From Halobacterium sp. DL1 (GTDB taxonomy: Archaea > Halobacteriota > Halobacteria > Halobacteriales > Halobacteriaceae): a stretch of DNA of 64,000 nt. Location of the stretch: NCBI GenBank assembly GCA_000230955.3, contig CP007060.1, forward strand, positions 2,362,216 to 2,426,215, given 5' to 3'. Of the stretch, positions 1 through 64,000 are shown piece by piece; position 1 is the first letter of the stretch, and each line of letters opens with the position of its first letter. The notes beneath the pieces are model-generated. The model had not been told where the DNA came from, made no database searches, and saw nothing but the letters and a program-made list of their open reading frames with translations. The position numbers and the translations under genes were made by a program.

Positions 1-304
1 CGGCGACTGTCGCGGCGAGCGCGGCGGCGACCCGCTGGAGACCCGCCAGCGACTGCGGGGTGGCGTCGAGCAAGGGAGCGGCGCCGCTGGCGAGCGCGAG
101 GACGGCGAGGAACGCGGCGAGCACGCCGACCAGCTGGCCGACGACGACGCGCCGTGGCTGGTCGTCGATGGCCGCGAGCACGTACGCCGAGGGGCCGAGG
201 CTCGGTAACAGAATCGCCGTTCCCGTCGTCCACGCGAGTGCGCCGAGCACCGCCAGCAGGAAGGCGACGTACGTTCCGACGCCCAGACCGGCGCGCCACG
301 TCAT
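1..304 (-). CDS. HPP-family membrane protein, 3' part missing (window edge)
   Basis: The gene starts at an ATG at 304 and runs off the left edge, so only the first 101 residues are visible. They form two hydrophobic helices (about residues 8-32 and 48-70) around the motif LLPSLGPSAYVLA, followed by a Gln-Pro-Arg segment and a Gly-rich helix. This order matches the start of the HPP membrane family, thought to be small-ion or nitrite-type channels or transporters. It lies 63 bases downstream of thrS on the same strand and may be cotranscribed. The next upstream ATG in this direction hits a stop after five codons, which supports the chosen start. A second HPP-like domain occurs at 17069-18517. 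Assignment to HPP is by motif resemblance; substrate unknown. Confidence 0.65.
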   Translation of the reverse strand, partial: MTWRAGLGVGTYVAFLLAVLGALAWTTGTAILLPSLGPSAYVLAAIDDQPRRVVVGQLVGVLAAFLAVLALASGAAPLLDATPQSLAGLQRVAAALAATVA

Positions 305-367
305 CACCCCGACCGACTCATTTGGCCGGGATGTGCGTGGCGGTTCTCGGTGTTCGGGGAGTGCCGA

Positions 368-2290
368 CTACTCCACGAAGTCGGGCTGCGTCCGCTTCTC
401 GTCGACCTCCCCGACGAAGTGGTCGCGGAACGTCTCGAGTTCGACGTCGTTCCGCTCGCGCTCCTGGCGGTCGCGCACGGAGACGGTGCCCACCTCCTCC
501 TCGTTGTCGCCGAGGACGAGCATGTACGGGACGTTGTCGTCGTGGGCCTGCTGGATCTTCCGGCCGACCGTCCAGTCGCGGTCCTCGACCTCGACGCGGT
601 AGCCGTCGAGTTCGTTCTTGACGCGGTGGGCGTAACCGAGGTTGTCGTCCGTGACCGGGAGGATGCGCACCTGCTCGGGCGCGAGCCACGTCGGGAAGCG
701 GCCGTCGTAGTGCTCGACGAGCACCATGAAGAACCGCTCGTAGGAGCCGTACAGCGCGCGGTGGATCATCACTGGCTGGTGGGCGTCGTTGTCCGAGCCC
801 GTGTACTCCAGGTCGAAGCGCTCGGGCATGTTGAAGTCGAGCTGGACCGTCGGGCCGTCCCACGAGCGCCCGAGAGCGTCCTCGAACGCGAAGTCGATCT
901 TCGGGCCGTAGAACGCGCCGTCGCCCGGTTCGACGTCGTAGTCCATCCCCTGCTCCTCGAGGACGTCGCGGAGCTGTGATTCGGACTGCTCCCAGATCTC
1001 GTCGCTGCCTACGGACTTCTCCGGGCGCGTCGCCAGCGCCACCTCGTAGTCGAGGTCGAACGTGTCCAGGACCTCGAGGATGATGTCGATGAGGCGTCGC
1101 ACTTCCTGCTCTATCTGGTCGGCGCGCGCGAACACGTGGCCGTCGTCGATGGTGAACGCCCACACCCGGGAGAGCCCGGAGAGTTCGCCGCGTTGCTCCT
1201 TGCGGTACACCTTCCCGTCCTCGAAGTACCGCACGGGGAGGTCGCGGTAGCTCCACGAGCCCTCGTTGAAGATGGTGGCGTGGCCCGGGCAGTTCATCGG
1301 TTTTAGTCCATATTCCTCGTCGTTGACGTCGAGGAGGAACATGTCGTCGACGTAGTTGTCGTAGTGCCCGGACTGCTTCCACAGCTCCGTGCGGAACAGG
1401 TGCGGGGTCTCGACCTCGTCGTAGCCCATCTCCCGGTTGAGCCCGTGGACGTACTCCGAGAGCTCACGGAGCACCGTCTTCCCGTTCGGGTGGTAGAGCG
1501 GGAGGCCGGGGCCGGTGACGTCCGGGATGGAAAAGAGGTCCATCTCGCTGCCGATCTTCCGGTGGTCGCGCTCGGCGGCCTCCGCGCGGCGCTCGAGATA
1601 GTCGTCGAGTTCGCTCTCCGTGGGGAACGCGGTGCCGTAGACCCGCGTCAGCGTCTCGCGCTCCTCGTCGCCGCGCCAGTACGCCGCCGACGTTTCGAGC
1701 ACCTCGAAGCCGCCGATCTCGCCCGTCGACTCGACGTGCGGGCCGCGACAGAGGTCCTCGAAGTCGTCCTGGCGGTAGAAGCTCACGGGGTCGTCGCCCG
1801 CGGCCTCGGTCTCCAGAATCTCGCGCTTGAACGGGTTGTCGTCGTACGTCTCGAGGGCCTCTTCGCGGTCGTACTCGACGTACTCGACGTCGTAGTCGGC
1901 CTCAATGATGGCGTCGGCCTCGTCCTGGATGGCGTCGAGGTCCTCCGCGTCGAGTTCGACGTTCGCCACGTCGTAGTAGAACCCCTCCTCGGTGTACGGG
2001 CCGATGGTGAGTTTCGCGTCGGGGTGGTGGCGGAGGATGGCCTGCGCGAGGACGTGGGCGGCGGTGTGCCGCAGCACGTCGAGGTAGTCGCCCGACTGGT
2101 CGGTGACGATCTCGATCTCGCAGTCCTCGGTCAGGGGCGTCTCCTTGGAGACGAGTTCGTGGTCGACCTTCCCCGCGACTGTGTCACGGCCGAGGCCGGG
2201 CCCAATTTCGTACGCTACGTCCTCGACCGTCGCGCCGGACGCCAGCTCCAGGGTGGAGCCGTCCGGCAGCGTCACAGTGACCGTGCTCAT
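368..2290 (-). CDS. thrS: Threonyl-tRNA synthetase, bacterial-type with TGS and SAD domains
   Basis: A 640-residue class II synthetase that charges tRNA-Thr in the cytoplasm. Domains in order: TGS (about 1-62), the second additional (editing) domain with H75xxxH79 and C181/H185, the catalytic core from about 250 with zinc ligand C334 in MNCPGH and later DDGH and MIHRALYGS histidines, and the C-terminal anticodon-binding domain (about 540-640). The start is placed at MSTVTVTL, where the TGS fold begins; an in-frame ATG nine codons upstream adds only an unrelated tail. The TGS+SAD layout is that of bacterial ThrRS, not the archaeal type with a D-aminoacyl-deacylase-like editing domain. The HPP gene follows on the same strand, and a regulator gene diverges upstream. 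Confidence 0.97.
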
Positions 2291-2420
2291 ACAGGTGGTT
2301 CTTTCGCCCGGAGGCATCCATAAGCCTGTTGAGAGCGGACGGCTCGTGAGCGGACCACACGCCTCCGTCGGCTCCCGGCGGCCGCCGCCAGTGCGAACGT
2401 CCCTCGCCCCGGGCAGCGAA

Positions 2421-2428
2421 GATTATTT
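2421..2428 (+). promoter_or_regulatory. TATA-like box of the Lrp-family gene
   Basis: The A/T-rich gattattt stands alone in GC-rich sequence, centred about 27 bases before the ATG at 2452. This spacing fits a leaderless archaeal transcript. Confidence 0.5.
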
Positions 2429-2451
2429 GACTAGAGCCCGAATTCGACTGT

Positions 2452-2975
2452 ATGGCCGACGACCCACTCAACAACCTCGACAGGCGCATCCTTCACCTGC
2501 TCCAGGTAGACGCCCGGGGGCCAGCGACACCTCCATCGCCAGCGAGACCGGCGTGACGGGAACGACCATCAGCAACCGGATCGAGCAACTGGAGGAACAG
2601 GGAATCATCCTAGGGTACAACCCCGAGATAAACTACGAGGCGGCGGGCTACCCGATGCGCGTGCTGTTCATCTGCTCGACGCCACTCTCCGAGCGGCCGG
2701 AGATGGCCGAACGGGCCCTCGAAGTCTGGGGTGTCGTCAACGTCCGGGAGATGCTGGCCGGCGAGGAGAACCTCCACGTCGAGGTCGTGGCCGAGACGAC
2801 GTCCGAAATCGAGCAGAGCACCAACCAGCTGGACGAGCTGGGGCTGCGGATCGTGAGCAGCGACATTCTCGCAGACGAGCGGATACAGCCGTGGAATCAC
2901 TTCCACCAGAAGATAGTCGACGACGCCGACACGCTCGCGGAGGAGGAGTCCGCCGAACAGGCAGGCGAAGAATAG
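2452..2975 (+). pseudogene. Lrp/AsnC-family transcription regulator with a -1 frameshift
   Basis: The ATG at 2452 opens MADDPLNNLDRRILHLLQVDARG, a typical Lrp/AsnC helix-turn-helix start. This frame reaches a TGA after about 12 more codons. The rest of the protein (SDTSIASETGVTGTTISNRI and onward, recognition helix plus a ligand-binding RAM-like half, ending at 2975) continues in another frame. One extra G in the run of five Gs at about 2516-2520 would restore a protein of roughly 174 residues. Everything after the break is intact and family-like, so this is either a recent single-base loss or a homopolymer read error. If functional, it would be a DNA-binding regulator, divergent from thrS. 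Confidence 0.8.
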
Positions 2976-2994
2976 TTGGGGTACTGAAACACTA

Positions 2995-3009
2995 CCGCCA
3001 GAGTGGCGG
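2995..3009 (+). terminator. Small perfect hairpin after the Lrp-type gene
   Basis: ccgcca-gag-tggcgg forms a 6-bp stem 20 bases after the stop codon. There is no T run after it, so termination is only a possibility. Confidence 0.25.
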
Positions 3010-3126
3010 CGCGAACACGCTGTTCGCTTGCGAAATCCAACCGAATCCCTACCGCTGCTGGAGATTGTCAAAAGGGTAAACTTACCACACAAATTAGGTT
3101 AAGGGACTCCGGGCTGTGGGTAAGTC

Positions 3127-3480
3127 ATGGCTTCGATGGACACACCGCAACTCAACGAAGCCTTCGAGTTGCTGTCCCACCCCTACCGTCGGCTCACACT
3201 CTACTACCTGACTACGGAGACTGAGAGCGTTCACGTCGACACGCTCGTGGCCGAGATAGCAGCGTGGGAGGGGGCGACGGTGGGAACGAGCCGCCAGCGC
3301 GAACCGGCCACCATCGAGCGGGCGCTCCACCACGTCCACCTCCCGAAACTCGTCGAGGCGGGCATCGTCGCGTCCACTGCGAACGGGAACAACGTCCACC
3401 TCGTGCAGCCGGAGGGGGTCGACCGATTCCTCGACGATGTGAGCCGAATCGACGGCTACGGACTGGTTGCGGACGACTGA
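3127..3480 (+). CDS. Small winged-helix protein (DUF7344-like)
   Basis: A 117-residue cytoplasmic protein. LNEAFELLSHPYRRLTLYYL followed by a helix with VAEIAAWE, and a later LPKLVEAGIV segment, is the pattern of a large haloarchaeal winged-helix family (DUF7344-like) presumed to bind DNA. A second ATG three codons in (3136) is an equally possible start. An A/T-rich stretch (acttaccacacaaattagg, 3079-3097) lies upstream and may hold the promoter. The gene stands alone, with the epimerase gene converging from the right. Target genes unknown. Confidence 0.75.
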   Translation: MASMDTPQLNEAFELLSHPYRRLTLYYLTTETESVHVDTLVAEIAAWEGATVGTSRQREPATIERALHHVHLPKLVEAGIVASTANGNNVHLVQPEGVDRFLDDVSRIDGYGLVADD

Positions 3481-3507
3481 GCAGAACGGCGTTCGAATCT
3501 TCGTCTT

Positions 3508-4542
3508 TCAGTTCTCGTGGACGCTCGTCCCGGCCCGCTCGACGGCCGCCAGGTCGACGTGGCCGGCGGGCATCGGGACGCCCGCGAAGTCGTCCTCGGC
3601 GAGCAGCAGCGAGCCGTCGAGGTCCGCGTAGTCCAGCAGCGGCGTGAGGTGGGCGGCGGCGGCGATGCTGGCATTCGACTCGACCATGCAGCCACACATC
3701 ACTTCGAGGCCGTGGGCGCGTGCCGCGTGAATCAGCCGCTTCGCCTCCCGCAGCCCGCCGGTCTTCATCAGTTTCAGGTTCGCGATGTCGCAGCGGTCGG
3801 CAATCTCCGGGATGTCGTCGGCGGTGATGCAGGACTCGTCGGCCGCGATGGGGAGCGTCGACCGCTCGTAGACGTACTTCAGACCCTCGCGGTTCTCGGC
3901 CGGGACGGGCTGTTCGACGAACTCGACGCCGTAGTCGTCGAGCCACGCGATGTTCCGGACAGCCTCCTTCGGCGTCCACGCCTCGTTGGCGTCGACGCGG
4001 ATGGTGGCGTCGGGCGCGGCGTCCCGGACGGTGCCGAGCAGTTCCTCGTCGCGGCCCGTCCCGAGTTTCACCTTCAGCGTGCCGTAGCCGCGTTCGACGG
4101 CCTCCACCGTCTTCTCGTGCATCGTCTCCGCGTCGTCGATCCCGATGGTGTAGGAGGTGTCGAGGCTGCCCGCCGGGTCGAGCCCCCAGTACTGGTAGAG
4201 CGGAAGGTCAGCGCGCTTGGCCGCGAGGTCGTGGCAGGCGATGCTGACCGCGGCGCGCGCCGCGGGGTTGTCCTCGACGACGGTTCGCATCCCGGCCTCG
4301 ACCTTCGCGAGGTTCTCCGGGTCGTCGACGCGCTCGACGACGTCCAGCAGGTCCGGCAGCACGGCCTCGACGGTGCCCGCGGTCTCGCCGTAGTGTGAGG
4401 AGGGCGCGGCCCCGCCGACGCCGACGTTGCCCTCGTCGTCGTGGACGCGGACGACCACGTTCGTGGCCGTCTCCTGGGTGCCGCGCGCGATGGTGAACGG
4501 GTGCTCCAGCGGGAACTCGCGGCGCTGGAACTCGGTCCTCAT
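3508..4542 (-). CDS. Enolase-superfamily dipeptide epimerase / N-acyl amino acid racemase
   Basis: A 344-residue cytoplasmic enzyme of the muconate-lactonizing/enolase superfamily. The N-terminal capping domain (1-120) precedes a TIM barrel with the catalytic KxK pair K157/K159 (LKVKLG), metal ligands D184 (RVDANEAW), E210 (VEFVEQP) and D235 (IAADESC), and a far-side Lys in NLKLMKTGG. The family includes L-Ala-D/L-Glu epimerases and N-acetyl-glutamate racemase (DgcA). Its start overlaps the stop of the DUF1611 gene by ATGA (4539-4542), so the two are translationally coupled. DUF1611 proteins have been described as D-glutamate N-acetyltransferases (DgcN) acting with DgcA. That pairing favours N-acetyl-glutamate racemase or a peptide epimerase; substrate not proven. 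Confidence 0.88.
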   Translation of the reverse strand: MRTEFQRREFPLEHPFTIARGTQETATNVVVRVHDDEGNVGVGGAAPSSHYGETAGTVEAVLPDLLDVVERVDDPENLAKVEAGMRTVVEDNPAARAAVSIACHDLAAKRADLPLYQYWGLDPAGSLDTSYTIGIDDAETMHEKTVEAVERGYGTLKVKLGTGRDEELLGTVRDAAPDATIRVDANEAWTPKEAVRNIAWLDDYGVEFVEQPVPAENREGLKYVYERSTLPIAADESCITADDIPEIADRCDIANLKLMKTGGLREAKRLIHAARAHGLEVMCGCMVESNASIAAAAHLTPLLDYADLDGSLLLAEDDFAGVPMPAGHVDLAAVERAGTSVHEN

Positions 4543-5552
4543 CGAATCACGTCGAGGACCGCCTCGGTTCCGAAGCGCACGGGGTCGTCGGCGGGCACGC
4601 CGATGGCGTCCGCGAACTCCTTGACGGCGGCCTCGGCCTCTGCGTCGTCGTCGATGCTCCGCGTGTTCAGCATGCCCGCGACCACCGGGCTGTCGCTCAC
4701 CGGTCCGGCGAACGTCTCGTAGCGCTCGGGGAACGACTCGACGGGCGGGAGTTCCTGGTCGTAGCCGTGGACGCTGTCGCGACCAACCTCGTGGCAGAGC
4801 ACCTGATAGTCGGGCATCGACCCGTGGGTGATGCCCGCGGTCACGCCCGAGTACGCGGGGTGGACGATGCTCCCCTGGCCCTCCACGAACACGTAGTCGT
4901 GGTCGGCGCCGGCCTCGAGCACCATCCGCTCGACGCTCCCAGCGGTGAAGTCGGAGATGACGCGGTCGACGGGGATGCCTGACCCCTCGATGAGGATGCC
5001 CGTCTGGCCGGTGGCGACGAACGCCGCGTCCATCCCCTGCTCCTGGGCCGCCTCGTACAGTTCCCGGGTTGCGGTCATCTTCCCGACGTTGCAGTCCGTC
5101 CCGACGGTGGTGACGACGGTTGCGTCGACGCTGTCGGCCACGCCCTCGGCCACCCCGAGGTCCTCCGGGGGTTTGCGCACGTCCCACAGTTCGCAGCCGT
5201 GTTCCTCGGCGAGGGCCGCGAACTCGTCGTCCTCCCCGAGGAAGTAGTGGAGGCCGGCGTAGACGTCGGCGCCGCGTTCGAGGGCCGCCCGGACGTCCGG
5301 GCGCCAGGACTCCTCGAAACCGCCGCCGATGGGCGCGACGCCGACGACGAGCGCGTCCACGTCGCCCTCGACGTCGTCCATCGACGCGACGACCGGGGCG
5401 TCCTGGACGTCCGGGAGGTGGTCGGCGACCCGCGTTCCAGCGTTCGTTCTGTCGAGCACCGCGACCACGTCGTAGTCGGCGTACCGCAGGACGCCCACGG
5501 CGGTCTTCGCGTTTTCGGGAAACTTCTCGTGTGCCAGGAGCGCGACCTTCAT
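4539..5552 (-). CDS. DUF1611 (DgcN-like) family protein
   Basis: A 337-residue cytoplasmic protein of the DUF1611 family. The N-terminal half resembles a Rossmann fold (MKVALLAHEK, later VVGVAPIGGGF). The C-terminal half begins with a P-loop-like GTDCNVGKMTA at residues 151-161 and contains GQTGILIEGSG and VEGQGSIVHPAYSG, typical of the family. Members paired with enolase-superfamily racemases are reported as D-glutamate N-acetyltransferases (DgcN), and the downstream overlapping gene here is exactly such a racemase. First gene of the pair, with about 50 bases separating it from the upstream Vms1-like gene on the same strand. The exact acyl acceptor is inferred. Confidence 0.85.
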   Translation of the reverse strand: MKVALLAHEKFPENAKTAVGVLRYADYDVVAVLDRTNAGTRVADHLPDVQDAPVVASMDDVEGDVDALVVGVAPIGGGFEESWRPDVRAALERGADVYAGLHYFLGEDDEFAALAEEHGCELWDVRKPPEDLGVAEGVADSVDATVVTTVGTDCNVGKMTATRELYEAAQEQGMDAAFVATGQTGILIEGSGIPVDRVISDFTAGSVERMVLEAGADHDYVFVEGQGSIVHPAYSGVTAGITHGSMPDYQVLCHEVGRDSVHGYDQELPPVESFPERYETFAGPVSDSPVVAGMLNTRSIDDDAEAEAAVKEFADAIGVPADDPVRFGTEAVLDVIR

Positions 5553-5600
5553 GGTCCGACCGTCTCTGCCCGCACCCTTAAACGTAGCACCGGTGGCAAC

Positions 5601-6551
5601 TCAGACGAGCGAGAGGGAGACCGTCCAGAACTCGCTGTGGGCGTCCGCCAGGGCCGCTTCCGGTTTCCCCGTGGCGTCCACCGCGGCGGTGACGTCGGCG
5701 TCGAACTCGTCGAGCAGCGTCGACTGCCCGACGACGAACGTGCGCTCGGCGTCGACCTGCGCGAGCGCCGCCTGGCACTTCTCGACGTGTTCGCGTATCT
5801 GGCTCTCGCGGCGCCGCTCGAAGCGGTCCTGGGAGAATCCTCCCTTCGAGTGGGCGCCCTTCACGTCGCTCTCGAACCCCTCGTAGTGGACGCGCTCGAT
5901 GGCTCGCGGTTCGCTTCGCTCTCCGCTCTCTCGGTCCGTGCCCTCCCCCTGGTCGGGCACGCGCTCCCAGTCGCTGTAGATACCGACCGCGAACAGGTCA
6001 GCGCGCACGACAGCGAACGCGTACCGGCCGGTCGGCGCGAACCACCCGCGCTCGATTCGAGCACTGTCACCCCACTCGCAGAACGCTTCCGGGGGGTTCG
6101 GCGGGCGGAGCGCGGCGGAGACGATTCCCTCGCGGTCACGGACCACGAGACAGGGGGCGGCGCGCTCGACGAGCGGCGCCCGCTCCCCGAACGCCTCGCG
6201 GACCGTCTCCGGCGGGTCGTCGGGGACGTAGGCGGTGAGGACACTCTCCTCGCCGGCTTCGAGGCTCTCCAGTAGCGCGAGGACGCGGTCACGGCGCTCG
6301 CCACGGAGGGTGAAGCGTCCGCGGAATTCGGGTTCGTCGTCGTCGCCGCCGGCGCGGTCGACGCGGTCGGTGAGTTCCGTCACGCGGTCCTCCAGTTCGT
6401 TGACGCGGCGCTCGGCGGCCTGCCTGTCCCGGACCGCCTCGCTGCGGCGCTCGCTCTCGGCGTCCAGCCGGTTCCGCAGGGACTCCGTCTCGCCCTCCAG
6501 TTCCTCGATGCGCTCCTTGAGTTCCGTGCGCCCGAGGAGGTCGTCCAGCAT
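5601..6551 (-). CDS. Vms1/Ankzf1-type peptidyl-tRNA hydrolase
   Basis: A 316-residue protein. Residues 1-68 form a charged coiled coil (LKERIEELEGETESL, then NELEDRVTELTDRV). The rest matches the Vms1/release-factor-like fold (VLRF1), including GAHSKGGFSQDRFERRR near residue 235, where the family has a conserved Gln required to release nascent chains from stalled ribosomes. In eukaryotes Vms1/ANKZF1 cleaves peptidyl-tRNA on stalled 60S subunits; archaeal homologues likely do ribosome rescue too. The ATG lies 134 bases from the divergent K+ channel gene. The ankyrin and zinc-finger parts of the eukaryotic proteins are absent. Confidence 0.8.
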   Translation of the reverse strand: MLDDLLGRTELKERIEELEGETESLRNRLDAESERRSEAVRDRQAAERRVNELEDRVTELTDRVDRAGGDDDEPEFRGRFTLRGERRDRVLALLESLEAGEESVLTAYVPDDPPETVREAFGERAPLVERAAPCLVVRDREGIVSAALRPPNPPEAFCEWGDSARIERGWFAPTGRYAFAVVRADLFAVGIYSDWERVPDQGEGTDRESGERSEPRAIERVHYEGFESDVKGAHSKGGFSQDRFERRRESQIREHVEKCQAALAQVDAERTFVVGQSTLLDEFDADVTAAVDATGKPEAALADAHSEFWTVSLSLV

Positions 6552-6685
6552 GGGCCAACGGCGGGCGTCCGCGGGCTTAGGCGTTTCCCAACGCCCACCG
6601 CGGCCCCCGCACCGCAGGCCGCGCTCGACTCCGACTGCGGTACGACTTTTACGGGAGCGGTGGAAACAGGGGGACAGACCACCGA

Positions 6686-8344
6686 ATGCGCGAACTCTTG
6701 GACATCCGCGGCTTCCGCTACCGGGACCTCACCGGACGACAGCGCCTGCTGCTCTGGTTCGCCGTCGGCCTCGTCGTCCTCGTGAGCACCTACACCACGG
6801 TGTACTACTGGGGGATGCGCGCCCTAGAGAACGAGCCCCGGTCGCTGTTTCAGGCGTTCAACGTCGTCATCGAGACGATGACCACGACGGGCTACGGCGC
6901 CGACTCGCCATGGGCGACGCCCGCGATGAACCTGTTCGTCGCGCTGATGCAGGTGAGCGGCGTCGTGCTCGGGTTCGTGACGCTGCGCATCCTCGTCATC
7001 CCGCTGTTCGAGCGGACGCCGCTGAACCTCGACGACCGCCTCACCATCAAGAACGACCACGTCGTCGTCGCTGAGTACCAGCGCGACACGGAGGTGCTGC
7101 TCGACGAACTGGAGGCGCTGAAGGTCGACTACGTGCTCCTCGAGTCCGACGAGGGGGAGGCCAAGCGGCTCTCCGACGACGGCTACCAGGCGATCAACGG
7201 CGACCCGGAGGACCGCGACGACCTCGCCCGGGCGAAGATCGAGCGGGCGTCGCTGCTCATCACGGACACGGGCGACAGGACCGCGAGCGTCGTCCTCACC
7301 GCCCTGGACGCCAACGAGGAGCTCCGAGTGGTCAGCTTCACTCCGTCGACGCGCCGGAAGGCCGCGCTCGCGGAGGTCGGCGTCGACCGGAGCGTCGCCC
7401 CGCACGCGCTCATCGGTCGACGACTGGCGGAGAAGGCGACGACTCCCGTCGCGGTGGAGGCGCCGTCGGCCGACGACGAGGTCGTCATCCGCGAACTCCT
7501 GGTCCGGCGCGGCAGCCCGCTCCACGGCATCAGCGTTCGTGAGTCGCCGCTCGCCCGGCACCCCGACCTGACGCTCGTCGCGGGGTGGTTCGACGGCGAG
7601 TTACACCTCCCGCCGTCGCCCGAGGACCGGCTCACGCCGAACACGGTGCTGGTCGTCGCCGGCCCGGAGCACTCCGTCGACGAACTCGAGAGCGAGGTTG
7701 GCAGTGGACGGACGCCCCGGGCGGGCACGCAGTCGAAGGTGATCGTCGCTGGCTGCGGGGAGGGCGGCCAGGAGGCCGTGGACGCGCTCCCGGCGGACCT
7801 CCCGGTCACGACTGTCGACCAGGCGGCGGACTGCGGGGCGGACGTCGTCGGCGACGTGACGGAGCCGGAGGTCCTCCGTGAGGCCGGCATCGAGGAGGCG
7901 TCCGCGCTGGTCGTCACCGTCGACGACGACGCCACCGCGCTGCTGACCGTGGCGATGGCCCGGTCGATGTCTAACGACGTGGAGATCCTCGCCCGCGTCA
8001 CGGAGGCCGAGAAGGAGTCCCCCGCGTTCAGGGCGGGCGCCGACTACGTGCTCTCCGTCCAGCGAGTCTCCGCCCGCCTGGTTGCCGCGGAGGTCCACGG
8101 CGAGCGCGTGATGGACCCCGCGGGGCAGATTCGCCTCGTTCGAGCCGACGCGGCGCCGTTCGCCGGCGACTCGGTGGCCGACGCTCGCGGGGCGGGGAGT
8201 CGCGGCTGGACGGTCGTCGGCGTCGCCCGCGATGGCGGCGTACTCACCGACGAGACCACCGAAATCCACAGCGGAGACGACATCTTCGTCGCCGGCAGCG
8301 ACGACGCCATCCAGCGCTTCGAGCGCACCGTCGACCGGACGTAG
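6686..8344 (+). CDS. Potassium channel with two RCK (TrkA-N/TrkA-C) modules
   Basis: A 552-residue membrane protein. One transmembrane helix (about 22-47), a pore loop with the filter TTTGYGAD (about residue 70), a second helix (about 83-108), then two cytoplasmic RCK modules: TrkA-N from about 117 (HVVVAEYQRDTE) plus TrkA-C (about 258-330), and a second from about 350 (KVIVAGCGEGGQEA) ending in a TrkA-C domain. This matches 2-TM ligand-gated K+ channels of the MthK/GsuK kind. The first RCK has AEYQRD where a classical nucleotide-binding site has GxGxxG, so it may be modified; the second reads AGCGEGG. Likely role: K+ flux control in a high-K+ cytoplasm. Confidence 0.92.
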   Translation: MRELLDIRGFRYRDLTGRQRLLLWFAVGLVVLVSTYTTVYYWGMRALENEPRSLFQAFNVVIETMTTTGYGADSPWATPAMNLFVALMQVSGVVLGFVTLRILVIPLFERTPLNLDDRLTIKNDHVVVAEYQRDTEVLLDELEALKVDYVLLESDEGEAKRLSDDGYQAINGDPEDRDDLARAKIERASLLITDTGDRTASVVLTALDANEELRVVSFTPSTRRKAALAEVGVDRSVAPHALIGRRLAEKATTPVAVEAPSADDEVVIRELLVRRGSPLHGISVRESPLARHPDLTLVAGWFDGELHLPPSPEDRLTPNTVLVVAGPEHSVDELESEVGSGRTPRAGTQSKVIVAGCGEGGQEAVDALPADLPVTTVDQAADCGADVVGDVTEPEVLREAGIEEASALVVTVDDDATALLTVAMARSMSNDVEILARVTEAEKESPAFRAGADYVLSVQRVSARLVAAEVHGERVMDPAGQIRLVRADAAPFAGDSVADARGAGSRGWTVVGVARDGGVLTDETTEIHSGDDIFVAGSDDAIQRFERTVDRT

Positions 8345-8393
8345 CCGTCGCTGGTCGGTTCGTCGTTCGATGGGGGCGGACGGGCCGGCGGTG

Positions 8394-8732
8394 CTACACC
8401 GCGCCCATGTCGAGGAGGCGGGCCGCGTGGGCGCGTTTCGCCAGCAGCACCTCCTTGAGCGTCGGCGGGTTCTGGACGTCGAGGCCCTCGAGGATGTGCT
8501 CGGGGACGGCGAGCGTTCGCTCGGGTACGTCGTCCTCGCCGTGGACTGTGAGGTGGGCCGCGCCGAGTTTCATCACGAGCGGGAGGTCCGTCCGGGAGAC
8601 CCCTTCGTCCGTGGTGTACAGTTGCTCGTTGACCAGCTCGTGCTGGTCGCGGTTGATCGCCGCGTGCTCGCCCGGCGCGGGCTCGACGTACAACCGTCCG
8701 AGGTAGTAGCCGCTGGAGAAGGCCTCGAACAT
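8394..8732 (-). CDS. Haloarchaeal conserved protein (DUF5802-like)
   Basis: A 112-residue soluble protein beginning MFEAFSSGYYLGRLYVEP. Together with the later HELVNEQLY and LVMKLGAAHL segments, this is the pattern of a small haloarchaeal family of unknown function (DUF5802-like). I chose the ATG at 8732 because family members begin with this MFE...GYYLG motif; in-frame ATGs at 8741 and 8801 are possible but add non-conserved residues. It diverges from the ArsR-type regulator over a 114-base shared promoter region. No catalytic motif is visible. Confidence 0.75.
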   Translation of the reverse strand: MFEAFSSGYYLGRLYVEPAPGEHAAINRDQHELVNEQLYTTDEGVSRTDLPLVMKLGAAHLTVHGEDDVPERTLAVPEHILEGLDVQNPPTLKEVLLAKRAHAARLLDMGAV

Positions 8733-8758
8733 GCATGACATCGTATCCCATGGGAGGT

Positions 8759-8765
8759 GATAAGC
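8759..8765 (-). promoter_or_regulatory. TATA-like box of the DUF5802-like gene
   Basis: Reading on the minus strand, gcttatc lies about 30 bases before the ATG at 8732, consistent with a short leader or leaderless start. Confidence 0.4.
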
Positions 8766-8812
8766 GCTCCGGGCAACCCTTAAGCCGTCGCGCAATTCCA
8801 CCGGAGAGACAC

Positions 8813-8819
8813 CCTTATG
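8813..8819 (+). promoter_or_regulatory. TATA-like box of the ArsR-type regulator
   Basis: ccttatg lies 28-34 bases before the ATG at 8847 in otherwise GC-rich sequence. Confidence 0.35.
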
Positions 8820-8846
8820 CGGCCGCGCCGCTAACTTCGAGTGAAT

Positions 8847-9497
8847 ATGGACTCCGGGGCACTACTCGACCTTCTCGGGAACGAGAACCGGCGGCGCATC
8901 CTCCGCCTGCTGGCTCGCAAACCCTGCTACGTGACCGAGATATCCGAGTACATCGACGTCAGCCCCAAGGCCGTCATCGACCACCTCCGCCGGATGGAGG
9001 AGGCCGGCCTCGTGGAGTCTCAGGTCGACGACCAGCGCCGGAAGTACTTCCACATCGCCGAGAACCTCCGCCTGGAGGTCCGGCTGTCGCCGTTCGACTT
9101 CGGCGCGAAGTCCGCCTACCCCGCGAGCGCCAACTTCGACATCGCGCAGTTCCAGTACGTCTCCATCGAGGTCGAGGAGCGCCGCGACGACGACGTCGCG
9201 GAGCTCGCCACCAGGCTGGAGGAGCTGACGGACCTCGAACGCGAGCTGTCGCTCACCCAGCGCTGGGTGCAGGGCCAGCTCGCCGACGTCCAGAACCGGC
9301 TGGCGGACACCGTCGGCGAGGGCCACGACCGCCTCTACGCGGACGTGCTCGCGGCGCTCGCGGACGGCGACCGGACCGTGGCCGTCCTCGCCGAACGCCT
9401 CGACGCGCCGGATGGACTGGTCGAGGGCGTCCTCGAGACGCTCCGCGAGCGCGGCGTCGTCGCGGAGCAAGAAGGGGAGTGGCGCATCACCGAGTAG
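8847..9497 (+). CDS. ArsR-family winged-helix transcription regulator
   Basis: A 216-residue DNA-binding protein. GNENRRRILRLLARKPCYVT, ISEYIDVSPKAVIDHLRRME and RRKYFHIAENL form a classical ArsR-type winged helix in the first 80 residues. A middle helical region (about 110-150) is followed by a second HTH-like segment at the C terminus (ALADGDRTVAVLAERL, then LRERGVV). A GTG at 8841 is in frame two codons upstream; ATG at 8847 gives the usual MDSGALLDLL start. It diverges from the DUF5802-like gene and sits 35 bases before gatD. Regulated genes unknown. Confidence 0.88.
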   Translation: MDSGALLDLLGNENRRRILRLLARKPCYVTEISEYIDVSPKAVIDHLRRMEEAGLVESQVDDQRRKYFHIAENLRLEVRLSPFDFGAKSAYPASANFDIAQFQYVSIEVEERRDDDVAELATRLEELTDLERELSLTQRWVQGQLADVQNRLADTVGEGHDRLYADVLAALADGDRTVAVLAERLDAPDGLVEGVLETLRERGVVAEQEGEWRITE

Positions 9498-9500
9498 CAA

Positions 9501-9507
9501 CCTTTTC
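9501..9507 (+). promoter_or_regulatory. TATA-like box of gatD
   Basis: ccttttc is placed 26-32 bases before the gatD ATG (9533), right after the regulator's stop codon, so gatD probably has its own promoter. Confidence 0.4.
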
Positions 9508-9532
9508 CTCCGCGCGCTCGGAACTTCGATGC

Positions 9533-10804
9533 ATGAACGCAGGCGACCGTGTGCGCGTCGAGCGCGACGGCACGGCCCACGAGGGCGTGCTGTTGCCGTC
9601 GGCGTCGCCGGACCACCTCGTCGTCAAGCTCGACTCCGGCTACAACGTCGGCGTCGACCGCGACGAGGCGACGGTGGACGTACTGGAATCGGGCGTCTTC
9701 GACGTGGACGCCGAAGGCGGCGAGGAGGTGGACTCGCAGGTCGAGTTCGACGACGACCTGCCGACGGTCGCGCTCATCTCGACGGGCGGCACCATCGCCT
9801 CGACAGTGGACTACCGGACGGGCGCGGTGACTGCGCAGTTCGACGCCGAAGACGTGCTGCGGGCGGTGCCGGACCTTGCGGGCCGGGCGAACTACCGCGG
9901 CCGCGTCGTCGCGAACATCCTCTCGGAGAACATGGAGCCGCCCATCTGGCGGGACCTCGCCGAGGCCGTCCACGAGGAGGTCGAGAACGGCGCGGACGGC
10001 GTCGTCGTGATGCACGGCACGGACACGATGCAGTACTCCGCGAGCGCGCTATCCTTCATGCTCGATACGCCCGTCCCGGTCGTGTTCACGGGCAGCCAGC
10101 GCTCGGCGGACCGGCCGTCCTCGGACAACGTGATGAACGCCGTCTGCTCCGTGGAGGCCGCCAAGAGCGACGCCGCCGAGGTGATGGTCTGCATGCACGC
10201 CTCGACGAGCGACGACCGCTGCGCGCTCCACCGCGGCACCCGCGTCCGGAAGAACCACACCAGCCGCCGGGACGCCTTCGAGACGGTCGGCGCGGAGCCG
10301 CTAGGCTACGTCGACTACGACGTCGCCAGCGAGGACGCGACCGGCGAGGCGAGCGGGGTCGAGTACACGAAGCCGTACGCCGAGCGCGGCGATGTCGAAC
10401 TCGACATCGACCCGGCGCTCGCGGAGGGCGTCGAACTCCTGAAGTTCACGCCCGGCATGGACCCCGCGTTCTTCGAGCTCTGCGAGGGGAAGTCCGGCGT
10501 GGTAATCGAGGGGACGGGCCTCGGCCACGTCCACACGAAGTTCGTCGGCACCATCGCGGACCTCGTCGACGACGGCACGACGGTGGTGATGACCAGCCAG
10601 TGTCTCGAGGGGCGGGTCTGTGACCGCGTCTACGACACGGGCCGGGACCTCCTCGACGCGGGCGTCGTCGAGGGCGAGGACATGCTCCCGGGCACCGCGA
10701 AGGTGAAGCTGATGTGGGCGCTGGCGAACACCGAGAGCGTCGCCGAGACGATTCGCACCCCCATCGCGGGCGAGATAACCGAGCGCTCGGTCCCGTGGGA
10801 ATGA
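9533..10804 (+). CDS. gatD: Glutamyl-tRNA(Gln) amidotransferase subunit D
   Basis: A 423-residue protein. The N-terminal beta domain (about 1-70) is specific to GatD. The rest is an L-asparaginase-like amidase with T84GGT87 (STGGTIAS), MHGTDTM and TGSQRS motifs, which supply the catalytic threonines and Asp/Lys. GatD frees ammonia from glutamine for GatE, which converts Glu-tRNA(Gln) to Gln-tRNA(Gln); this is the archaeal route because there is no GlnRS. gatE is not in this window. The stop codon overlaps the start of the GNAT gene by ATGA (10801-10804). Confidence 0.96.
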   Translation: MNAGDRVRVERDGTAHEGVLLPSASPDHLVVKLDSGYNVGVDRDEATVDVLESGVFDVDAEGGEEVDSQVEFDDDLPTVALISTGGTIASTVDYRTGAVTAQFDAEDVLRAVPDLAGRANYRGRVVANILSENMEPPIWRDLAEAVHEEVENGADGVVVMHGTDTMQYSASALSFMLDTPVPVVFTGSQRSADRPSSDNVMNAVCSVEAAKSDAAEVMVCMHASTSDDRCALHRGTRVRKNHTSRRDAFETVGAEPLGYVDYDVASEDATGEASGVEYTKPYAERGDVELDIDPALAEGVELLKFTPGMDPAFFELCEGKSGVVIEGTGLGHVHTKFVGTIADLVDDGTTVVMTSQCLEGRVCDRVYDTGRDLLDAGVVEGEDMLPGTAKVKLMWALANTESVAETIRTPIAGEITERSVPWE

Positions 10805-11736
10805 GCCTGGAACTCAGCGTCCGACAGGCGGAACTCGACGACCACGACGACGTGGTCGCGTTCACCAGCGACACGTGGGCCGACCGCCGCGAGAGCGGCG
10901 ACTACATCCCGCGCGTCTTCGAGAGCTGGGTCGAGAGCGACGGCCCCCGCCAGCGCACGCTCGTTGCCGACACCGGCGACGACGTAGCGGGTATCGTCCA
11001 GGTCGTCCTGCTCAGCGAGCACGAGGCGTGGGTCCAGGGGATGCGCGCGAACCCAGACTACCGCGGCTCCGGCGTCGGCCTCCAGCTCGCCCACGCGGGC
11101 TTCGACTGGGCGCGCGAGCAGGGCGCCACCGTCGCCCGGAACATGGTGTTCAGCTGGAACGTGATGGGGCTGGGCCACTCGCGAGCGGCGGGCTTCGGCC
11201 CGTCGACGGAGTTCCGGTGGGTCCACCCCGACCCGGACGCCGACGCTACGATCGAACGCGACCGCACCGACGACCCGAACGCGGCGTGGAGCTACTGGCA
11301 GCAGAGCCGCGCACGCGACGAACTCCGCGGCCTCGCGCTCCACACCGAGGAGTCGTGGGCGCTCGCGGAACTCACCCGCGACCGCCTCGCCGCGGCCCGC
11401 GACGAGCGCGACGGCCTGCTCGTCGTGCAGGACGACTCCGCGGGCACGCAGGGGTTCACGGTCCGCACCCGTACCTACGAGCGCGAGGACGACGACGGCA
11501 ACGCCCAGACCTGGGCGGAGTATGGCGTCGCGGGCTGGGAGAACCAGTCGGCCTGCGAGGACCTGCTCGCCGCCATCTCCCAAGACGCAGCGAGCGTCGG
11601 CGCGGACCGCACGCGCGTGCTGATTCCGGAGGACGTGACGATGGTCAGCGACGTCGCGGTCACCCGCACCGAGATCGGCGAGGAACCCGACTTCGTGATG
11701 GCCGCCGACCTCACCAGCGACTACCGCGGACAGTAA
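10801..11736 (+). CDS. GNAT-family N-acetyltransferase
   Basis: A 311-residue protein starting MSLELSVRQAELDDHDDV. The N-terminal half carries the GNAT core: a beta hairpin at LVADTGDDVAGIVQVVL and the acetyl-CoA loop NPDYRGSGVGLQLAHAGF around residue 90. The C-terminal half (about 165-311) is less clear and may be a second, degenerate GNAT domain. Translational coupling to gatD by ATGA suggests joint expression, but nothing in the sequence shows a tRNA-linked function. Substrate unknown. Confidence 0.85.
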   Translation: MSLELSVRQAELDDHDDVVAFTSDTWADRRESGDYIPRVFESWVESDGPRQRTLVADTGDDVAGIVQVVLLSEHEAWVQGMRANPDYRGSGVGLQLAHAGFDWAREQGATVARNMVFSWNVMGLGHSRAAGFGPSTEFRWVHPDPDADATIERDRTDDPNAAWSYWQQSRARDELRGLALHTEESWALAELTRDRLAAARDERDGLLVVQDDSAGTQGFTVRTRTYEREDDDGNAQTWAEYGVAGWENQSACEDLLAAISQDAASVGADRTRVLIPEDVTMVSDVAVTRTEIGEEPDFVMAADLTSDYRGQ

Positions 11737-11748
11737 CCGTCGCAGCGC

Positions 11749-12375
11749 TCACTCGAGCGATATCTTCGTCCCGTCGTTCCCGACGCTGACAGTGCCGTCC
11801 TCGTCGATGGCGAACCGCAGGTAGGCGGTCACGTCCGCCACGCCGCGGACGGGTAACTGACGGGAGAGCGCGTACGTGCCCTCCGGCCGGCACTCGCTGG
11901 CGCCCTCGACCGTGTAGACGTCGTAGCGCTCGGTGTGCTCTTCGCCGGGTGCGAGCCGGTGGTACTCGAGGTCACGGACGGTCGTCCCGTACTCGTCGGG
12001 GACGGTCCAGCAGTTCTCAGTTCGGCTCGTGTCGAAGTCCGCCCCGACGTCGACGGCGTCGAGCACGACGTCCGCCACGCGCCGCGTTGGACCCGCGTAC
12101 AGCGCCGGCCCGAACCCGAGTTCGGCGGGGACGTCACCGCCGTTCGTCAGGGTCAGCGCGAATCTCGCGGGTGCGTCGCTGCTCGCCTGCCGACGAACGG
12201 ACGCGGCGAGCGTGATGGCAGACGGGTCGGGTCGGGGTGCGGTGGTGGTGGGGTCGTCAGCTACCGACGTGGTCGTCCGCTCGTCCGTGGTGCCGGCACT
12301 GGTACAGCCGCCCAGTCCGACCGCGAGCAACCCCCCAGTCGCGTGCAGAACGCGTCGGCGACGTGGACTGTCCAT
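11749..12375 (-). CDS. Secreted Tat lipoprotein of unknown function
   Basis: A 208-residue protein with a twin-arginine signal (PRRRRVLHATG), a hydrophobic stretch and a lipobox ending at C24 (GLGGC), then a Thr/Ser-rich linker and a beta-rich domain (ITLAASVRRQ, FALTLTNGGDVPAEL, RLAPGEEHTERYDVY). The last part resembles haloarchaeal immunoglobulin-like domains with an APGE loop. It would be exported folded and anchored by a lipid on the outer face of the membrane. Convergent with the GNAT gene; function unknown. Confidence 0.75.
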   Translation of the reverse strand: MDSPRRRRVLHATGGLLAVGLGGCTSAGTTDERTTTSVADDPTTTAPRPDPSAITLAASVRRQASSDAPARFALTLTNGGDVPAELGFGPALYAGPTRRVADVVLDAVDVGADFDTSRTENCWTVPDEYGTTVRDLEYHRLAPGEEHTERYDVYTVEGASECRPEGTYALSRQLPVRGVADVTAYLRFAIDEDGTVSVGNDGTKISLE

Positions 12376-12424
12376 GCGGTGGGCGAGACGCTGCGCCGCA
12401 AAAAGTCGTTGCGCTCCCGACCGA

Positions 12425-13180
12425 TCAGCGCTGCCGCGAGGGGTCGGCGGCGTACACCGCGACGCCCGGATAGTCGGTGATGACGCCGTCGACGCCGGCG
12501 TCGTAGCACGCGACTGCGTCCTGCCAGTCGGTGACGGTCCAGGCGTTGACGCTGCGGCCGTCGCGGTGGGCGTGCTCTACCAGGTCGGCGTCGACGGCGT
12601 CCAGGGGCGCGTGCAGCGCGCGGCAGTCGAACTCGCTGGCTCGCGTGAGCCCGCGGTCCGCGTCGATGCAGAGCGCCGCTCTCGGGATGTCCCGGCTCAC
12701 CTCCTGGGCGGCCTCCAGCGCGCCGTCGAAGAAGGAGGAGAAGACGACGGGGGCCTCGCAGTCAGCGAGCGCGTCCACCACGCGCTTGACGAACGGGCGC
12801 CACTGCGCCGCGTCCGGGCCGGGGAGGCCGAGGCGCGCGTCCTCGCTGCCCGGGTTCTTCAGTTCGACGTGGAACTCGACGCCGGGCGGGAGGAGATCCG
12901 CGACCGATTCGAGGTCCGGGACGCCCTCACCAGAGCCGAGCACGTTCGCGTCGTCGAGGGTCTCGCGGTCGGCGTCCCAGACGAACCCCGACGCGTCGGT
13001 GATTCCCCGCGAGTCGTCACCGTCGTCGAGTCGCTGGTCGTGGAAGAGAACCGGCGTGCCGTCCGCTCGTGGCTGGACGTCCACCTCGATGCCGTCGGCG
13101 CGGTTGGCGGCCGCGTGGACCGCCGCGGCGGTGTTCTCCGGGGCGACGCCCGCGAACCCGCGATGCGCGATAGTGAACAT
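12425..13180 (-). CDS. ugpQ: Glycerophosphodiester phosphodiesterase
   Basis: A 251-residue GDPD-family TIM barrel. The N terminus TIAHRGFAGVAPENT has the catalytic HRG..PEN; DGIEVDVQPRADGTPVLFHD supplies the metal-binding ExD and HD; HVELKN follows. It hydrolyses glycerophosphodiesters to sn-glycerol phosphate and an alcohol. No signal peptide is present. Its ATG overlaps the samp1 stop by one base (TGATG, 13178-13182), so it is the last gene of the RCK-RCK-samp1-ugpQ run. The functional link with these neighbours is unclear. Confidence 0.92.
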   Translation of the reverse strand: MFTIAHRGFAGVAPENTAAAVHAAANRADGIEVDVQPRADGTPVLFHDQRLDDGDDSRGITDASGFVWDADRETLDDANVLGSGEGVPDLESVADLLPPGVEFHVELKNPGSEDARLGLPGPDAAQWRPFVKRVVDALADCEAPVVFSSFFDGALEAAQEVSRDIPRAALCIDADRGLTRASEFDCRALHAPLDAVDADLVEHAHRDGRSVNAWTVTDWQDAVACYDAGVDGVITDYPGVAVYAADPSRQR

Positions 13181-13455
13181 CAGCCCCCGCTCACCGGCGG
13201 GAACATCGCCAGTTCGTCGCCCGCGTCGAGTTCGGTGGCGAGGCCGTCCAGGTTGCGGACGTTCTCCCCGTTGCGCAGGACGTTGACGTGGTGGCGCAGG
13301 TCGCCGTCCTCAGTGAGCACGCGGTCGGCCAGCGCCGGACGAGCGTCGACGAGCGCGTCCAGGGCGTCGCCGACCGTCTCGCCCGGTTCTACGTCGACCT
13401 CGACGTGGCGGTCGCCGCCCACCTCCGCGAGGTCCGCGAAGAGCTTCCACTCCAT
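13180..13455 (-). CDS. samp1: Ubiquitin-like small archaeal modifier protein SAMP1 (MoaD/ThiS fold)
   Basis: A 91-residue beta-grasp protein. MEWKLFADLAEV at the start, HVNVLRNGENV in the middle and the C-terminal MFPPVSGG closely resemble Haloferax SAMP1, whose terminal Gly-Gly is adenylated by the E1-like UbaA and conjugated to target lysines or used for molybdopterin sulfur transfer. I use the ATG at 13455, where SAMP1/MoaD proteins begin, not one nine codons upstream. The stop lies directly after GG and overlaps the ugpQ start by one base, so no peptidase is needed to expose GG. It is 32 bases downstream of the TrkA-C gene. Confidence 0.93.
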   Translation of the reverse strand: MEWKLFADLAEVGGDRHVEVDVEPGETVGDALDALVDARPALADRVLTEDGDLRHHVNVLRNGENVRNLDGLATELDAGDELAMFPPVSGG

Positions 13456-13487
13456 GCCAGCCACTCGGCCGTCGCCCCCCATAGGTG

Positions 13488-14606
13488 CTACGGGGCGGTG
13501 GCCGCGCTGTCGAGGCGGCGCACGACGTCCGGCCGCGCGACCACGTACAGCGTCTCGCCGGCCGCCAGCACGCGGCCGCCCTTCGGAATCGCCTCGACGC
13601 CGTCGCCCGTGCGCACCGCCGCGACGGTGCCGTCGACGTCACCGACGGTCTTCCCCTCCAGGTCGCTGCCCGCCCCGACGGACACCACGGTCATCGTCTC
13701 GTCGGCGTTGCGCAGCAGGCTGGCGAACTGGCGGTCGGCCCCCGGCTCGTAGGGCAGTGTGAGCAGCCGGTAGTCGCCCCCCGCGAGCGACTGGGCGTCG
13801 TACTCGTCCAGCGACAGCGTCACCGTGTCGTCGTGGACCGCGCGGAGTTCCGCCGTCGTGACCGGCTTCGGACGGTCGCCGTCGGTCCGCCACACCTGCA
13901 CGAGGTCGCCGGCCGCGGCGGCGTTCGGCGGGTCGGCGGTGACGGCGACCGCGGCCGTTCCGGGCGGGAGCGTCGGGCCGACGCCGGCGGTCCGGCGGCC
14001 CAGCGCGAGGTAGGAGACGGTGCCGTCGCGGGCGAGTTCCACGTCCACGTAACCGACCTCGTAGTCGTCCTTCAGGCGGGCGGCGACGCGCTCCTCGAGT
14101 TCCTCGACGGTGAGCCGGCGCGGGAAGATGAACGTCTTCCCCGCGAGTTCCCGCCGCGTCTCCGCCGTCACCGGGTCGTACCCCTCGATGTCCGCGACCT
14201 CCTGGGGGAGTTCGACCGCGACGGCCCGCCCGACCGCTTTCACGAGCTGGCCGACCTCGCCCTCGAGTTCACGGGTTCCGGTCGCGGCGAGCACCTGGAC
14301 GCCGATCCGGTCGCCGGCACGGAGCGCCGCGGGGACGAGCACCACCGCGGCGGCGAACACCGCGAGGTTGGAGCCCACCTCGGCCACCGACAGGGCGTCC
14401 ATCCGCCCGGCGACGGCCTCACCGAGCGCGACCCGCGTGTTGAGGTAGAGCGTGACGACGGAGACGTCCACGAGCAGCGCCACGCCGAACGGGACGCGCT
14501 GGCGGAAGTACCACCGGAAACCGGCCGCGAGCGCGACGACGACGAGGGCCGCGGCGAGGGTTAGGCCAACGGCCTGTGCGACGATGGCGGTCGTTATCGT
14601 GGCCAT
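13488..14606 (-). CDS. Membrane protein with C-terminal RCK_C (TrkA-C) domain, second of a pair
   Basis: A 372-residue protein. Three predicted transmembrane helices (about residues 4-31, 40-60, 72-97) are followed by a soluble region and a C-terminal TrkA-C-like domain (LEGKTVGDVDGTVAAVRTGD to the end). No pore filter (TVGYG) is visible, so it is not a classical channel. The middle region (about 110-250) is a haloarchaeal extension. Its ATG overlaps the upstream gene's stop by one base (14606). The pair probably forms a heteromeric membrane sensor or K+ regulator; that is inference from the domain content. Confidence 0.8.
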   Translation of the reverse strand: MATITTAIVAQAVGLTLAAALVVVALAAGFRWYFRQRVPFGVALLVDVSVVTLYLNTRVALGEAVAGRMDALSVAEVGSNLAVFAAAVVLVPAALRAGDRIGVQVLAATGTRELEGEVGQLVKAVGRAVAVELPQEVADIEGYDPVTAETRRELAGKTFIFPRRLTVEELEERVAARLKDDYEVGYVDVELARDGTVSYLALGRRTAGVGPTLPPGTAAVAVTADPPNAAAAGDLVQVWRTDGDRPKPVTTAELRAVHDDTVTLSLDEYDAQSLAGGDYRLLTLPYEPGADRQFASLLRNADETMTVVSVGAGSDLEGKTVGDVDGTVAAVRTGDGVEAIPKGGRVLAAGETLYVVARPDVVRRLDSAATAP

Positions 14607-15817
14607 CAGGCGACCACCTCCGCGAACCGCTCGAGGGCGTCGCGCGGCCCGGTGACGAACAGGTCGTCGCCGGCACCGAGGTTCGCGTCGCCGCGGGGCG
14701 CGACGACCCACGACCCGCCGCTGCGGACCGCGAGCACCGCCACGCCGTATCGCTGCCGCACGTCGCTCTCGGAGAGCGACGTGCCGGCGACCTCCGCGTC
14801 CTCGCGGATGGTGAGCCGGCGGACGCGCTGGCCCGCGCGCCGGAGCAGCCCCAGCAGTTCGTACTCCCGGCGGGTGCCGCGAGCGCGCACCACGACCCGT
14901 GCGTCGTCGGCGGTGAGCAGGCTCTCGGCGGACGACCGGGGGACGGCGACGGTGACGCGGCCGTCCCCACCGCTCGTCGTCGGAGCGGTCGTCCGCCGCG
15001 GTTCGTCACCGTCCGGGTTGGACGCCGCCTCGTCGTCGCTGTCGCTCTCCCCGCCCGACTTCGCCGAGATGACGGTGCCGTCGACGGGGTCCGCCCCCGT
15101 GAGCACCGTCACCTCGTCGCCGCGCGCGACGCCGGTCGGGACGAGCGCCGGGACGGACACCGCGCGCTTCCCGGCGGGCGTGCGTTTCGAGACCCCGGCG
15201 GCGGGCGGGGCGGCGGCGACGCTCGCCCGCGCCTGCCGGTCGAGGGAGACCGAGGCCTCCTGGAGGTCGAACTCCGAGCGGAGGCGGTCCGCGAACCGGG
15301 TCTCCAGTTCCGACAGCGGGAGGTCCGCGGGGAACTGCCACTCGAGGGCCTTGATCTCAGTTCGGAGCGCGTCCGGCAGCGGCGGGTATCCCTCGACGTC
15401 CCGCACCGGGCCGGCGACAGTGACGGTGGCCTCCCGGCCGCCGCCGACGAAGCTCACCACGTCCGCGCTCAGGGTGCGCTCGCGCAGCGACCGTAGACTC
15501 AGCCGGCGGGGGAGCGTCGCGCCCAGGCGGTCGCCGACCGCGTGCATGTAGAACGTGAGCAGCGCCACCACCAGCAGGGCCAGGACGAGCGTCGTGGAGT
15601 TCGTCGCCTGCGTGATAGTCGGGTCCGCGAACGCGAGCAGGCCGCCGTTGACGCCCGCGAGCGCGACGCCGAGCACGACGACACCGAACGCGGGGATGGA
15701 GAGCCCGGTCACGTACCGGAAGATGAACCCGAACCCGAACGCCACGAGCGCCGGGATGACGCCCGCCAGCAGTCCGAGGTAGATTCCGTGCAGTACCTGC
15801 ACGGGAGTCGAAGCCAT
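14606..15817 (-). CDS. Membrane protein with C-terminal RCK_C (TrkA-C) domain, first of a pair
   Basis: A 403-residue protein with the same design as its downstream partner: three N-terminal helices (about 10-38, 43-63, 74-94), a long soluble middle with an acidic low-complexity linker (GGESDSDDEAASNPDGDE, about 250-268), and a C-terminal TrkA-C-like domain (LTIREDAEVAGTSLSES to GAGDDLFVTGPRDAL). The two proteins look like diverged duplicates. The first gene of the four-gene run ending in ugpQ; it diverges from the K+ channel gene at 15911. Known TrkA-C domains bind small ligands such as c-di-AMP or nucleotides; the ligand here is unknown. Confidence 0.8.
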   Translation of the reverse strand: MASTPVQVLHGIYLGLLAGVIPALVAFGFGFIFRYVTGLSIPAFGVVVLGVALAGVNGGLLAFADPTITQATNSTTLVLALLVVALLTFYMHAVGDRLGATLPRRLSLRSLRERTLSADVVSFVGGGREATVTVAGPVRDVEGYPPLPDALRTEIKALEWQFPADLPLSELETRFADRLRSEFDLQEASVSLDRQARASVAAAPPAAGVSKRTPAGKRAVSVPALVPTGVARGDEVTVLTGADPVDGTVISAKSGGESDSDDEAASNPDGDEPRRTTAPTTSGGDGRVTVAVPRSSAESLLTADDARVVVRARGTRREYELLGLLRRAGQRVRRLTIREDAEVAGTSLSESDVRQRYGVAVLAVRSGGSWVVAPRGDANLGAGDDLFVTGPRDALERFAEVVA

Positions 15818-15910
15818 GTCCCCGACCCAGTTGCGCCGCGGTCAAAACCCTACCGTTCGGTGTCGACTCAGGCCGCCGGCATTAAGAGGGGCGGCCACTG
15901 CCGTGATGGT

Positions 15911-17065
15911 ATGGACCTGCCGGGCGTCGAACGCGTGACCGGACGCGTAGCGGTCGCACTGACGCTCGCGGTCGCCGGGCTGTCGGTCGTCGTCGGCATC
16001 CTCGGCATCGTCGACCCCACGGCGAGCTTCGGGCCTGTCGCCCGTCTGGTGCCGCCCGCGATCAGCCAGACGGCGGGGTTCACGGGCGCCCTCACCGGCT
16101 TCCTGATGGTGATGAGCGCGTTCGGGCTGCGGCGCGGCCTCCGCGCCGCCTGGTACTCCACGCTCGTCCTCCTGCCGGTGACGGCCGGCCAGGGGCTCGT
16201 GCAGGCGACGCCGTACTCGGTGCCCCTGGTCGTGCTCTCCGTGCTCGCGTTCCCCGTGCTCGCCGCCGCGCGGCAGCGCTTCGACGCGCGCGTCTCGTTG
16301 ACGACCAGCCAGCTGGCCGCCGGGGGCGCGCTGTTCGGCGTGCTGGCCTACGGCACCATCGGCACGTACGCGCTCCGTGGCGAGCGCGGCTTCGGGGAGG
16401 TCTCGACGATGCTGGACGCCTTCTACTACACGCTCGTGACCGCCAGCACCGTCGGCTACGGCGACCTCACGCCGACGACCCAGGAGGCGCGGCTGTTCTC
16501 GCTGTCCGTCGTCGTGCTCGGCACCGCGAGTTTCGCCATCGCGCTCGGCGCGCTGCTCGGCCCCGCCCTCGAAGCACGATTCGCGAGCGCACTCGGACGC
16601 ATGACACAGAGCGACCTAGAGTCCCTCGACGGCCACGTGGTCGTCGCGGGCTACGGCGACCTGACGGAACCGATTCTGAGCGAGTTCGTCGCTGACGGCC
16701 GCACGTTCGTCGTGCTCACCGACCGGGAGGACCCGGTCTCTCGGCTCCGCGAGCGGGACGTCAACGTACTCGTCGCCGACCCGACCGACGAGGACTCCCT
16801 GGACCGCGCGGGCGTCGACCGCGCGCGGGCCGTAGTCGCGGCGACGGACGACGACGGCGAGGACGCGCTGTCCATCCTAACCGTCCGGGAGTCGTACCCC
16901 GACGTCAACGTCGTCGCCGCCGCCACCGAACGCGAGAACGAGGCGAAACTGCGGCGTGCGGGCGCGGACGTCGTCATCAGCCCCGCCGTCATCGGCGGCC
17001 GCCTCATCGCCCGCTCCGCGTTCGGCGACGAGGACGCCGCGCGAGAGGCCGCGGAACTGGAGTAA
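15911..17065 (+). CDS. Voltage/ligand-gated-type potassium channel with TrkA-N domain
   Basis: A 384-residue membrane protein. About four hydrophobic helices precede the pore (residues 10-35, 45-75, 80-110, 135-155); the pore loop reads TASTVGYGDLTPTT at about residue 185, followed by the inner helix and a TrkA-N domain from about 240 (HVVVAGYGDLTEPILSEF). Unlike the channel at 6686 it has a single RCK_N and no visible TrkA-C domain. The ATG follows closely after a GTG-free leader; start chosen at MDLPGVERV. The divergent neighbour encodes a TrkA-C membrane protein, so the two may be expressed together for K+ control. Confidence 0.92.
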   Translation: MDLPGVERVTGRVAVALTLAVAGLSVVVGILGIVDPTASFGPVARLVPPAISQTAGFTGALTGFLMVMSAFGLRRGLRAAWYSTLVLLPVTAGQGLVQATPYSVPLVVLSVLAFPVLAAARQRFDARVSLTTSQLAAGGALFGVLAYGTIGTYALRGERGFGEVSTMLDAFYYTLVTASTVGYGDLTPTTQEARLFSLSVVVLGTASFAIALGALLGPALEARFASALGRMTQSDLESLDGHVVVAGYGDLTEPILSEFVADGRTFVVLTDREDPVSRLRERDVNVLVADPTDEDSLDRAGVDRARAVVAATDDDGEDALSILTVRESYPDVNVVAAATERENEAKLRRAGADVVISPAVIGGRLIARSAFGDEDAAREAAELE

Positions 17066-17068
17066 GCG

Positions 17069-18517
17069 TCAGCCGATGTGGACGACGGCGATGTCCGTCT
17101 CGACGTCCCGGACGCGCTCGTAGGTCGGCCGCGAGAGGAACTTCGACGCCGTCGAGCGGTCCGTGCTGGCGCCGAGGAAGACGAGGTCGTAGTGGGCGTC
17201 GTTGCGCTCTAGGAACGACTCGATGTCCGACCGCGAGACCCGCGTCTCGCAGCGCGTCTCCATCGTCTCTGTCAGGTTCGCCAGCATCGACTCCGCGCGC
17301 CGCCGGTCGCGTTCGGCGTCGATGCACGTGCAGGCGCTGATGGAGCCGGTCCGGTTGGCGAGCCGCTGGGCGTAGTCGAGCATCGCGTGCGCACCGTCTG
17401 AGGCGCTCCGCACTGGCACCATGACGCGCTTCCAGCGGGTGCGCTCGGAGTCCGAGCGGAACGCCACGACGTTCCGGTCACTCCGGAACAGCCCCCGGAC
17501 GAACGGCGCGAGCCCGCCGTTCCGGGTCTCGAACGGCGTCACGAGGAGGTCGGAGTTCGTCTCCTCGGCGGCCGCGAGGACGGTCGGTGCCGGGTCGCCG
17601 TCGGCCACCGCGACGACCACGTCGCAGGGGACGCCGACCCGCGTCTCGATGCGCGCCGCCTGCTGTTCGAGTTCCCGCGCGGACGCGTCGGCGGCCTTCG
17701 CCTCGACGTCCGTCTCCGGGTCCTCGACGTACTCGGGGTCCGCCTCGTCGCCCCTGATGAGGGCGCGCTCGGCTTCCGCGAGGTCCTCGTCCTCGACGAC
17801 GTCCAGGAGCACGACCTTCCCGGCGTCGTGGGCGGCCGCGATGCGCGCACCGAACATCGCCGTCTGGGACGCCGTCTCGCCGCGCATCGGCACGATGACG
17901 TGGTCGTCGGCGTTCGTCGTCCGGTAGAGGTAGCGCGCCCGCTGCTCGTAGACCTGCCCGCGCCACACCACGAAGACGATGGCGACGAGGGTCGCCGACA
18001 GCGCGACCCCGACGACGTACGCCAACTGCGCCGCGCCGGTGATGAGCACGAGCAGCGCCGTCGAGTACGCCGTCGGGAGTTCGAGGTGCAGCAGCCACGT
18101 CACCACGCCCGTGAGCAGGACGCCGACTGCGGCCGCGCCGGCGTCGACGCCGAGCGCGCTCGTCGGCACCCCGTAGACGTAGGTGGCCGTGAACTCGACG
18201 GCGCCCCAGCCACAGAGCGCGCCGACGGTCATCCCGCCGACGAACTTCCGCGGGTCGGAGTACCGCCCCTCCGGCTCCGAGAACAGCGTGTACGTCCCCG
18301 ACGCCAGCGGCGGGAACAGCAGGAACGACACCAGCGCGACGCTGTTCGCCAGCAGCGTCACGAGGCCGACGAGCAGCGGCACGAACAGGAGCACGGAGAC
18401 CCGCGTGAGGTTGCTCGTCGTCTCTATCCAGCGCCGGAACTGCCGGACCTCACGGCGCTCGAAGCGGTAGGCGCGCCGCCGGAGGGCCGCGAGCCGTCGG
18501 CGCAGTTCCGGGAGCAT
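17069..18517 (-). CDS. HPP-type membrane domain fused to two universal stress domains
   Basis: A 482-residue protein. The N-terminal half (about 20-205) has five or so helices with the HPP motif LLFPPLASGTYTLFSEPEG and DPRKFVGG. Two UspA domains follow (about 215-345 and 360-482), the second ending DLVFLGASTDRSTASKFLS and DIAVVHIG. Usp domains bind nucleotides in many proteins and probably regulate the membrane part. The start at MLPELRRRL (18517) is chosen because the sequence upstream has no family character. It converges on the K+ channel with only three bases between stops. The transported ion is unknown; the neighbourhood suggests ion homeostasis. Confidence 0.85.
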   Translation of the reverse strand: MLPELRRRLAALRRRAYRFERREVRQFRRWIETTSNLTRVSVLLFVPLLVGLVTLLANSVALVSFLLFPPLASGTYTLFSEPEGRYSDPRKFVGGMTVGALCGWGAVEFTATYVYGVPTSALGVDAGAAAVGVLLTGVVTWLLHLELPTAYSTALLVLITGAAQLAYVVGVALSATLVAIVFVVWRGQVYEQRARYLYRTTNADDHVIVPMRGETASQTAMFGARIAAAHDAGKVVLLDVVEDEDLAEAERALIRGDEADPEYVEDPETDVEAKAADASARELEQQAARIETRVGVPCDVVVAVADGDPAPTVLAAAEETNSDLLVTPFETRNGGLAPFVRGLFRSDRNVVAFRSDSERTRWKRVMVPVRSASDGAHAMLDYAQRLANRTGSISACTCIDAERDRRRAESMLANLTETMETRCETRVSRSDIESFLERNDAHYDLVFLGASTDRSTASKFLSRPTYERVRDVETDIAVVHIG

Positions 18518-18624
18518 TACCCACTCCCTCTGTGGGTCGGGCAGTTGTGTGTTGTGGCTCCGGGAAGCAGAGTGAGGCAGGGTCGACGACACCGTCGACC
18601 GAGATTGCGCTGCAACCGAGTTGG

Positions 18625-19353
18625 CTACGCCAGTTCGGTGACCGCGTCCAGTGCGATGTCGATGGCGCGCGCGACGTTGTTCTTCGCCTTGTCCGGGAGT
18701 TCGTCGTCGGAGTCCGCGCCTTTCTGGGTGCCGGCGACGAGGTTGCCGTCGACGGTACAGATGGCACCAGCGGCTAGACCGCGGCGGCGGGCCAGGGAGA
18801 AGACGGTGGCGGCCTCCATCTCGATGGCGAGCAGACCGGCGTCGTTCCAGTCCGCGACGTACTCGTCGGACTCGTTGTAGAACGCGTCGTCGCTGACGAT
18901 GGGGCCGACGTGCACCTCTTCGTCGTTTGCCTCGGAGGCGTCCACGAGGCTCGTGAGGACGTCGTAGTCCGGGACGGCGGGGTAGACTTCCGACTCGTAG
19001 CGCTTGCTCGTTCCCTCCTCCTTGGCGGCGCCGGTGGCGACGATCATGTCACCGATCTCGACGTGCTCTTGGAGGCCGCCGATGGTGCCGACGCGGATGA
19101 ACGTCTCGACGCCCACGCGGGCGAGTTCCTCGACGGCGATGGCGGCCGACGGGCAGCCGATGCCGGTCGAGCAGATGGTGAGGTCGACGCCGTCGTAGGT
19201 GGCGTTGACGACCTTGTACTCGCGGTTCTCCGCGACGACCTCGCTGTCGTCGCAGTGGCCGGCGATGCGGTCGACGCGGCCGGGGTCGCCCGGAATCAGC
19301 GCGGTCTCGTGGACGTCACCCTCCTCGACGAGCAGGTGGGGCTGTTTTGCCAT
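18625..19353 (-). CDS. udp: Uridine/purine nucleoside phosphorylase family enzyme
   Basis: A 242-residue cytoplasmic phosphorylase of the PNP/UDP family 1. LIPGDPGRVDRIA holds the phosphate-binding GDPxR; RVGTIGGLQ, TGIGCPSAAI and LAIEMEAATVF (ribose-binding ExE) are family signatures. It splits nucleosides with phosphate to base plus ribose 1-phosphate, which the PfkB kinase and isomerase encoded nearby could process. Base specificity cannot be decided from the sequence. A TATA-like box at 19376-19385 gives it its own promoter, so it may be separately regulated from the genes upstream. Confidence 0.92.
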   Translation of the reverse strand: MAKQPHLLVEEGDVHETALIPGDPGRVDRIAGHCDDSEVVAENREYKVVNATYDGVDLTICSTGIGCPSAAIAVEELARVGVETFIRVGTIGGLQEHVEIGDMIVATGAAKEEGTSKRYESEVYPAVPDYDVLTSLVDASEANDEEVHVGPIVSDDAFYNESDEYVADWNDAGLLAIEMEAATVFSLARRRGLAAGAICTVDGNLVAGTQKGADSDDELPDKAKNNVARAIDIALDAVTELA

Positions 19354-19375
19354 GCAACTGCGTTCGACGCCCGCG

Positions 19376-19385
19376 AGAAAAAGAG
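19376..19385 (-). promoter_or_regulatory. TATA-like box of the nucleoside phosphorylase gene
   Basis: On the minus strand ctctttttct lies 23-32 bases before the ATG at 19353. Confidence 0.45.
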
Positions 19386-19416
19386 CGGGGATTGGGCCCG
19401 GCGGCGTGAGCGTGCG

Positions 19417-19590
19417 TCAGGACTCTGCGGTGTCCACCCGGTAGAGCGCGAGTACGCCGATAGCGACGAACAGCAGGCCCGTGACGGCAGCGGTCACCCC
19501 GGCGGTGACCGACTGTGACACCGCCGCTGCGAGCAGCTGCCCGACGCCGACCGCGACCATTACGACGGCGACGAGTTTCCACGCGTCCAT
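19417..19590 (-). CDS. 57-residue two-helix membrane protein
   Basis: A short gene reading MDAWKLVAVVMVAVGVG, LLAAAVSQSVTAGV, then TGLLFVAIGVLALYRVDTAES. It forms two transmembrane helices (about 5-25 and 32-51). It sits in line between the beta-propeller gene and the phosphorylase gene with 57- and 63-base gaps, on the same strand, which supports it being real. No family recognised; it could be a small partner of a membrane complex. Confidence 0.6.
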   Translation of the reverse strand: MDAWKLVAVVMVAVGVGQLLAAAVSQSVTAGVTAAVTGLLFVAIGVLALYRVDTAES

Positions 19591-19647
19591 GGGGAGGTCG
19601 AGGGGCGGTCCCCGGAAAAGCGTTGACGTCGGCCGTCCAGGGCTGGC

Positions 19648-20592
19648 TCAGACGACGACGAGGCCGCGCGGACGCTCGGACTCCAGCGTCGCGGGGAAGT
19701 CGCCGTCCAGGGGCTGCCACGACGCTCCCCAGTCGTCGGTGCGGTAGAACCCGCGGTTCGTCGCCGCGAAGGCCTCGTCAGCCTCGCCTGTGGTCGCGAG
19801 GACGGGTGCGAGCAGTCCCTCGGGACCGGGCAGGGCCTCGCAACGCTCCCAGTCGCCGCCGTCCATTCGGTAGACCGCGCTGTTCGCGCTGCCGGCGTCG
19901 TGGGCGCTCCGCGGGCCGTGGGCCGCCGAGACGAGCAGACGCCCGGGGTCGGCGGGGTCGCAGGCGACGCTCCAGCAGTACGTTCTGTCGAGGCCGGCCT
20001 CCTCGGTCCGCCAGGTGTCGCCGCCGTCCTCGGTGACGTAGAAGCCGTCGCCGGCGGCCGAGTACGCGAGGTCCGGGCGGTCAGGGTGCGTGGTCATCCC
20101 GTGGGTGTCCCGCGGGCCGGAGGGGACGCGGTCCTGCCACGTCTCCCCGCCGTCGGACGAGCGGAGCAGCGCGCCCGCCTCGATGGCGACGTAGAGGCGC
20201 TCGCTCGTAGGTTCGAGCCAGCGCACGTGGTGGGTCGAGGGGCGCGGCGGGAACGCCCAGGTGTCACTGGACGGGATATCCTCCAGGCCCGGACGCTCCT
20301 CGAACTCCTCGCCGTCCGGGGCGTAGTAGACGGCGCTCGGCGCGGTGCCCGCCCAGACGCCCTCGTCGGCGACGGCCACCGCGGTCACGTCGCCGAGTGC
20401 CGCGACGTGCGTCCAGGCGTCGTCGCTGTGCCACTGCGCGGTCTGCGTCGTTCGGTAGACGCCGTCGTCGGTGCCGCAGTAGATGCCCGCAGGGCCGGCG
20501 TCGAGACACTGCACGTCGCCCTCGAAGGCGGTCGTGTAGCCGTCGACGTCGTGGGCGAGCACGCGGTCGGGGTAGGCGGCGAGCAGGTTCAT
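19648..20592 (-). CDS. BNR/sortilin-type beta-propeller protein
   Basis: A 314-residue protein without a signal peptide. It contains repeated Asp-box-like elements (SSDGGETWQD at about 165, TEDGGDTWRTE at about 200, TDDWGASWQPLD near 290), each between beta strands, which is the pattern of BNR/sortilin-like propellers. It sits within the nucleoside-catabolism gene run between the 57-residue protein and the PfkB kinase, with gaps of about 50 bases. Its role there is unknown; without a signal it is probably cytoplasmic. Confidence 0.8.
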   Translation of the reverse strand: MNLLAAYPDRVLAHDVDGYTTAFEGDVQCLDAGPAGIYCGTDDGVYRTTQTAQWHSDDAWTHVAALGDVTAVAVADEGVWAGTAPSAVYYAPDGEEFEERPGLEDIPSSDTWAFPPRPSTHHVRWLEPTSERLYVAIEAGALLRSSDGGETWQDRVPSGPRDTHGMTTHPDRPDLAYSAAGDGFYVTEDGGDTWRTEEAGLDRTYCWSVACDPADPGRLLVSAAHGPRSAHDAGSANSAVYRMDGGDWERCEALPGPEGLLAPVLATTGEADEAFAATNRGFYRTDDWGASWQPLDGDFPATLESERPRGLVVV

Positions 20593-20643
20593 GCGAGTGG
20601 CTACGCGCCGAGGGACCCTAAAGCCGGCTCAGAATCGAGGGAC

Positions 20644-21534
20644 TCAGAACTGGCCGTCGAGGAACGACTCCGTCGCCCCGCGGGTCGGCGCAGTGCGGGC
20701 GCCCTCCGACTGGGCTGCGAGCGCGCCGCAGGCGTTGGCGAACTCCAGGGCGCGCTCGTGGTCCTCGGGGTGGTCGAGGAGGACGGCGAGGAAGCCGGCG
20801 GCGAAGGCGTCGCCCGACCCCGTCGTGTCCACCGTCTCCACGTCGAAGCCCGGGTGGTCGTACGAGCAGTCGGGCTTGTGGACGGTGGCGCCGTCGGCGC
20901 CGTGTTTCACGACGACGACGCGGTCGCTGAGCGCGGACTCGGCGTACGACGCCTGCTCGTCGAGCACCGCCAGCGCCTCCCGGTCGTTGACGAACAGCAC
21001 GTCGGCGAGCGCGATGGCGTCCGAGTAGTTCCGTTCGTCGAGGCGCCGCCCCGGGTCGAAGGAGACGGTGGCGCCGGCCTCGGAGGCCAGCGCCGCGAGG
21101 TGGGCGGCCGTGTCGGGGCGCTGGCTGGTGAGGTGGAGGTGGGCCGCGGACTCGACGTGCTCCGCGTCGACGTCTCCGGGTTCGACGGCTTCGTTGGCGC
21201 CGTCGTTGCCGAGCACCATCACCTCGCCGTCGGCGTCGACGACGAGATACTTCACGCTCGTCTCGGCGTCGGCGACGACGCGGAGGCCCCGCAGGTCGAC
21301 GTCGGCGGCCTCCAGTTCGCGGCGCGCGAGCAGACCGTTCTCGTCGTCGCCGACGCTCCCGACGATGCCGGTGTCGACGTCGAAGCCCGCGAGCGCGCAG
21401 GCGACGTTGGCGGCGCTCCCGCCCCCGGAGCGCCGCTGAGAGACGAGTTGCGCCTCGCCGTCGGGCTCCGGGAGGGAGTCCACGCGGAGCGTCACGTCCC
21501 AGTTGACGTGACCGGCGGCGACGACTCTGACCAT
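20644..21534 (-). CDS. PfkB-family sugar kinase, probable ribose-1-phosphate kinase
   Basis: A 296-residue ribokinase-fold kinase. GGGSAANVACALA near residue 38 and DTTGSGDAFAAGF (239-242 GSGD, catalytic base D242) are the two PfkB signatures. In haloarchaea a PfkB enzyme phosphorylates ribose 1-phosphate to ribose 1,5-bisphosphate in the non-carboxylating pentose-bisphosphate pathway. Placement beside the ribose-1,5-bisphosphate isomerase and a nucleoside phosphorylase makes that the best guess. Other PfkB substrates (ribose, nucleosides) cannot be excluded. 24 bases downstream of the DUF63 gene. Confidence 0.88.
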   Translation of the reverse strand: MVRVVAAGHVNWDVTLRVDSLPEPDGEAQLVSQRRSGGGSAANVACALAGFDVDTGIVGSVGDDENGLLARRELEAADVDLRGLRVVADAETSVKYLVVDADGEVMVLGNDGANEAVEPGDVDAEHVESAAHLHLTSQRPDTAAHLAALASEAGATVSFDPGRRLDERNYSDAIALADVLFVNDREALAVLDEQASYAESALSDRVVVVKHGADGATVHKPDCSYDHPGFDVETVDTTGSGDAFAAGFLAVLLDHPEDHERALEFANACGALAAQSEGARTAPTRGATESFLDGQF

Positions 21535-21558
21535 ACCCCGGAAGTCAACCGCCGGCGG

Positions 21559-22377
21559 CTAAAACCCTGTGGGGTTGGAGGCCACGAACAGCAGGACGTT
21601 GTGGACGCCGGGGCCCAGACCCACCGCCGCGACAAGGCCGAGCAGGAGGTAGCCCTCGCCGGGGACCTCCCGGACGTAGTCCGCGAGGAGCACGACGACG
21701 ACGGCGACGAGCGCCACCTTCACGAGTACGAACAGCCAGCCGACGCCGAGGTACGGTTCGGTCGGGAGGTGGGCCGCGAACTCCATGACGAGCGCGGACA
21801 GCGGCGTCTGCTCGCCGAATCCGAGCACGTCGATGCCGACGGCGGTGGAGGTGCCGTCGAGGACGTGGCCGAAGACGGCGAGCGCGCCGGCGACCCCCGT
21901 GAGGCGGGCCGCCTCGGGCCGCCAGGAGCGGACGGCGAACCACGTGACGTGGCCGAGGACGGCCGCGGCGACGACGGCGGCCAGCGGCCACGCGAGGTCC
22001 AGCGAGTCGTGTTCGAGACCGAAGTTGATGGCGGCGGCCGCGGGAACGAGGGCGAGCGCGGCGCCGACGCCAGCGAGCACGGCCAGTGGCCGTGTCGTCC
22101 GGCGGGCCGCGAGCCACGTCGCACCCGCGACAGCGAACGTCGTCGCGTAGACGATGGGGGAGCCGAAGAAAGGGGCGACCGACTCGGGGTAGAGCCGGAG
22201 CTGGAAGCAGACGTACAGCGCGGAGCCGAGGGCCATCCACGGACCGAACGCGAGAATCGTCAGGTCGTCGACGGGCGGCGATTCCCGGGCCAGCAGCCAG
22301 GCGACCGTGACCACCGCGACCGCGACGGCCGCGAGGTACGGCAGCGGCGGGAGCGCGAACCCTTCGGGGAGCACCAT
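21559..22377 (-). CDS. DUF63-family integral membrane protein
   Basis: A 272-residue protein with about eight hydrophobic helices. GHVLDGTSTAVGIDVLGFGE and PYLGVGWLFVLVKVAL are characteristic of the archaeal DUF63 family, whose function is unknown. It lies in the same direction between the isomerase gene (64-base gap) and the PfkB gene (24-base gap), so it is probably in the same transcript. Whether it takes part in nucleoside uptake is speculation. Confidence 0.88.
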   Translation of the reverse strand: MVLPEGFALPPLPYLAAVAVAVVTVAWLLARESPPVDDLTILAFGPWMALGSALYVCFQLRLYPESVAPFFGSPIVYATTFAVAGATWLAARRTTRPLAVLAGVGAALALVPAAAAINFGLEHDSLDLAWPLAAVVAAAVLGHVTWFAVRSWRPEAARLTGVAGALAVFGHVLDGTSTAVGIDVLGFGEQTPLSALVMEFAAHLPTEPYLGVGWLFVLVKVALVAVVVVLLADYVREVPGEGYLLLGLVAAVGLGPGVHNVLLFVASNPTGF

Positions 22378-22441
22378 ACGGGGTGACCGGACCCGCGCCT
22401 TGAGAACGTTCCTATTCCGGGAGCCACGCTCGAACCCGGAG

Positions 22442-23395
22442 CTACTGGTCCGCCCAGGGTTCCGCGGTCGCCTCCCCGTACAGTTCCCGCATCAGGATGA
22501 CGATGCTCTCGGGCGGGAACTGGCCGCGCTCGGTGACGATGGCGTCGACGTAGCGCGGCGGCGTCACGTCGAATGCGGGGTTCTCGACGGTGAGTCCCTC
22601 CTCGCCGCCGATCTCCGCGCGGTCCTCCGCGGACAGCACCTCGGCCTCGTCGCGCATCTCGATCTCGACGGTGTGGCCGGTGAGGGTGTCCGGGTGGAGC
22701 TTCAGCGTCTGGGCGGCCACCATGATGGGCGTGCCGCGCTCGCGGGCGGCAACGGCGAGCATGCTGGTTCCAATCTTGTTGATGACGGAGCCGTCCGCGG
22801 CGATGGAGTCCGCGCCGACGAGGACGTGGTCGCAGTCGTCGAGGTAGCGCCGCGCGGCGTTGTCCACGACGACGGTGACGGGGACGTCCCATTCGCGGAG
22901 CTGTTTCGCGGTGATGTGGCCCTGCTTTCGCGGGCGCGTCTCTTTCACGATGGCCTCGATGTGCTTGCCGTCGTCGAGGGCGGCGCGCACGCAGGCCAGC
23001 GCGTCCGTGGAGTGGCAGTGGGTCATCACGGTGTCGCCGTCCTGCAGGCGGTTCGCACCGATGTCGCCGAGGTCGTCCTGGGCGCGCTCGAGCTGGTCGC
23101 GGAACGACGCCGTGGCCTCGATGGTCGACGCCCGGAGCGCTTCGACGGTGTCGCCCTCGACCTCCCGGAGGACGTACCGGAGCGCGTTCGGCAGGCTCAC
23201 CGCCGTCGGCCGGGTGTCGCGGAGGCGGCGGGCCGCCGCGCGCAGTTCCGCCTCGAACGCCTCGGGCGTGGCCGCCTCGCTGGCGTGTGCCTGGGCCTCC
23301 AGCGCATCCGCGGCGGCCTCGGCGATGGTGGCCGCCCCCCGAATCTCCATGTCGGCGATGTCCTCTGCCGTTCGCTCGACCTCCGGTACGGGCAT
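22442..23395 (-). CDS. Ribose-1,5-bisphosphate isomerase (eIF2B-alpha-like fold)
   Basis: A 317-residue enzyme related to eIF2B subunits and methylthioribose-1-phosphate isomerase. The catalytic Cys is C127 in VMTHCHSTDA and the catalytic Asp is D196 in LVGADSIAADG; INKIGTSMLA follows. It converts ribose 1,5-bisphosphate to ribulose 1,5-bisphosphate. No RuBisCO gene is visible here, which agrees with the haloarchaeal non-carboxylating route, where ribulose bisphosphate is dephosphorylated and cleaved. First gene of the run that continues through DUF63, PfkB and the propeller gene, with a TATA-like box at 23417-23424. Confidence 0.9.
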   Translation of the reverse strand: MPVPEVERTAEDIADMEIRGAATIAEAAADALEAQAHASEAATPEAFEAELRAAARRLRDTRPTAVSLPNALRYVLREVEGDTVEALRASTIEATASFRDQLERAQDDLGDIGANRLQDGDTVMTHCHSTDALACVRAALDDGKHIEAIVKETRPRKQGHITAKQLREWDVPVTVVVDNAARRYLDDCDHVLVGADSIAADGSVINKIGTSMLAVAARERGTPIMVAAQTLKLHPDTLTGHTVEIEMRDEAEVLSAEDRAEIGGEEGLTVENPAFDVTPPRYVDAIVTERGQFPPESIVILMRELYGEATAEPWADQ

Positions 23396-23416
23396 ACCTG
23401 CTCGTAGGCACCCGCG

Positions 23417-23424
23417 AGTAAAAG
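23417..23424 (-). promoter_or_regulatory. TATA-like box of the ribose-1,5-bisphosphate isomerase run
   Basis: On the minus strand cttttact lies 22-29 bases upstream of the ATG at 23395. Confidence 0.5.
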
Positions 23425-23531
23425 CAGTTGGGCGCTAGTCGCTGTAGTCCTACCTGCTGCGGCCGACCGTCTCACTTTCGTGACCTCCCAGAAAGCCCCG
23501 GCCCACTCGCTGCCTGCGACTCGCTGCGCGT

Positions 23532-23591
23532 GGTTCGAAAGGCGCGTTGAGCCTTTCGTCATCACGAGAGAGCTATGCTCTCTCGAACGAC
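23532..23591 (+). repeat. Twin-hairpin module A inside palindromic element 1
   Basis: Order: ggttcga, hairpin with stem cgaaaggc/gcctttcg, linker tcatca, hairpin with stem cgagagagc/gctctctcg, then aacgac. The same order with other hairpin sequences recurs at 23788-23853. Confidence 0.7.
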
Positions 23592-23787
23592 TTCACTCGC
23601 TCCGCTCGTTCCAGTGCTTGCTTCGTCTCGGCTAGCGAGCGGACCGCCCCTTCCAGTCCCACCTCAGGCGTCTGGTCAACCGGCGTGGGTGGGACTGGAA
23701 GGGGCGGGCGTCTCGACGAAGGCAGGCGACGCAAGCACCGAGCGACCGAAGGGAGCGAGGCGCACAGCGAGCCTCCCGAGTCGAGAT

Positions 23788-23853
23788 GGTTCGAGAGAGC
23801 TTCGCTCTCTCGTCATCACGAAAGCCCGCGCTATGCGCGGGCTTTCGAACGAC
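23788..23853 (+). repeat. Twin-hairpin module B inside palindromic element 1
   Basis: Order: ggttcga, hairpin with stem cgagagagc/gctctctcg, linker tcatca, hairpin with stem cgaaagcccgcg/cgcgggctttcg, then aacgac. Flanks and linker match module A in direct orientation, while the hairpin stems differ or are swapped yet stay perfectly paired. Confidence 0.7.
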
Positions 23854-23953
23854 GCCCGGGGCTTTCTGGGTGACCTCGTCGGTAGCGGGAGATCCCAGCT
23901 CTGCTGAACAATCCTCTGGAGGAGGCCCACTGCTCGTGAACTAGCACCACCCA

Positions 23954-23961
23954 ACTTTTGA
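23954..23961 (+). promoter_or_regulatory. TATA-like box of deoC
   Basis: acttttga lies 24-31 bases upstream of the ATG at 23985. Confidence 0.5.
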
Positions 23962-23984
23962 CCTGGCCCCGCAACCTGGTGAAC

Positions 23985-24623
23985 ATGAACCGCGAGGAAC
24001 TTGCCGCCAGCATCGACCACACGGTCCTCGGGCCGGAGACGACGCCCGGCGACGTCGAGCGCGTCGTCGACGAGGCCGTCGAGTACGGGATGAACGTCTG
24101 CATCCCACCGTGCTACGTTGCCGACGCCCGCGACTACGCACCCGAGGACCTGACGGTAGCCACCGTCATCGGCTTCCCGCACGGCCAGAACGCGACCGAG
24201 GCGAAGGCCGCGGAGGCCAGCCTCGCCCACGAGGACGGCGCCGACGAACTCGACGTCGTCGTCAACGTCGGCCGCCTGCAGACAGGCGAGCACGACGCCG
24301 TCCGCGAGGACCTCGAAGCGGTCGTGGACGCCACGCCGCTCCCCGTGAAGGTCATCATCGAGACGGCGCTGCTCGACGACGACGAGAAGCACGCGGCCTG
24401 CGAGGCCGCAGAGGACGCGGGCGCTGACATGGTGAAGACGTCGACGGGGTTCGCCGACGGCGGCGCCGAGGTGCCGGACGTCGAACTGATGAGCGACTAC
24501 CTCCCGGTGAAGGCCAGCGGCGGCGTCGGGAACTACGAGCAGGCGCAAGCGATGTTCGACGCGGGCGCGGTCCGCATCGGCGCCTCCTCCGGCGTCGCCA
24601 TCGTCGACAGCTACGACGGCTAG
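23985..24623 (+). CDS. deoC: Deoxyribose-phosphate aldolase
   Basis: A 212-residue class I aldolase, TIM barrel. Schiff-base Lys K151 in MVKTSTGF and the helper K176 in LPVKASGG are present, as is the Asp in ELDVVVNVG (about 90). It cleaves 2-deoxyribose 5-phosphate to acetaldehyde and glyceraldehyde 3-phosphate, completing deoxynucleoside breakdown with the phosphorylase nearby. The ATG at 23985 is preceded by a TATA-like box. The stop codon TAG shares the CTAG tetramer at 24620-24623 with the convergent PQQ-propeller gene. Confidence 0.96.
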
Positions 24624-25807
24624 GCGAGCGCGACGATCCGAGGGCGGTCCTGGTCGTCCGTGACGAACGTGTACAGCCGGGTCTCGGTGACGGCGACCGT
24701 GGCGCCGACCTCGCCGCCGAGGTCGAGCGTCCACCGCTCGCTGCCGTCCCGCGAGAACGCGAGCAGTTGCGTGCCCGCGGCGACGTAGACGTTGTCCCCG
24801 CCGACCGCCAGTCCGGTCGCCGACGACGGAAGGGGACGCTCCCAGGCGCGTTCTCCCGTCGCCGTCGAGAGCGCCCACAGTCGGTCGTACGCGCCGAACA
24901 GCCGCTTCCCGCCGAGCGCGAGCGTCCGGGACGTCACGCCCGGAACGTCGCTCGCCCGCCAGTCCCGGCTGCCGTCCGCGTTGTTGAAGGCCGTCACGCT
25001 CCCGGCGGTCGTGGCGTACACGCGCCGGCTCCCCACCACGGGCTGGGTCCGGACACCGGCGTCAGGGTTCACGCGCCACGTCGGCGTTCCGTGCCGCGAG
25101 TACGCGTACAGTTCCCCGGTAGTCGTCGTCGCCGCGATGAGTTCCGGGAGGACCGCAGGCGACCAGCGGACGTGCCCGAAGACGCGGCGCGTCCAGGCTG
25201 TCTCGCCGGTCTCGGGGTCGAACCCGACCAGCCCGGGGGCCGCGGGGACGACCGCGGTCGTACCGTACTCTCCGGACCCATTGACGGGAGGAATCTGCGG
25301 CCGTGCGGGCAGCGTGACGCGCGAGGTCACGTCGCCACTCGCCACGTCGACGCCGACCACACCCGGGTCGCCGTCCGGCGCGGGAGTCCAGGCGACGTCG
25401 TCCGCAACCGGGACGGCATTCCGTGCGGGGAACGCCGCCTCCTGCGTCCAGAGGCGGTCGCCGGAGACCACGTCGTAGGCGACGAGCGACTGGCCGCCCG
25501 TGAGGACGGAGGCACCGGCGACCGTCAGCCGGCGGGCGAACACCGCGTTCTGGATGGGGACGGGCGGTGAGCGCCACTCCACGCTCGGCTCCGAGAGCGT
25601 GGCGGCGTCGGGGACGCACGCGGTGTTCGCGCTATCCCGGCGCGCGCCAGGCCACCCGGCGTCGGGGGACGCGGCCCCCGGGTAGGCGTCGCGAAGTTCG
25701 ACGGTCCCACCGCCGCCACCGCCGACGAACGGGAGCGAGCTACAGCCGGCGAGCCCGGCGCTACCGGCGACCGCCGCCGTCTCGAGGAATCGTCGTCTGG
25801 AGGGCAT
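24620..25807 (-). CDS. PQQ-type beta-propeller Tat lipoprotein
   Basis: A 395-residue secreted protein. [15 protein letters not shown] is a twin-arginine signal; the lipobox ends GLAGC at about residue 22, followed by a Gly linker. The mature part has repeated strands of the PQQ/BamB propeller type ([52 protein letters not shown]). It would face outside the membrane. Propellers of this kind act as scaffolds or quinoprotein-like domains; no cofactor or catalytic residue is identifiable. The ATG at 25807 starts the signal; an upstream ATG adds 15 residues with no signal character. Confidence 0.88.
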
Positions 25808-25861
25808 CGCCGGCGGTTCGGCGGGGCGAATGGTAGCAGTTACGGTAGCCACTCGCGGGAC

Positions 25862-27412
25862 CTACGCCACCGGCCGCAGCGCCTGCGTCGACGTGGAGTT
25901 GTTCTGGAGCACGACATAGCGCTTTCCCGTCTGGCCCTGCAGGAGCGCGTCGACGGGCGCGTGGTCGTCGGTGAGAACGGGCACGTCGCTCGTCTCGACC
26001 TCGCTGGGGTGGGTGTACTGCGTGACGGCGCCGGTCAGGTCGACGCCCACGTCGCGGTCCTCGGCGAGCGCCGCGAGTCCCGCCTGGGACCAGGGCTGGC
26101 CCTTCGTCGCGACGATTTCGATGTTCTGGAGGGCGCGGGTGTCGCTCGTCGGGAACGCGTAGACGTGGGGGAACGCGCGGTGTATCGTCTTCAGTTCGGC
26201 GCGGAAGAACGCCGACCCCGTCCCCGAACGCGCGCTGATGACGTTGGCGACCAGCGCGCCGTCGTCGTCGAGTTTCGACGCGGCGAGTTCCATGAACTCG
26301 ACGGTGGTGAGGTGGAAGGGGACGGCGTCGCGCTGGTAGGCGTCGAGGACGACGAGGTCGTACGTGTGGTTCGTCTCCTCGAGGAACCGGCGCCCGTCCT
26401 CGACGTGAATGTTGAACTGTGGCCCCTCGCTGACCTCGAAGTACTCGCGAGCGGCGTGGACGACGCCGGGGTCTATCTCCACGACGTCGACGGTGACGTC
26501 GTACTCCTTGGCGAACCGCTTCGGGCCGGAGAAGCCGCCGCCCCCGACGAACAGCACCCGGTCGACGTCGTCCTGCCACAGCATCGGGACGTGGGCGTAC
26601 TTGCTGTACTCGAAGACGTAGCCGTCGCGGTCGTCCGTGTACATCGCCGAGTGGCGGACGCCGTCGAGGAAGAGCGTGCGCACCCCGTCGTCCTCCCCGA
26701 CGCGGAGTTCGGAGTAGGCCGTCTGGTCCTGATAGAGGGTGTCCTCGCCGACGTTCACGCCGTAGACGCCGACGACGGTGGCCGAGAGCAACACGAGCGC
26801 GGTCACGCCGAGTTTGCCGACGGCCCGCGGCGTGGGCTCGGCGACCAGCAGCGCGGCGACCAGCAGTAGCCCACCGAACAGCGCCGCAATGACAGTCACG
26901 TCGAGCGCCGGGATGAGGACGAACGTCGTCCCGAACGTGCCGATGATGCTACCGATAGTGCCGAGTGCGTAGACGCGGCCGGACGCCGCACCCCTGCTCT
27001 CGGCGGCCGAGAGCTCCGCGCCGTACGGGCTCACCAGCCCCACGAGGAACGTCAGCGGGCCGAAGAGGAGGACGACCGAGGGGACCGCGGCGTAGCGCGT
27101 CGGAATCGGCAGCGTCGCGGAGAGCTCCACGACGGCCTCGCCGCCGACCACGACGGCGGCGGCGAAGGCGGCGGACGCCGCGAGAACGGAGACTAGCAAC
27201 GCGGGCGACGCGTACCTCGCAGTTCTTCCGCCGACGGCGTAGCCGACACTGAGTGCGGTGAGGAAGACGCCGATGACGCTCCCCCAGACGTAGATGCTGC
27301 CCCCGAACGTCGGCGTGACGAGCCGACCCGCGAGCAGCTCAAGCCCCATGCTGGCGGCGCCCGCGGTGAACACCGCGGCTTCCGCACGAGTGAGGCGCGG
27401 GACCCGAGACAC
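25862..27412 (-). CDS. Spermidine-synthase-like membrane protein (fused helices + methyltransferase-fold domain)
   Basis: About 516 residues if the GTG at 27412 is used. The N-terminal half has seven or more transmembrane helices (from AAVFTAGAASMGLELLAG on). The C-terminal half is a Rossmann-type aminopropyltransferase fold: DRVLFVGGGGFSGPKRFAKE, VDVVEIDPGVVHAAREYF, and DLVVLDAYQRDAVPFHLTT. Such fused proteins are common in archaea and bacteria, and their substrate is mostly unknown. The start is uncertain: the next ATG upstream would overlap the divergent gene at 27537 entirely, so a GTG just before the first helix is preferred. Confidence 0.8.
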   Translation of the reverse strand: MSRVPRLTRAEAAVFTAGAASMGLELLAGRLVTPTFGGSIYVWGSVIGVFLTALSVGYAVGGRTARYASPALLVSVLAASAAFAAAVVVGGEAVVELSATLPIPTRYAAVPSVVLLFGPLTFLVGLVSPYGAELSAAESRGAASGRVYALGTIGSIIGTFGTTFVLIPALDVTVIAALFGGLLLVAALLVAEPTPRAVGKLGVTALVLLSATVVGVYGVNVGEDTLYQDQTAYSELRVGEDDGVRTLFLDGVRHSAMYTDDRDGYVFEYSKYAHVPMLWQDDVDRVLFVGGGGFSGPKRFAKEYDVTVDVVEIDPGVVHAAREYFEVSEGPQFNIHVEDGRRFLEETNHTYDLVVLDAYQRDAVPFHLTTVEFMELAASKLDDDGALVANVISARSGTGSAFFRAELKTIHRAFPHVYAFPTSDTRALQNIEIVATKGQPWSQAGLAALAEDRDVGVDLTGAVTQYTHPSEVETSDVPVLTDDHAPVDALLQGQTGKRYVVLQNNSTSTQALRPVA

Positions 27413-27536
27413 GCAGGAACCTTGCGGTGGCGGTCCCTTCACCGTATCGCTACGAGCGAACGAGGGGCTGCTGCGGGTGGACTCGGGGTCGTATCGCACG
27501 ACTTTTCCTCGCGGGCCGCCAACGCTGGACCGACGC

Positions 27537-28790
27537 ATGGCCCGCTACCACATCGAGACGTACGGGTGCACCTCGAACCGCGGCGAGAGCCGCGAGATCG
27601 AGCGACGCCTCCGCGACGCCGGCCACCACCAGGTCGACGGGCCGGACGCCGCGGACGTCGCCATCCTCAACACCTGTACCGTCGTCGAGAAGACGGAGCG
27701 CAACATGCTCCGTCGGGCCAAGGAACTGGAGAGCGAGACGGCGGACCTCATCGTCACCGGCTGCATGGCGCTGGCCCAGGGCGAGGAGTTCCGGGCCGAG
27801 AACGTCGACGCCCAGGTGCTCCACTGGGACGAGGTCCCCGAAGCAGTCACGAACGGGGAGTGTCCGACGACGACGCCGGGCGCCGAACCCGTACTGGACG
27901 GCGTCATCGGCATCCTCCCCATCGCGCGCGGCTGCATGAGCAACTGCTCGTACTGCATCACGAAGCAGGCGACCGGGCGTGTCGACTCCCCGCCTGTGGA
28001 GGAGAACGTCGAGAAGGCCCGCGCGCTGGTCCACGCCGGCGCGAAGGAGATCCGCATTACCGGCCAGGACACGGGCGTCTACGGCTGGGACAACGGGGAC
28101 CGGAAGCTTCCCGAACTGCTTGACCGCATCGCCACCGAGATAGACGGCGACTTCCGCGTTCGCGTGGGGATGGCGAACCCCGGCGGTGTGCACGGCATCC
28201 GCGAGGAACTCGCGGAAGTGTTCGCCGAGCACGACGAGATTTACAACTTCCTGCACGCGCCCGTGCAGTCCGGCAGCGACGACGTCCTCGAGGACATGCG
28301 CCGCCAGCACGAGGTCGAGCAGTACGTCGACATCGTGGAGACGTTCGACGACTACCTCGAGGAGTGGACGCTGTCGACGGACTTCATCGTCGGCTTCCCG
28401 ACGGAGACCGACCACGACCACGAGCAGTCGATGGCGCTCCTCCGGGAGACCCGCCCGGAGAAGATCAACGTCACGCGGTTCTCGAAGCGCCCCGGCACGG
28501 ACGCCGCCGACATGAAGGGGCTGGGGGGCCAGACGAAGAAGGACCGCTCGAAGGCGATGAGCGACCTCAAGATGGACGTCGTCGCGGAGGCCCACGAGGA
28601 GATGGTCGGCACAGAGCGCCGCGTGCTCGTCACCGAGCAGGGCACTGGGGACTCCGTGAAGTGCTACGACGACAGCTACCGGCAGGTCATTGTGCAGAAC
28701 GCCCCCGAGTACGGCCTCGAACCCGGGGACTTCGCGACGGTCGAAATCGTCGGCCATCAGACCGTCTACGCGTTCGGCGAACCAATCTAG
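27537..28790 (+). CDS. tRNA t6A37 methylthiotransferase (MtaB/CDKAL1-type)
   Basis: A 417-residue radical-SAM enzyme. UPF0004 domain cysteines C11, C47 and C76 bind the second cluster; the radical-SAM cluster is C133, C137 and C140 in RGCMSNCSYC. A TRAM domain ends the protein (about 350-417). It adds a methylthio group to t6A at position 37 of ANN-decoding tRNAs; the archaeal/eukaryotic subgroup is CDKAL1-like. The stop shares CTAG at 28787-28790 with the convergent CDF transporter gene. Confidence 0.95.
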   Translation: MARYHIETYGCTSNRGESREIERRLRDAGHHQVDGPDAADVAILNTCTVVEKTERNMLRRAKELESETADLIVTGCMALAQGEEFRAENVDAQVLHWDEVPEAVTNGECPTTTPGAEPVLDGVIGILPIARGCMSNCSYCITKQATGRVDSPPVEENVEKARALVHAGAKEIRITGQDTGVYGWDNGDRKLPELLDRIATEIDGDFRVRVGMANPGGVHGIREELAEVFAEHDEIYNFLHAPVQSGSDDVLEDMRRQHEVEQYVDIVETFDDYLEEWTLSTDFIVGFPTETDHDHEQSMALLRETRPEKINVTRFSKRPGTDAADMKGLGGQTKKDRSKAMSDLKMDVVAEAHEEMVGTERRVLVTEQGTGDSVKCYDDSYRQVIVQNAPEYGLEPGDFATVEIVGHQTVYAFGEPI

Positions 28791-29683
28791 GCCGGCTCTT
28801 CTCCCTCTTTCCACTCGCCGAGTTCCCGCGGGTCTACGTGGACGAACACGTCGTCGACCTCGGGAATCGAGCGCACGTCCTCGACGATGGCCGTCTCGAT
28901 GTCGTGGACCTCGTGGAGCGTCATCTCGCCCTCGACCTCGATGTGGAGGCTGACGTCCACCTCCGGGCCAACGTAGTGGGCGATGACGTCGTGGGCGCCG
29001 TGGACCTTCGGGTGGGCGAGCGCGCGCTGGAGAATCTCCTCGCGCAGGTCGTCTGGCGGCGCGGCGCCGACGAGGTAGTTGACGTTGTCGCGGATGATCT
29101 CGTAGCCCGTGTAGAGGATGCCGACGGCGACGAGGAGGGCGGCGGCCGGGTCGAGGACGGGATAGCCGGCGGCGGAGCCGAGGACGCCGACGAGCGCGGC
29201 GCTCGCGGTGAGGATGTCGTTGCGGTTGTCGAGCGCGGTGGCGCGGATGGCCGGCGAGTGGTGAGTCTCGGCGACCTCGAGGCAGTAGCGGTAGAGCGCG
29301 TACTTCCCGACCGCCGTGCCGACGAGCACGACGACGGCGGCGGTTCCGGCGTGCTGGCCGTAGTCGCCCGAGAGCAGCGAGGTAGTGGCCGACCAGATGA
29401 CGCCGACGCCGGCCGCGAGCACGCCGAGCGCGACGACCAGCGAGACGAACGGTTCGATGCGCTCGTGGCCGTGGGGGTGTTCGAAGTCCGGCGGCTGGGT
29501 GGTGAGGTAGAGGCCGCCGAGCACGACCAGCGAGTAGGCGACGTCCGCGAGGCTGTTGATCGCTTCGGAGCCGACCGCGATGCTCCCGGAGAGCCACCAC
29601 GCGACGGCCTTCGCGGCGACCAGCCCGAGGTTCGCCGCGAGCACGACGGCCCCGACCCGGCGAACAGCGCGCGTGCGGTCCAT
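28787..29683 (-). CDS. Cation diffusion facilitator (CDF) family transporter
   Basis: A 298-residue membrane protein with six helices (about 12-205) and a cytoplasmic ferredoxin-like domain (about 210-290, VDVSLHIEVEGEMTLHEVHDIE). HPHGHERIEPF near residue 70 is the CDF loop motif, and DNRNDILTA holds the second metal-site ND pair. The first metal site reads SEAINSLAD, an atypical form of the usual SDALHSLxD. CDFs export Zn, Mn, Fe or similar divalent ions; metal not predictable. The ATG at 29683 begins the amphipathic N terminus; the upstream frame is low-complexity and probably not coding. Confidence 0.9.
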   Translation of the reverse strand: MDRTRAVRRVGAVVLAANLGLVAAKAVAWWLSGSIAVGSEAINSLADVAYSLVVLGGLYLTTQPPDFEHPHGHERIEPFVSLVVALGVLAAGVGVIWSATTSLLSGDYGQHAGTAAVVVLVGTAVGKYALYRYCLEVAETHHSPAIRATALDNRNDILTASAALVGVLGSAAGYPVLDPAAALLVAVGILYTGYEIIRDNVNYLVGAAPPDDLREEILQRALAHPKVHGAHDVIAHYVGPEVDVSLHIEVEGEMTLHEVHDIETAIVEDVRSIPEVDDVFVHVDPRELGEWKEGEEPA

Positions 29684-29723
29684 CAGTGACTCCTTCCCGC
29701 GCCCCCCAGTTCGAAGTTTCGAT

Positions 29724-30266
29724 TCAGTCGAATTCGAGGCGCGGCGCGCCCGTGTCGCTCTCGACGGCCGCAGGGTGGTCGCCGAACGCATCGTGGAGGC
29801 GGTCGTAGGAGTCGTCGAGAGCCTCCACGATGACCTTCGTGTCGCTGATGACGGGCATGAAGTTCGTGTCGCCGCCCCACCGCGGCACGACGTGCGTGTG
29901 GAGGTGGTCGCCGATGCTGCCGCCCGCCGCGTTCCCCCCGAGGTTGAGGCCGGCGTTGTAGCCCTCGGGGTCGAAGGCGGCGTCCAGCGCGTCGAGCGTC
30001 GCCTGCTTCAGGCGAGCGTGGTCGAAGAGCGCCTCCTCCGAGAGGTCGGTGTAGTCACCCGTGTGCTCGCGGGGGACGACCATGCAGTGGCCCGGGTTGT
30101 ACGGGTAGTTGTTGAGCATCACGACGGCGTGCTCTGAGCGCGCGACGACGAGGTGCTCGCGGTCGTCCTCGCGGGCGGGGAACTCGCAGAACACGCAGTC
30201 GACGTCCGCGTTCTTCTCCTCGCGCTCCACCCACTCGATGCGCCACGGCGCGAACACCTGTTCCAT
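29724..30266 (-). CDS. HIT-family nucleotide hydrolase
   Basis: A 180-residue cytoplasmic histidine-triad protein. The triad H121-L-H123-T-H125-VVPRW is intact, and C24/C27 (CVFC) probably bind zinc with a distal His pair. HIT enzymes of this branch hydrolyse dinucleoside polyphosphates or adenylylated nucleotides. 40 bases upstream of the CDF gene on the same strand; a small zinc-ribbon gene diverges from it. Confidence 0.93.
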   Translation of the reverse strand: MEQVFAPWRIEWVEREEKNADVDCVFCEFPAREDDREHLVVARSEHAVVMLNNYPYNPGHCMVVPREHTGDYTDLSEEALFDHARLKQATLDALDAAFDPEGYNAGLNLGGNAAGGSIGDHLHTHVVPRWGGDTNFMPVISDTKVIVEALDDSYDRLHDAFGDHPAAVESDTGAPRLEFD

Positions 30267-30342
30267 GGAGGCGCGTCGGCCCGGCGGGACAGGAGTGTTT
30301 CGGTGACCACCCCCGGAGGAGTTGTGTTCACCGGCGCGGAAG

Positions 30343-30350
30343 TTTATTTA
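30343..30350 (+). promoter_or_regulatory. TATA-like box of the zinc-ribbon gene
   Basis: tttattta is a strong A/T box about 36-43 bases before the ATG at 30386, so a short leader is expected. Confidence 0.5.
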
Positions 30351-30385
30351 CACCCCGAGTTCGTTGTAAGGCCCGGGTGGTTCCG

Positions 30386-30586
30386 ATGGCCAGCAAGATA
30401 CCGCGCACAGACGGACGGACCGAACAGTGCGAGCACTGCGGGCGGGAGACGGCACACGATGTCCGCGTCGAGGTTCGCACGGAGAACGAGCAGGCCGAGC
30501 ACGCGGCGAACTCACGCGAGCCGTACCGGGTCGTCACCTGCCACGCCTGCGGCGAGGAGACGAGCCAGCGCATGAACGACGCGTAG
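30386..30586 (+). CDS. Small zinc-ribbon protein (DUF7835-like)
   Basis: A 66-residue protein with two CxxC pairs (CEHC near 14 and CHAC near 52), set in the context TEQCEHCGRET and VVTCHACGEET. This is a single zinc beta-ribbon found widely in haloarchaea. I prefer the ATG that gives MASKIPRTDG over a GTG three codons upstream. No catalytic role is visible; nucleic-acid or protein binding is possible. Confidence 0.8.
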   Translation: MASKIPRTDGRTEQCEHCGRETAHDVRVEVRTENEQAEHAANSREPYRVVTCHACGEETSQRMNDA

Positions 30587-30636
30587 AGCGCGACCCTCGC
30601 GCTCACGAGTCGACCGACCGCACAGCGCCGCGGCCG

Positions 30637-31527
30637 TCAGTTCGTCGTTATCTCGCAGCCGTCCTCGGTGACGATGACCGTGTGCTCGTCCTGGCTCACG
30701 AGTTCCCCCTCGTCCTCTTTCAGCACGGGGTACGAGCGCACGATGTCCGCCATCTCGAGTCGCCGGAGGCTCATCTCGGCGCGCGACGAGTCCAGCCAGC
30801 GGGCCGCGAACGGGAGGCCGTCGAACTGCTCGAGGTCCTCCAGCAACTGGCGGGCGCGCCGGTCGCGGACCGACCCCTCGCCGACGACCTCGTAGATCTC
30901 GGTGTCCGTCCCCTCGGAGACCTTCCCGGTGCCCGTGGTGGCGAACGGTTCGATGGCGAGCACGTCGCCGACCTGGAGTTCGACGCCGCTCTCGACCGCG
31001 CGGTTGGGGACGCTCGGCCCAGTGTGAGCGTCGTAGACGTCCACGCCGTGTCCCGTGAGGTTGAACACGGGGTTGTAGCCGTACCCCTCGATGACGTCCT
31101 GAATCTCGGCGCCGATCTGACCGGTGTGTGCGCCCGGTTCGACGGCGTCGACGGCCGCGTCGAGGGCCTCCTCTGCGGCGTCCACGAGGTCCGGGTTGCC
31201 GGAGAGGTCGACGGTGGTCGCGGCGTCCGCGATGTGGCCGTCGACGTGGACGCCGACGTCGAGACAGACCATCTCCTCGCCGAACTCCGTCTCGTCGTCG
31301 GCGCCCGGCGCGGCGTGGCTCGCCTCCTCGTCGACGCTGATGTTGACGGGGAACGCCGGCTCGCCGCCGAGTTCGTGGATGCGCTCCTCGGCGAACTCCG
31401 CGACCGCGAGTTGCGTGGCGCCGACCTCGATGCGGTCGGCCGCCGCGTCCAGTACGTCGGTGAGAATCTCGCCGGCCTCGACGTACTGCTCGTACGCCTC
31501 GGAGCCGACTTCGACGCTGTCTGCCAT
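30637..31527 (-). CDS. map: Methionine aminopeptidase, type II
   Basis: A 296-residue archaeal MetAP2-type enzyme. The five metal ligands are seen in VCLDVGVHVDGHIADAAT (two Asp), NLTGHGVD (His), AIEPFATTG (Glu) and SQDEHTVIVTEDG (Glu). The 60-residue insert of type II enzymes is present (about 165-230). It removes the initiator methionine cotranslationally. Convergent with the zinc-ribbon gene and in line with the Nudix-like gene upstream, 61 bases away. Confidence 0.95.
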   Translation of the reverse strand: MADSVEVGSEAYEQYVEAGEILTDVLDAAADRIEVGATQLAVAEFAEERIHELGGEPAFPVNISVDEEASHAAPGADDETEFGEEMVCLDVGVHVDGHIADAATTVDLSGNPDLVDAAEEALDAAVDAVEPGAHTGQIGAEIQDVIEGYGYNPVFNLTGHGVDVYDAHTGPSVPNRAVESGVELQVGDVLAIEPFATTGTGKVSEGTDTEIYEVVGEGSVRDRRARQLLEDLEQFDGLPFAARWLDSSRAEMSLRRLEMADIVRSYPVLKEDEGELVSQDEHTVIVTEDGCEITTN

Positions 31528-31587
31528 GTCACGCCACTTCGCCCGACCGGGGGAAAGAGGTTGCGGGATTGCGCGGCGGACGCGCCC

Positions 31588-32142
31588 TTACTCCCCGACG
31601 AACGCCTCGACGTCTGCGCGGAACGCGTCCTCGGCGACCCCTTCCGGGACGCTGTCGAACCAGGCGTCGGCCCACTCGTCGCCGGCCTCCGTGGCGCGCT
31701 TCGCGTTGAGGTGGTCCATCGGCGTCTCCTCGTCGAGTGGTGCCGCCCGGAACACCACGTCGTACCCCGTCGTCTGTCGCGTCGAGGACCCCGCGAGTCG
31801 GTAGCTGGTGCGACTGACGCGCTCGGGGCGCTCGATGTCGACCGCCAGCCCGGTCTTCTGGGCGACCCAGCGCCGGGCGACCGCCGCCCAGTCGTCGCCC
31901 GCCTTCACGGGACTCGCCGGGAGCGCCCACCCCTGGGGCGCGTTCAGGAGGAGAACCCGGCCGTCGTCGTCCAGCACGCCCACGGCGACCGTGCCGACCC
32001 ACGTCTCGTGGCCGTTGAACGCCGCCACGTCGTTCACAACCTGCGTCTCCTCCCGGAACAACACGTCCGTCCGGTCGCGGAGCTGTTCCGGGTCGAGCAG
32101 CGACGCCTTCGAGAACCCGTCGTAGATGGGGCGTTCGGGCAT
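31588..32142 (-). CDS. Nudix-fold protein with degenerate Nudix box
   Basis: A 184-residue protein with a Nudix-like core (TWVGTVAVGVLDDDGRVLLLNAP, then GWALPASPVKAGDDWAAVARRWV). The Nudix box GX5EX7REUXEEXGU reads here as GDDWAAVARRWVAQKTG: the REXXEE metal-binding glutamates are absent. It therefore probably does not hydrolyse by the standard mechanism and may act as a nucleotide sensor or have shifted chemistry. Haloarchaeal relatives of this type are common. In line with map downstream. Confidence 0.75.
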   Translation of the reverse strand: MPERPIYDGFSKASLLDPEQLRDRTDVLFREETQVVNDVAAFNGHETWVGTVAVGVLDDDGRVLLLNAPQGWALPASPVKAGDDWAAVARRWVAQKTGLAVDIERPERVSRTSYRLAGSSTRQTTGYDVVFRAAPLDEETPMDHLNAKRATEAGDEWADAWFDSVPEGVAEDAFRADVEAFVGE

Positions 32143-32281
32143 GGGGGGACCGTCGGGGGTGCCGACTTGCCACAGGGCTACCGCGCGCTGGTAGAAGAAC
32201 GCTTCGGCGATTCGCTGGTCTCGGTCGCCATCACTCCGGTCACCGCTTGCTCATCTCGTCGTCCGCCACTCGGCCCTGGCC

Positions 32282-33088
32282 TCACCAGCCCATTCCCGGG
32301 TCGTCGGCGGCTTGTCGCACCCAGGAAGCGACCTGCTCCTCGTCCAGTGCGTCCGTCTCCTCCACGTCCAGCGCCTGTCTGTTCGGACCCGTCCCGCTGG
32401 GCGGCCTCGGGTCGAGGTACGAGTCGCAGACGAACGAGAGTTTGACGTGCTTCGAGAACGCGCTGAACGACGCGAACCACCCCTGGTCCTCGACGCCATA
32501 GAACGGCTGGTGGTACTTCACGGCGCGGCGCACCTGGGGCACTTCGTCCTGGATGATCTCGTCGAACTGCTCCGCGACCTCTCGCTTCCACCCCGGCAGC
32601 GCCGCGGTGAACGCTTGCACCGCTACCGAGCCGTCGGTATCGTCCTTCCGCCGCGCCGCCTGGTACCGCTTCTCCCGTTCCCCCCATTCCTCCTCCGTCG
32701 GAACCTGGTCCGGCAGTTCGACCTCCCCGAACTCATCGTCCGCGATGGGGTTCTCCCCCGCTCGGCCCCGTATCGCGGTCACGACCAGGACCGGGTCGGA
32801 CTCGTCGGGTCCAGCGAACAGGTCGAAGTCCAGTCGCACCGTCGCTCCGCGCCAGTGGCGAGCGAAGCCGACCCAGCCGTCGGGGTGGTCGTCCCGGGGG
32901 TCTTCCTCGACCCGGAACAGACCCAGCAAGGCTGGAACGGCGTCGGCACCCCACTGGAGGCCGCGATCCAGGTCGGTGAATCGAACCCCCTCGTCGTGGT
33001 CTTTACTGTAGTAGGGTGCTCTGATCGCTCGGTTCGCCACCACGAGTTCGGAGACCCGCTGGGCCGTGAGTGGGCCGGAGTCGCTCAT
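32282..33088 (-). CDS. DUF1801-domain protein with N-terminal haloarchaeal extension
   Basis: A 268-residue soluble protein. The C-terminal part (AVKYHQPFYGVEDQGWFAS to FSAFSKHVKLSFV, about 190-225) is the DUF1801/YdhG-like fold, a helix-grip-type family of unknown function. The N-terminal 150 residues (MSDSGPLTAQRVSELVV) match no family I recognise. The ATG at 33088 follows a TA-rich stretch. It stands between the Nudix-like gene and the asparaginase gene with gaps of about 140 and 100 bases. Confidence 0.7.
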   Translation of the reverse strand: MSDSGPLTAQRVSELVVANRAIRAPYYSKDHDEGVRFTDLDRGLQWGADAVPALLGLFRVEEDPRDDHPDGWVGFARHWRGATVRLDFDLFAGPDESDPVLVVTAIRGRAGENPIADDEFGEVELPDQVPTEEEWGEREKRYQAARRKDDTDGSVAVQAFTAALPGWKREVAEQFDEIIQDEVPQVRRAVKYHQPFYGVEDQGWFASFSAFSKHVKLSFVCDSYLDPRPPSGTGPNRQALDVEETDALDEEQVASWVRQAADDPGMGW

Positions 33089-33189
33089 ACTCACTCGCAA
33101 GATGCGACATCGGCTTAACAGTATTCCGCGGTCCCGGGAGAGCGGCGCGCGGTTCCGCCTCGCTCTATCGCTCGCTCCGCCCGATATCG

Positions 33190-34092
33190 CTACTCCCTGG
33201 CCACACTCGTTTGCATCGCCGACGAGTTGAACGCCTCCCCCGCGTTCCCCTCGCTGTCGAATACGATGACGCCGGCCGACGAGCCTGTAATCTCGTCGAA
33301 CTCCTCGATGGCGCGCTCGGCGGCCGCCTGGGCGCCCAGCCCGTTCTCGAGGTGCCGGACCGCGCGCCGCGTGAGTGTGGTCTTCGCGATGTCCTCGCCG
33401 GCGCCGGTGGCGGACGCGGCGCCCGCCGGCGCGGCGTAGAACCCGGAGCCGATCTGCGGGACGTCGCCGACCCGGCCCGCGAGCGCGAGCCAGCGTCCCC
33501 CCGTGGAGGTGGCCGAGGCGAACTTCTCGCCGTTGTAGGCCACCGCGCCGACGGTGTCGTGGTCCTTGTCGTCGCCCGAAACGTCTTCCTCGCGCCCGCC
33601 CGGGTCCGTCGTTCCGAACTTGTCGCGAATCCACTCGAGGTGGTCCAGTGGCGTCCCCTCCGGGTGGTCGTCGAGGGCGTCCCAGCGCTCGCGGGTGTCC
33701 TCGCTCCAGAGGTCGCACTCCACGTCGACGCCGATGTCCGCCGCGAAGTCGACCGCGTGGACGCCGTTCAGGAGCACGTGAGGCGTCTCCTCCATCACTG
33801 CGCGCGCCACCGACACCGCCGCTTCGACGCCCGGCATCGACGCCACCGCGCCGGCCTCTCTGCCGCTGGTCATCAGGCCCGCGTCGGTCCGAATCACGCC
33901 GTCGGACTGCACCGCGCCGCCCGTGCCGGCGTTGAACCGGACGTCATCCTCCAGCACGCGGACGGCGGATTCGACGGCGTCGACCACGTCTGCTTCGGCC
34001 GCTCCGGCGTTAGCCGCCGCATTCAGCGTCGCCTGCCGCGGCGCCGGGTCGTCGGGGTCGCTACCAGCGCCGCCGTGAACGATGACCTTCAT
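33190..34092 (-). CDS. Plant-type L-asparaginase / isoaspartyl peptidase (Ntn hydrolase)
   Basis: A 300-residue Ntn hydrolase precursor. MKVIVHGGAG opens the family; FNAGTGGAVQSDG follows. Autocleavage is expected before T180 in HDTVGAVA, the nucleophile of the beta subunit, giving alpha (1-179) and beta (180-300) chains. GSGFYAAPAGAASATGAGE carries the substrate-binding loop. It hydrolyses L-asparagine or isoaspartyl peptides. No signal peptide. It diverges from cetZ. Confidence 0.93.
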   Translation of the reverse strand: MKVIVHGGAGSDPDDPAPRQATLNAAANAGAAEADVVDAVESAVRVLEDDVRFNAGTGGAVQSDGVIRTDAGLMTSGREAGAVASMPGVEAAVSVARAVMEETPHVLLNGVHAVDFAADIGVDVECDLWSEDTRERWDALDDHPEGTPLDHLEWIRDKFGTTDPGGREEDVSGDDKDHDTVGAVAYNGEKFASATSTGGRWLALAGRVGDVPQIGSGFYAAPAGAASATGAGEDIAKTTLTRRAVRHLENGLGAQAAAERAIEEFDEITGSSAGVIVFDSEGNAGEAFNSSAMQTSVARE

Positions 34093-34214
34093 GCCCGACT
34101 CTGCCCGTGGTGGCCCCTTAGTGGTGCGGTTTTCCCGGTCGCGAGCCGCAACAGGGCGCCGACGTTAGCCGGCGTATATGGATTCGGAACGTGTTTCGTT
34201 CCGTCGGTAGTCGG

Positions 34215-34221
34215 TGTATAG
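34215..34221 (+). promoter_or_regulatory. TATA-like box of cetZ
   Basis: tgtatag lies 30-36 bases before the ATG at 34251. Confidence 0.35.
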
Positions 34222-34250
34222 CAAAGCGGTGAGACGGCGCGAGAGAACGC

Positions 34251-35429
34251 ATGAAGTTGGCAGTAATCGGGTTCGGGAACGCGGGAAGCAAGATTGCGGA
34301 TCGAATCGTCGAGTACGAGGCCGAGACGGGGCGGTCTCTCTGCCGGTTCACGGCCGTGGTCAACACGGCGAGCATCGACCTGAAGAAGATCTCCTACATT
34401 CCGAAGGACCACCGCGTGCTCATCGGCCAGACCGACGAGCGCTCGAAGGGGCACGGCGCGGGCGCCGACCCCGAACTGGGGGCGGATCTCACCCGGCACG
34501 ACAAACCCGAGCTCGCGCGGTTCCTCGACGACGTGCCGCTGCACGACGTCGACGCGTTCCTCGTCATCGGGGGCCTCGGGGGCGGCACGGGGAGCGGCGG
34601 GGGTCCGGTGCTCGCAGAGATTCTCCGGGAGCGCTACGAGGAACCGGTGTACGGCCTCGGCATCCTCCCGAGCCGCGACGAGGGGGGTCGGGCGTCGCTG
34701 AACGCCGCGCGCTCCGTCCAGTCGTACACCGAGGCGACGGACGGCCTGATGGTCTTCGACAACAACGCCTGGAAGGAGGGGAGTGACACCGTCGAGGACG
34801 GCTACGAGCGCACGAACTTCGAGATTGCCAAGCGCGTCGTGCGCCTGCTCGCCGCCGGCGAGTACGACGGCTCGACGGTGTCGGAGAACGCGATGGACTC
34901 CAGCGACATCAACCGGACGCTGGCCGTCGGCGGCGTGAGCACCATCGCGTACGCGGAAGCCGACCTGGACGACTCGACCCGCCGCCAGCAGGGGCTGTTG
35001 AGCCGCGTCCGCTCGGGCGGCGGTGAGAGCGAGGACGCCAACTCGGCGACGAAAGTCCACGGGCTCGTGCGGCGGGCGGTCCAGTCGCGGCTCACCTGCC
35101 CGGCGGAGGTGGCGTCCGCGGAACGAGCGCTCGTCGTCGTCTCCGGCCCGCCGAGCGAGCTCTCCCAGAAGGGGCTCGTGCGCGCCCGGCAGTGGCTCGA
35201 GACCGAGATAGACAGCGTCGAGGTGCTCGCGGGCGACGACCCGCGGCAGGCCGCCGAAGACCTCTCGGCGACCGTGTTGCTGTCGAACGTGACGGAGGTC
35301 CCCCGCATCGACCGTCTCCAGGAGCAGGCCGTCGACGCCCAGTCCAACATCGAGCAGCAGGCCAGCGGTCGCGAGGAGCAGATCACGAACCTCGTGACGG
35401 ACGCCGACGACAAGCTCGACCCGATATGA
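34251..35429 (+). CDS. cetZ: CetZ tubulin-superfamily GTPase
   Basis: A 392-residue protein of the FtsZ/tubulin superfamily. The N terminus is MKLAVIGFGNAGSKIADRI; the signature GGLGGGTGSGGGP lies at 107-119; the T7-like NTASIDLKKI and the conserved DNNAWKEGSD follow. These features mark CetZ, the haloarchaeal family that controls cell shape and motility. FtsZ proper keeps GGGTGTG; the Ser at the sixth position here fits CetZ. A membrane-protein gene follows 94 bases later. Which CetZ subgroup it belongs to needs a tree. Confidence 0.93.
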   Translation: MKLAVIGFGNAGSKIADRIVEYEAETGRSLCRFTAVVNTASIDLKKISYIPKDHRVLIGQTDERSKGHGAGADPELGADLTRHDKPELARFLDDVPLHDVDAFLVIGGLGGGTGSGGGPVLAEILRERYEEPVYGLGILPSRDEGGRASLNAARSVQSYTEATDGLMVFDNNAWKEGSDTVEDGYERTNFEIAKRVVRLLAAGEYDGSTVSENAMDSSDINRTLAVGGVSTIAYAEADLDDSTRRQQGLLSRVRSGGGESEDANSATKVHGLVRRAVQSRLTCPAEVASAERALVVVSGPPSELSQKGLVRARQWLETEIDSVEVLAGDDPRQAAEDLSATVLLSNVTEVPRIDRLQEQAVDAQSNIEQQASGREEQITNLVTDADDKLDPI

Positions 35430-35523
35430 GGCGGCGAGGACGAGCAATGCGACCCGTGAGCGGCTCGACGAGCCTGCCGCGCTCGCTCCCGGACCAACCG
35501 CGGCGACGACCCCGCTGACAGCG

Positions 35524-36294
35524 ATGCCTCCGGAGCAACGGACCGACCCCCGAGGGACGGGACCGTCGCCGAGCGTCTGGACGCAGCTACGCACCGACCT
35601 CGGGCGGCTCCACGTCGGTTGGATGGACGTCGCGTTCCCGCGCCAGGCCGACCCGCACCCGACGCTCGGGCGGTGGGAGCCCTCGACGGTCGTCCAGCGA
35701 CTCGCGTACTGGTCGTGGGCCGTCCTCGGCGTGGTGGCGCTCGCCGTCGGCTACCCGCTCGTGCTCGCCGGGTTCACGGTCCGGTTCTACAGCCGACGGC
35801 TCTACAGCACCGCGCTCGCGCTGGGCATCCTCGGCGTCGTCGTCGTCGCCACAATCGTCTGGGGCGGGCTCACTGTCGGCGTCTACCTCCTGGAGTTCTC
35901 TCACGAGGGCGTGCTCGCGGTGGCCGCGGGCGGCGGCGTCGCGGTGATATCGGCGGCCCTCTCGACGGCGTTCGCCCGCTGGGACGGCCGGCTGGCGACG
36001 GTGCTGTTCGCGTACCCGTTCGGCGTCACCGCGGTGTTCCTGCCGCCAGTCGTCGCGGCGCTGTACTCCCCGTCGCTGGGCGAGTGGGTGTTCCCGAACA
36101 GCTACAGCCTCGCGGTGTGGCTGCTCGAGAACCCGCTCTCCGTCGCCGGCGTCGCCGAGTTCCTGCGCTCGCGGTTCACCCTCGTCGGGTTCGCGTACGT
36201 CGGAATGTGGTTCGGCCTCGCCGTCCCCGTCGGCTGGCTGCTCGGCCTACTCGTGACGCTCGCGGACTTCGTGCGACCCGCCCCGGAGCGCTGA
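35524..36294 (+). CDS. Membrane protein of unknown function next to cetZ
   Basis: A 256-residue protein. After a polar N terminus (1-58) there are about five hydrophobic helices (VLGVVALAVGYPLVLAGF, ALALGILGVVVVATIVWGGL, VLAVAAGGGVAVIS, VLFAYPFGVTAVFLPPVVAAL, FGLAVPVGWLLGLLVTLA). No known family recognised. Its position 94 bases downstream of cetZ on the same strand suggests cotranscription and a possible membrane anchor for CetZ, which is a hypothesis only. Confidence 0.75.
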   Translation: MPPEQRTDPRGTGPSPSVWTQLRTDLGRLHVGWMDVAFPRQADPHPTLGRWEPSTVVQRLAYWSWAVLGVVALAVGYPLVLAGFTVRFYSRRLYSTALALGILGVVVVATIVWGGLTVGVYLLEFSHEGVLAVAAGGGVAVISAALSTAFARWDGRLATVLFAYPFGVTAVFLPPVVAALYSPSLGEWVFPNSYSLAVWLLENPLSVAGVAEFLRSRFTLVGFAYVGMWFGLAVPVGWLLGLLVTLADFVRPAPER

Positions 36295-36345
36295 GCGGCC
36301 CGGCGGAGTTGGCAATATTTGGCGATGCCGCGGGAAACAGCAGTC

Positions 36346-36352
36346 CTTTTAG
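36346..36352 (+). promoter_or_regulatory. TATA-like box of icd
   Basis: cttttag lies 27-33 bases before the ATG at 36379. Confidence 0.5.
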
Positions 36353-36378
36353 GCGCATCCCGCGAGTTTCGAACCACA

Positions 36379-37647
<1,269 letters not shown>

Positions 37648-37798
37648 GCGAGTCCCTCGGAGAGTCGGCTACCGCCGACGACATCGACGAACCCGCGTAA
37701 CCCGCGGGCCGGGCAGTCGGCTTCCGCCCCGTTCGGTTTCGAGCGGCGGTCGAGCGTTCGGTGGGGGTGTTTTCTGCGTCGAAGGCGTAGTGGATAGT

Positions 37799-38794
37799 AT
37801 GTCCGACGACGAGGGCTCCAGCGGCGACGCGTCCGGGAGCTCGCTGGGAACGCTGGAGCGGTGGGTCCTGCTGGAGGGGTCGCGGGCAGTGGTCGCCGGG
37901 CTCACCACTCTCGCCATCTTCGCGTTCGTGCTGGCAGTCAGCGCCTCTCCCTACAGCCCCCTCGAGGACCAGCAGCCGATCTTCTACGCGTTCAGCGGCT
38001 TGATAAGCGGGAACCTCACCATCGTCACGGTCGTCGTCTCGATCAACCAGCTGCTGCTCTCCCGGGAGCTGCGGACGCCGAGCGAGCTCGAGACGGAGAT
38101 CGAGGGGATGGTCGACTACCGGAGGAAGATCGAGGACGCCGCCGGCCAGGTCGCGCCCGTCGAGCCGCTGGGGTTCCTGCGGTTGATCTTCGAGACGGCC
38201 CGCCAACAGGCCCAGCAGCTCGGCGGGCTCGCAGTCACCGAGACCGACGAGCGGGTCGCCGAGGACGTCGACAGAGTAGTCACGAAGCTGACCCAGAAGT
38301 TCGACCGAATCGACACGCTCCTGCAGTCCCGCAACGTTGGGACCTTCCAGGTGCTCGCCACGACTCTGGGCACGAACTACGCCAGGGAGATCAACAAGCT
38401 CCGGCGGATCAAGTCCGGGCACGGCGACCAGCTGCCGGCCGACGTCGAGGACTCCATCGACGACCTCGTCCACCACCTCCAGGATATCGACGTCGCCCGG
38501 CAGTACCTCAAGTCCATCTACCTCCAGCAGGAGCTCGCGTCGCTCTCGCGGCTCCTGTTCTACACCGGCCTCCCGTCGGTGACCGTCGTGGCGGCGGCGC
38601 TGCTCCTCTTCACGGCGCCGGGCCAGGCGCACCTGCCCGAGCCGGTGGTCACGCTCCTGGTCCCGGCCGTAGTCACCGTCGGCCTCTTCCCGCTCACGGT
38701 GCTGTTCGCCTACATCCTCAGGACCGCCACCGTCGCCCGGCGGACGGCGGCGGTCATCCCGTTCACGGTGCCTACCCAGGAGTCGGGCGACTGA
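37799..38794 (+). CDS. Membrane protein with coiled cytoplasmic domain, unknown function
   Basis: A 331-residue protein. Two N-terminal helices (about 28-50 and 62-83, ending INQLLLSREL) and two C-terminal helices (about 258-283 and 288-312) bracket a 170-residue soluble helical domain rich in charged and Gln residues (TARQQAQQLGGL, LTQKFDRIDTLLQSRN). This 2+2 layout is a haloarchaeal family without known function. The gene stands alone between icd and the eIF1-like gene. Confidence 0.78.
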   Translation: MSDDEGSSGDASGSSLGTLERWVLLEGSRAVVAGLTTLAIFAFVLAVSASPYSPLEDQQPIFYAFSGLISGNLTIVTVVVSINQLLLSRELRTPSELETEIEGMVDYRRKIEDAAGQVAPVEPLGFLRLIFETARQQAQQLGGLAVTETDERVAEDVDRVVTKLTQKFDRIDTLLQSRNVGTFQVLATTLGTNYAREINKLRRIKSGHGDQLPADVEDSIDDLVHHLQDIDVARQYLKSIYLQQELASLSRLLFYTGLPSVTVVAAALLLFTAPGQAHLPEPVVTLLVPAVVTVGLFPLTVLFAYILRTATVARRTAAVIPFTVPTQESGD

Positions 38795-38867
38795 GTTCCG
38801 CCCGTCGACTGCGGGCGAACCGGTAGCCGCGACAACGGCTTTGCGTCTCGACGACGTAGCCTGCAGT

Positions 38868-39155
38868 ATGACCGACGACGACCCGTTCGATGGGCTGGAC
38901 GTACCGGGCGAGGACGACCTGGCGCGTGCCGAACAGGAGTTGACCGTCCACGTCGAATCCCGCCGATACGACAAGCCGATGACCGTCGTCGAGGGGTTCG
39001 ACCCGGACGCGACGGACACCGGCGAAGTAGCCACGCTCCTGAAGAAGGGGCTGGGCGCTGGCGGCACCGCCAAAGAGACGAGCGTTGAGGTGCAGGGCGA
39101 CCACGCCGAGCGCGCCCGGGAGCTGCTCGAGAGCGAGGGGTTTCGAGTGCAGTGA
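38868..39155 (+). CDS. SUI1/eIF1-family translation initiation factor
   Basis: A 95-residue protein. After an acidic N terminus, ELTVHVESRRYDKPMTVVEGF, VATLLKKGLGAGGTAKET and VEVQGDHAERARELLESEGF form the SUI1 fold. Archaeal eIF1 helps start-codon selection on the 30S subunit. The ATG at 38868 is preferred over an in-frame ATG nine codons earlier because the homologous part begins after MTDDDPF. Convergent with the lipoyl-domain gene. Confidence 0.88.
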   Translation: MTDDDPFDGLDVPGEDDLARAEQELTVHVESRRYDKPMTVVEGFDPDATDTGEVATLLKKGLGAGGTAKETSVEVQGDHAERARELLESEGFRVQ

Positions 39156-39186
39156 CGTCACTCCCTCGACGGCGAGGGAAATCGAG

Positions 39187-39426
39187 TCAGGTGATGCGGG
39201 CGAGGAGGTCGCCGCGGCGGAACTCCCCCTGCTCCGCGACGAGCCGCTCGACCGTGCCGGAGTCGGGCGCAGTCACGTCGACGCTCACCTTCTCGATCTG
39301 GATCTCGGCGATGGTCTCGCCCGCCTCGACGGTCGCGCCGTCCCGGACGAACCAGTTCGAGACGACCGCCTCCTCGACGTCCATCGCGTCCGCCGGCCAC
39401 ACGTCCGCGGAGTCGACGTCGGTCAT
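39187..39426 (-). CDS. Free-standing lipoyl (biotinyl-lipoyl) domain protein
   Basis: A 79-residue protein consisting of just one lipoyl domain. The attachment Lys is K46 in EIQIEKVSVDV, placed on the hairpin typical of the family, with a helix-free beta barrel around it. Its ATG overlaps the E1beta stop by ATGA (39423-39426). No E3-binding or E2 acyltransferase domain is attached, and none follows in the operon. Such an unattached lipoyl domain beside E1 genes has been described in a Haloferax 2-oxoacid dehydrogenase operon. Confidence 0.88.
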   Translation of the reverse strand: MTDVDSADVWPADAMDVEEAVVSNWFVRDGATVEAGETIAEIQIEKVSVDVTAPDSGTVERLVAEQGEFRRGDLLARIT

Positions 39427-40442
39427 TCCGTGAGGCGGTGAACGGCGTCGGAGATATCCCCGGTAGACGGGTTGAACTCCTCTTCGAGGGGGCGAGCGTA
39501 GGGCACCGGCACGTCGGGACTGGCGACGCGCTCCGGGGGCGCTTCGAGCGCGTCGAAGGCGTGCTCGGCGGCCAGCGCCGCGATCTCCCCGGAGACGCCG
39601 AATGAGTGGTAGTCCTCGTCGACGACGACGAGACGGCCCGTCTTCCGCACCGAGTCGAGGACCGTCTCGCGGTCGAGGGGGACGAGCGATCGGAGGTCCA
39701 CGACCTCGGCGTCGACGCCGTCGTCTGCGAGGTCCTCGGCGGCGGCGAGCGCGCGGTGGACGTGGAGGCCGAGCGTGACGATGGAGACGTCACTCCCCTC
39801 GCGTTTGACGTCGGCCTCTCCGATGGGGGCCTCGTACTCCTCCTCGGGCACCTCGGTCTTCGGTCCCTCCGGTGCGGGCATCCAGCCCAGGCCCATCAGG
39901 CGCTTGTGGAACATGTAGACGACGGGGTCGTCGTCGCGGATGGCGGCGTGCATCAGGCCCTTGGCGTCCCGGGCGGTCGACGGGACAACCACCTTCATCC
40001 CCGGGAGGTGGGCGAAGGTGCCGTAGAGGGTCTGAGAGTGCTGGGCGGCGTCGTTGTACGTGCCGCCGACCGCCGTCGTCAGCACCATCGGCACCGACAC
40101 CTGCCCGCCGCTCATGTACGTGTGCTTCGCCATCGCGTTGTATATCTGGTCGAAGCAGACGCCGAAGAAGTCGGTGAACATCAACTCCGCGATGGGGCGC
40201 ATCCCCTCCATCGCGGCGCCGGTGGCGGCCCCCATGAACGCCGTCTCGCTGATGGGTACGTCCATCACGCGGTCGCGCCCGAACTCCTCGAGGAGCCCCT
40301 GGGTCGAGTCGAAGATGCCGCCGTAGTCGGCGACGTCCTCCCCCATGTAGAAGACCTCGTCGTTCTCCCGCATCTCGTGGGCGATGGCGTCGACCATCGC
40401 GCGACTCATCGTGAGTTCGCGCTCGCTGGACTGCTGGCTCAT
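39423..40442 (-). CDS. 2-oxoacid dehydrogenase E1 component, beta subunit
   Basis: A 339-residue thiamine-diphosphate enzyme subunit. TMSRAMVDAIAHEMREND and FYMGEDVADYGG at the N terminus (the TPP-pyrimidine Glu region), then a central pyrimidine-binding fold (about 1-190) and a transketolase C-terminal domain (about 200-330, SDVSIVTLGLHVHRAL and VVDLRSLVPLD). It pairs with the alpha subunit upstream, overlapping by ATGA at 40439-40442, and with the lipoyl gene downstream. The keto-acid substrate (pyruvate, branched-chain or acetoin) is not decidable from sequence. Confidence 0.93.
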   Translation of the reverse strand: MSQQSSERELTMSRAMVDAIAHEMRENDEVFYMGEDVADYGGIFDSTQGLLEEFGRDRVMDVPISETAFMGAATGAAMEGMRPIAELMFTDFFGVCFDQIYNAMAKHTYMSGGQVSVPMVLTTAVGGTYNDAAQHSQTLYGTFAHLPGMKVVVPSTARDAKGLMHAAIRDDDPVVYMFHKRLMGLGWMPAPEGPKTEVPEEEYEAPIGEADVKREGSDVSIVTLGLHVHRALAAAEDLADDGVDAEVVDLRSLVPLDRETVLDSVRKTGRLVVVDEDYHSFGVSGEIAALAAEHAFDALEAPPERVASPDVPVPYARPLEEEFNPSTGDISDAVHRLTE

Positions 40443-41461
40443 TCGGGACCACCCCCGATTGCCGTGCCGTGCTCGGGCGGGTCCGTGAACACGTCCTCGT
40501 AGGTCGACTCGGGGTCCGGCTGGGGCTGGTCTTTCGCCCACTCGATCGCGTCGTCGACGCGCTGTTCGGCCCGCTCCCGGATGGCTTCGAGGTCGTCGTC
40601 GTCGACGCCCGCCGCTGCGAGGTCGGCCTCCAGACTCGGGATACAGTCGAGTTCCTGGGCGCGTTCGACGTCTGCGTCCGGCCGGTAGGACTCGGGGTCG
40701 CCCATGAAGTGACCCATACGGCGGTGAACCTGGACCGAAAGCAGCGTCGGGCCATTGCCGTTACGGGCGCGTCCGACGGCCTCCTCGGCGGCCTCGTAGA
40801 CGGCGACGACGTCGTCGAACTCGACGCTGCGGCCGGGCAGGTCGAAGCCGTCGGCGCGGTCGGCGAGGTTGTCGACGTCCGTGATGCGCTCTTGTGGCAT
40901 CGAGATGGCCCAGTCGTTGTCCTCCACGACGAAGACGACGGGGAGGTCGTGGACCGCCGCGAAGTTCAGTGACTCGAGGAACCCCCCCTGGTCGACGGCG
41001 CCCTCGCCGAGGAACGCTACGGCGACGTCGTCCGTGTTGCGCTTCTTCGCTGCGAGCGCGGCGCCGGCGGCGGGCGGGCAGCCCTGCGCGATGATGCCCG
41101 AGCACGCGAAGTTGACGTCCGGGTCGTAGAGGTGCATGTGCCCGCCCTTCCCCGAGGAGAGTCCGGTTTCCCGGCCGAAAATCTCGGCGGTCATGCGCTT
41201 CAGGTCGACGCCCTTGGCGATAGCGACGTGGTGGGGGCGGTGGGGCGCGGTAACTGTGTCGTCGTCGCGGAGGTGGGCGCAGACGCCGGCGCCGGCCGCC
41301 TCCTGGCCGGCCGCGAGGTGGAGTTCGCCGGGGATGGGGCCGGCGGAGATGTCGAACGCCGGCTGTTTCCCCTCGAGATACTCCTCCTGGAGGCGCTCCT
41401 CGTAGTATCGTGCGGTGACCACGTCGTCGTAGAGGTCACGCAGAGTGTTGGTTGGTAACAT
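40439..41461 (-). CDS. 2-oxoacid dehydrogenase E1 component, alpha subunit
   Basis: A 340-residue subunit of the TPP-dependent E1. GHMHLYDP, then the TPP-binding GEGAVDQGGFLESLNFAAVHDLPVV ending in VEDN (around residues 150-180), are typical of the alpha subunit. First gene of the three-gene operon E1alpha-E1beta-lipoyl, each translationally coupled. A TATA-like box on the minus strand lies at about 41492-41500. No E2 or E3 gene is found in the window. Confidence 0.93.
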   Translation of the reverse strand: MLPTNTLRDLYDDVVTARYYEERLQEEYLEGKQPAFDISAGPIPGELHLAAGQEAAGAGVCAHLRDDDTVTAPHRPHHVAIAKGVDLKRMTAEIFGRETGLSSGKGGHMHLYDPDVNFACSGIIAQGCPPAAGAALAAKKRNTDDVAVAFLGEGAVDQGGFLESLNFAAVHDLPVVFVVEDNDWAISMPQERITDVDNLADRADGFDLPGRSVEFDDVVAVYEAAEEAVGRARNGNGPTLLSVQVHRRMGHFMGDPESYRPDADVERAQELDCIPSLEADLAAAGVDDDDLEAIRERAEQRVDDAIEWAKDQPQPDPESTYEDVFTDPPEHGTAIGGGPE

Positions 41462-41491
41462 GCCACTAGTAGGATTCGTCAGCTCCGAGTT

Positions 41492-41500
41492 AGTAATTGA
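41492..41500 (-). promoter_or_regulatory. TATA-like box of the E1 operon
   Basis: On the minus strand tcaattact stands 31-39 bases before the ATG at 41461. Confidence 0.35.
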
Positions 41501-41617
41501 TTGACACGTAGTGGCGACGTTGTTACCAGTTCGTCGAGGCGAAGACGGGAGACGGCGCGAAGCCGTGGTCACCGTCGAGGGGTGAGCCTTTTCAGGGGGC
41601 GCGACCGACACAGTCGC

Positions 41618-42139
41618 ATGTACGCGGTCGTCGGCTGTTCGAACTGCAACGCGCTCTGGGTGGTGGAAGGGCGGCCCGACACCACCGGCTGTCCGCGCTG
41701 CGAGAAGCGCCACCAGTTCGGGAAACTCCGGAAGTTCGTCACCACCGACGACGAGGACCACGCTCGCGAGGTGCGCGCGTCGATTCTCGCCAACAAGGCG
41801 GGCCACGGCGACGCGTTCGCGGAACTCGACGACTTCGCCACGCTCGACGACTACACAGACGACGTGGGGATGAGCGACGACGAGTTCCTGGCGCAGGCGG
41901 GCGTGGACACCGACGAGGTCGCGGGCGTCGAGGACCGGGTCGACGCCTCGACGCGGAGCCTCGGGAAGCGCGAGGCCGTCAGGACCGCGCTGCGGGAACT
42001 CGACGAACCGACGGCTGGCGAAGTGAAGGCGTTCGCGGCCGAGCACGACGTCGGCGGCGACTACGTGGAGCGCGCGCTGGCGAAACTGAAGCGGGCCGGC
42101 GAGGTCTCGGAGTCGGGCGGCCGGTACCGGGAGCTGTAG
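41618..42139 (+). CDS. Zinc-ribbon plus winged-helix protein (DUF5817-like)
   Basis: A 173-residue protein. The N-terminal ribbon has CSNC (near residue 7) and CPRC (near 26) in MYAVVGCSNCNALWVVEGRP and TGCPRCEKRHQFGKL. The C-terminal part (LRELDEPTAGEVKAFAAEHD to ALAKLKRAGEV) is helix-turn-helix-like. Haloarchaeal members are called DUF5817. It may be a nucleic-acid-binding regulator. It diverges from the E1 operon. Confidence 0.82.
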   Translation: MYAVVGCSNCNALWVVEGRPDTTGCPRCEKRHQFGKLRKFVTTDDEDHAREVRASILANKAGHGDAFAELDDFATLDDYTDDVGMSDDEFLAQAGVDTDEVAGVEDRVDASTRSLGKREAVRTALRELDEPTAGEVKAFAAEHDVGGDYVERALAKLKRAGEVSESGGRYREL

Positions 42140-42145
42140 GGGAAC

Positions 42146-42283
42146 TCAGACGGGGCCGCCGGTGAGCGCCCGGAGGAGCGTGAGGGCGAGCACGAGCACC
42201 GTGAGCAGGAGTTTGAGGACGCGGAGCGCGCGCACTGCCAGTGCGGACGGGGCTCCGTCGTCGGGGTCGCCGTGAGCGCGCAT
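42146..42283 (-). CDS. 45-residue single-helix membrane peptide
   Basis: MRAHGDPDDGAPSALAVRALR is followed by LKLLLTVLVLALTLLRALTGGPV: a polar N terminus and one transmembrane helix. It lies 6 bases from the stop of the convergent DUF5817-like gene and 63 bases downstream of the small membrane protein gene at 42347. Not recognised; kept because length, start and helix are consistent. Confidence 0.5.
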   Translation of the reverse strand: MRAHGDPDDGAPSALAVRALRVLKLLLTVLVLALTLLRALTGGPV

Positions 42284-42346
42284 ATTACGACCGTCGACAG
42301 TGAGGAAAATAACCCTGTGTCTGCCGCGGGGCGAAAGTGAAACTGG

Positions 42347-42688
42347 TCAGGCCGTCAGCGCGAGCAGGACGACGCCAGCGACGCCGACGCCGCAGAGCCA
42401 GCAGACGGCCTGCAGTGGGTTCGGAATCGGGATGACGTTCCCCGCCTGGTACTGCCCGGGATCGCCCGTCGAGGCGCCGATGCGTGCGCTCGCGGCGGCG
42501 GTTTCGATGCCCGCGTCGGTGATGCCGACGATGCCGGGGACGACGAACAGCGGGATGCCCGTCAGAATCATTCCGAGCAGTTTCAGCGGGAAGTCGGCGA
42601 CGACGGCGGCGCCGGTCAGCACCAGCGTCGTGGCGACGCCAGTGGTCCCGAACTGGAGGGCGACTTCGCGGAGGTTCACGTCGTTCAT
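42347..42688 (-). CDS. Small membrane protein of unknown function
   Basis: A 113-residue protein with three hydrophobic helices (about 13-32, 35-53, 93-111) and a polar loop (ASARIGASTGDPGQYQ). No family recognised. The gene is 44 bases downstream of hmgA in the same direction and may be expressed with it. Confidence 0.65.
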   Translation of the reverse strand: MNDVNLREVALQFGTTGVATTLVLTGAAVVADFPLKLLGMILTGIPLFVVPGIVGITDAGIETAAASARIGASTGDPGQYQAGNVIPIPNPLQAVCWLCGVGVAGVVLLALTA

Positions 42689-42732
42689 GCTCCGCTCTCG
42701 TGTCGGTGATGCAATAAGTGTTGCCGGCGGTC

Positions 42733-43944
42733 TCAGCGACCGAGTTCGGCGTGGGCCGAGGAGAGGTGGCGGGACGCGAGCGCCGCGAGGAGGCTGAGTT
42801 CGCCCGCGAGGCCGCCCGCCGCGATGACCTCGGCGAGCGCGTCCGCGTTCGCGCCGGCCGGGTCGCCGCTCCCCCGGACGCCGAGCACGTCGAGAGCCTC
42901 CCGCTGGGTCGGGAGTTTCGTGCCGCCGCCGACGGTGCCGACCTCGAGGCTCGCGAAGGTCACGGAGGCGTAGAGCGCCTCGTCCCGTGCCTCGACGGTG
43001 GTGATGGCGTTCGACCCCTCGACGACCTGGGCGGCGTCCTGGCCGGTCGCGAGGAAGACGGCCGCGACGACGTTCGCCGCGTGGGCGTTGAACCCGAGGC
43101 TTCCGGCCTTCGCGGAGCCGACGAGGTTCTTCCGCGTGTTGGCCTCCTCGATGGCCTCCGGGGTCGTGTCGAAGCGGTCCTCGACGACGTCGCGGGGAAT
43201 GGTGACGTCGGCGGTGACGCTGCGGCCCCGGCCCTCCACGGCGTTGATGGCGGCCGGCTTCTTGTCCGTGCAGAGGTTCCCCGAGAGCGCGACGAGTTCC
43301 GCGGGCGTCTCGCGCTCGACCACCTCGCTGGCGGCCTCTGTGGCGATGGTGGCCATGTTCATCCCCATCGCGTCCTTCGTGTCGTAGCTGAACCGGAGGT
43401 AGACGTTGTCGCCGACGACGTACGGGGTCACGTCCTGGAGTTCGCCGTGGCTGGTGGTGGACTCGGCGGCCTCCGCGAGTACGTCCACGTTCTCGCCGAC
43501 CCACTCGGCGACTTCGGCTCCCTCGGTCACGTCCGCGACCCGGAAGACGGGCGCACGAGTCATCCCGACCTTCGTGACGCGGGCATTGGCGCCACCGGCG
43601 GCCGTGATGGCCGAGCAGCCGCGGTTGACGGAGGCGACGAGCGCGCCCTCCGTGGTGGCGAGTGGGAGGTAGAACTCGTCGTCGGCCGCGCCCCCCGAAA
43701 CCGCGAGCGGGCCGGCGACGCCGAGCGGGAGCTGCGTGCCGCCGGCGAGGTTCTCGATGGCCGAGTCGACCGACTCGGCGTCGAACGTGAACGACCCCGT
43801 CGCGCCGAGGTCGGCGCCCGTCTCGCGGGCGAGCAGTTCGCGGCGCGCTGCCGCCGCGGTGTCCGCGTCGGCGTGGGATTCGAGTTCGTAGAGTCGGAGG
43901 TCGCCGGCCTGCACGCGGTCGGCGAGGTCGTCAGCGTCGGTCAT
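42733..43944 (-). CDS. hmgA: HMG-CoA reductase, class I
   Basis: A 403-residue enzyme of the mevalonate pathway, which makes the isoprenoid chains of archaeal lipids. The catalytic Glu is in TTEGALVASVNRG, the Lys in CTDKKPAAIN, the NADPH-binding motif is DAMGMNMA, and the catalytic Asp/His follow in VFLATGQDAAQ and the C-terminal ASRHLSSAHAELG. It lacks a membrane anchor, as usual in archaea. In haloarchaea it is the target of mevinolin. Divergent from the thiamine-binding gene. Confidence 0.96.
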   Translation of the reverse strand: MTDADDLADRVQAGDLRLYELESHADADTAAAARRELLARETGADLGATGSFTFDAESVDSAIENLAGGTQLPLGVAGPLAVSGGAADDEFYLPLATTEGALVASVNRGCSAITAAGGANARVTKVGMTRAPVFRVADVTEGAEVAEWVGENVDVLAEAAESTTSHGELQDVTPYVVGDNVYLRFSYDTKDAMGMNMATIATEAASEVVERETPAELVALSGNLCTDKKPAAINAVEGRGRSVTADVTIPRDVVEDRFDTTPEAIEEANTRKNLVGSAKAGSLGFNAHAANVVAAVFLATGQDAAQVVEGSNAITTVEARDEALYASVTFASLEVGTVGGGTKLPTQREALDVLGVRGSGDPAGANADALAEVIAAGGLAGELSLLAALASRHLSSAHAELGR

Positions 43945-44008
43945 GCTCCGGAGTCGGCGCGCCGGCGTCCTGAAGGTTCCCCTTCCGTGCCGCCCGGCGG
44001 AAATAGTT

Positions 44009-44017
44009 GGTTATATC
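44009..44017 (+). promoter_or_regulatory. TATA-like box of the thiamine-binding gene pair
   Basis: ggttatatc, a near-canonical TATA, is 24-32 bases before the ATG at 44041. Confidence 0.55.
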
Positions 44018-44040
44018 ACTGAGTAATTCGACGTGGTGGT

Positions 44041-44358
44041 ATGACCGTTACCGCGATGCTGTCGGTCGCACCGCTGGACAGCCCGGAGGTCGACTTCGAC
44101 GAGGAGATCGCGAAGGCCATCGACGCCCTCGAGGAGTTCGACGTCCGCTACGAGACCAACCCGATGGAGACCACCATCGAGGCCGACTCCGTCGAGGAGG
44201 TGTTCGCCGCCGCACGCGGCGCCCACGAGGCCCTCGACGCCGAGAGGGTCAGCACGAACCTGAAGATTGACCACTTCAAGGCGGAGGACCTGGCCGTCGA
44301 GGAGAAGGTCGACCGCGTGGAGGCCCACCTCGGCCGCGAGGCGGTGAGCGACCAATGA
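44041..44358 (+). CDS. MTH1187/YkoF-like thiamine-binding protein
   Basis: A 105-residue protein with the ferredoxin-like MTH1187 fold: TVTAMLSVAPLD at the start, ETNPMETTIEADSVEEVFAAARGAHEAL in the middle. The family binds thiamine or hydroxymethylpyrimidine. Its stop overlaps the start of the next gene by ATGA (44355-44358), so it is coupled to a ThiB-like binding protein, supporting a thiamine role. Confidence 0.82.
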   Translation: MTVTAMLSVAPLDSPEVDFDEEIAKAIDALEEFDVRYETNPMETTIEADSVEEVFAAARGAHEALDAERVSTNLKIDHFKAEDLAVEEKVDRVEAHLGREAVSDQ

Positions 44359-45419
44359 CGTCGCGTCGCCGCTTTCTCGCCTCCGTCGGGGGTGCCGCTG
44401 CGCTCGGACTGGCAGGGTGCCTGGATGTCGCCAGCCCCAGTGGCGACCCGGACACGCTGAAGGTCGGCACGACGCAGTCGTACGTCGACGCCGTCTCCAC
44501 CAGTGCCGGCGACTGGGTGAAAGCCGAGTTCGAGGCGCGCCACGACACGACCCTCGAGTGGGTCGTCCGCGAGAACGAACTCAACGGCTTCATCGAGCGC
44601 CGGAAACAGGGCGTCGACCTCGGCGCCGACATGTACGTCGGCGTCACGCCGACCGACCTCGTCCGCGCGGACCGGGAACTCGAGGCGTCGCTGTTCGAGG
44701 GCTTCGACACCGACCGCGTCCCGAACTCGCGGGATATCGTCGACGGCTACCGCTTCGACCCGCAGAACCGCGTGCTCCCCACCGGTTCCTCCTACGTCTG
44801 CATCGTCTACGACGAGGACGAGGTCGACGAACCCGAGAGCCTCGATGACCTCACGCGGGAGCCGTGGGCGGACAGCCTCATCCTCCCGAGCCCGCAGAAC
44901 ACGGTGACGGGACTCAGCTTCCTGCTGTGGACGGTCCACGAGTACGGCACCGACGGCTACCTCGACTACTGGGAGCGCCTGCTCGACAACGGCCTCCGCA
45001 CCACCGGGTCGTGGAACGCCGCCTACAGCGCCTACTCCAACGAGGAGGCGCCGATGGTGATGTCCTACAGCACCGACCAGGTGTACGCCGCCCAGAGCGA
45101 TGTCGACATGAGCCGCCACCAGATCGCGTTCCCGAACGACCAGGGCTACGCCTACGTCTCCGGCACCGCCCGCTTCGCGGACGCTGGGAAGGAAGAACTC
45201 GTCCACGAGTTCGCGAACTTCATGCTGGACGCTAAGACCCAGCAGACCACCGCCGTGAAGAACGTCGGCATCCCGACCGTCACGGACGCCTCGCTCCCCG
45301 AGGACGTCCGGCAGTACGCCCACGTCCCCGCGGAGACCGTCCAGTACGACTACGACGCGCTGCGCGAGAACCTCGACGACTGGCGCGGAACGGTCTCCCA
45401 GCGCATCGCGAACCAGTAG
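44355..45419 (+). CDS. thiB: Thiamine ABC transporter substrate-binding lipoprotein (ThiB-like)
   Basis: A 354-residue Tat lipoprotein. TSRRRFLASVGGAAALGLAGC is the signal with the lipid-anchored Cys at about residue 22. The mature part is a periplasmic-binding fold; DLVRADRELEASLFEGFD and LPTGSSYVCIVYDEDEV resemble ThiB, and the many Trp/Tyr residues (TTGSWNAAYSAYSNEE) suit a ring-stacking ligand. No permease or ATPase gene follows; the next gene is an amidohydrolase 64 bases on. So the transporter partners must be elsewhere, or the protein works differently. Confidence 0.82.
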   Translation: MTSRRRFLASVGGAAALGLAGCLDVASPSGDPDTLKVGTTQSYVDAVSTSAGDWVKAEFEARHDTTLEWVVRENELNGFIERRKQGVDLGADMYVGVTPTDLVRADRELEASLFEGFDTDRVPNSRDIVDGYRFDPQNRVLPTGSSYVCIVYDEDEVDEPESLDDLTREPWADSLILPSPQNTVTGLSFLLWTVHEYGTDGYLDYWERLLDNGLRTTGSWNAAYSAYSNEEAPMVMSYSTDQVYAAQSDVDMSRHQIAFPNDQGYAYVSGTARFADAGKEELVHEFANFMLDAKTQQTTAVKNVGIPTVTDASLPEDVRQYAHVPAETVQYDYDALRENLDDWRGTVSQRIANQ

Positions 45420-45482
45420 CGCCCCGGTCCGCCCCCGACCGCTTCCCCAACGTCTTTGCCACCGCGCGACCCCGAGAGTAGT

Positions 45483-47018
45483 ATGACAGCGCCCGCCGAC
45501 CTGATTCTGCAGAACGGCGAGGTGCACACGCTCGCCGGCGACGAGCCCTACGACGCCGTCGCGGTTCGACACGGCCGCGTGGTGCGCCTCACGAGCGACT
45601 ACGACGTCGACTTCCTGAACGGCGTGGGGACGGACGTGGTGGACCTCGGCGGCCGCGTCCTCCTGCCGGGGTTCGTCGACGCCCACACGCACATGGAGAC
45701 CGTCGGGCAGTACGGCCTCCACGCGGACCTCCGCGGCGCCAGCGGCCCCGGCGACGTCGCCGACCGCCTCCGCGAGCGAGCGGCCGAGAGCGACGGCTGG
45801 GTCCTGGGCTACGGCTACGACGAGAGCGCCTGGGACGCCGACGACATCGTGCAGGCCGACCTGGACGCCGTCAGCGAGGACCGACCGGTCGCGGCCATCC
45901 GCGAGGACATGCACACGGCGACAGTCAACGGCGTCGCCCTCGAGGAGTTCGGCGACGAGATGCCCGACGACGACGTGCTCGGGGACGGCCGCATCGTCGA
46001 GGACGCCGTGGAAGTCATCTACGACGCGTCCGACCCGGGGCCGGCGGAGACGAAGGAACTCGTCCGTGCTGCCCAGCGCGAGGCCAACGAACGTGGCGTG
46101 ACCGCCGTCCACGACATGGCCCGGAACTCCGACGCGCCGCGGGCGGTCCGCGAACTCGCGCTCGCCGACGAACTCACCGTCCGAGTGCGCCTCAACTACT
46201 GGAGCGACCACCTGGACGCCGTCCGCGAGACCGGCCTGCGCACGAACCACGGCTCCGGCATGGTCGAGGTCGGCGGCGTGAAGACGTTTACCGACGGCAG
46301 CCTCGGCGGTCGCACCGCGAAGCTCTCGGAGCCGTACGCCGACGCGCCCGACGAGACGGGGACGTGGGTCGTCGACCCGGAGGAACTCCACGAACTCGTC
46401 CGCGAGGCCGACGACCTCGGCCTCCAGGTGACCGCCCACGCCATCGGCGACGAAGCTATCGACGCGGTGCTCGACGCCTACGAGACGTGCGCCGACGCGG
46501 GAGCGAGCCGCCACCGCGTCGAGCACGCCGAACTCGCCAGCGACGAGGCCATCGAGCGGATGGCGGACCTCGGCGTCGTCGCGTCGATGCAGCCGAACTT
46601 CCTGAAGTGGGCGGGCGAGGAGAGCCTCTACGAGGACCGCCTCGGCACCGAGCGCCGCGAGGGGAGCAACCGGTTCCGGACGATGCTCGACGCCGGCGTG
46701 CCGCTCGCGTTCGGCAGCGACTGCATGCCACTCGACCCGCTGCTGGGCGTCCACCACGCGGTGAACGCGCCGGCCGCGGAACAGCAACTCTCTGTCACCG
46801 AGGCGCTCCGGGCGTACACCGCGGGCGGCGCGTACGCCGGCTTCGCCGAGGACCGGATGGGGACCGTCGAACTCGGCGGCGTCGCGGACTTCGTCGTCCT
46901 CGACGATTCGCCGTGGGAGCACCGCGAATCGATCCGCGACATCGGCGTGGCCGCGACGGTCGTCGACGGCGACGTGGTCTACCGCAGCGACGACTTTGCC
47001 GGCGAACAGAACGACTAA
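45483..47018 (+). CDS. YtcJ-like amidohydrolase
   Basis: A 511-residue amidohydrolase-superfamily enzyme. The metal-binding HxH is in VDAHTHME near residue 66; further ligands are in TAHAIGDEA, HRVEHAELA and GSDCMPLDP. A small N-terminal beta-sandwich domain (about 1-55) and its C-terminal continuation complete the fold, as in YtcJ/imidazolonepropionase relatives. Substrate unknown; no signal peptide. 64 bases after thiB in the same direction, with a 52-residue membrane protein downstream. Confidence 0.88.
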   Translation: MTAPADLILQNGEVHTLAGDEPYDAVAVRHGRVVRLTSDYDVDFLNGVGTDVVDLGGRVLLPGFVDAHTHMETVGQYGLHADLRGASGPGDVADRLRERAAESDGWVLGYGYDESAWDADDIVQADLDAVSEDRPVAAIREDMHTATVNGVALEEFGDEMPDDDVLGDGRIVEDAVEVIYDASDPGPAETKELVRAAQREANERGVTAVHDMARNSDAPRAVRELALADELTVRVRLNYWSDHLDAVRETGLRTNHGSGMVEVGGVKTFTDGSLGGRTAKLSEPYADAPDETGTWVVDPEELHELVREADDLGLQVTAHAIGDEAIDAVLDAYETCADAGASRHRVEHAELASDEAIERMADLGVVASMQPNFLKWAGEESLYEDRLGTERREGSNRFRTMLDAGVPLAFGSDCMPLDPLLGVHHAVNAPAAEQQLSVTEALRAYTAGGAYAGFAEDRMGTVELGGVADFVVLDDSPWEHRESIRDIGVAATVVDGDVVYRSDDFAGEQND

Positions 47019-47043
47019 CTGCTCGCGGGAGCCAGCCCGAGAT

Positions 47044-47202
47044 ATGGCAACCACCGGGGTGTTCTTCGCGTTCTTCCTGCTGCTGTCCCTCCTGGGAGCG
47101 CTCGCGCTCTACTACTTCGTGCGCCGCGAGGCCGAGAACACGGACCGAATGAGCCGCAAGGAGGCCCACGAGCGGGTCTCCCGCGAGCAGGACGACAACT
47201 AG
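47044..47202 (+). CDS. 52-residue membrane protein with acidic/basic tail
   Basis: One transmembrane helix (about 5-25, VFFAFFLLLSLLGALALYYF) followed by a charged, helical tail (RREAENTDRMSRKEAHERVS). Start ATG at 47044. Its stop shares CTAG at 47199-47202 with the convergent gpmI gene. Not a recognised family. Confidence 0.6.
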   Translation: MATTGVFFAFFLLLSLLGALALYYFVRREAENTDRMSRKEAHERVSREQDDN

Positions 47203-48728
47203 TCGAGCAGCGACTCGCCGGTCATCTCCGAGGGCTGGTCGATACCGAGCAGCGCGAGCAGCGTCGGGGAGACGTCCCGGAGCGCGCCGCCCTCGCGGAC
47301 CGCGTGACCGCCGGAGAGGTCCTCGTCCGCCGCGTCGGCGTCGAGGAAGACGAACGGGACGGGGTTGAACGTGTGCGCTGTGTGGGGTTCGTCGGCGGTC
47401 CCCATGTCGTCGGCGTTGCCGTGGTCGGCGGTGAGGAGGACGTCCGCGCCAGAACTGCGGAGTGCGGGGACCAGCCGACCGAGTTGGTCGTCGGCGGCCT
47501 CGACGGCGTCGATGGCGGCCTCGTAGTCGCCGGTGTGGCCGACCATGTCGGGGTTCGCGTAGTTCAACACGAGCACGGCCGGGTCCTCGCTGTCGAGCAC
47601 GTCGAGGGCGGTGTCGGTGACGCCCGCCGCGCTCATCTCCGGCTGGCGGTCGTAGGTGGGGACGTCCGGACTCTCGACGATGCGCCGTATCTCGCCGTCG
47701 AACTCCACCTCGCGGCCGCCGTTGAGGAAGTACGTGACGTGGGCGTACTTCTCTGACTCGGCGACTCTGAGCTGGCCGAGGCCGTGGTCCGCGAGCACGT
47801 CGCCGAGCGTCTGTTCGGGCTGCCGCGACGGGAACGCGACCGGGCAGTCGAACGTCCTGTCGTACTCCGTCATCGTGACAACCGGGACGTCCGGCGGGTG
47901 AGTGTCGAACTCCCAGTCGTCGGGCCGGATGTCCGCGAGCAGCCGCGTGAGTTGCCGCGCCCGGTCCGACCGGAAGTTGCAGAAGATCACGGCGTCCCCG
48001 TCGGCCAGCGCGGCCCCACCCTCGACGAGCGTGGGTTCGACGAACTCGTCGGTGGTCTCGCGGTCGTAGCTCTCCCGCACCGCGTCGACCGCGGACGCGG
48101 CACGGTGGTCGGCCTCGTGGTCGACGATGGCGTCGTAGGCCCGTCTCGTCCGGTCCCAGTTCTGGTCCCGGTCCATCGCGTAGTAGCGACCGGTGACCGT
48201 GGCGACGTCGCCGGTTCCGTGCTCGTCGACGACGGATTCGAGCGTCTCGAGGTACTCCTCCCCGCCGTGCGGGGAAGTGTCACGACCGTCCGTGAACGCG
48301 TGTGTCGTCGCCTCGACGCCCCGCTCCGCTGCGCACTCGATGAGTGCGTGGACGTGCTCGTGGTCGGAGTGGACGCCGCCGTCGCTCACGAGCCCCAGCA
48401 GGTGGACGCGCCCACCCGTCTCCGCGACGTGGTCGAAGGCGCCCGCTATAGCGTCGTTCTCGCAGAGTTCGTCCTTCGCGATGGCGTCCTCGATGCGCGT
48501 GTACTCCTGGAGGACGACCCGGCCCGACCCGATGGTGAGGTGGCCCACCTCGCTGTTCCCCATCTGCCCCTCCGGAAGCCCGACGTGGCGGCCGGTGGTG
48601 GTGAGCGTGCCGTCGGCGCCCCGGCGGGTGTACTCGTCGAAGTTCGGGGTGTCCGCGGCCTTCACGGCGTCCAGCCTGTCGTGGTCGCCGAGCCCCCAGC
48701 CGTCGAGAATCACGAGCGCGGCCTGCAT
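47199..48728 (-). CDS. gpmI: 2,3-bisphosphoglycerate-independent phosphoglycerate mutase
   Basis: A 509-residue, Mn-dependent glycolytic enzyme interconverting 3- and 2-phosphoglycerate. The N-terminal ALVILDGWGLG has the metal-binding Asp, and S59 in QMGNSEVGH is the phosphorylated Ser. Further ligands appear in DVLLTADHGNADDM. The ATG at 48728 starts right before the family motif; an ATG nine codons upstream is an alternative. Divergent from nurA across the second palindromic element. Confidence 0.96.
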   Translation of the reverse strand: MQAALVILDGWGLGDHDRLDAVKAADTPNFDEYTRRGADGTLTTTGRHVGLPEGQMGNSEVGHLTIGSGRVVLQEYTRIEDAIAKDELCENDAIAGAFDHVAETGGRVHLLGLVSDGGVHSDHEHVHALIECAAERGVEATTHAFTDGRDTSPHGGEEYLETLESVVDEHGTGDVATVTGRYYAMDRDQNWDRTRRAYDAIVDHEADHRAASAVDAVRESYDRETTDEFVEPTLVEGGAALADGDAVIFCNFRSDRARQLTRLLADIRPDDWEFDTHPPDVPVVTMTEYDRTFDCPVAFPSRQPEQTLGDVLADHGLGQLRVAESEKYAHVTYFLNGGREVEFDGEIRRIVESPDVPTYDRQPEMSAAGVTDTALDVLDSEDPAVLVLNYANPDMVGHTGDYEAAIDAVEAADDQLGRLVPALRSSGADVLLTADHGNADDMGTADEPHTAHTFNPVPFVFLDADAADEDLSGGHAVREGGALRDVSPTLLALLGIDQPSEMTGESLLD

Positions 48729-48816
48729 GATTCTGGATGCGGTTGCCGCGCTCATTTAGGTGTCGTTCGTGGTCGCAGGTCCGGTGTAGCTTAGGACAGC
48801 AGACTTCACTTCGGAT

Positions 48817-49075
48817 ACCTAGAAAGCCCCGGCCGTCTCGGCGAACCCGGACTCGTTGCGCTCCTCGGCCTTCGGCCTGCGGTACTTACATCGTCCGGGT
48901 TCGCCGAGACGGCCGCCCCTTTCAGTCCTCCCATTGGCCGGTCGGACAGCCGGTACCGGGTGGGACTGAAAGGGGCGGCGTGCTCGCTAACCGAGGCGAC
49001 GTAAGCACTGGAGTGAGCGTAGCGAACGAAGCGCGCAGCGAGCCGCAGGCAGCGAGCACGCCGGGGCTTTCTGGA
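48817..49075. repeat. Long palindromic intergenic element, copy 2
   Basis: Outer arms: agaaagccccgg (48821-48832) and ccggggctttct (49061-49072). Inner arms: gcccctttcagtcctccc (48915-48932) and gggtgggactgaaaggggc (48958-48976). A 20-bp stem at 48832-48851 pairs with 48894-48913, and ggcgtgctcgct pairs with agcgagcacgcc on the right half (about 48977-49063). The right half shares gcgacgtaagcac and ...cagcgagcc with copy 1. The 440-base gap between gpmI and nurA otherwise holds only the nurA promoter area. No coding frame is credible. Confidence 0.72.
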
Positions 49076-49168
49076 TGTCGTGGACGTGTTAGCAGACATC
49101 GCAAATGGGCGCTACTCACCCAAACGCGAACGACGGGGTATTTGGTGCTCGGCCGAACAGACGGTGGC

Positions 49169-50410
49169 ATGACCCTCGACCCCGTCCACTTCGACGGCAT
49201 CGCGGACCTCGCGCGCCAGATCCGCCACGAGGTGGACGCCGAGGAACACCGCGACGTGGCCGAGGAGACGTGGGAGAACTTCCTCGACCCGCTGTACGGC
49301 GACGGCGGCGTCGTCCTCGAACCGCTCGCCGAGCAGCGGCGGTCGGCTGCACCTATCGAGGAACTCGCGCTCCAGCCGTCGCCGTTCGACAGCGCCCACG
49401 GCCTCGACTCGGGCACCATCAACCCGCGGACGTTCAAGAACGGGCTCGTCCTCGACCTCGCGCAGGCCGCGATGAGCGCCACGCCCTCCGACCTCGGCCT
49501 CCACCGCTCGCGGACGGTCATCACGAGCGTCCACTCGAACGACGCCACCGTCCGCACGAACACGGACTGGCGGCAGTGGGACGAGGGGTTCAGCCGCGGG
49601 CGCATCGTCCACACCGCGCCGCTCGCCCGCGACCAGGAGCGCGTCGTCCACGGCCTCGCGCTCTACCTCGCCGAGAGCCACCACGCGCTGGAACATGCCG
49701 ACCAGGTCGACAGTTTACTGCTGCTCGACGGCCCGGTCTACCCGAAGCAACTGGTGAACTGGGCCGACCGCCACGCGAGCGTCGCGGACCTCGTCACCGA
49801 GAACGAACTCGTCGGCGAGGTGCTGGAGAACTACGTCCGCCTCGTCGAGCGCTTCGCCGAGCAGGAGGTCCCACTGGCGGGGTTCGTAAAGAGCCCCGCG
49901 AGCCAGGCGCTCGTACGCGCGCTCCGGGACCGCGGCCGGCCGACACCGTGGGCGAGCGACGCCGCGTTCTTCGCGCAGGTGCTCGAACGCCGCGACTTCG
50001 ACGGGGAGGACCACCAGCGCCTCACCGACGAACTGACGTGGACCGGCTGGTTCACCTCGACGCTCGGCGCGGACGGCGTGTTCGCGGACGCCGACGAGCT
50101 CGGCGTGGAACGCGAACTCGACGCAAAAGCGTACGAGGTGGCGTTCTTCGTGGTCTACGACCCCCGGACGGACCTCGTACACAAGGTCGAACTGCCCTGC
50201 GCGTTCGCCCGCGACGAGGATGTCCGCGCAGCCGTCGAGCGCTACGTCACCAGCCAGGTCGCCACCGAGGCGGGACCGCCGAAGCCGGTGGGGAAGGCCG
50301 ACGAACTCGCCCGCATCGGCGCCGCGGAGAAGGGCGAACTCGTGAGGAAACTCGAGCGCGCCTTCGACAGCCGCGAGGACGAGAACTACGACGACGAGCG
50401 CTGGGAGTGA
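49169..50410 (+). CDS. nurA: NurA-family 5'-3' nuclease
   Basis: A 413-residue nuclease. The core has the acidic residues of the NurA RNase-H-like fold, such as DSLLLLDGPVYPKQL near residue 190 and HADQVDS; the N-terminal 80 residues are haloarchaeal. With HerA it forms the archaeal DNA end-resection complex. Here herA lies about 3.7 kb downstream on the same strand, with an ABC exporter and two minus-strand genes between. The ATG at 49169 gives MTLDPVHFDG. GC-rich and acidic as the rest. Confidence 0.88.
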   Translation: MTLDPVHFDGIADLARQIRHEVDAEEHRDVAEETWENFLDPLYGDGGVVLEPLAEQRRSAAPIEELALQPSPFDSAHGLDSGTINPRTFKNGLVLDLAQAAMSATPSDLGLHRSRTVITSVHSNDATVRTNTDWRQWDEGFSRGRIVHTAPLARDQERVVHGLALYLAESHHALEHADQVDSLLLLDGPVYPKQLVNWADRHASVADLVTENELVGEVLENYVRLVERFAEQEVPLAGFVKSPASQALVRALRDRGRPTPWASDAAFFAQVLERRDFDGEDHQRLTDELTWTGWFTSTLGADGVFADADELGVERELDAKAYEVAFFVVYDPRTDLVHKVELPCAFARDEDVRAAVERYVTSQVATEAGPPKPVGKADELARIGAAEKGELVRKLERAFDSREDENYDDERWE

Positions 50411-50453
50411 GGCGGCGGACGAGGCGGGTTCGCGCACGGAGAACACTCGTCCA

Positions 50454-50460
50454 CTTTTAA
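50454..50460 (+). promoter_or_regulatory. TATA-like box of the ABC exporter genes
   Basis: cttttaa lies 26-32 bases before the ATG at 50486. Confidence 0.5.
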
Positions 50461-50485
50461 GACGGGGCAGCCGAGAGTTCCGGCA

Positions 50486-51235
50486 ATGAGCGACCGCGCC
50501 ATCGAGACACAGAATCTGACGAAGCGGTACGGCGACACGACAGCCGTCGAGCGCCTCAACCTCACCATCCCCGCGGGCAGCGTCTACGGCTTCCTCGGCC
50601 CGAACGGCGCCGGGAAGACGACGACGATGCGGATGCTCACGACACTGACGAAGCCCAGCGACGGCACGGCCACGGTCGCTGGCGCAGACGTCTCGAACCG
50701 CGAGGCCGTGGTCTCGAACATCGGCTACCTCCCCGAGGAGCCGCCGCTGCACGCCGAACTCACGGGCCGGGAGCAGCTCCGCTACATCGCCGGCCTGCGG
50801 GACCTCCCCGAGGCCGACGCCGAGGAGCGCATCGAGGACCTCCTCGAGCGGTTCTCGCTGGCCGACGACGGCAACAAGCGAATCTCCGCGTACTCCAAGG
50901 GGATGAAACAGAAGGTCGGCATCATCCAGGCGATGCTCCACGACCCGGACGTGCTGTTCCTCGACGAACCGACCTCCGGGCTCGACCCGCGGGCCGCCCG
51001 CACCGTCCGGGACACCATCGCGCACCTCGCCGAGGGCGACGCCACCGTCTTCCTCTCGACGCACATCCTCCCGGTCGTCGACGAACTCGCCGACACGGTC
51101 GGCGTCCTCTACGACGGCAGCCTCGTGACGGAGGGGTCACCCGGCGGCCTGAAGTCCCGCGCGGAGTCCGGCGAGGAGCGCACGCTTGAGGACGTCTTCC
51201 TCGAGGTGACCGGCGGCATCGGCGAGGAGGCCTAG
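50486..51235 (+). CDS. ABC transporter ATP-binding protein (ABC-2 type)
   Basis: A 249-residue ATPase. Walker A GPNGAGKT (about 38-45), signature YSKGMKQKVG, Walker B VLFLDEPTSGLD and the H-loop STHILP are intact. It is followed after three bases by its permease gene, so the two form one exporter. Substrate unknown. Confidence 0.95.
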   Translation: MSDRAIETQNLTKRYGDTTAVERLNLTIPAGSVYGFLGPNGAGKTTTMRMLTTLTKPSDGTATVAGADVSNREAVVSNIGYLPEEPPLHAELTGREQLRYIAGLRDLPEADAEERIEDLLERFSLADDGNKRISAYSKGMKQKVGIIQAMLHDPDVLFLDEPTSGLDPRAARTVRDTIAHLAEGDATVFLSTHILPVVDELADTVGVLYDGSLVTEGSPGGLKSRAESGEERTLEDVFLEVTGGIGEEA

Positions 51236-51238
51236 ACG

Positions 51239-52852
51239 ATGCCCGGCCTCCCCAACGCCCGCCACTCCTACGCCATCGCGCGCAACGAATTGCGGGTGGG
51301 CTGGCGGAAGTTCCGCTCGAAGAGCGTCGTCCAGGTTCTCGCGTTCGGCCTCGTCGCGCTGCTCGGCCTGGGGTTCACGGCGGCCGCGACGTACGGCGCA
51401 TACCTGGCGGGCCAAGCGCTCGTCGAAAACCCCGGCGAGGCGGCCGAACTCGTCGCGCTCGTCCCGGCCGGCCTCGGCGCGTTCGTCCTCTTCATGGCGG
51501 CGTACATGACGGTCATCCAGATCGGCGACATCGACGTCCGCGACGGCTACCTCACGACGGTGCCCGCGCGTGACGTCGTCGGCGGCCTGCTGCTCTCGGG
51601 CTACGTCCGCGTCACCGGCTTCGTCACCGTGCCGCTGGTCGTCGCGAGCGCGGGGTTCGCCGTCGGCGCGGGCGAGCCGCTGGCGTTCCCGCTGACCGTC
51701 CTCGCCGTGGTCGCGTTGACCGTGACGGCGTTCCTCGTCGGCTACCCGCTCGGCGCCGCCGTCGGCTACCTGCTCGGGCAGTCCGAACTCGTCGCGCGCT
51801 ACAAGGCTGCACTCGGCGCGCTCGTCTTCGTCGCGTACTTCGGGCTCATCCTCACGAACACGCTCGCCGTCGTCATCGACCCCATCATCGAGACGTTCCG
51901 AGCCTCGCCCGTCGCCTGGTACAGCGACCTCGCGTTGCTCCCGGTTCTCGACGCCGCGAGCGCGCTCCAGGCGGTGGCGGTGGTCGTCGGCTCCGCTGTC
52001 GTCTCCGGGCTCGCCGTCCTCGCGAGCGTCCGCGTCTCCGAGCGCCGGTGGTACGACGACGGCGTCGACGCCAGGGCGCGGGAGACCGACTCCGTCTCCG
52101 GCGGCCGCCTCGACGGTCTGCTCGGCCGGCGGACCGCGTGGGTCGCGCGCAAGAGCTGGCTGCGCGCCCGCCGCGCTCCCATCAAGTTGCTCTACGTCGC
52201 CTACCCGATCTTCGTCCTCGTCACGCCCATCCAGGCGAGCGTCGAGGCCGGCCGGGTCACGAGCCTGCTCCCCACGACCATCGCGCTGTACGGCGCCTGG
52301 CTCACCGGCGCGCTGTTCACGCTCAACCCGCTCGGTGACGAGGGCGCGGTGCTCCCCGTCTCCGCCATCACGGGCGTCACGGGCCGGGAGTTCGTCGGCG
52401 GCCTCGTCACCGCGAGCGCGCTCCTCGGCGGCCCAATCACGCTCGTCCTCACCGCCGTCCTCGCCGTACTCAGCCCGCTCCCGCCGCTCGCCGTCGTCTG
52501 CACGGTCGTCGCCGCTGCCGTGCTGCCGCCGCTGGCTGCCGCCGTCGCCGTCGGCGTCGGCACGGCGTTCCCGAAGTTCGAGGCGACAACCATCACCCGG
52601 AGCCGCGAAGCCGTGGTCCCGTCGCTGTGGGCGTTCGGCGTCTACACAATCGTCTTCCTGGTGACCGCGGGCATCGCGACGGGCGTCCAGTCGCCGACGG
52701 CCGCCGACCTCGTGGCCGAGGCGCTCGGCGTCAGCGCGTCGGCAGTCCGCGTGGGCACGCTGGTCGCCGGCGTCGCGCTCGCCGGTGGCGCCGCCCTCGT
52801 CGGCGTGCGCACGGCCGTCCGGGCGTTCGACACCTACACCACGGACGGCTGA
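51239..52852 (+). CDS. ABC-2 type exporter permease
   Basis: A 537-residue membrane protein with about twelve hydrophobic helices, in two groups separated by a polar segment (SERRWYDDGVDARARETDSV, about 260-300). It pairs with the ATPase gene upstream. The N terminus MPGLPNARHSYAIARNELRV is typical of haloarchaeal ABC-2 permeases. Transported compound not predictable. Confidence 0.9.
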   Translation: MPGLPNARHSYAIARNELRVGWRKFRSKSVVQVLAFGLVALLGLGFTAAATYGAYLAGQALVENPGEAAELVALVPAGLGAFVLFMAAYMTVIQIGDIDVRDGYLTTVPARDVVGGLLLSGYVRVTGFVTVPLVVASAGFAVGAGEPLAFPLTVLAVVALTVTAFLVGYPLGAAVGYLLGQSELVARYKAALGALVFVAYFGLILTNTLAVVIDPIIETFRASPVAWYSDLALLPVLDAASALQAVAVVVGSAVVSGLAVLASVRVSERRWYDDGVDARARETDSVSGGRLDGLLGRRTAWVARKSWLRARRAPIKLLYVAYPIFVLVTPIQASVEAGRVTSLLPTTIALYGAWLTGALFTLNPLGDEGAVLPVSAITGVTGREFVGGLVTASALLGGPITLVLTAVLAVLSPLPPLAVVCTVVAAAVLPPLAAAVAVGVGTAFPKFEATTITRSREAVVPSLWAFGVYTIVFLVTAGIATGVQSPTAADLVAEALGVSASAVRVGTLVAGVALAGGAALVGVRTAVRAFDTYTTDG

Positions 52853-52865
52853 TTCTGTCGTCTCG

Positions 52866-53207
52866 CTACGCGTCGACCTCGTGCTCGCGGACGACCTCTA
52901 TCTCCACGTCGTCGGGGTCGATGCCGATGCGGGCGAACTGCGTGCGGACGTGTTCGCGGGCCGCGTCAAGCGCGACTTCCCGGGTCTCGAACCCCCGGGG
53001 CATCGGCGACTCGAACGCCAGGTTGACGTCCTCGCCGTCCACCTGCTGGACGCTCCCCCCGCTCTCGACGGCGTAGAACTCGTCGCAGACCCAGACGTAT
53101 GGCGCGGCCTCGTCGGGGGCGCCCCTAAACGACGGCGAGTCCTCGCCGCGCTCGTACAGCGCCCCCGTGAGCGTCGTCCCGCCCGCCGAACCGCGCACCA
53201 GCAACAT
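52866..53207 (-). CDS. Haloarchaeal conserved protein, function unknown
   Basis: A 113-residue soluble protein with the start MLLVRGSAGGTTLTGALYERGE and a mixed alpha/beta pattern (YVWVCDEFYAVESGG, REVALDAAREHVRTQFARIG). It belongs to a small haloarchaeal family I recognise only as conserved and uncharacterised (DUF7113-like). Placed between the ABC exporter and the IMPase-like gene; 49 bases from the latter on the same strand. Confidence 0.65.
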   Translation of the reverse strand: MLLVRGSAGGTTLTGALYERGEDSPSFRGAPDEAAPYVWVCDEFYAVESGGSVQQVDGEDVNLAFESPMPRGFETREVALDAAREHVRTQFARIGIDPDDVEIEVVREHEVDA

Positions 53208-53256
53208 AGGTCCTACTGAGGGGGCGACGACCATAAGCCCGTGGCCGGGTCGCACG

Positions 53257-54012
53257 TCACGAGATGGCTGTCAACAGCGCCTCGCGGACCGCTTCGTTCG
53301 TCGCCGCCACGTAGCGGCCGTCGCCTGGCCGTGCTATCGACGCGCCCGCCTCCGAGACGAGCAGTTCACCGACGTACTGTTCCTCGTCGTCCGGGTGGAA
53401 ACAGACCATCCCGTCGAGTCGCCCCCTCGCCAGCGCGCCCCAGTGGACGCAGGGCGACCAGCTCTCGACCACGCGCTTCGTGGCGTCGCCGACTGCGTCC
53501 TGCATCCGGCCGGCCTCCTCGAGCCGCCCGTCGAGTTTCACGTCGTGCCCGATGACGAACCCGACCGTCGCCTTCTCGGGCGGGGTGTCGCTCTCGGCGC
53601 GAACCGGGTCGCCCTCGTGGCGCACGCCCTCACCGCGCCGGGCGACGTAGAGGTCGTCGGCGACAGGGACGTAGACGCTACCGACGACCGGCCCCTCATC
53701 GTCCAGGACCACCGCCGCGGTCGCGAACGACGGGAGGCCCGAGACGAAGTTGTTCGTTCCGTCGAGGGGGTCGACTATCCAGCGGTAGTCGCCGTTTGTG
53801 GACACGTTGCCGGACTCCTCGGCGTACACCGCGTGTTCAGGGTGAGAAGACTGAATCACCTCGAGCATCCGCTCCTCGGACGCACGGTCGGCCGCGGCCT
53901 TCACGTCGTGTCTGGAGAACTCAGCGTCGACCTCGTCGCCGAACCGGTCGCGGAGGTGGCGACCGCCGGCGAGACACGCCCGCACGGCCGTGTTCTCTAC
54001 GTTGGAGAGCAT
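53257..54012 (-). CDS. Inositol-monophosphatase/FBPase-family phosphatase, altered metal site
   Basis: A 251-residue sugar-phosphate phosphatase. VYAEESGN and WIVDPLDGTNNF hold the family's Mg-binding Glu and Asp residues (about 65-95). The third site is changed: the usual WDxAAG before the LLxxEAG stretch reads EEQYVGELLVSEAG, so the Asp is replaced by Glu. Activity may be weaker or different. Start at MLSNVENTA; an upstream ATG adds five residues. Function of the family: dephosphorylates inositol phosphate, fructose bisphosphate or NADP. Confidence 0.85.
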   Translation of the reverse strand: MLSNVENTAVRACLAGGRHLRDRFGDEVDAEFSRHDVKAAADRASEERMLEVIQSSHPEHAVYAEESGNVSTNGDYRWIVDPLDGTNNFVSGLPSFATAAVVLDDEGPVVGSVYVPVADDLYVARRGEGVRHEGDPVRAESDTPPEKATVGFVIGHDVKLDGRLEEAGRMQDAVGDATKRVVESWSPCVHWGALARGRLDGMVCFHPDDEEQYVGELLVSEAGASIARPGDGRYVAATNEAVREALLTAIS

Positions 54013-54093
54013 CACCGGATGGCACACGACAAGCGTCTAAGGCGTTCCGGTTCGAGGGAAAGGGGTTTGTAGGCGGCCCGTGACGGACGCGCC

Positions 54094-55890
54094 ATGAGCG
54101 ACCTCGGGGACTTCGCCGACCACGACCGCGACGAGGCGGGCAGTGGTGCGACCGACGCGGGCGACGACGAAGACGACTTCCAGCGCGCGGACCTCGACGA
54201 CGTCGGCGACGACGCGGGCCTCGGCGCGCTGGCTGTCTCGGAGGGACTCCGCATCCACGAGGACGGCCAGGAGACCGCACTGAAGGCCTACGTCACCGCC
54301 GGCAACCGGTCGGCTGTCCGCCTCGGCACGTACCTCGTCGCGCCGTACCCCCGCGGCGAGAAACTGTTCTGCAAGATCACGGGGCTCGAGTACGTCCAGG
54401 CGTTCCAGAGCGACGACGCTACGGAGATTCACGCCCGGCGGGCGATGCGCAGCGACGGCGTCGACGAACAGGACTACAAGTTCCTCGCGGAACTCGACCC
54501 CGTCGCCGTCCTCTACTCGGACCAGGGCGACCTGAAGCGCCGGATGCCCGACCGCGTGCCGAAACCCGAGACGATAGTTCGGGCGGCCGACGACGCCACT
54601 GAGATCAAGACCGGGCTGAAGATTCCGGAGGACGGGGTCTTCCTCGGCCACCTCTCCGTGGGCGGGGAGAAGGTGCGGACCGCAGCGGAACCGCCGACCA
54701 TCGACTACCGGGTGAAAGACGACTACGAGTCCGGCGACCCCCTCGTCTTCCGGCACACGCTCGTTGCCGGCGGCACCGGCTCCGGGAAGACCCACTCCGC
54801 GAAGAACGTCCTGCGGCAGTACCTCCACGGGGACCGCCGCTACCCCGTCGACTCGGGCGGTGCGGAGCGCCGGATGGCGGTCGTCCAGTTCGACCCGCAG
54901 GACGAGTACGCCCAGATGCACGACGACAACCCCGAGGCCGACGTGAGCGACGAGCGCGACTGGGAGACCCAGGGGCTCGCCCACGGCGGTCACGACGACA
55001 CCGTCGCGTTCGTGCCGAAGGTCGGCGACGCGTCGTACGCCGCGGACCACCACGGCGCCGAGCAGGTCGAGTTCACGGTGCCGTTCTCGATGGTGCGCTC
55101 GAACCCGTGGCTGGTGGCCTCCAGCGGCCTCAACGACAACCAGTACGGCGCGCTCACGCTGCTCCTCGACCGGTTCTTCGGGAACTACGGCCGGTCGGGG
55201 ACGTACGAGGAGTTCTGTACGTTCCTCGACGACCCGGCCCTCAAGGAGGAACTCGACGAGAGCGGGCGCGTCCACGAGGCGACCTACGAAGCCGTGCTGC
55301 GCCGCGTCCACAACATGCCATCGGGGCTGTTCGACCAGGACGCCCGCTCCATCACCGACCTGGTCTCGGACCGCCAGTTCGTTCGGCCCGGCCGCCTCTC
55401 GGTCGTGCCGACGTACCACATCAGCAACTCGCGGGCCGCCGAGACGGTGGTGCTGGCGGTGTCGAGCCTGCTCGTCGACCAGAAGCTCTCGAACGACCCG
55501 ACCTACGAGTCGATCAAGGAGACGCCGCTCGTCGTCGGAATGGACGAGGCGCACAACTTCCTCGCGGACGCCGACAGCGTGCAGGCGACCAAGGTCGTCG
55601 GGAAGTTCACCGAGGCCGCCAAGCAGGGCCGCAAGGAGCGCCTCGGCCTCTTTCTCATCACGCAGGACCCCCAGGATATCGCCGACCCGGTGTTCAAGCA
55701 GGTGAACACGACTGTGGTGTTGAACCTCGGCGACGAGGACGCAATCAAGGCCGTGAACATCCCCGCGGAGCTCCAGTCGAAGGTCCCCTACATGGAGAAG
55801 GGACAGATGGTCGTCTACTCGCCGGACAACTCCGAACCCGTCGAAATCTGCGGGCTGCCGACGTGCCTGACGCGCCACGGTCGCGACTAG
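54094..55890 (+). CDS. herA: HerA-type hexameric DNA translocase ATPase
   Basis: A 598-residue ATPase. An acidic N terminus (1-45) precedes a HAS-barrel-like region (about 50-190), then the RecA-like core with Walker A GGTGSGKT at 226-233, Walker B in VVGMDEAHNFLAD (about 472-484), and the sensor stretch LGLFLITQDPQDI. It pumps DNA for the NurA nuclease in recombination and repair. nurA lies 3.7 kb upstream, same strand. Some HerA-like ATPases have other partners, so the pairing is inference. Confidence 0.85.
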   Translation: MSDLGDFADHDRDEAGSGATDAGDDEDDFQRADLDDVGDDAGLGALAVSEGLRIHEDGQETALKAYVTAGNRSAVRLGTYLVAPYPRGEKLFCKITGLEYVQAFQSDDATEIHARRAMRSDGVDEQDYKFLAELDPVAVLYSDQGDLKRRMPDRVPKPETIVRAADDATEIKTGLKIPEDGVFLGHLSVGGEKVRTAAEPPTIDYRVKDDYESGDPLVFRHTLVAGGTGSGKTHSAKNVLRQYLHGDRRYPVDSGGAERRMAVVQFDPQDEYAQMHDDNPEADVSDERDWETQGLAHGGHDDTVAFVPKVGDASYAADHHGAEQVEFTVPFSMVRSNPWLVASSGLNDNQYGALTLLLDRFFGNYGRSGTYEEFCTFLDDPALKEELDESGRVHEATYEAVLRRVHNMPSGLFDQDARSITDLVSDRQFVRPGRLSVVPTYHISNSRAAETVVLAVSSLLVDQKLSNDPTYESIKETPLVVGMDEAHNFLADADSVQATKVVGKFTEAAKQGRKERLGLFLITQDPQDIADPVFKQVNTTVVLNLGDEDAIKAVNIPAELQSKVPYMEKGQMVVYSPDNSEPVEICGLPTCLTRHGRD

Positions 55891-55938
55891 TGGGAATTAC
55901 CCCCGCCGCTTTTTGAGTGGGACGACGAACGTCTCACC

Positions 55939-56367
55939 ATGTCGAGGATTCTCGTCCCCATCGACGGTTCCGAGCAGTCCCAGGACGCCCTGGAGTACGC
56001 CCTCCGGGAGTTCGAGTCCGACGACATCACGGTCATCAACATCATCGACCCTATCGAGGCCGGGTACACGGCCCAGGCGACCGGCCCAGGCTACTCCGAG
56101 GAGTGGTTCGAACAGGCGAAGGGAGCGGCCGACGAGCTGTTCGAGGCGGCCAACGACACCGCCGAGGAGTACGGCAACGGCCCCCTCGACACCGCGACAG
56201 AGGTCGGCCGACCGAGCCGCACCATCGTGGAGTACGCCGAGGAGAACGACTTCGACCACATCGTGATGGGGAGCCACGGCCGGGCCGGCGTGACCCGCAT
56301 CCTCCTCGGCAGCGTCGCCGAAAGCGTGGTGCGCCGCTCGCCGATGCCGGTGACTATCGTCCGCTAA
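55939..56367 (+). CDS. Universal stress protein A family
   Basis: A 142-residue single UspA domain. MSRILVPIDGSEQSQDALEYAL opens it, and MGSHGRAGVTRILLGSVAESVVRRSPMPVT closes it; GxxGRxG with the SV motif makes an ATP-binding site likely. It follows herA by 48 bases and is convergent to the KaiC-like gene. Haloarchaea carry many such proteins of unclear role. Confidence 0.93.
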   Translation: MSRILVPIDGSEQSQDALEYALREFESDDITVINIIDPIEAGYTAQATGPGYSEEWFEQAKGAADELFEAANDTAEEYGNGPLDTATEVGRPSRTIVEYAEENDFDHIVMGSHGRAGVTRILLGSVAESVVRRSPMPVTIVR

Positions 56368-56499
56368 GGCGTACAGGCGGCGCGTTCTGGTCGCGGTCCG
56401 GGTCGCCGCACTCCCGCCTCGGCCGGCCCGCGTCGGTAATCAGCTCACGCGCCGGGTTGGCCCCGCTCTCCTACTTGAACCTACGCGACCAGTAGTGGA

Positions 56500-56691
56500 G
56501 GAATCCAGCGACCGAGTGGTCCGGAGGACCCGGAAGGTCGCCGGTTCACGCTGCGAGCGAATGAAGTGAGCGAGCAGCGGCCGACGACCGAACGGAGCGC
56601 GTCAGCGCGAAGTGAAGGAGGAGTGCTTTTAGCGTAGCTTTTGCCGAGCGAGCGGCGGCTCTGCCGCCGCGCGCGCAGCGCAAAAGGTCCG
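56500..56691. repeat. Structured intergenic segment between uspA and the KaiC-like gene
   Basis: It contains ggtcc-gga-ggacc (about 56519-56531), a long imperfect stem and a final large hairpin: gcttttgc (56637-56644) pairs with gcgcaaaag (56678-56686) around gcggcgg...ccgccgc. It sits between two convergent stops, so it could be a shared bidirectional terminator. The first part (cgaatgaagtgagcgagcag) is like the GA-rich stretches inside the two palindromic elements, but no clear copy exists. No reading frame is credible. Confidence 0.45.
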
Positions 56692-57891
56692 TCAGAAGAT
56701 GTTCGCCTGTCGGTAGACGCTGATGCCCTGGTGGGTGATCTCGTACGGTTTGGTCTCGCGGGAGTGGTTGGCGTCCCGTATCTTCTGGATCTCGACGGCG
56801 AGGCGGGTCTCCCGGAAGTCCTCCGGACGGATGTAGCGGAGGACGACGACGGCGTCGGTGAGGTACTCGATGATGCCGTACCGCGAGGAGAACGGGTTGT
56901 CCTCGCTGGCCTCGCTGGTGAGCATCGTGGTGACGCCGGCCTCCTTCAGCGACTTCGTGAAGTCGTAGATCTCGGTGCGGCGCTTGGACTGGTCGTCGTA
57001 CATCATCTCCAGCAGGGAGACGGAGTCCAGCACGAGTCGGCTGGCACCGAACTCCTCGACGAGGCGGGGGAGTTCATTGCGGATGCTGGTGAGGGAGTTC
57101 GCCATCTCGATGGGGTCGATGTCGATGATAGCGAGGTTCCCGTCGTCGATGTGCCTGTCGAACTCCCAGCCCTTGTCGACGGCACTCTGGACGACTCGCT
57201 CGCGGGACTCCTCGAGCGTGATGAAGCCGGCTCGCTCGCCGTTCTCGACGGCCTCCTGGAGGAACTGGAGGCCGAACGTGGTCTTCCCGGTGCCGGCTTC
57301 GCCGACGGCGACCATCAGCGAGCGCTCGGGGACGCCGCCCTGGATCATCTCGTCGAGGCCCTCGATGCCGATGTTGATGCGGGGAATATCCGAGTCGTAC
57401 TCCGCCTCCTCCTCGAAGCCGCCGGGCGCCCCGCCGCCGGCGTCGCCGTCGATGTCGAATCCGAAGGTTCCGTCGCCACCGCCCTGGGAACCGCCCCCAC
57501 CGCCGCTGCCGCCGGCGCCACCGCCGCCGAACGCGTCCGCGAAGTCGTCCTCGAAGAGCTCGTCGCCATCGCCCTGGGCGCCACCCCCGCCGCCGAACGC
57601 GTTCGCGAAGTCGTCCGGGTCGTCGCCGCCGAAGTCGCTCCTGTCGTCCGCGTCCGGCGTCGGTTCGTCCCCCAGGTCGAGTGCGTCGGCCGGGTCGTCA
57701 TCCTCCGGGCCGTCGTCGTCACTGGTAGCCTCGTCCGCGTCTCCCGGCGGTTCGTCGGCGGCCTCCCCCGCGTCTCCCGGCGGTCCGTCAACCGCCTCAT
57801 CGTCGACTGGCGAGTCCCCGGACTGGTCGGCCGACTCCTCGGCCTCGTCGTCGAACGCCTCCTCGAACCAGTCGTCGTCGTCCTCAGCCAC
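56692..57891 (-). CDS. KaiC-like RecA-superfamily ATPase with long acidic/Gly-rich N terminus
   Basis: About 399 residues from a GTG at 57891 ([13 protein letters not shown]). Residues 1-165 are acidic and Gly-rich with two [19 protein letters not shown] repeats; no ordered fold. The C-terminal part is a single KaiC domain: Walker A GEAGTGKT at 197-204, the catalytic Glu pair in TLEESRE, and Walker [13 protein letters not shown]. KaiC-like proteins in archaea act in signalling, motility or repair. There is no plausible ATG near the start, and ATGs further upstream add a low-complexity stretch. Partners unknown. Confidence 0.82.
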
Positions 57892-58012
57892 GGTGACGCC
57901 TCCAGCCCGCGACGGGACGCGCCGTCGATTCCATACCTCGGCCGTTGGGACACAGCGAAAAGTAGTTTCCGCCGCCCGCGGGTTTTTCAAGGGCGCCCGT
58001 GCGATAGTCGGT

Positions 58013-58837
58013 ATGCGCGTTGGAATCGTCGCACAGCGCGGGAACTCTCGCGCTGCGTACCTGGCGGCGGACCTGCGGGAGTTACTCGCCGACGAGGACG
58101 TCGAGGTGTGGCTGGACACGGCGACGGCGGCCTCGCTCGACGCCGAGGGTCGCGACGTCGACACGTTCGACGCCTGCGAACTGGTCGTGAGCATCGGAGG
58201 CGACGGGACGTTCCTGTTCGCCGCGCGGGGCGCGGGGTCGACACCAGTCCTCGGCGTGAACCTCGGGGAGGTGGGCTTCCTGAACGCCGTCGACCCGGGG
58301 CAGGCCGTCGAGGCGACGCGCCGGGAGGTCAGGCGGTACGAGGAGACCGGTGAAGTCAGCTACCGGGAGGTGCCGCGGGTCACTGCGACGGGGGAGGACT
58401 GGTCGTTGAATCCCGCGCTCAACGAGGTGGTCGTGGCCGGCGAGCAGCGCGGCCACGGCCACGGGGTGGACGTGGAAGTGCGCGTGGACGGCTCCCTGTA
58501 CGAGGCGACGCACGCCGACGGCGTGCTCGTGTCGACGCCGACCGGGAGCACGGCGTACAACCTCAGCGAGGGCGGCCCGCTCGTCAAGCCGGGCGTCGAC
58601 GCCCTCGTGGTGACGGGGATGTGCCCCACGGAGCCGATGCCGCCGCTGGTGGCGGGCGTGGACAGCGAGGTGACTGTGCGCGTCGACGGCCCGGAGAACG
58701 CGGTCGTCTCCAGCGACGGCAGGAACCGCGAGCACGTCGAGACGCCGGCGGTCGTGACGGTTCGTACCACGGACGACCCGGCGCGGGTCGCGGGCCCGGA
58801 GACGGACTTCTTCCAGGCGCTGAACAAACTGGAGTGA
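58013..58837 (+). CDS. nadK: NAD kinase
   Basis: A 274-residue kinase phosphorylating NAD+ to NADP+. The GGDG motif is at 62-65 ([10 protein letters not shown]), followed by [19 protein letters not shown] and [15 protein letters not shown], all family motifs. The ATG at 58013 lies 122 bases from the divergent KaiC-like gene and mptA follows 49 bases later, so nadK and mptA may be cotranscribed. Confidence 0.94.
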
Positions 58838-58886
58838 GGTGCCGGAAGGGAAAGGGTTAGTGAGCCGCCACACGTAGCCGCGAGCA

Positions 58887-59819
58887 ATGAGCCAGCAGCT
58901 TCCGGACGTGCAGGCGACCGAGCCGGACGTCAGGGTCGGACTCAGCCAGGTCGGCGTCACGGGGGTCGAGAAGCTCGTGAAGATCGCCCGCGAGGACAAG
59001 CGCCCGATCGCGCTGATGGCCGACTTCGAGGTGTTCGTCGACCTCCCGCAGGGCCGGAAGGGAATCGACATGAGCCGGAACATGGAGGTCATCGACGAGA
59101 CCCTGGAGGCCGCCGTCTCGGAGCGGGTCTACCAGGTCGAGGAGATGTGCGGAGACACCGCCGAGCGACTGCTCGAGAAGCACGACTACACGACGACGGC
59201 GACGGTGAAGATGGAGGCCGAGTTGATGATCCAGGACGAAACGCCGGCGAGCGAGCGCCCGACCCAGGGCACCGTCGACATCATCGCGTCGGCGACCGCC
59301 CGCGAGAACGAACCGACCCGCGAGGAAATCGGCGCCCGCGTCGTCGGCATGACGGTCTGTCCGTGCAGCCAGCAGATGATGAGCGAGACCGCGCGGGAGA
59401 CGCTGCGGGACCTCGGCGTCGGCGAGCGCGAGGTGCGGAAGTTCCTCCAGGAGGTCCCGCAGGCGGGCCACAGCCAGCGCGGGCACGCGACGCTCACCGT
59501 GGAGGCCGCGGGCGACCCCGAGGTCGACCTGATGGACATCGTCGACCTCGCGCGGGACTCGATGAGCGCCCGCATCTACAACATGGCCAAGCGACCGGAC
59601 GAGGACCACATGACCTACGCGGCTCACGCGAACGCGAAGTTCGTCGAGGACTGCGTGCGCTCGATGGCGGAGGGCGTCGTCGCGGAGTTCGACCACCTCG
59701 ACGACGACGCCGTGGTGACGATGAAGCAGTCCAACGACGAGTCCATCCACCAGCACAACGCCCACGCCGAGCGAATCGCGGAGTTCGGGACGCTCCGCGA
59801 AGAAGTGAACGGGAACTAG
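58887..59819 (+). CDS. mptA: GTP cyclohydrolase MptA (Fe-dependent, archaeal)
   Basis: A 310-residue enzyme. The conserved Cys lies in [10 protein letters not shown] (about 150-159); His residues in [10 protein letters not shown] and HQHNAHAER complete the metal and substrate sites. It starts archaeal folate/methanopterin pterin synthesis by making 7,8-dihydroneopterin 2',3'-cyclic phosphate. The stop codon shares CTAG at 59816-59819 with the convergent gene. Confidence 0.95.
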
Positions 59820-60274
59820 AACGTCCAGCGCGTCGCGTCCGTCGGGAACGCCGCCCACGCGAACGCGCGCTCAGGGTGCACCGCGAACACCGGTGAACCG
59901 TGGCGGACGTCGTACTTCTCCTCGTAGGCGTCGTCGACGCGCGCCTGGGTCTCGTCGTCGGTGACGCGTTCGGCGCGCCCCTCCAGAATCACGAACTCAG
60001 TCCCGCTCTCGGAGTGGACGCTCACGGCGGGGTTCGCGGCGAGATTGCGGACCCAGCGCGTGCGCTCGCCGCCGCCGCAGTAGAACGTGCCCTCGACGTA
60101 GACGCCCCACACCGGGCGGGTGTGCGGGTGGCCGTCGGGCCGGGTGGTGGCGAGCCAGAAGGTCTGCTGGTCGCGGAGGCGGTCGGCAACGAACGACCAG
60201 TCGAGGGCGCCGTCACCCTCTGGGATGCCGTAGCTCTCCTCCGTCTCGGGCGTGCTGCGGTGGGGGTCGGCCAT
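59816..60274 (-). CDS. Pyridoxamine 5'-phosphate oxidase-like (FMN-binding split barrel) protein
   Basis: A 152-residue split-barrel protein. [28 protein letters not shown] is the typical first half; [12 protein letters not shown] and DATRWTF the second. Family members bind FMN or F420 and act on various substrates. It converges on mptA and is 60 bases downstream of the TrmB-like regulator gene in the same direction. Confidence 0.88.
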
Positions 60275-60334
60275 GCGTCGAGCTACGCGCCCCAGGCCAA
60301 TCAGTCGAGCGAGGGGACGGTCGAAGAAGTGGGT

Positions 60335-61135
60335 TCAGTCGAGCGCGTCTGCGTCGGTCCAGCTGTCCTCGAAGGCGGCGTAGACGTCGGCGGCGAACTC
60401 CGCGTCCTGGAGGTCGATGATGGCGAACGCCTCGTCGGGTTCGACGGGGTTCGACACCTCGAGGCAGACCTCGGCGCCGTCCACGATGGTCACGTTGCCG
60501 TCGATGCCGTCGCCGACGCGGACCTCGTAGTCGGGGCTGTCGGCGAGGTCCGTGGCGTAGCGCTCGTTGACGACGTCCGGCATCGAGCGCGCGAGGCCCT
60601 GGGACATCAGCACGGAGACGGAGACGCCGCGGTCGACGGCGGCCTCGAGGCGCCCGAACACGCGCCCGCTGACGTCGTCGAAGTCGAAACTGGAGGAGGG
60701 GGTGCCCGAGACGAGGACGATGCTGTCGGTGGCGGCGTCGAGGCGTTCGAGCAGCAGGCCCAGCGAGTCGTCGGGGCCGAGCGCGGCCGTCCAGAAGCCG
60801 TCCTCGGGGGCGGTCGGGTCCTGGAGGTCGCGGGTGAGGTCGTCGACGACCGACTCGTACTGGTCGGCCTTCTCGCGGAGTTCGCGCTTCCGGTCGTCGA
60901 GCAGGCGGTCGAGCGCCGTGTCCGGTTCGACGGCGACGTACTTCTTCGGCCGACTCGCGGCCTGACTGCGGACGAGGTGCTGGGACTCGACGCTCCCGAG
61001 CACGTCGTAGATGCGGCCCATCGGTACCCCGCTCTCCTCTGACAACTCCTTGGCGGTTGCCGGACCGGTCCGGAGGAGCGCACGGTAGGCGCTCGCCTCG
61101 TACTCCGAGAGCCCGATGTCCCTCAAATCAGCCAT
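60335..61135 (-). CDS. TrmB-family transcription regulator
   Basis: A 266-residue protein. The winged helix IGLSEYEASAYRALLRTGPATAKEL at the N terminus and VPMGRIYDVL as recognition helix are typical of TrmB. Residues 110-250 form the ligand-binding part, with a PLD-like LVSGTPSSSFDF and ending DAEFAADVYAAFEDSW. TrmB proteins sense sugars or other metabolites. Regulated genes are unknown. A TATA-like box at 61162-61168 lies 27-33 bases upstream. Confidence 0.9.
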   Translation of the reverse strand: MADLRDIGLSEYEASAYRALLRTGPATAKELSEESGVPMGRIYDVLGSVESQHLVRSQAASRPKKYVAVEPDTALDRLLDDRKRELREKADQYESVVDDLTRDLQDPTAPEDGFWTAALGPDDSLGLLLERLDAATDSIVLVSGTPSSSFDFDDVSGRVFGRLEAAVDRGVSVSVLMSQGLARSMPDVVNERYATDLADSPDYEVRVGDGIDGNVTIVDGAEVCLEVSNPVEPDEAFAIIDLQDAEFAADVYAAFEDSWTDADALD

Positions 61136-61161
61136 CTCGTCGTCCGTTAGGATTCGGGCGC

Positions 61162-61168
61162 CAAAAAC
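61162..61168 (-). promoter_or_regulatory. TATA-like box of the TrmB-family gene
   Basis: On the minus strand gtttttg lies 27-33 bases before the ATG at 61135. Confidence 0.45.
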
Positions 61169-61198
61169 GCACCGACGGTTTATCGAGGCGCAGCCGTG

Positions 61199-62821
61199 CT
61201 ACTGGGTGCTCGCCACGAGGTTCGCGAGTTCCTCCGGGGAGTCCACGGCCTCCGTCGCGCCGTCGCCGGTTTCCAGCCACGCCGTCCCCGGTTCGCCGTC
61301 CGCGTCCGGGAGAACGACCTTCTCGTGGTCGGCCATCCGGAGCGCCGCGCGGTGGAGGTCGCTGCCCGCCTCGTCCGCGACGGCGACCACGAGCGGTCCT
61401 TCGACCACCCGAGAGGCCGCAGTCCCGTAGCTCGCGACCTGTACGCCCATCCGGTCGGCGGCGCCCGCGAACGCGCCGACCGCGTCCCGCGCCGCGTCCA
61501 GATAGCGTTCCTCGCCGGTGAGGTAGTGGAGGTCGACGAGCGCGTTCGCGAACGTCGCGGCGTCGTCGATGGGTCGGAGCGGCGTGTCGAGCAGGCCGAC
61601 GTCCTCGCTGGGTCCGTCCTGGAACGCGCCGGTCGCGTCCTGGAGGTCCTCGATGGTGCCGTCTGCGACGTCGACGGCGGTGGCGAGGTAGTCGCCGCCG
61701 AGCACCTGTGCGGCCGTGGCAAACGCCTGGACGACGTGCGCGCGGTCGGCGAGCAAGCCGGCGGGGGCGTCCGGCGCGTCGAAGTGTCGGACCGTCCCGT
61801 CGTCGACGAGGCTGTCCGCGAGGTAGTCGAGCGTGCGCTCCGCGTAGCGGGTCGCCGTCTCGTCGTCGGTGTACGACGCGAACGCCAAGAGAGCGTCCGC
61901 AGCGAGCGCGTTCACGTCCGCGTAGGCCGTCTCGTCGACGTCGGGTTCTTCGTGGCTCGCGCGCTCGTCCTCGGGGGCGTCGAAGTACTCTCCGGCGGCC
62001 TCGCTGCCACCGAACGCCGCGCCCGTCCACAGCGTCCCCGTGAGGTAGTCGATGGCGTCCTCGGCGGGATCGCGGTAATCCTCGCTGCCGGTGTGGAGGT
62101 AGGCGTGGGCGAACGCCCGGAGGAGGCTGGCGTTCTCGGAGAGCACCTTCTCGCGCTGGGGGTCCGACCAGTCCCGGCCGTGGGCGAACCGGAAGAACCC
62201 GCCGTCGACGTCGTCCGCGAGGTTCCGGGAGACGGCGTCGAGGGTCCGGAGCGCCTGCTCGCGCTCGCGCTTCAGCGCGAACTCGACGGTGCCCGGGAGC
62301 GGGAACTTCTCGCTGGTCCCCCAACCGCCGTGCTCGGTGTCGTACTGGTCGCCGAGCTGTCCCGCGAGCAAACGCTCGATCTCGCCGTCGACCGGTCCGC
62401 GGGGTGGTTCGCCGCCCCGCAGCGACCGGGGGACCTGGCCCGCGTCCTCCCCCTGCTCGTCCCAGGTCTCGCGGACGCGCTGGAGCACCTGCCGGAACCC
62501 CTCGGGTTCGAGGAACGTCGCGCCCGCGATGTGGTTCCCCTCGGGCGTCACGAACACCGTCGACGGGAACCCACCCATGTTGTACCGCTCGCGGACCCGC
62601 GGGTGGCGGTCGGCGTCCACGCGCACCGGCACGAAGTCGTCGTTGACGTTCGCCGCGATGCGTGGCTCCGCGTACGTCCGCTCGTCCATCTGCCGGCACC
62701 AGTCGCTCCACGACGTGACCAGCGCCACCAGAAGCGGGACGTCCCGGTCGGCGGCCTCCGCGAACGCCGCTTCCCCCCACTCGCGCCACTCCACGCGCGT
62801 CCGGTCCGCAGCGTCTTCCAT
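61199..62821 (-). CDS. Thioredoxin-fold / six-hairpin glycosidase-like protein (YyaL/DUF255 family)
   Basis: A 540-residue protein. The N-terminal thioredoxin domain (about 1-150) has SWSDWCRQMDERTYAEP, where only the second Cys of CxxC is left (SDWC). The rest is an alpha/alpha barrel with repeats such as GGFFRFAHGRDWSDPQREKVL and EDVGLLDTPLRPIDDAATFANAL, as in YyaL/spermatogenesis-associated protein 20. The start at MEDAADRTRVEWREW is preferred to one 42 codons upstream. Function unknown. Confidence 0.88.
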   Translation of the reverse strand: MEDAADRTRVEWREWGEAAFAEAADRDVPLLVALVTSWSDWCRQMDERTYAEPRIAANVNDDFVPVRVDADRHPRVRERYNMGGFPSTVFVTPEGNHIAGATFLEPEGFRQVLQRVRETWDEQGEDAGQVPRSLRGGEPPRGPVDGEIERLLAGQLGDQYDTEHGGWGTSEKFPLPGTVEFALKREREQALRTLDAVSRNLADDVDGGFFRFAHGRDWSDPQREKVLSENASLLRAFAHAYLHTGSEDYRDPAEDAIDYLTGTLWTGAAFGGSEAAGEYFDAPEDERASHEEPDVDETAYADVNALAADALLAFASYTDDETATRYAERTLDYLADSLVDDGTVRHFDAPDAPAGLLADRAHVVQAFATAAQVLGGDYLATAVDVADGTIEDLQDATGAFQDGPSEDVGLLDTPLRPIDDAATFANALVDLHYLTGEERYLDAARDAVGAFAGAADRMGVQVASYGTAASRVVEGPLVVAVADEAGSDLHRAALRMADHEKVVLPDADGEPGTAWLETGDGATEAVDSPEELANLVASTQ

Positions 62822-63060
62822 ACCCGCTACTCGGCGGCACGCCCGGGAAACCGTTTCGACACGGGCAGCGCGAGGCCGACCGACGGGAGGCCTCGGACTA
62901 CTCGAACGGGGAGCGAAGCGACCCGAGAGAGTCGCGGGGGTCGTCACCGCCGAGGGCTTTCAGATTCCCGTGGTAACACCTCCGACGTCAACCTATCACC
63001 TGCATACAGAACACGAACGGTAGCAGAAAAGCTATCAGGCGCGCAGAGCAACTTCGGGGC
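62822..63060. other. 239-base intergenic gap before fxsA-like gene
   Basis: It separates the divergent YyaL-type and FxsA-type genes. The part near 63020-63040 (gtagcagaaaagctatc) is A/T-rich and may hold the fxsA promoter. I see no RNA gene, repeat or reading frame in it. Confidence 0.5.
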
Positions 63061-63642
63061 ATGCCTCGATTCCGGTGGCTGTTCCTGGCGCTGCTCATCG
63101 TCCCCCTCGCGGACGCGCTGTTCCTGGTGTTCGTCGCCAGCGAACTCGGCTGGAAGGTCACCGTCGCTATCGTCGTGCTCACCGCCCTGCTCGGCACGCT
63201 GTTCGTCCGCGCCGAGGGTCGCCACACCATCCGGCGCATCCAGCGCGCGCTGGCCACCGGCGAGTCCCCGGCCGACGAACTCATCGACGGCGCGTTCCTC
63301 ATCGCCGCCGGCGCGTTCCTCCTCACGCCCGGCCTGCTCACCGACGCCCTCGGCTTCCTGCTCGTCTTCCCGGTGACGCGCATCCCGTTCCGGTACGCAG
63401 TCAAGCGCTGGGTCATCATCCCGAAACTCGACGAGCGCACCGGCGGCTTCGCCACCGGCAACGTCTACACGTTCGGCTTCCCCGGTGACGGCGCCAACCC
63501 CTTCGGCGGCGACTCGGGGGGCTCGGGCGGCGGCGGCTTCGACCCCCGGGACTTCGACCAGACTGCCAGCAGCGAGGACACTGTCGACCTCGACGAGGAG
63601 TCCTACGACGTGGAGTTCGACGACGACGAAGAGCGCCAGTAA
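63061..63642 (+). CDS. FxsA-family membrane protein
   Basis: A 193-residue protein. The FxsA core has about four helices (FRWLFLALLIVPLADALFLV, VTVAIVVLTALLGTLFV, AFLIAAGAFLLTPGLLTDALGF, FLLVFPVTRIPFRYAVK), followed by a Gly-rich and acidic C terminus (GGDSGGSGGGGFD, then EDTVDLDEESYDVEFDDDEE). Family members have been linked to phage exclusion in E. coli; no role is known in archaea. Confidence 0.92.
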   Translation: MPRFRWLFLALLIVPLADALFLVFVASELGWKVTVAIVVLTALLGTLFVRAEGRHTIRRIQRALATGESPADELIDGAFLIAAGAFLLTPGLLTDALGFLLVFPVTRIPFRYAVKRWVIIPKLDERTGGFATGNVYTFGFPGDGANPFGGDSGGSGGGGFDPRDFDQTASSEDTVDLDEESYDVEFDDDEERQ

Positions 63643-63671
63643 CGCACGCAGGCGCCGGTGTCGAAAGGAAA

Positions 63672-63680
63672 CCCTTAATT
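63672..63680 (+). promoter_or_regulatory. TATA-like box of tRNA-Ile
   Basis: cccttaatt is the only A/T-rich stretch in the 60 bases before the tRNA, about 30-38 bases upstream. Confidence 0.4.
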
Positions 63681-63709
63681 GTGGCACCGGCAAACGTTCG
63701 GTTGCGTTC

Positions 63710-63783
63710 GGGTCAGTAGCTCAACTAGGTAGAGCGCCACTCTGATAAGGTGGAAGTTTGCGGTTCAAATCCGCACTGACCCA
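63710..63783 (+). tRNA. tRNA-Ile (anticodon GAT)
   Basis: All four arms are seen: acceptor GGGTCAG/CTGACCC, D arm GCTC/GAGC, anticodon stem CCACT/GGTGG with loop CTGATAA (anticodon GAT at the centre), T arm TGCGG/CCGCA with TTCAAAT loop, discriminator A. No intron; CCA is not encoded. A TATA-like cccttaatt at 63672-63680 is placed for transcription. Confidence 0.96.
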
Positions 63784-63892
63784 CTCAGTTTCCTCTCGTT
63801 CACTGACCGAGCAGCGTCCCGTCTGTCGCTTGCTCGAGACACGCTTCTTCGGACAAGTCAGTTCAACTCCCGAGCCACCGTGTACGAGACGA

Positions 63893-64000
63893 TTACTCGC
63901 GTTCTCGACTGTCGGCGATGCGCTGGAGAGCGCCGGCGATAGCCTCGACAGCGACGAGGAACCGCCAGAGGAGGTACAGCGACACAAACAGCATCCCGAA
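63893..64000 (-). CDS. C-terminal end of a membrane gene (window edge)
   Basis: The last 36 codons read on the minus strand give FGMLFVSLYLLWRFLVAVEA and IAGALQRIADSRERE before TAA at 63893-63895. One hydrophobic helix is followed by a charged tail. The start lies beyond the window, or the Met at codon 3 could be the start of a very short protein. Not identified. Confidence 0.4.
   Translation of the reverse strand, partial: FGMLFVSLYLLWRFLVAVEAIAGALQRIADSRERE

Follow-up and report, generated by a model that had tools for sequence, protein, structure and literature searches.

Palindromic intergenic elements of Halobacterium sp. DL1 belong to a haloarchaea-wide repeat family of probable IS6-type MITE origin

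Two long palindromic elements of Halobacterium sp. DL1 that share arms and a core raise the question of whether they are stray inverted repeats or copies of a dispersed family and, if the latter, how such a family spread and what keeps its fold. Both lie between genes in the window, by which we mean the whole stretch of 64,000 nucleotides analysed here (contig CP007060.1, positions 2,362,216 to 2,426,215). We suggest that both probably belong to a palindromic repeat family spread across haloarchaea, which originated from mobile elements as an IS6-family MITE lineage whose folded body has outlived its mobility.

Anatomy of the two window elements

Re-inspection of both sequences recovered the arms, the inner inverted repeat and the common core reported in the preliminary description, and fixed the bounds of element 1 at 23490-23867 (378 bp) and those of element 2 at 48821-49072 (252 bp). 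Each is built from two copies of one ~105-112 nt half-unit in inverted, tail-out order; the greater length of element 1 stems mainly from two units of ~61-67 bp that belong to a second palindromic family and are inserted in its rods. Element 1 is flanked by divergent genes for IF-2B-family (minus strand) and DeoC (plus strand) proteins, and element 2 by divergent genes for iPGM (minus strand) and NurA (plus strand). The features, by position in the window, are as follows:

23490 to 23867, unstranded: full element 1, two inverted half-units with a ~30-bp centre and two nested small palindromic units
23490 to 23660, minus strand: element 1 left half-unit, running from core to arm on this strand and split by a nested unit of ~61 bp
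23531 to 23591, unstranded: nested second-family unit in the left rod, two hairpins joined by TCATCAC
23646 to 23660, minus strand: core of the element 1 left half-unit, GGGACTGGAAGGGGC
23691 to 23867, plus strand: element 1 right half-unit, running from core to arm and split by a nested unit of ~67 bp
23691 to 23705, plus strand: core of the element 1 right half-unit, GGGACTGGAAGGGGC
23787 to 23853, unstranded: nested second-family unit in the right rod
48821 to 49072, unstranded: full element 2, two inverted half-units, with a predicted RNA fold of arm/arm helix, left rod, core/core hairpin and right rod
48821 to 48929, minus strand: element 2 left half-unit, predicted RNA fold of -73.9 kcal/mol (z -8.6)
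48821 to 48832, plus strand: element 2 left arm AGAAAGCCCCGG, pairing with the right arm at 49061-49072
48962 to 49072, plus strand: element 2 right half-unit, predicted RNA fold of -52.2 kcal/mol (z -2.65)
49061 to 49072, minus strand: element 2 right arm, AGAAAGCCCCGG on the minus strand

Within the window, AGAAAGCCCCGG is matched four times at ≤1 mismatch (mean of 0.21 and largest value of 1 in dinucleotide shuffles) and GGGACTGRAAGGGGC four times at ≤2 mismatches (shuffled mean: 0.32; largest: 2), with the matches to both being confined to elements 1 and 2. The second small palindromic family, with two hairpins joined by TCATCAC/GTGATGA, nests in half-unit rods and also occurs free-standing in the DL1 genome; it was seen at 23531-23591 and 23787-23853 of the window and at loci L002, L006, L016, L023 and L024.

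The half-unit and its copies in the DL1 genome

A DNA search with element 1 as query yielded 33 matches in the DL1 genome, while a covariance model identified 40 half-units, which by position form eleven full elements and ~18 solo copies. The preliminary description had taken the whole element as the unit of the family; the family is real, but its true unit is the half-unit, solo copies of which are common. In an alignment of 21 DL1 half-units, GGGACTGAAAGGGGC is followed by a stem of 12 bp, and an internal loop separates this stem from a second helix; beyond the helix lie the GACGYAAGCAC / GCGCAGCGAG loops and the apical hairpin, from which the strand returns to end in GGGGCTTTCK. The core GGGACTGAAAGGGGC is invariant, the 12-bp stem is variable but paired, and GACGYAAGCAC, opposite GCGCAGCGAG, forms conserved internal loops. 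In a full element, two half-units stand head to head, with cores inward, arms outward and ~30 bp between them, and paired halves in this genome follow the tail-out order without exception.

Only one overlap with a predicted gene was found among the elements placed against the predicted genes. The position between divergent genes, correctly noted for elements 1 and 2, is not a trait of the family, as nine of the placed DL1 elements lie between divergent, ten between tandem and two between convergent genes, and the divergent setting of the window elements is incidental. Solo half-units between tandem genes are in sense orientation in 25 cases and antisense in 14, a bias which is not significant. 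A general role as terminator was rejected since few copies lie between convergent genes, and a riboswitch-like 5′ leader since neither the gene nor the orientation is fixed.

Distribution across haloarchaea

At an E-value of 1e-6, the covariance model detected the half-unit in 109 of 145 genomes drawn evenly from the class, representing 45 of 58 genera. A scan of ~85,000 species with the exact spaced pattern gave at least 120 matches, and all 80 among the matches listed were haloarchaeal. Relatives carry between 0 and 90 half-unit copies each. Half-unit counts by genome include 40 for G000, 40 for G007, 32 for G010 and 11 for G004. Half-units were also found on haloarchaeal plasmids. No match to the half-unit was obtained among phage records, and the matches in IMG/VR were to the 14-base core alone, as is expected by chance for a 14-mer in a collection of that size. 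The search by DNA comparison and covariance model that the preliminary description had called for thus produced further copies both in the DL1 genome and across haloarchaea.

Fold, covariation and strand polarity

RNAalifold predicted 32 base pairs for the DL1 half-units, of which 22 show two-sided changes. Paired cells amount to 96.1%, against 74.2% in shuffled and 35-43% in slid controls, with a covariation score of 0.569 (control: 0.166). For 105 copies from 80 loci of named genomes, 96.8% of cells are paired and the covariation score is 0.523 (shuffled: 0.129), in an alignment which was fitted to the covariance model and hence leans towards it. The variation of internal stems with preserved pairing that had been noted in the two elements is correct for both and extends to the whole family. 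The preliminary description had made its proposal of a new family, whether of structured RNA or of foldable DNA rather than a frozen duplicate, depend on further copies and covariation; the ~40 half-units in DL1, their presence in 109/145 genomes of the class and covariation far above the shuffled and slid controls bear it out.

The pairing is furthermore polar. On the core-to-arm strand, the 105 copies contain 91 G-U against 15 A-C cells (19 versus 5 positions; P = 0.007), and the DL1 set, which was picked by sequence pattern, contains 18 G-U against 5 A-C cells (position-level P: 0.18). This polarity marks the core-to-arm strand as the folding one, and a strand-symmetric DNA palindrome is not expected to give such polarity. 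Predicted RNA folds of single half-units on this strand have z-values of -2.65 to -8.56 relative to shuffles, while full element 2 is predicted to form an arm/arm helix, two rods and a core/core hairpin at a four-way junction (z -9.6); re-pairing of core and arm in this junction would account for their invariance. In a set of 43 full elements, positions 1, 2 and 4 of the outer arm show covariation from one end to the other, which fits both an arm/arm helix and matched transposon ends, and covariation in an extension of the palindrome into the centre was not significant.

In eight half-unit pairs matched by position between DL1 and its nearest relative, G010, there are 34 two-sided changes, five one-sided changes with pairing kept and seven changes that break pairing. 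Two-sided changes in such excess over one-sided ones are more than stepwise compensation gives and suggest hairpin-templated correction or gene conversion, so that covariation alone is no proof of selection on RNA. The half-unit family thus displays the covariation of a defined secondary structure that characterizes structured RNAs, with a possible contribution from templated DNA correction, and the uncorrected conserved loops and the strand polarity are better arguments for RNA than covariation alone. At the gathering score, no Rfam family matches the elements, the only Rfam match in the window being a tRNA; at permissive thresholds, the elements gave sub-threshold, mostly miRNA-type matches, which we read as chance matches of long hairpins.

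Half-units within IS6-type MITEs of other lineages

The connection to IS6-type MITEs emerged from other genomes and lay beyond the view of a reader of the single window. Many of the single half-units in the relative G011 lie within a common larger boundary, formed by the inverted repeat GGYAGTGTTCAGATAAG, a 17-bp TIR with GG tips, with 8-bp target duplications. The MITEs carrying half-units are 204-282 bp long and contain no transposase gene, and GGYAGTGTTCAGATAAG ends also flank half-units in unrelated haloarchaeal MAGs. Among 35 TIR-bounded carriers, nine have perfect 8-bp duplications (0.27 expected) and twelve have duplications matching at ≥6/8 positions (0.76 expected). A full element of Halonotius roseus (L358) lies between degenerate TIRs, with the duplication CAACGATC read by eye on both sides. 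Furthermore, an insertion sequence of ~700 bp with the GGYAGTGTTCAGATAAG TIR, abundant in G021, encodes a ~211-221-aa protein with a DDE_Tnp_IS240 domain (PF13610; e-value: 5.5e-09, above the curated cut-off). The relatives thus combine a GG-tipped TIR shared with an IS, an 8-bp duplication and an IS240-type DDE domain; 8-bp duplications and GG tips are hallmarks of the IS6 family (PMC7986276). The half-unit is, as such, MITE cargo in these lineages. Since MITEs with IS6-type ends of 17 bp and 8-bp duplications enclose half-units and, in one case or more, a full element, an IS6-family DDE transposase probably moves them in trans.

Recently amplified IS6-type MITEs of G011 (L407-L421 and L461), mostly 227-282 bp in size, carry a half-unit, many with clean 8-bp duplications, and some copies hold an extra ~54-bp palindromic insert. 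One IS left end, GATAAGGATTGAAAGGYGAGGCGG, located just inside the TIR in some copies among L486-L494, resembles the G011 core GGATTGAAAGGGCGAGGCGG; this match, absent from other IS copies, may hint at where the core came from.

Immobile but persistent copies in Halobacterium

The exact TIR GGYAGTGTTCAGATAAG does not occur in the DL1 genome, and no IS6-type transposase match was found in DL1, G010, G007 or G004. At the window copies, neither TIR nor target duplication is recognizable, so that the descent of the DL1 copies from IS6 MITEs would follow from homology of the body, and the window copies are described here only as putative relatives of the MITE body. Full elements of the DL1 type show only a weak excess of target duplications (direct repeats: 4.28 versus 3.74 ± 0.33), and half-unit copy number is uncorrelated with transposase number (rho 0.12; P = 0.54).

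Compared with G010, which shares ~90-97% identity in the best-matching flanks, 14 of the 18 tested loci are occupied in both genomes: six of eight DL1 loci, one as a mere remnant, are occupied in G010, and eight of ten G010 loci in DL1. The solo half-unit L017 of DL1 corresponds to full element L426 in G010, and the L004 locus is found in full, half-decayed and absent states across the relatives. In G009 (L148) and G001 (L154), the genes that flank the L004 locus enclose an extra insert of gene length instead of the element. At two loci the halves have swapped sides, with the DL1 left half corresponding to the G010 right half (identity: 0.90) and the DL1 right half to the G010 left half (0.87), while the hairpin interior of the right half of G010 L137 is flipped. 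Positions are therefore mostly inherited, while contents have been shuffled. For halves matched by position, identity ranges over ~0.61-0.90 within the rod and over 0.49-0.82 in the flank next to it, the rod being higher in 11 of 14 cases. Precise empty sites were sought between DL1 and G010, the intergenic flanks of which are too diverged for this comparison.

Origin and possible action of the family

Under the MITE lineage that we favor, the IS6 ends of the DL1 copies would have decayed or never have been present in such form, with the transposase absent, and the copies would remain at ancestral intergenic positions with their fold kept. Turnover would proceed as one half is lost, halves are replaced or change places, and hairpins flip. 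The core-to-arm strand is most likely present as RNA, which may be transcribed from neighbouring genes or from an IS-like end and may fold into a rod (solo) or a four-way junction (full), acting on the neighbouring transcript without a fixed gene orientation. The element may act either as an RNA hairpin affecting neighbouring transcripts or as a self-correcting DNA palindrome. The fullest version of the RNA reading, which we offer as speculative and rather improbable, is a structured RNA found throughout the haloarchaeal class, spread as the cargo of MITEs and able to persist without transposase; the RNA would be strand-specific and would act on neighbouring transcripts. The solo form would be a rod with a GGG/GGG internal loop, and in the paired form core and arm of the two halves would pair anew with each other (GCCCC with GGGGC) to give a four-way junction.

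A lesser possibility, which we nonetheless take seriously, is that mobility explains only the origin of the half-unit, which by now would serve the host chiefly as a structured RNA or mRNA element, such as a protein-binding rod or a processing or stability signal. Rods are intact in genomes without an IS6-type transposase match (40, 40 and 32 half-units in G000, G007 and G010), positions are common across species while flanks diverge and rod identity is mostly higher (11/14), and the internal loops are conserved class-wide in a strand-polar fold. Gene neighbour, orientation and position are, however, all inconsistent, and the range from 0 to 90 copies among related genomes leaves no indispensable set of copies. 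The flipped hairpin interior of the G010 L137 right half, the swapped halves (0.90 and 0.87 identity) and the excess of two-sided over one-sided changes (34 versus 5) would all be accommodated by a palindrome acting as DNA alone, in which cruciform or hairpin formation, template switching and ectopic gene conversion keep the arms complementary without selection on RNA. We regard this, too, as a lesser possibility; against it, the conserved mismatched internal loops stay uncorrected and the strong excess of G-U over A-C on one strand is not predicted by a strand-symmetric process.

Movement by a hairpin-recognizing HUH (RAYT/TnpA) enzyme, as with the REPs of bacteria or the PATEs of Haloquadratum, which are linked to IS605, appears very unlikely: the inverted hairpin pairs and solo relics resemble REPINs in anatomy (PMC3116915), and the DL1 copies lack target duplications, but the visible insertions have IS6-type TIRs and 8-bp duplications, which HUH transposition does not make. 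Like REPs and REPINs, the half-units are dispersed intergenic hairpins, single or in inverted pairs, with singlets as relics; unlike them, they measure ~110 nt rather than 20-40 and are tied to DDE/IS6 ends where mobility is visible. A chance resemblance, or local duplication of one palindrome, can be practically discounted given the ~40 half-units in the genome, the class-wide copies and shuffles which give none as good.

By description, the SMR-A and PATE elements of Haloquadratum walsbyi are similar in being haloarchaeal, transposase-free and palindromic with nested insertions in the palindromes, SMR-A also being of ~110-bp scale. PATEs are related to IS605 and lack inverted terminal repeats, while SMRs are without duplications and without a known mover (PMC3119063). 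The inverted arms of the elements described here covary at their outer positions and thus depart from the PATE definition of IS605-type palindromes without terminal inverted repeats (PMC3119063). The closest likeness is to archaeal IS6-family MITEs, with which the units of the relatives share the GG-tipped 17-bp TIR, the 8-bp duplications and a TIR in common with a ~700-bp IS; in size alone, the G011 units (mostly 227-282 bp) compare with the two IS6 MITEs, 227 and 336 bp long, that a review of the family mentions (PMC7986276). They differ in the class-wide conserved and covarying half-unit body and in the DL1 copies without recognizable TIRs. We class the family among palindromic repeats that IS6-type MITEs carry; what sets it apart is a body which is conserved and covaries across the class and which outlives the transposase. 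No published description of it was found in the openly accessible literature, 'undescribed' being provisional as subscription papers and ISfinder lay outside the search.

As a rule, a MITE has no more than its tips in common with the parent IS, and its body drifts. In contrast, the structure and loops of the half-unit are kept across an archaeal class, even where the transposase is gone, and such stranded yet intact copies raise the question of the hairpin's use to the cell. ERIC and NEMIS are bacterial mobile palindromic repeats which fold when co-transcribed and have experimentally known RNA effects. The half-unit family is likewise one of mobile palindromic repeats, unrelated to these bacterial repeats in sequence, and its putative RNA effect on neighbours would most likely be of the ERIC or NEMIS type. 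If functional as RNA, it would constitute a large unannotated haloarchaeal RNA family that most genera possess and that could be tested in species amenable to culture. Otherwise, it would provide a clean natural system in which to measure the correction, flipping and swapping of DNA palindromes, and a warning that covariation alone does not establish an RNA.

Other arrangements of the half-unit can also be observed. In Haladaptatus (L360:850-1600), the cores of two half-units face each other across ~330 bp with nested inverted repeats inside. G021 (L467-L477) carries ~90 half-units, many of them near-uniform composites in which the second half is replaced by a module GGCGCGTGCC ... CGAGGCTGGGGAGG, with the arm end repeated downstream in some.
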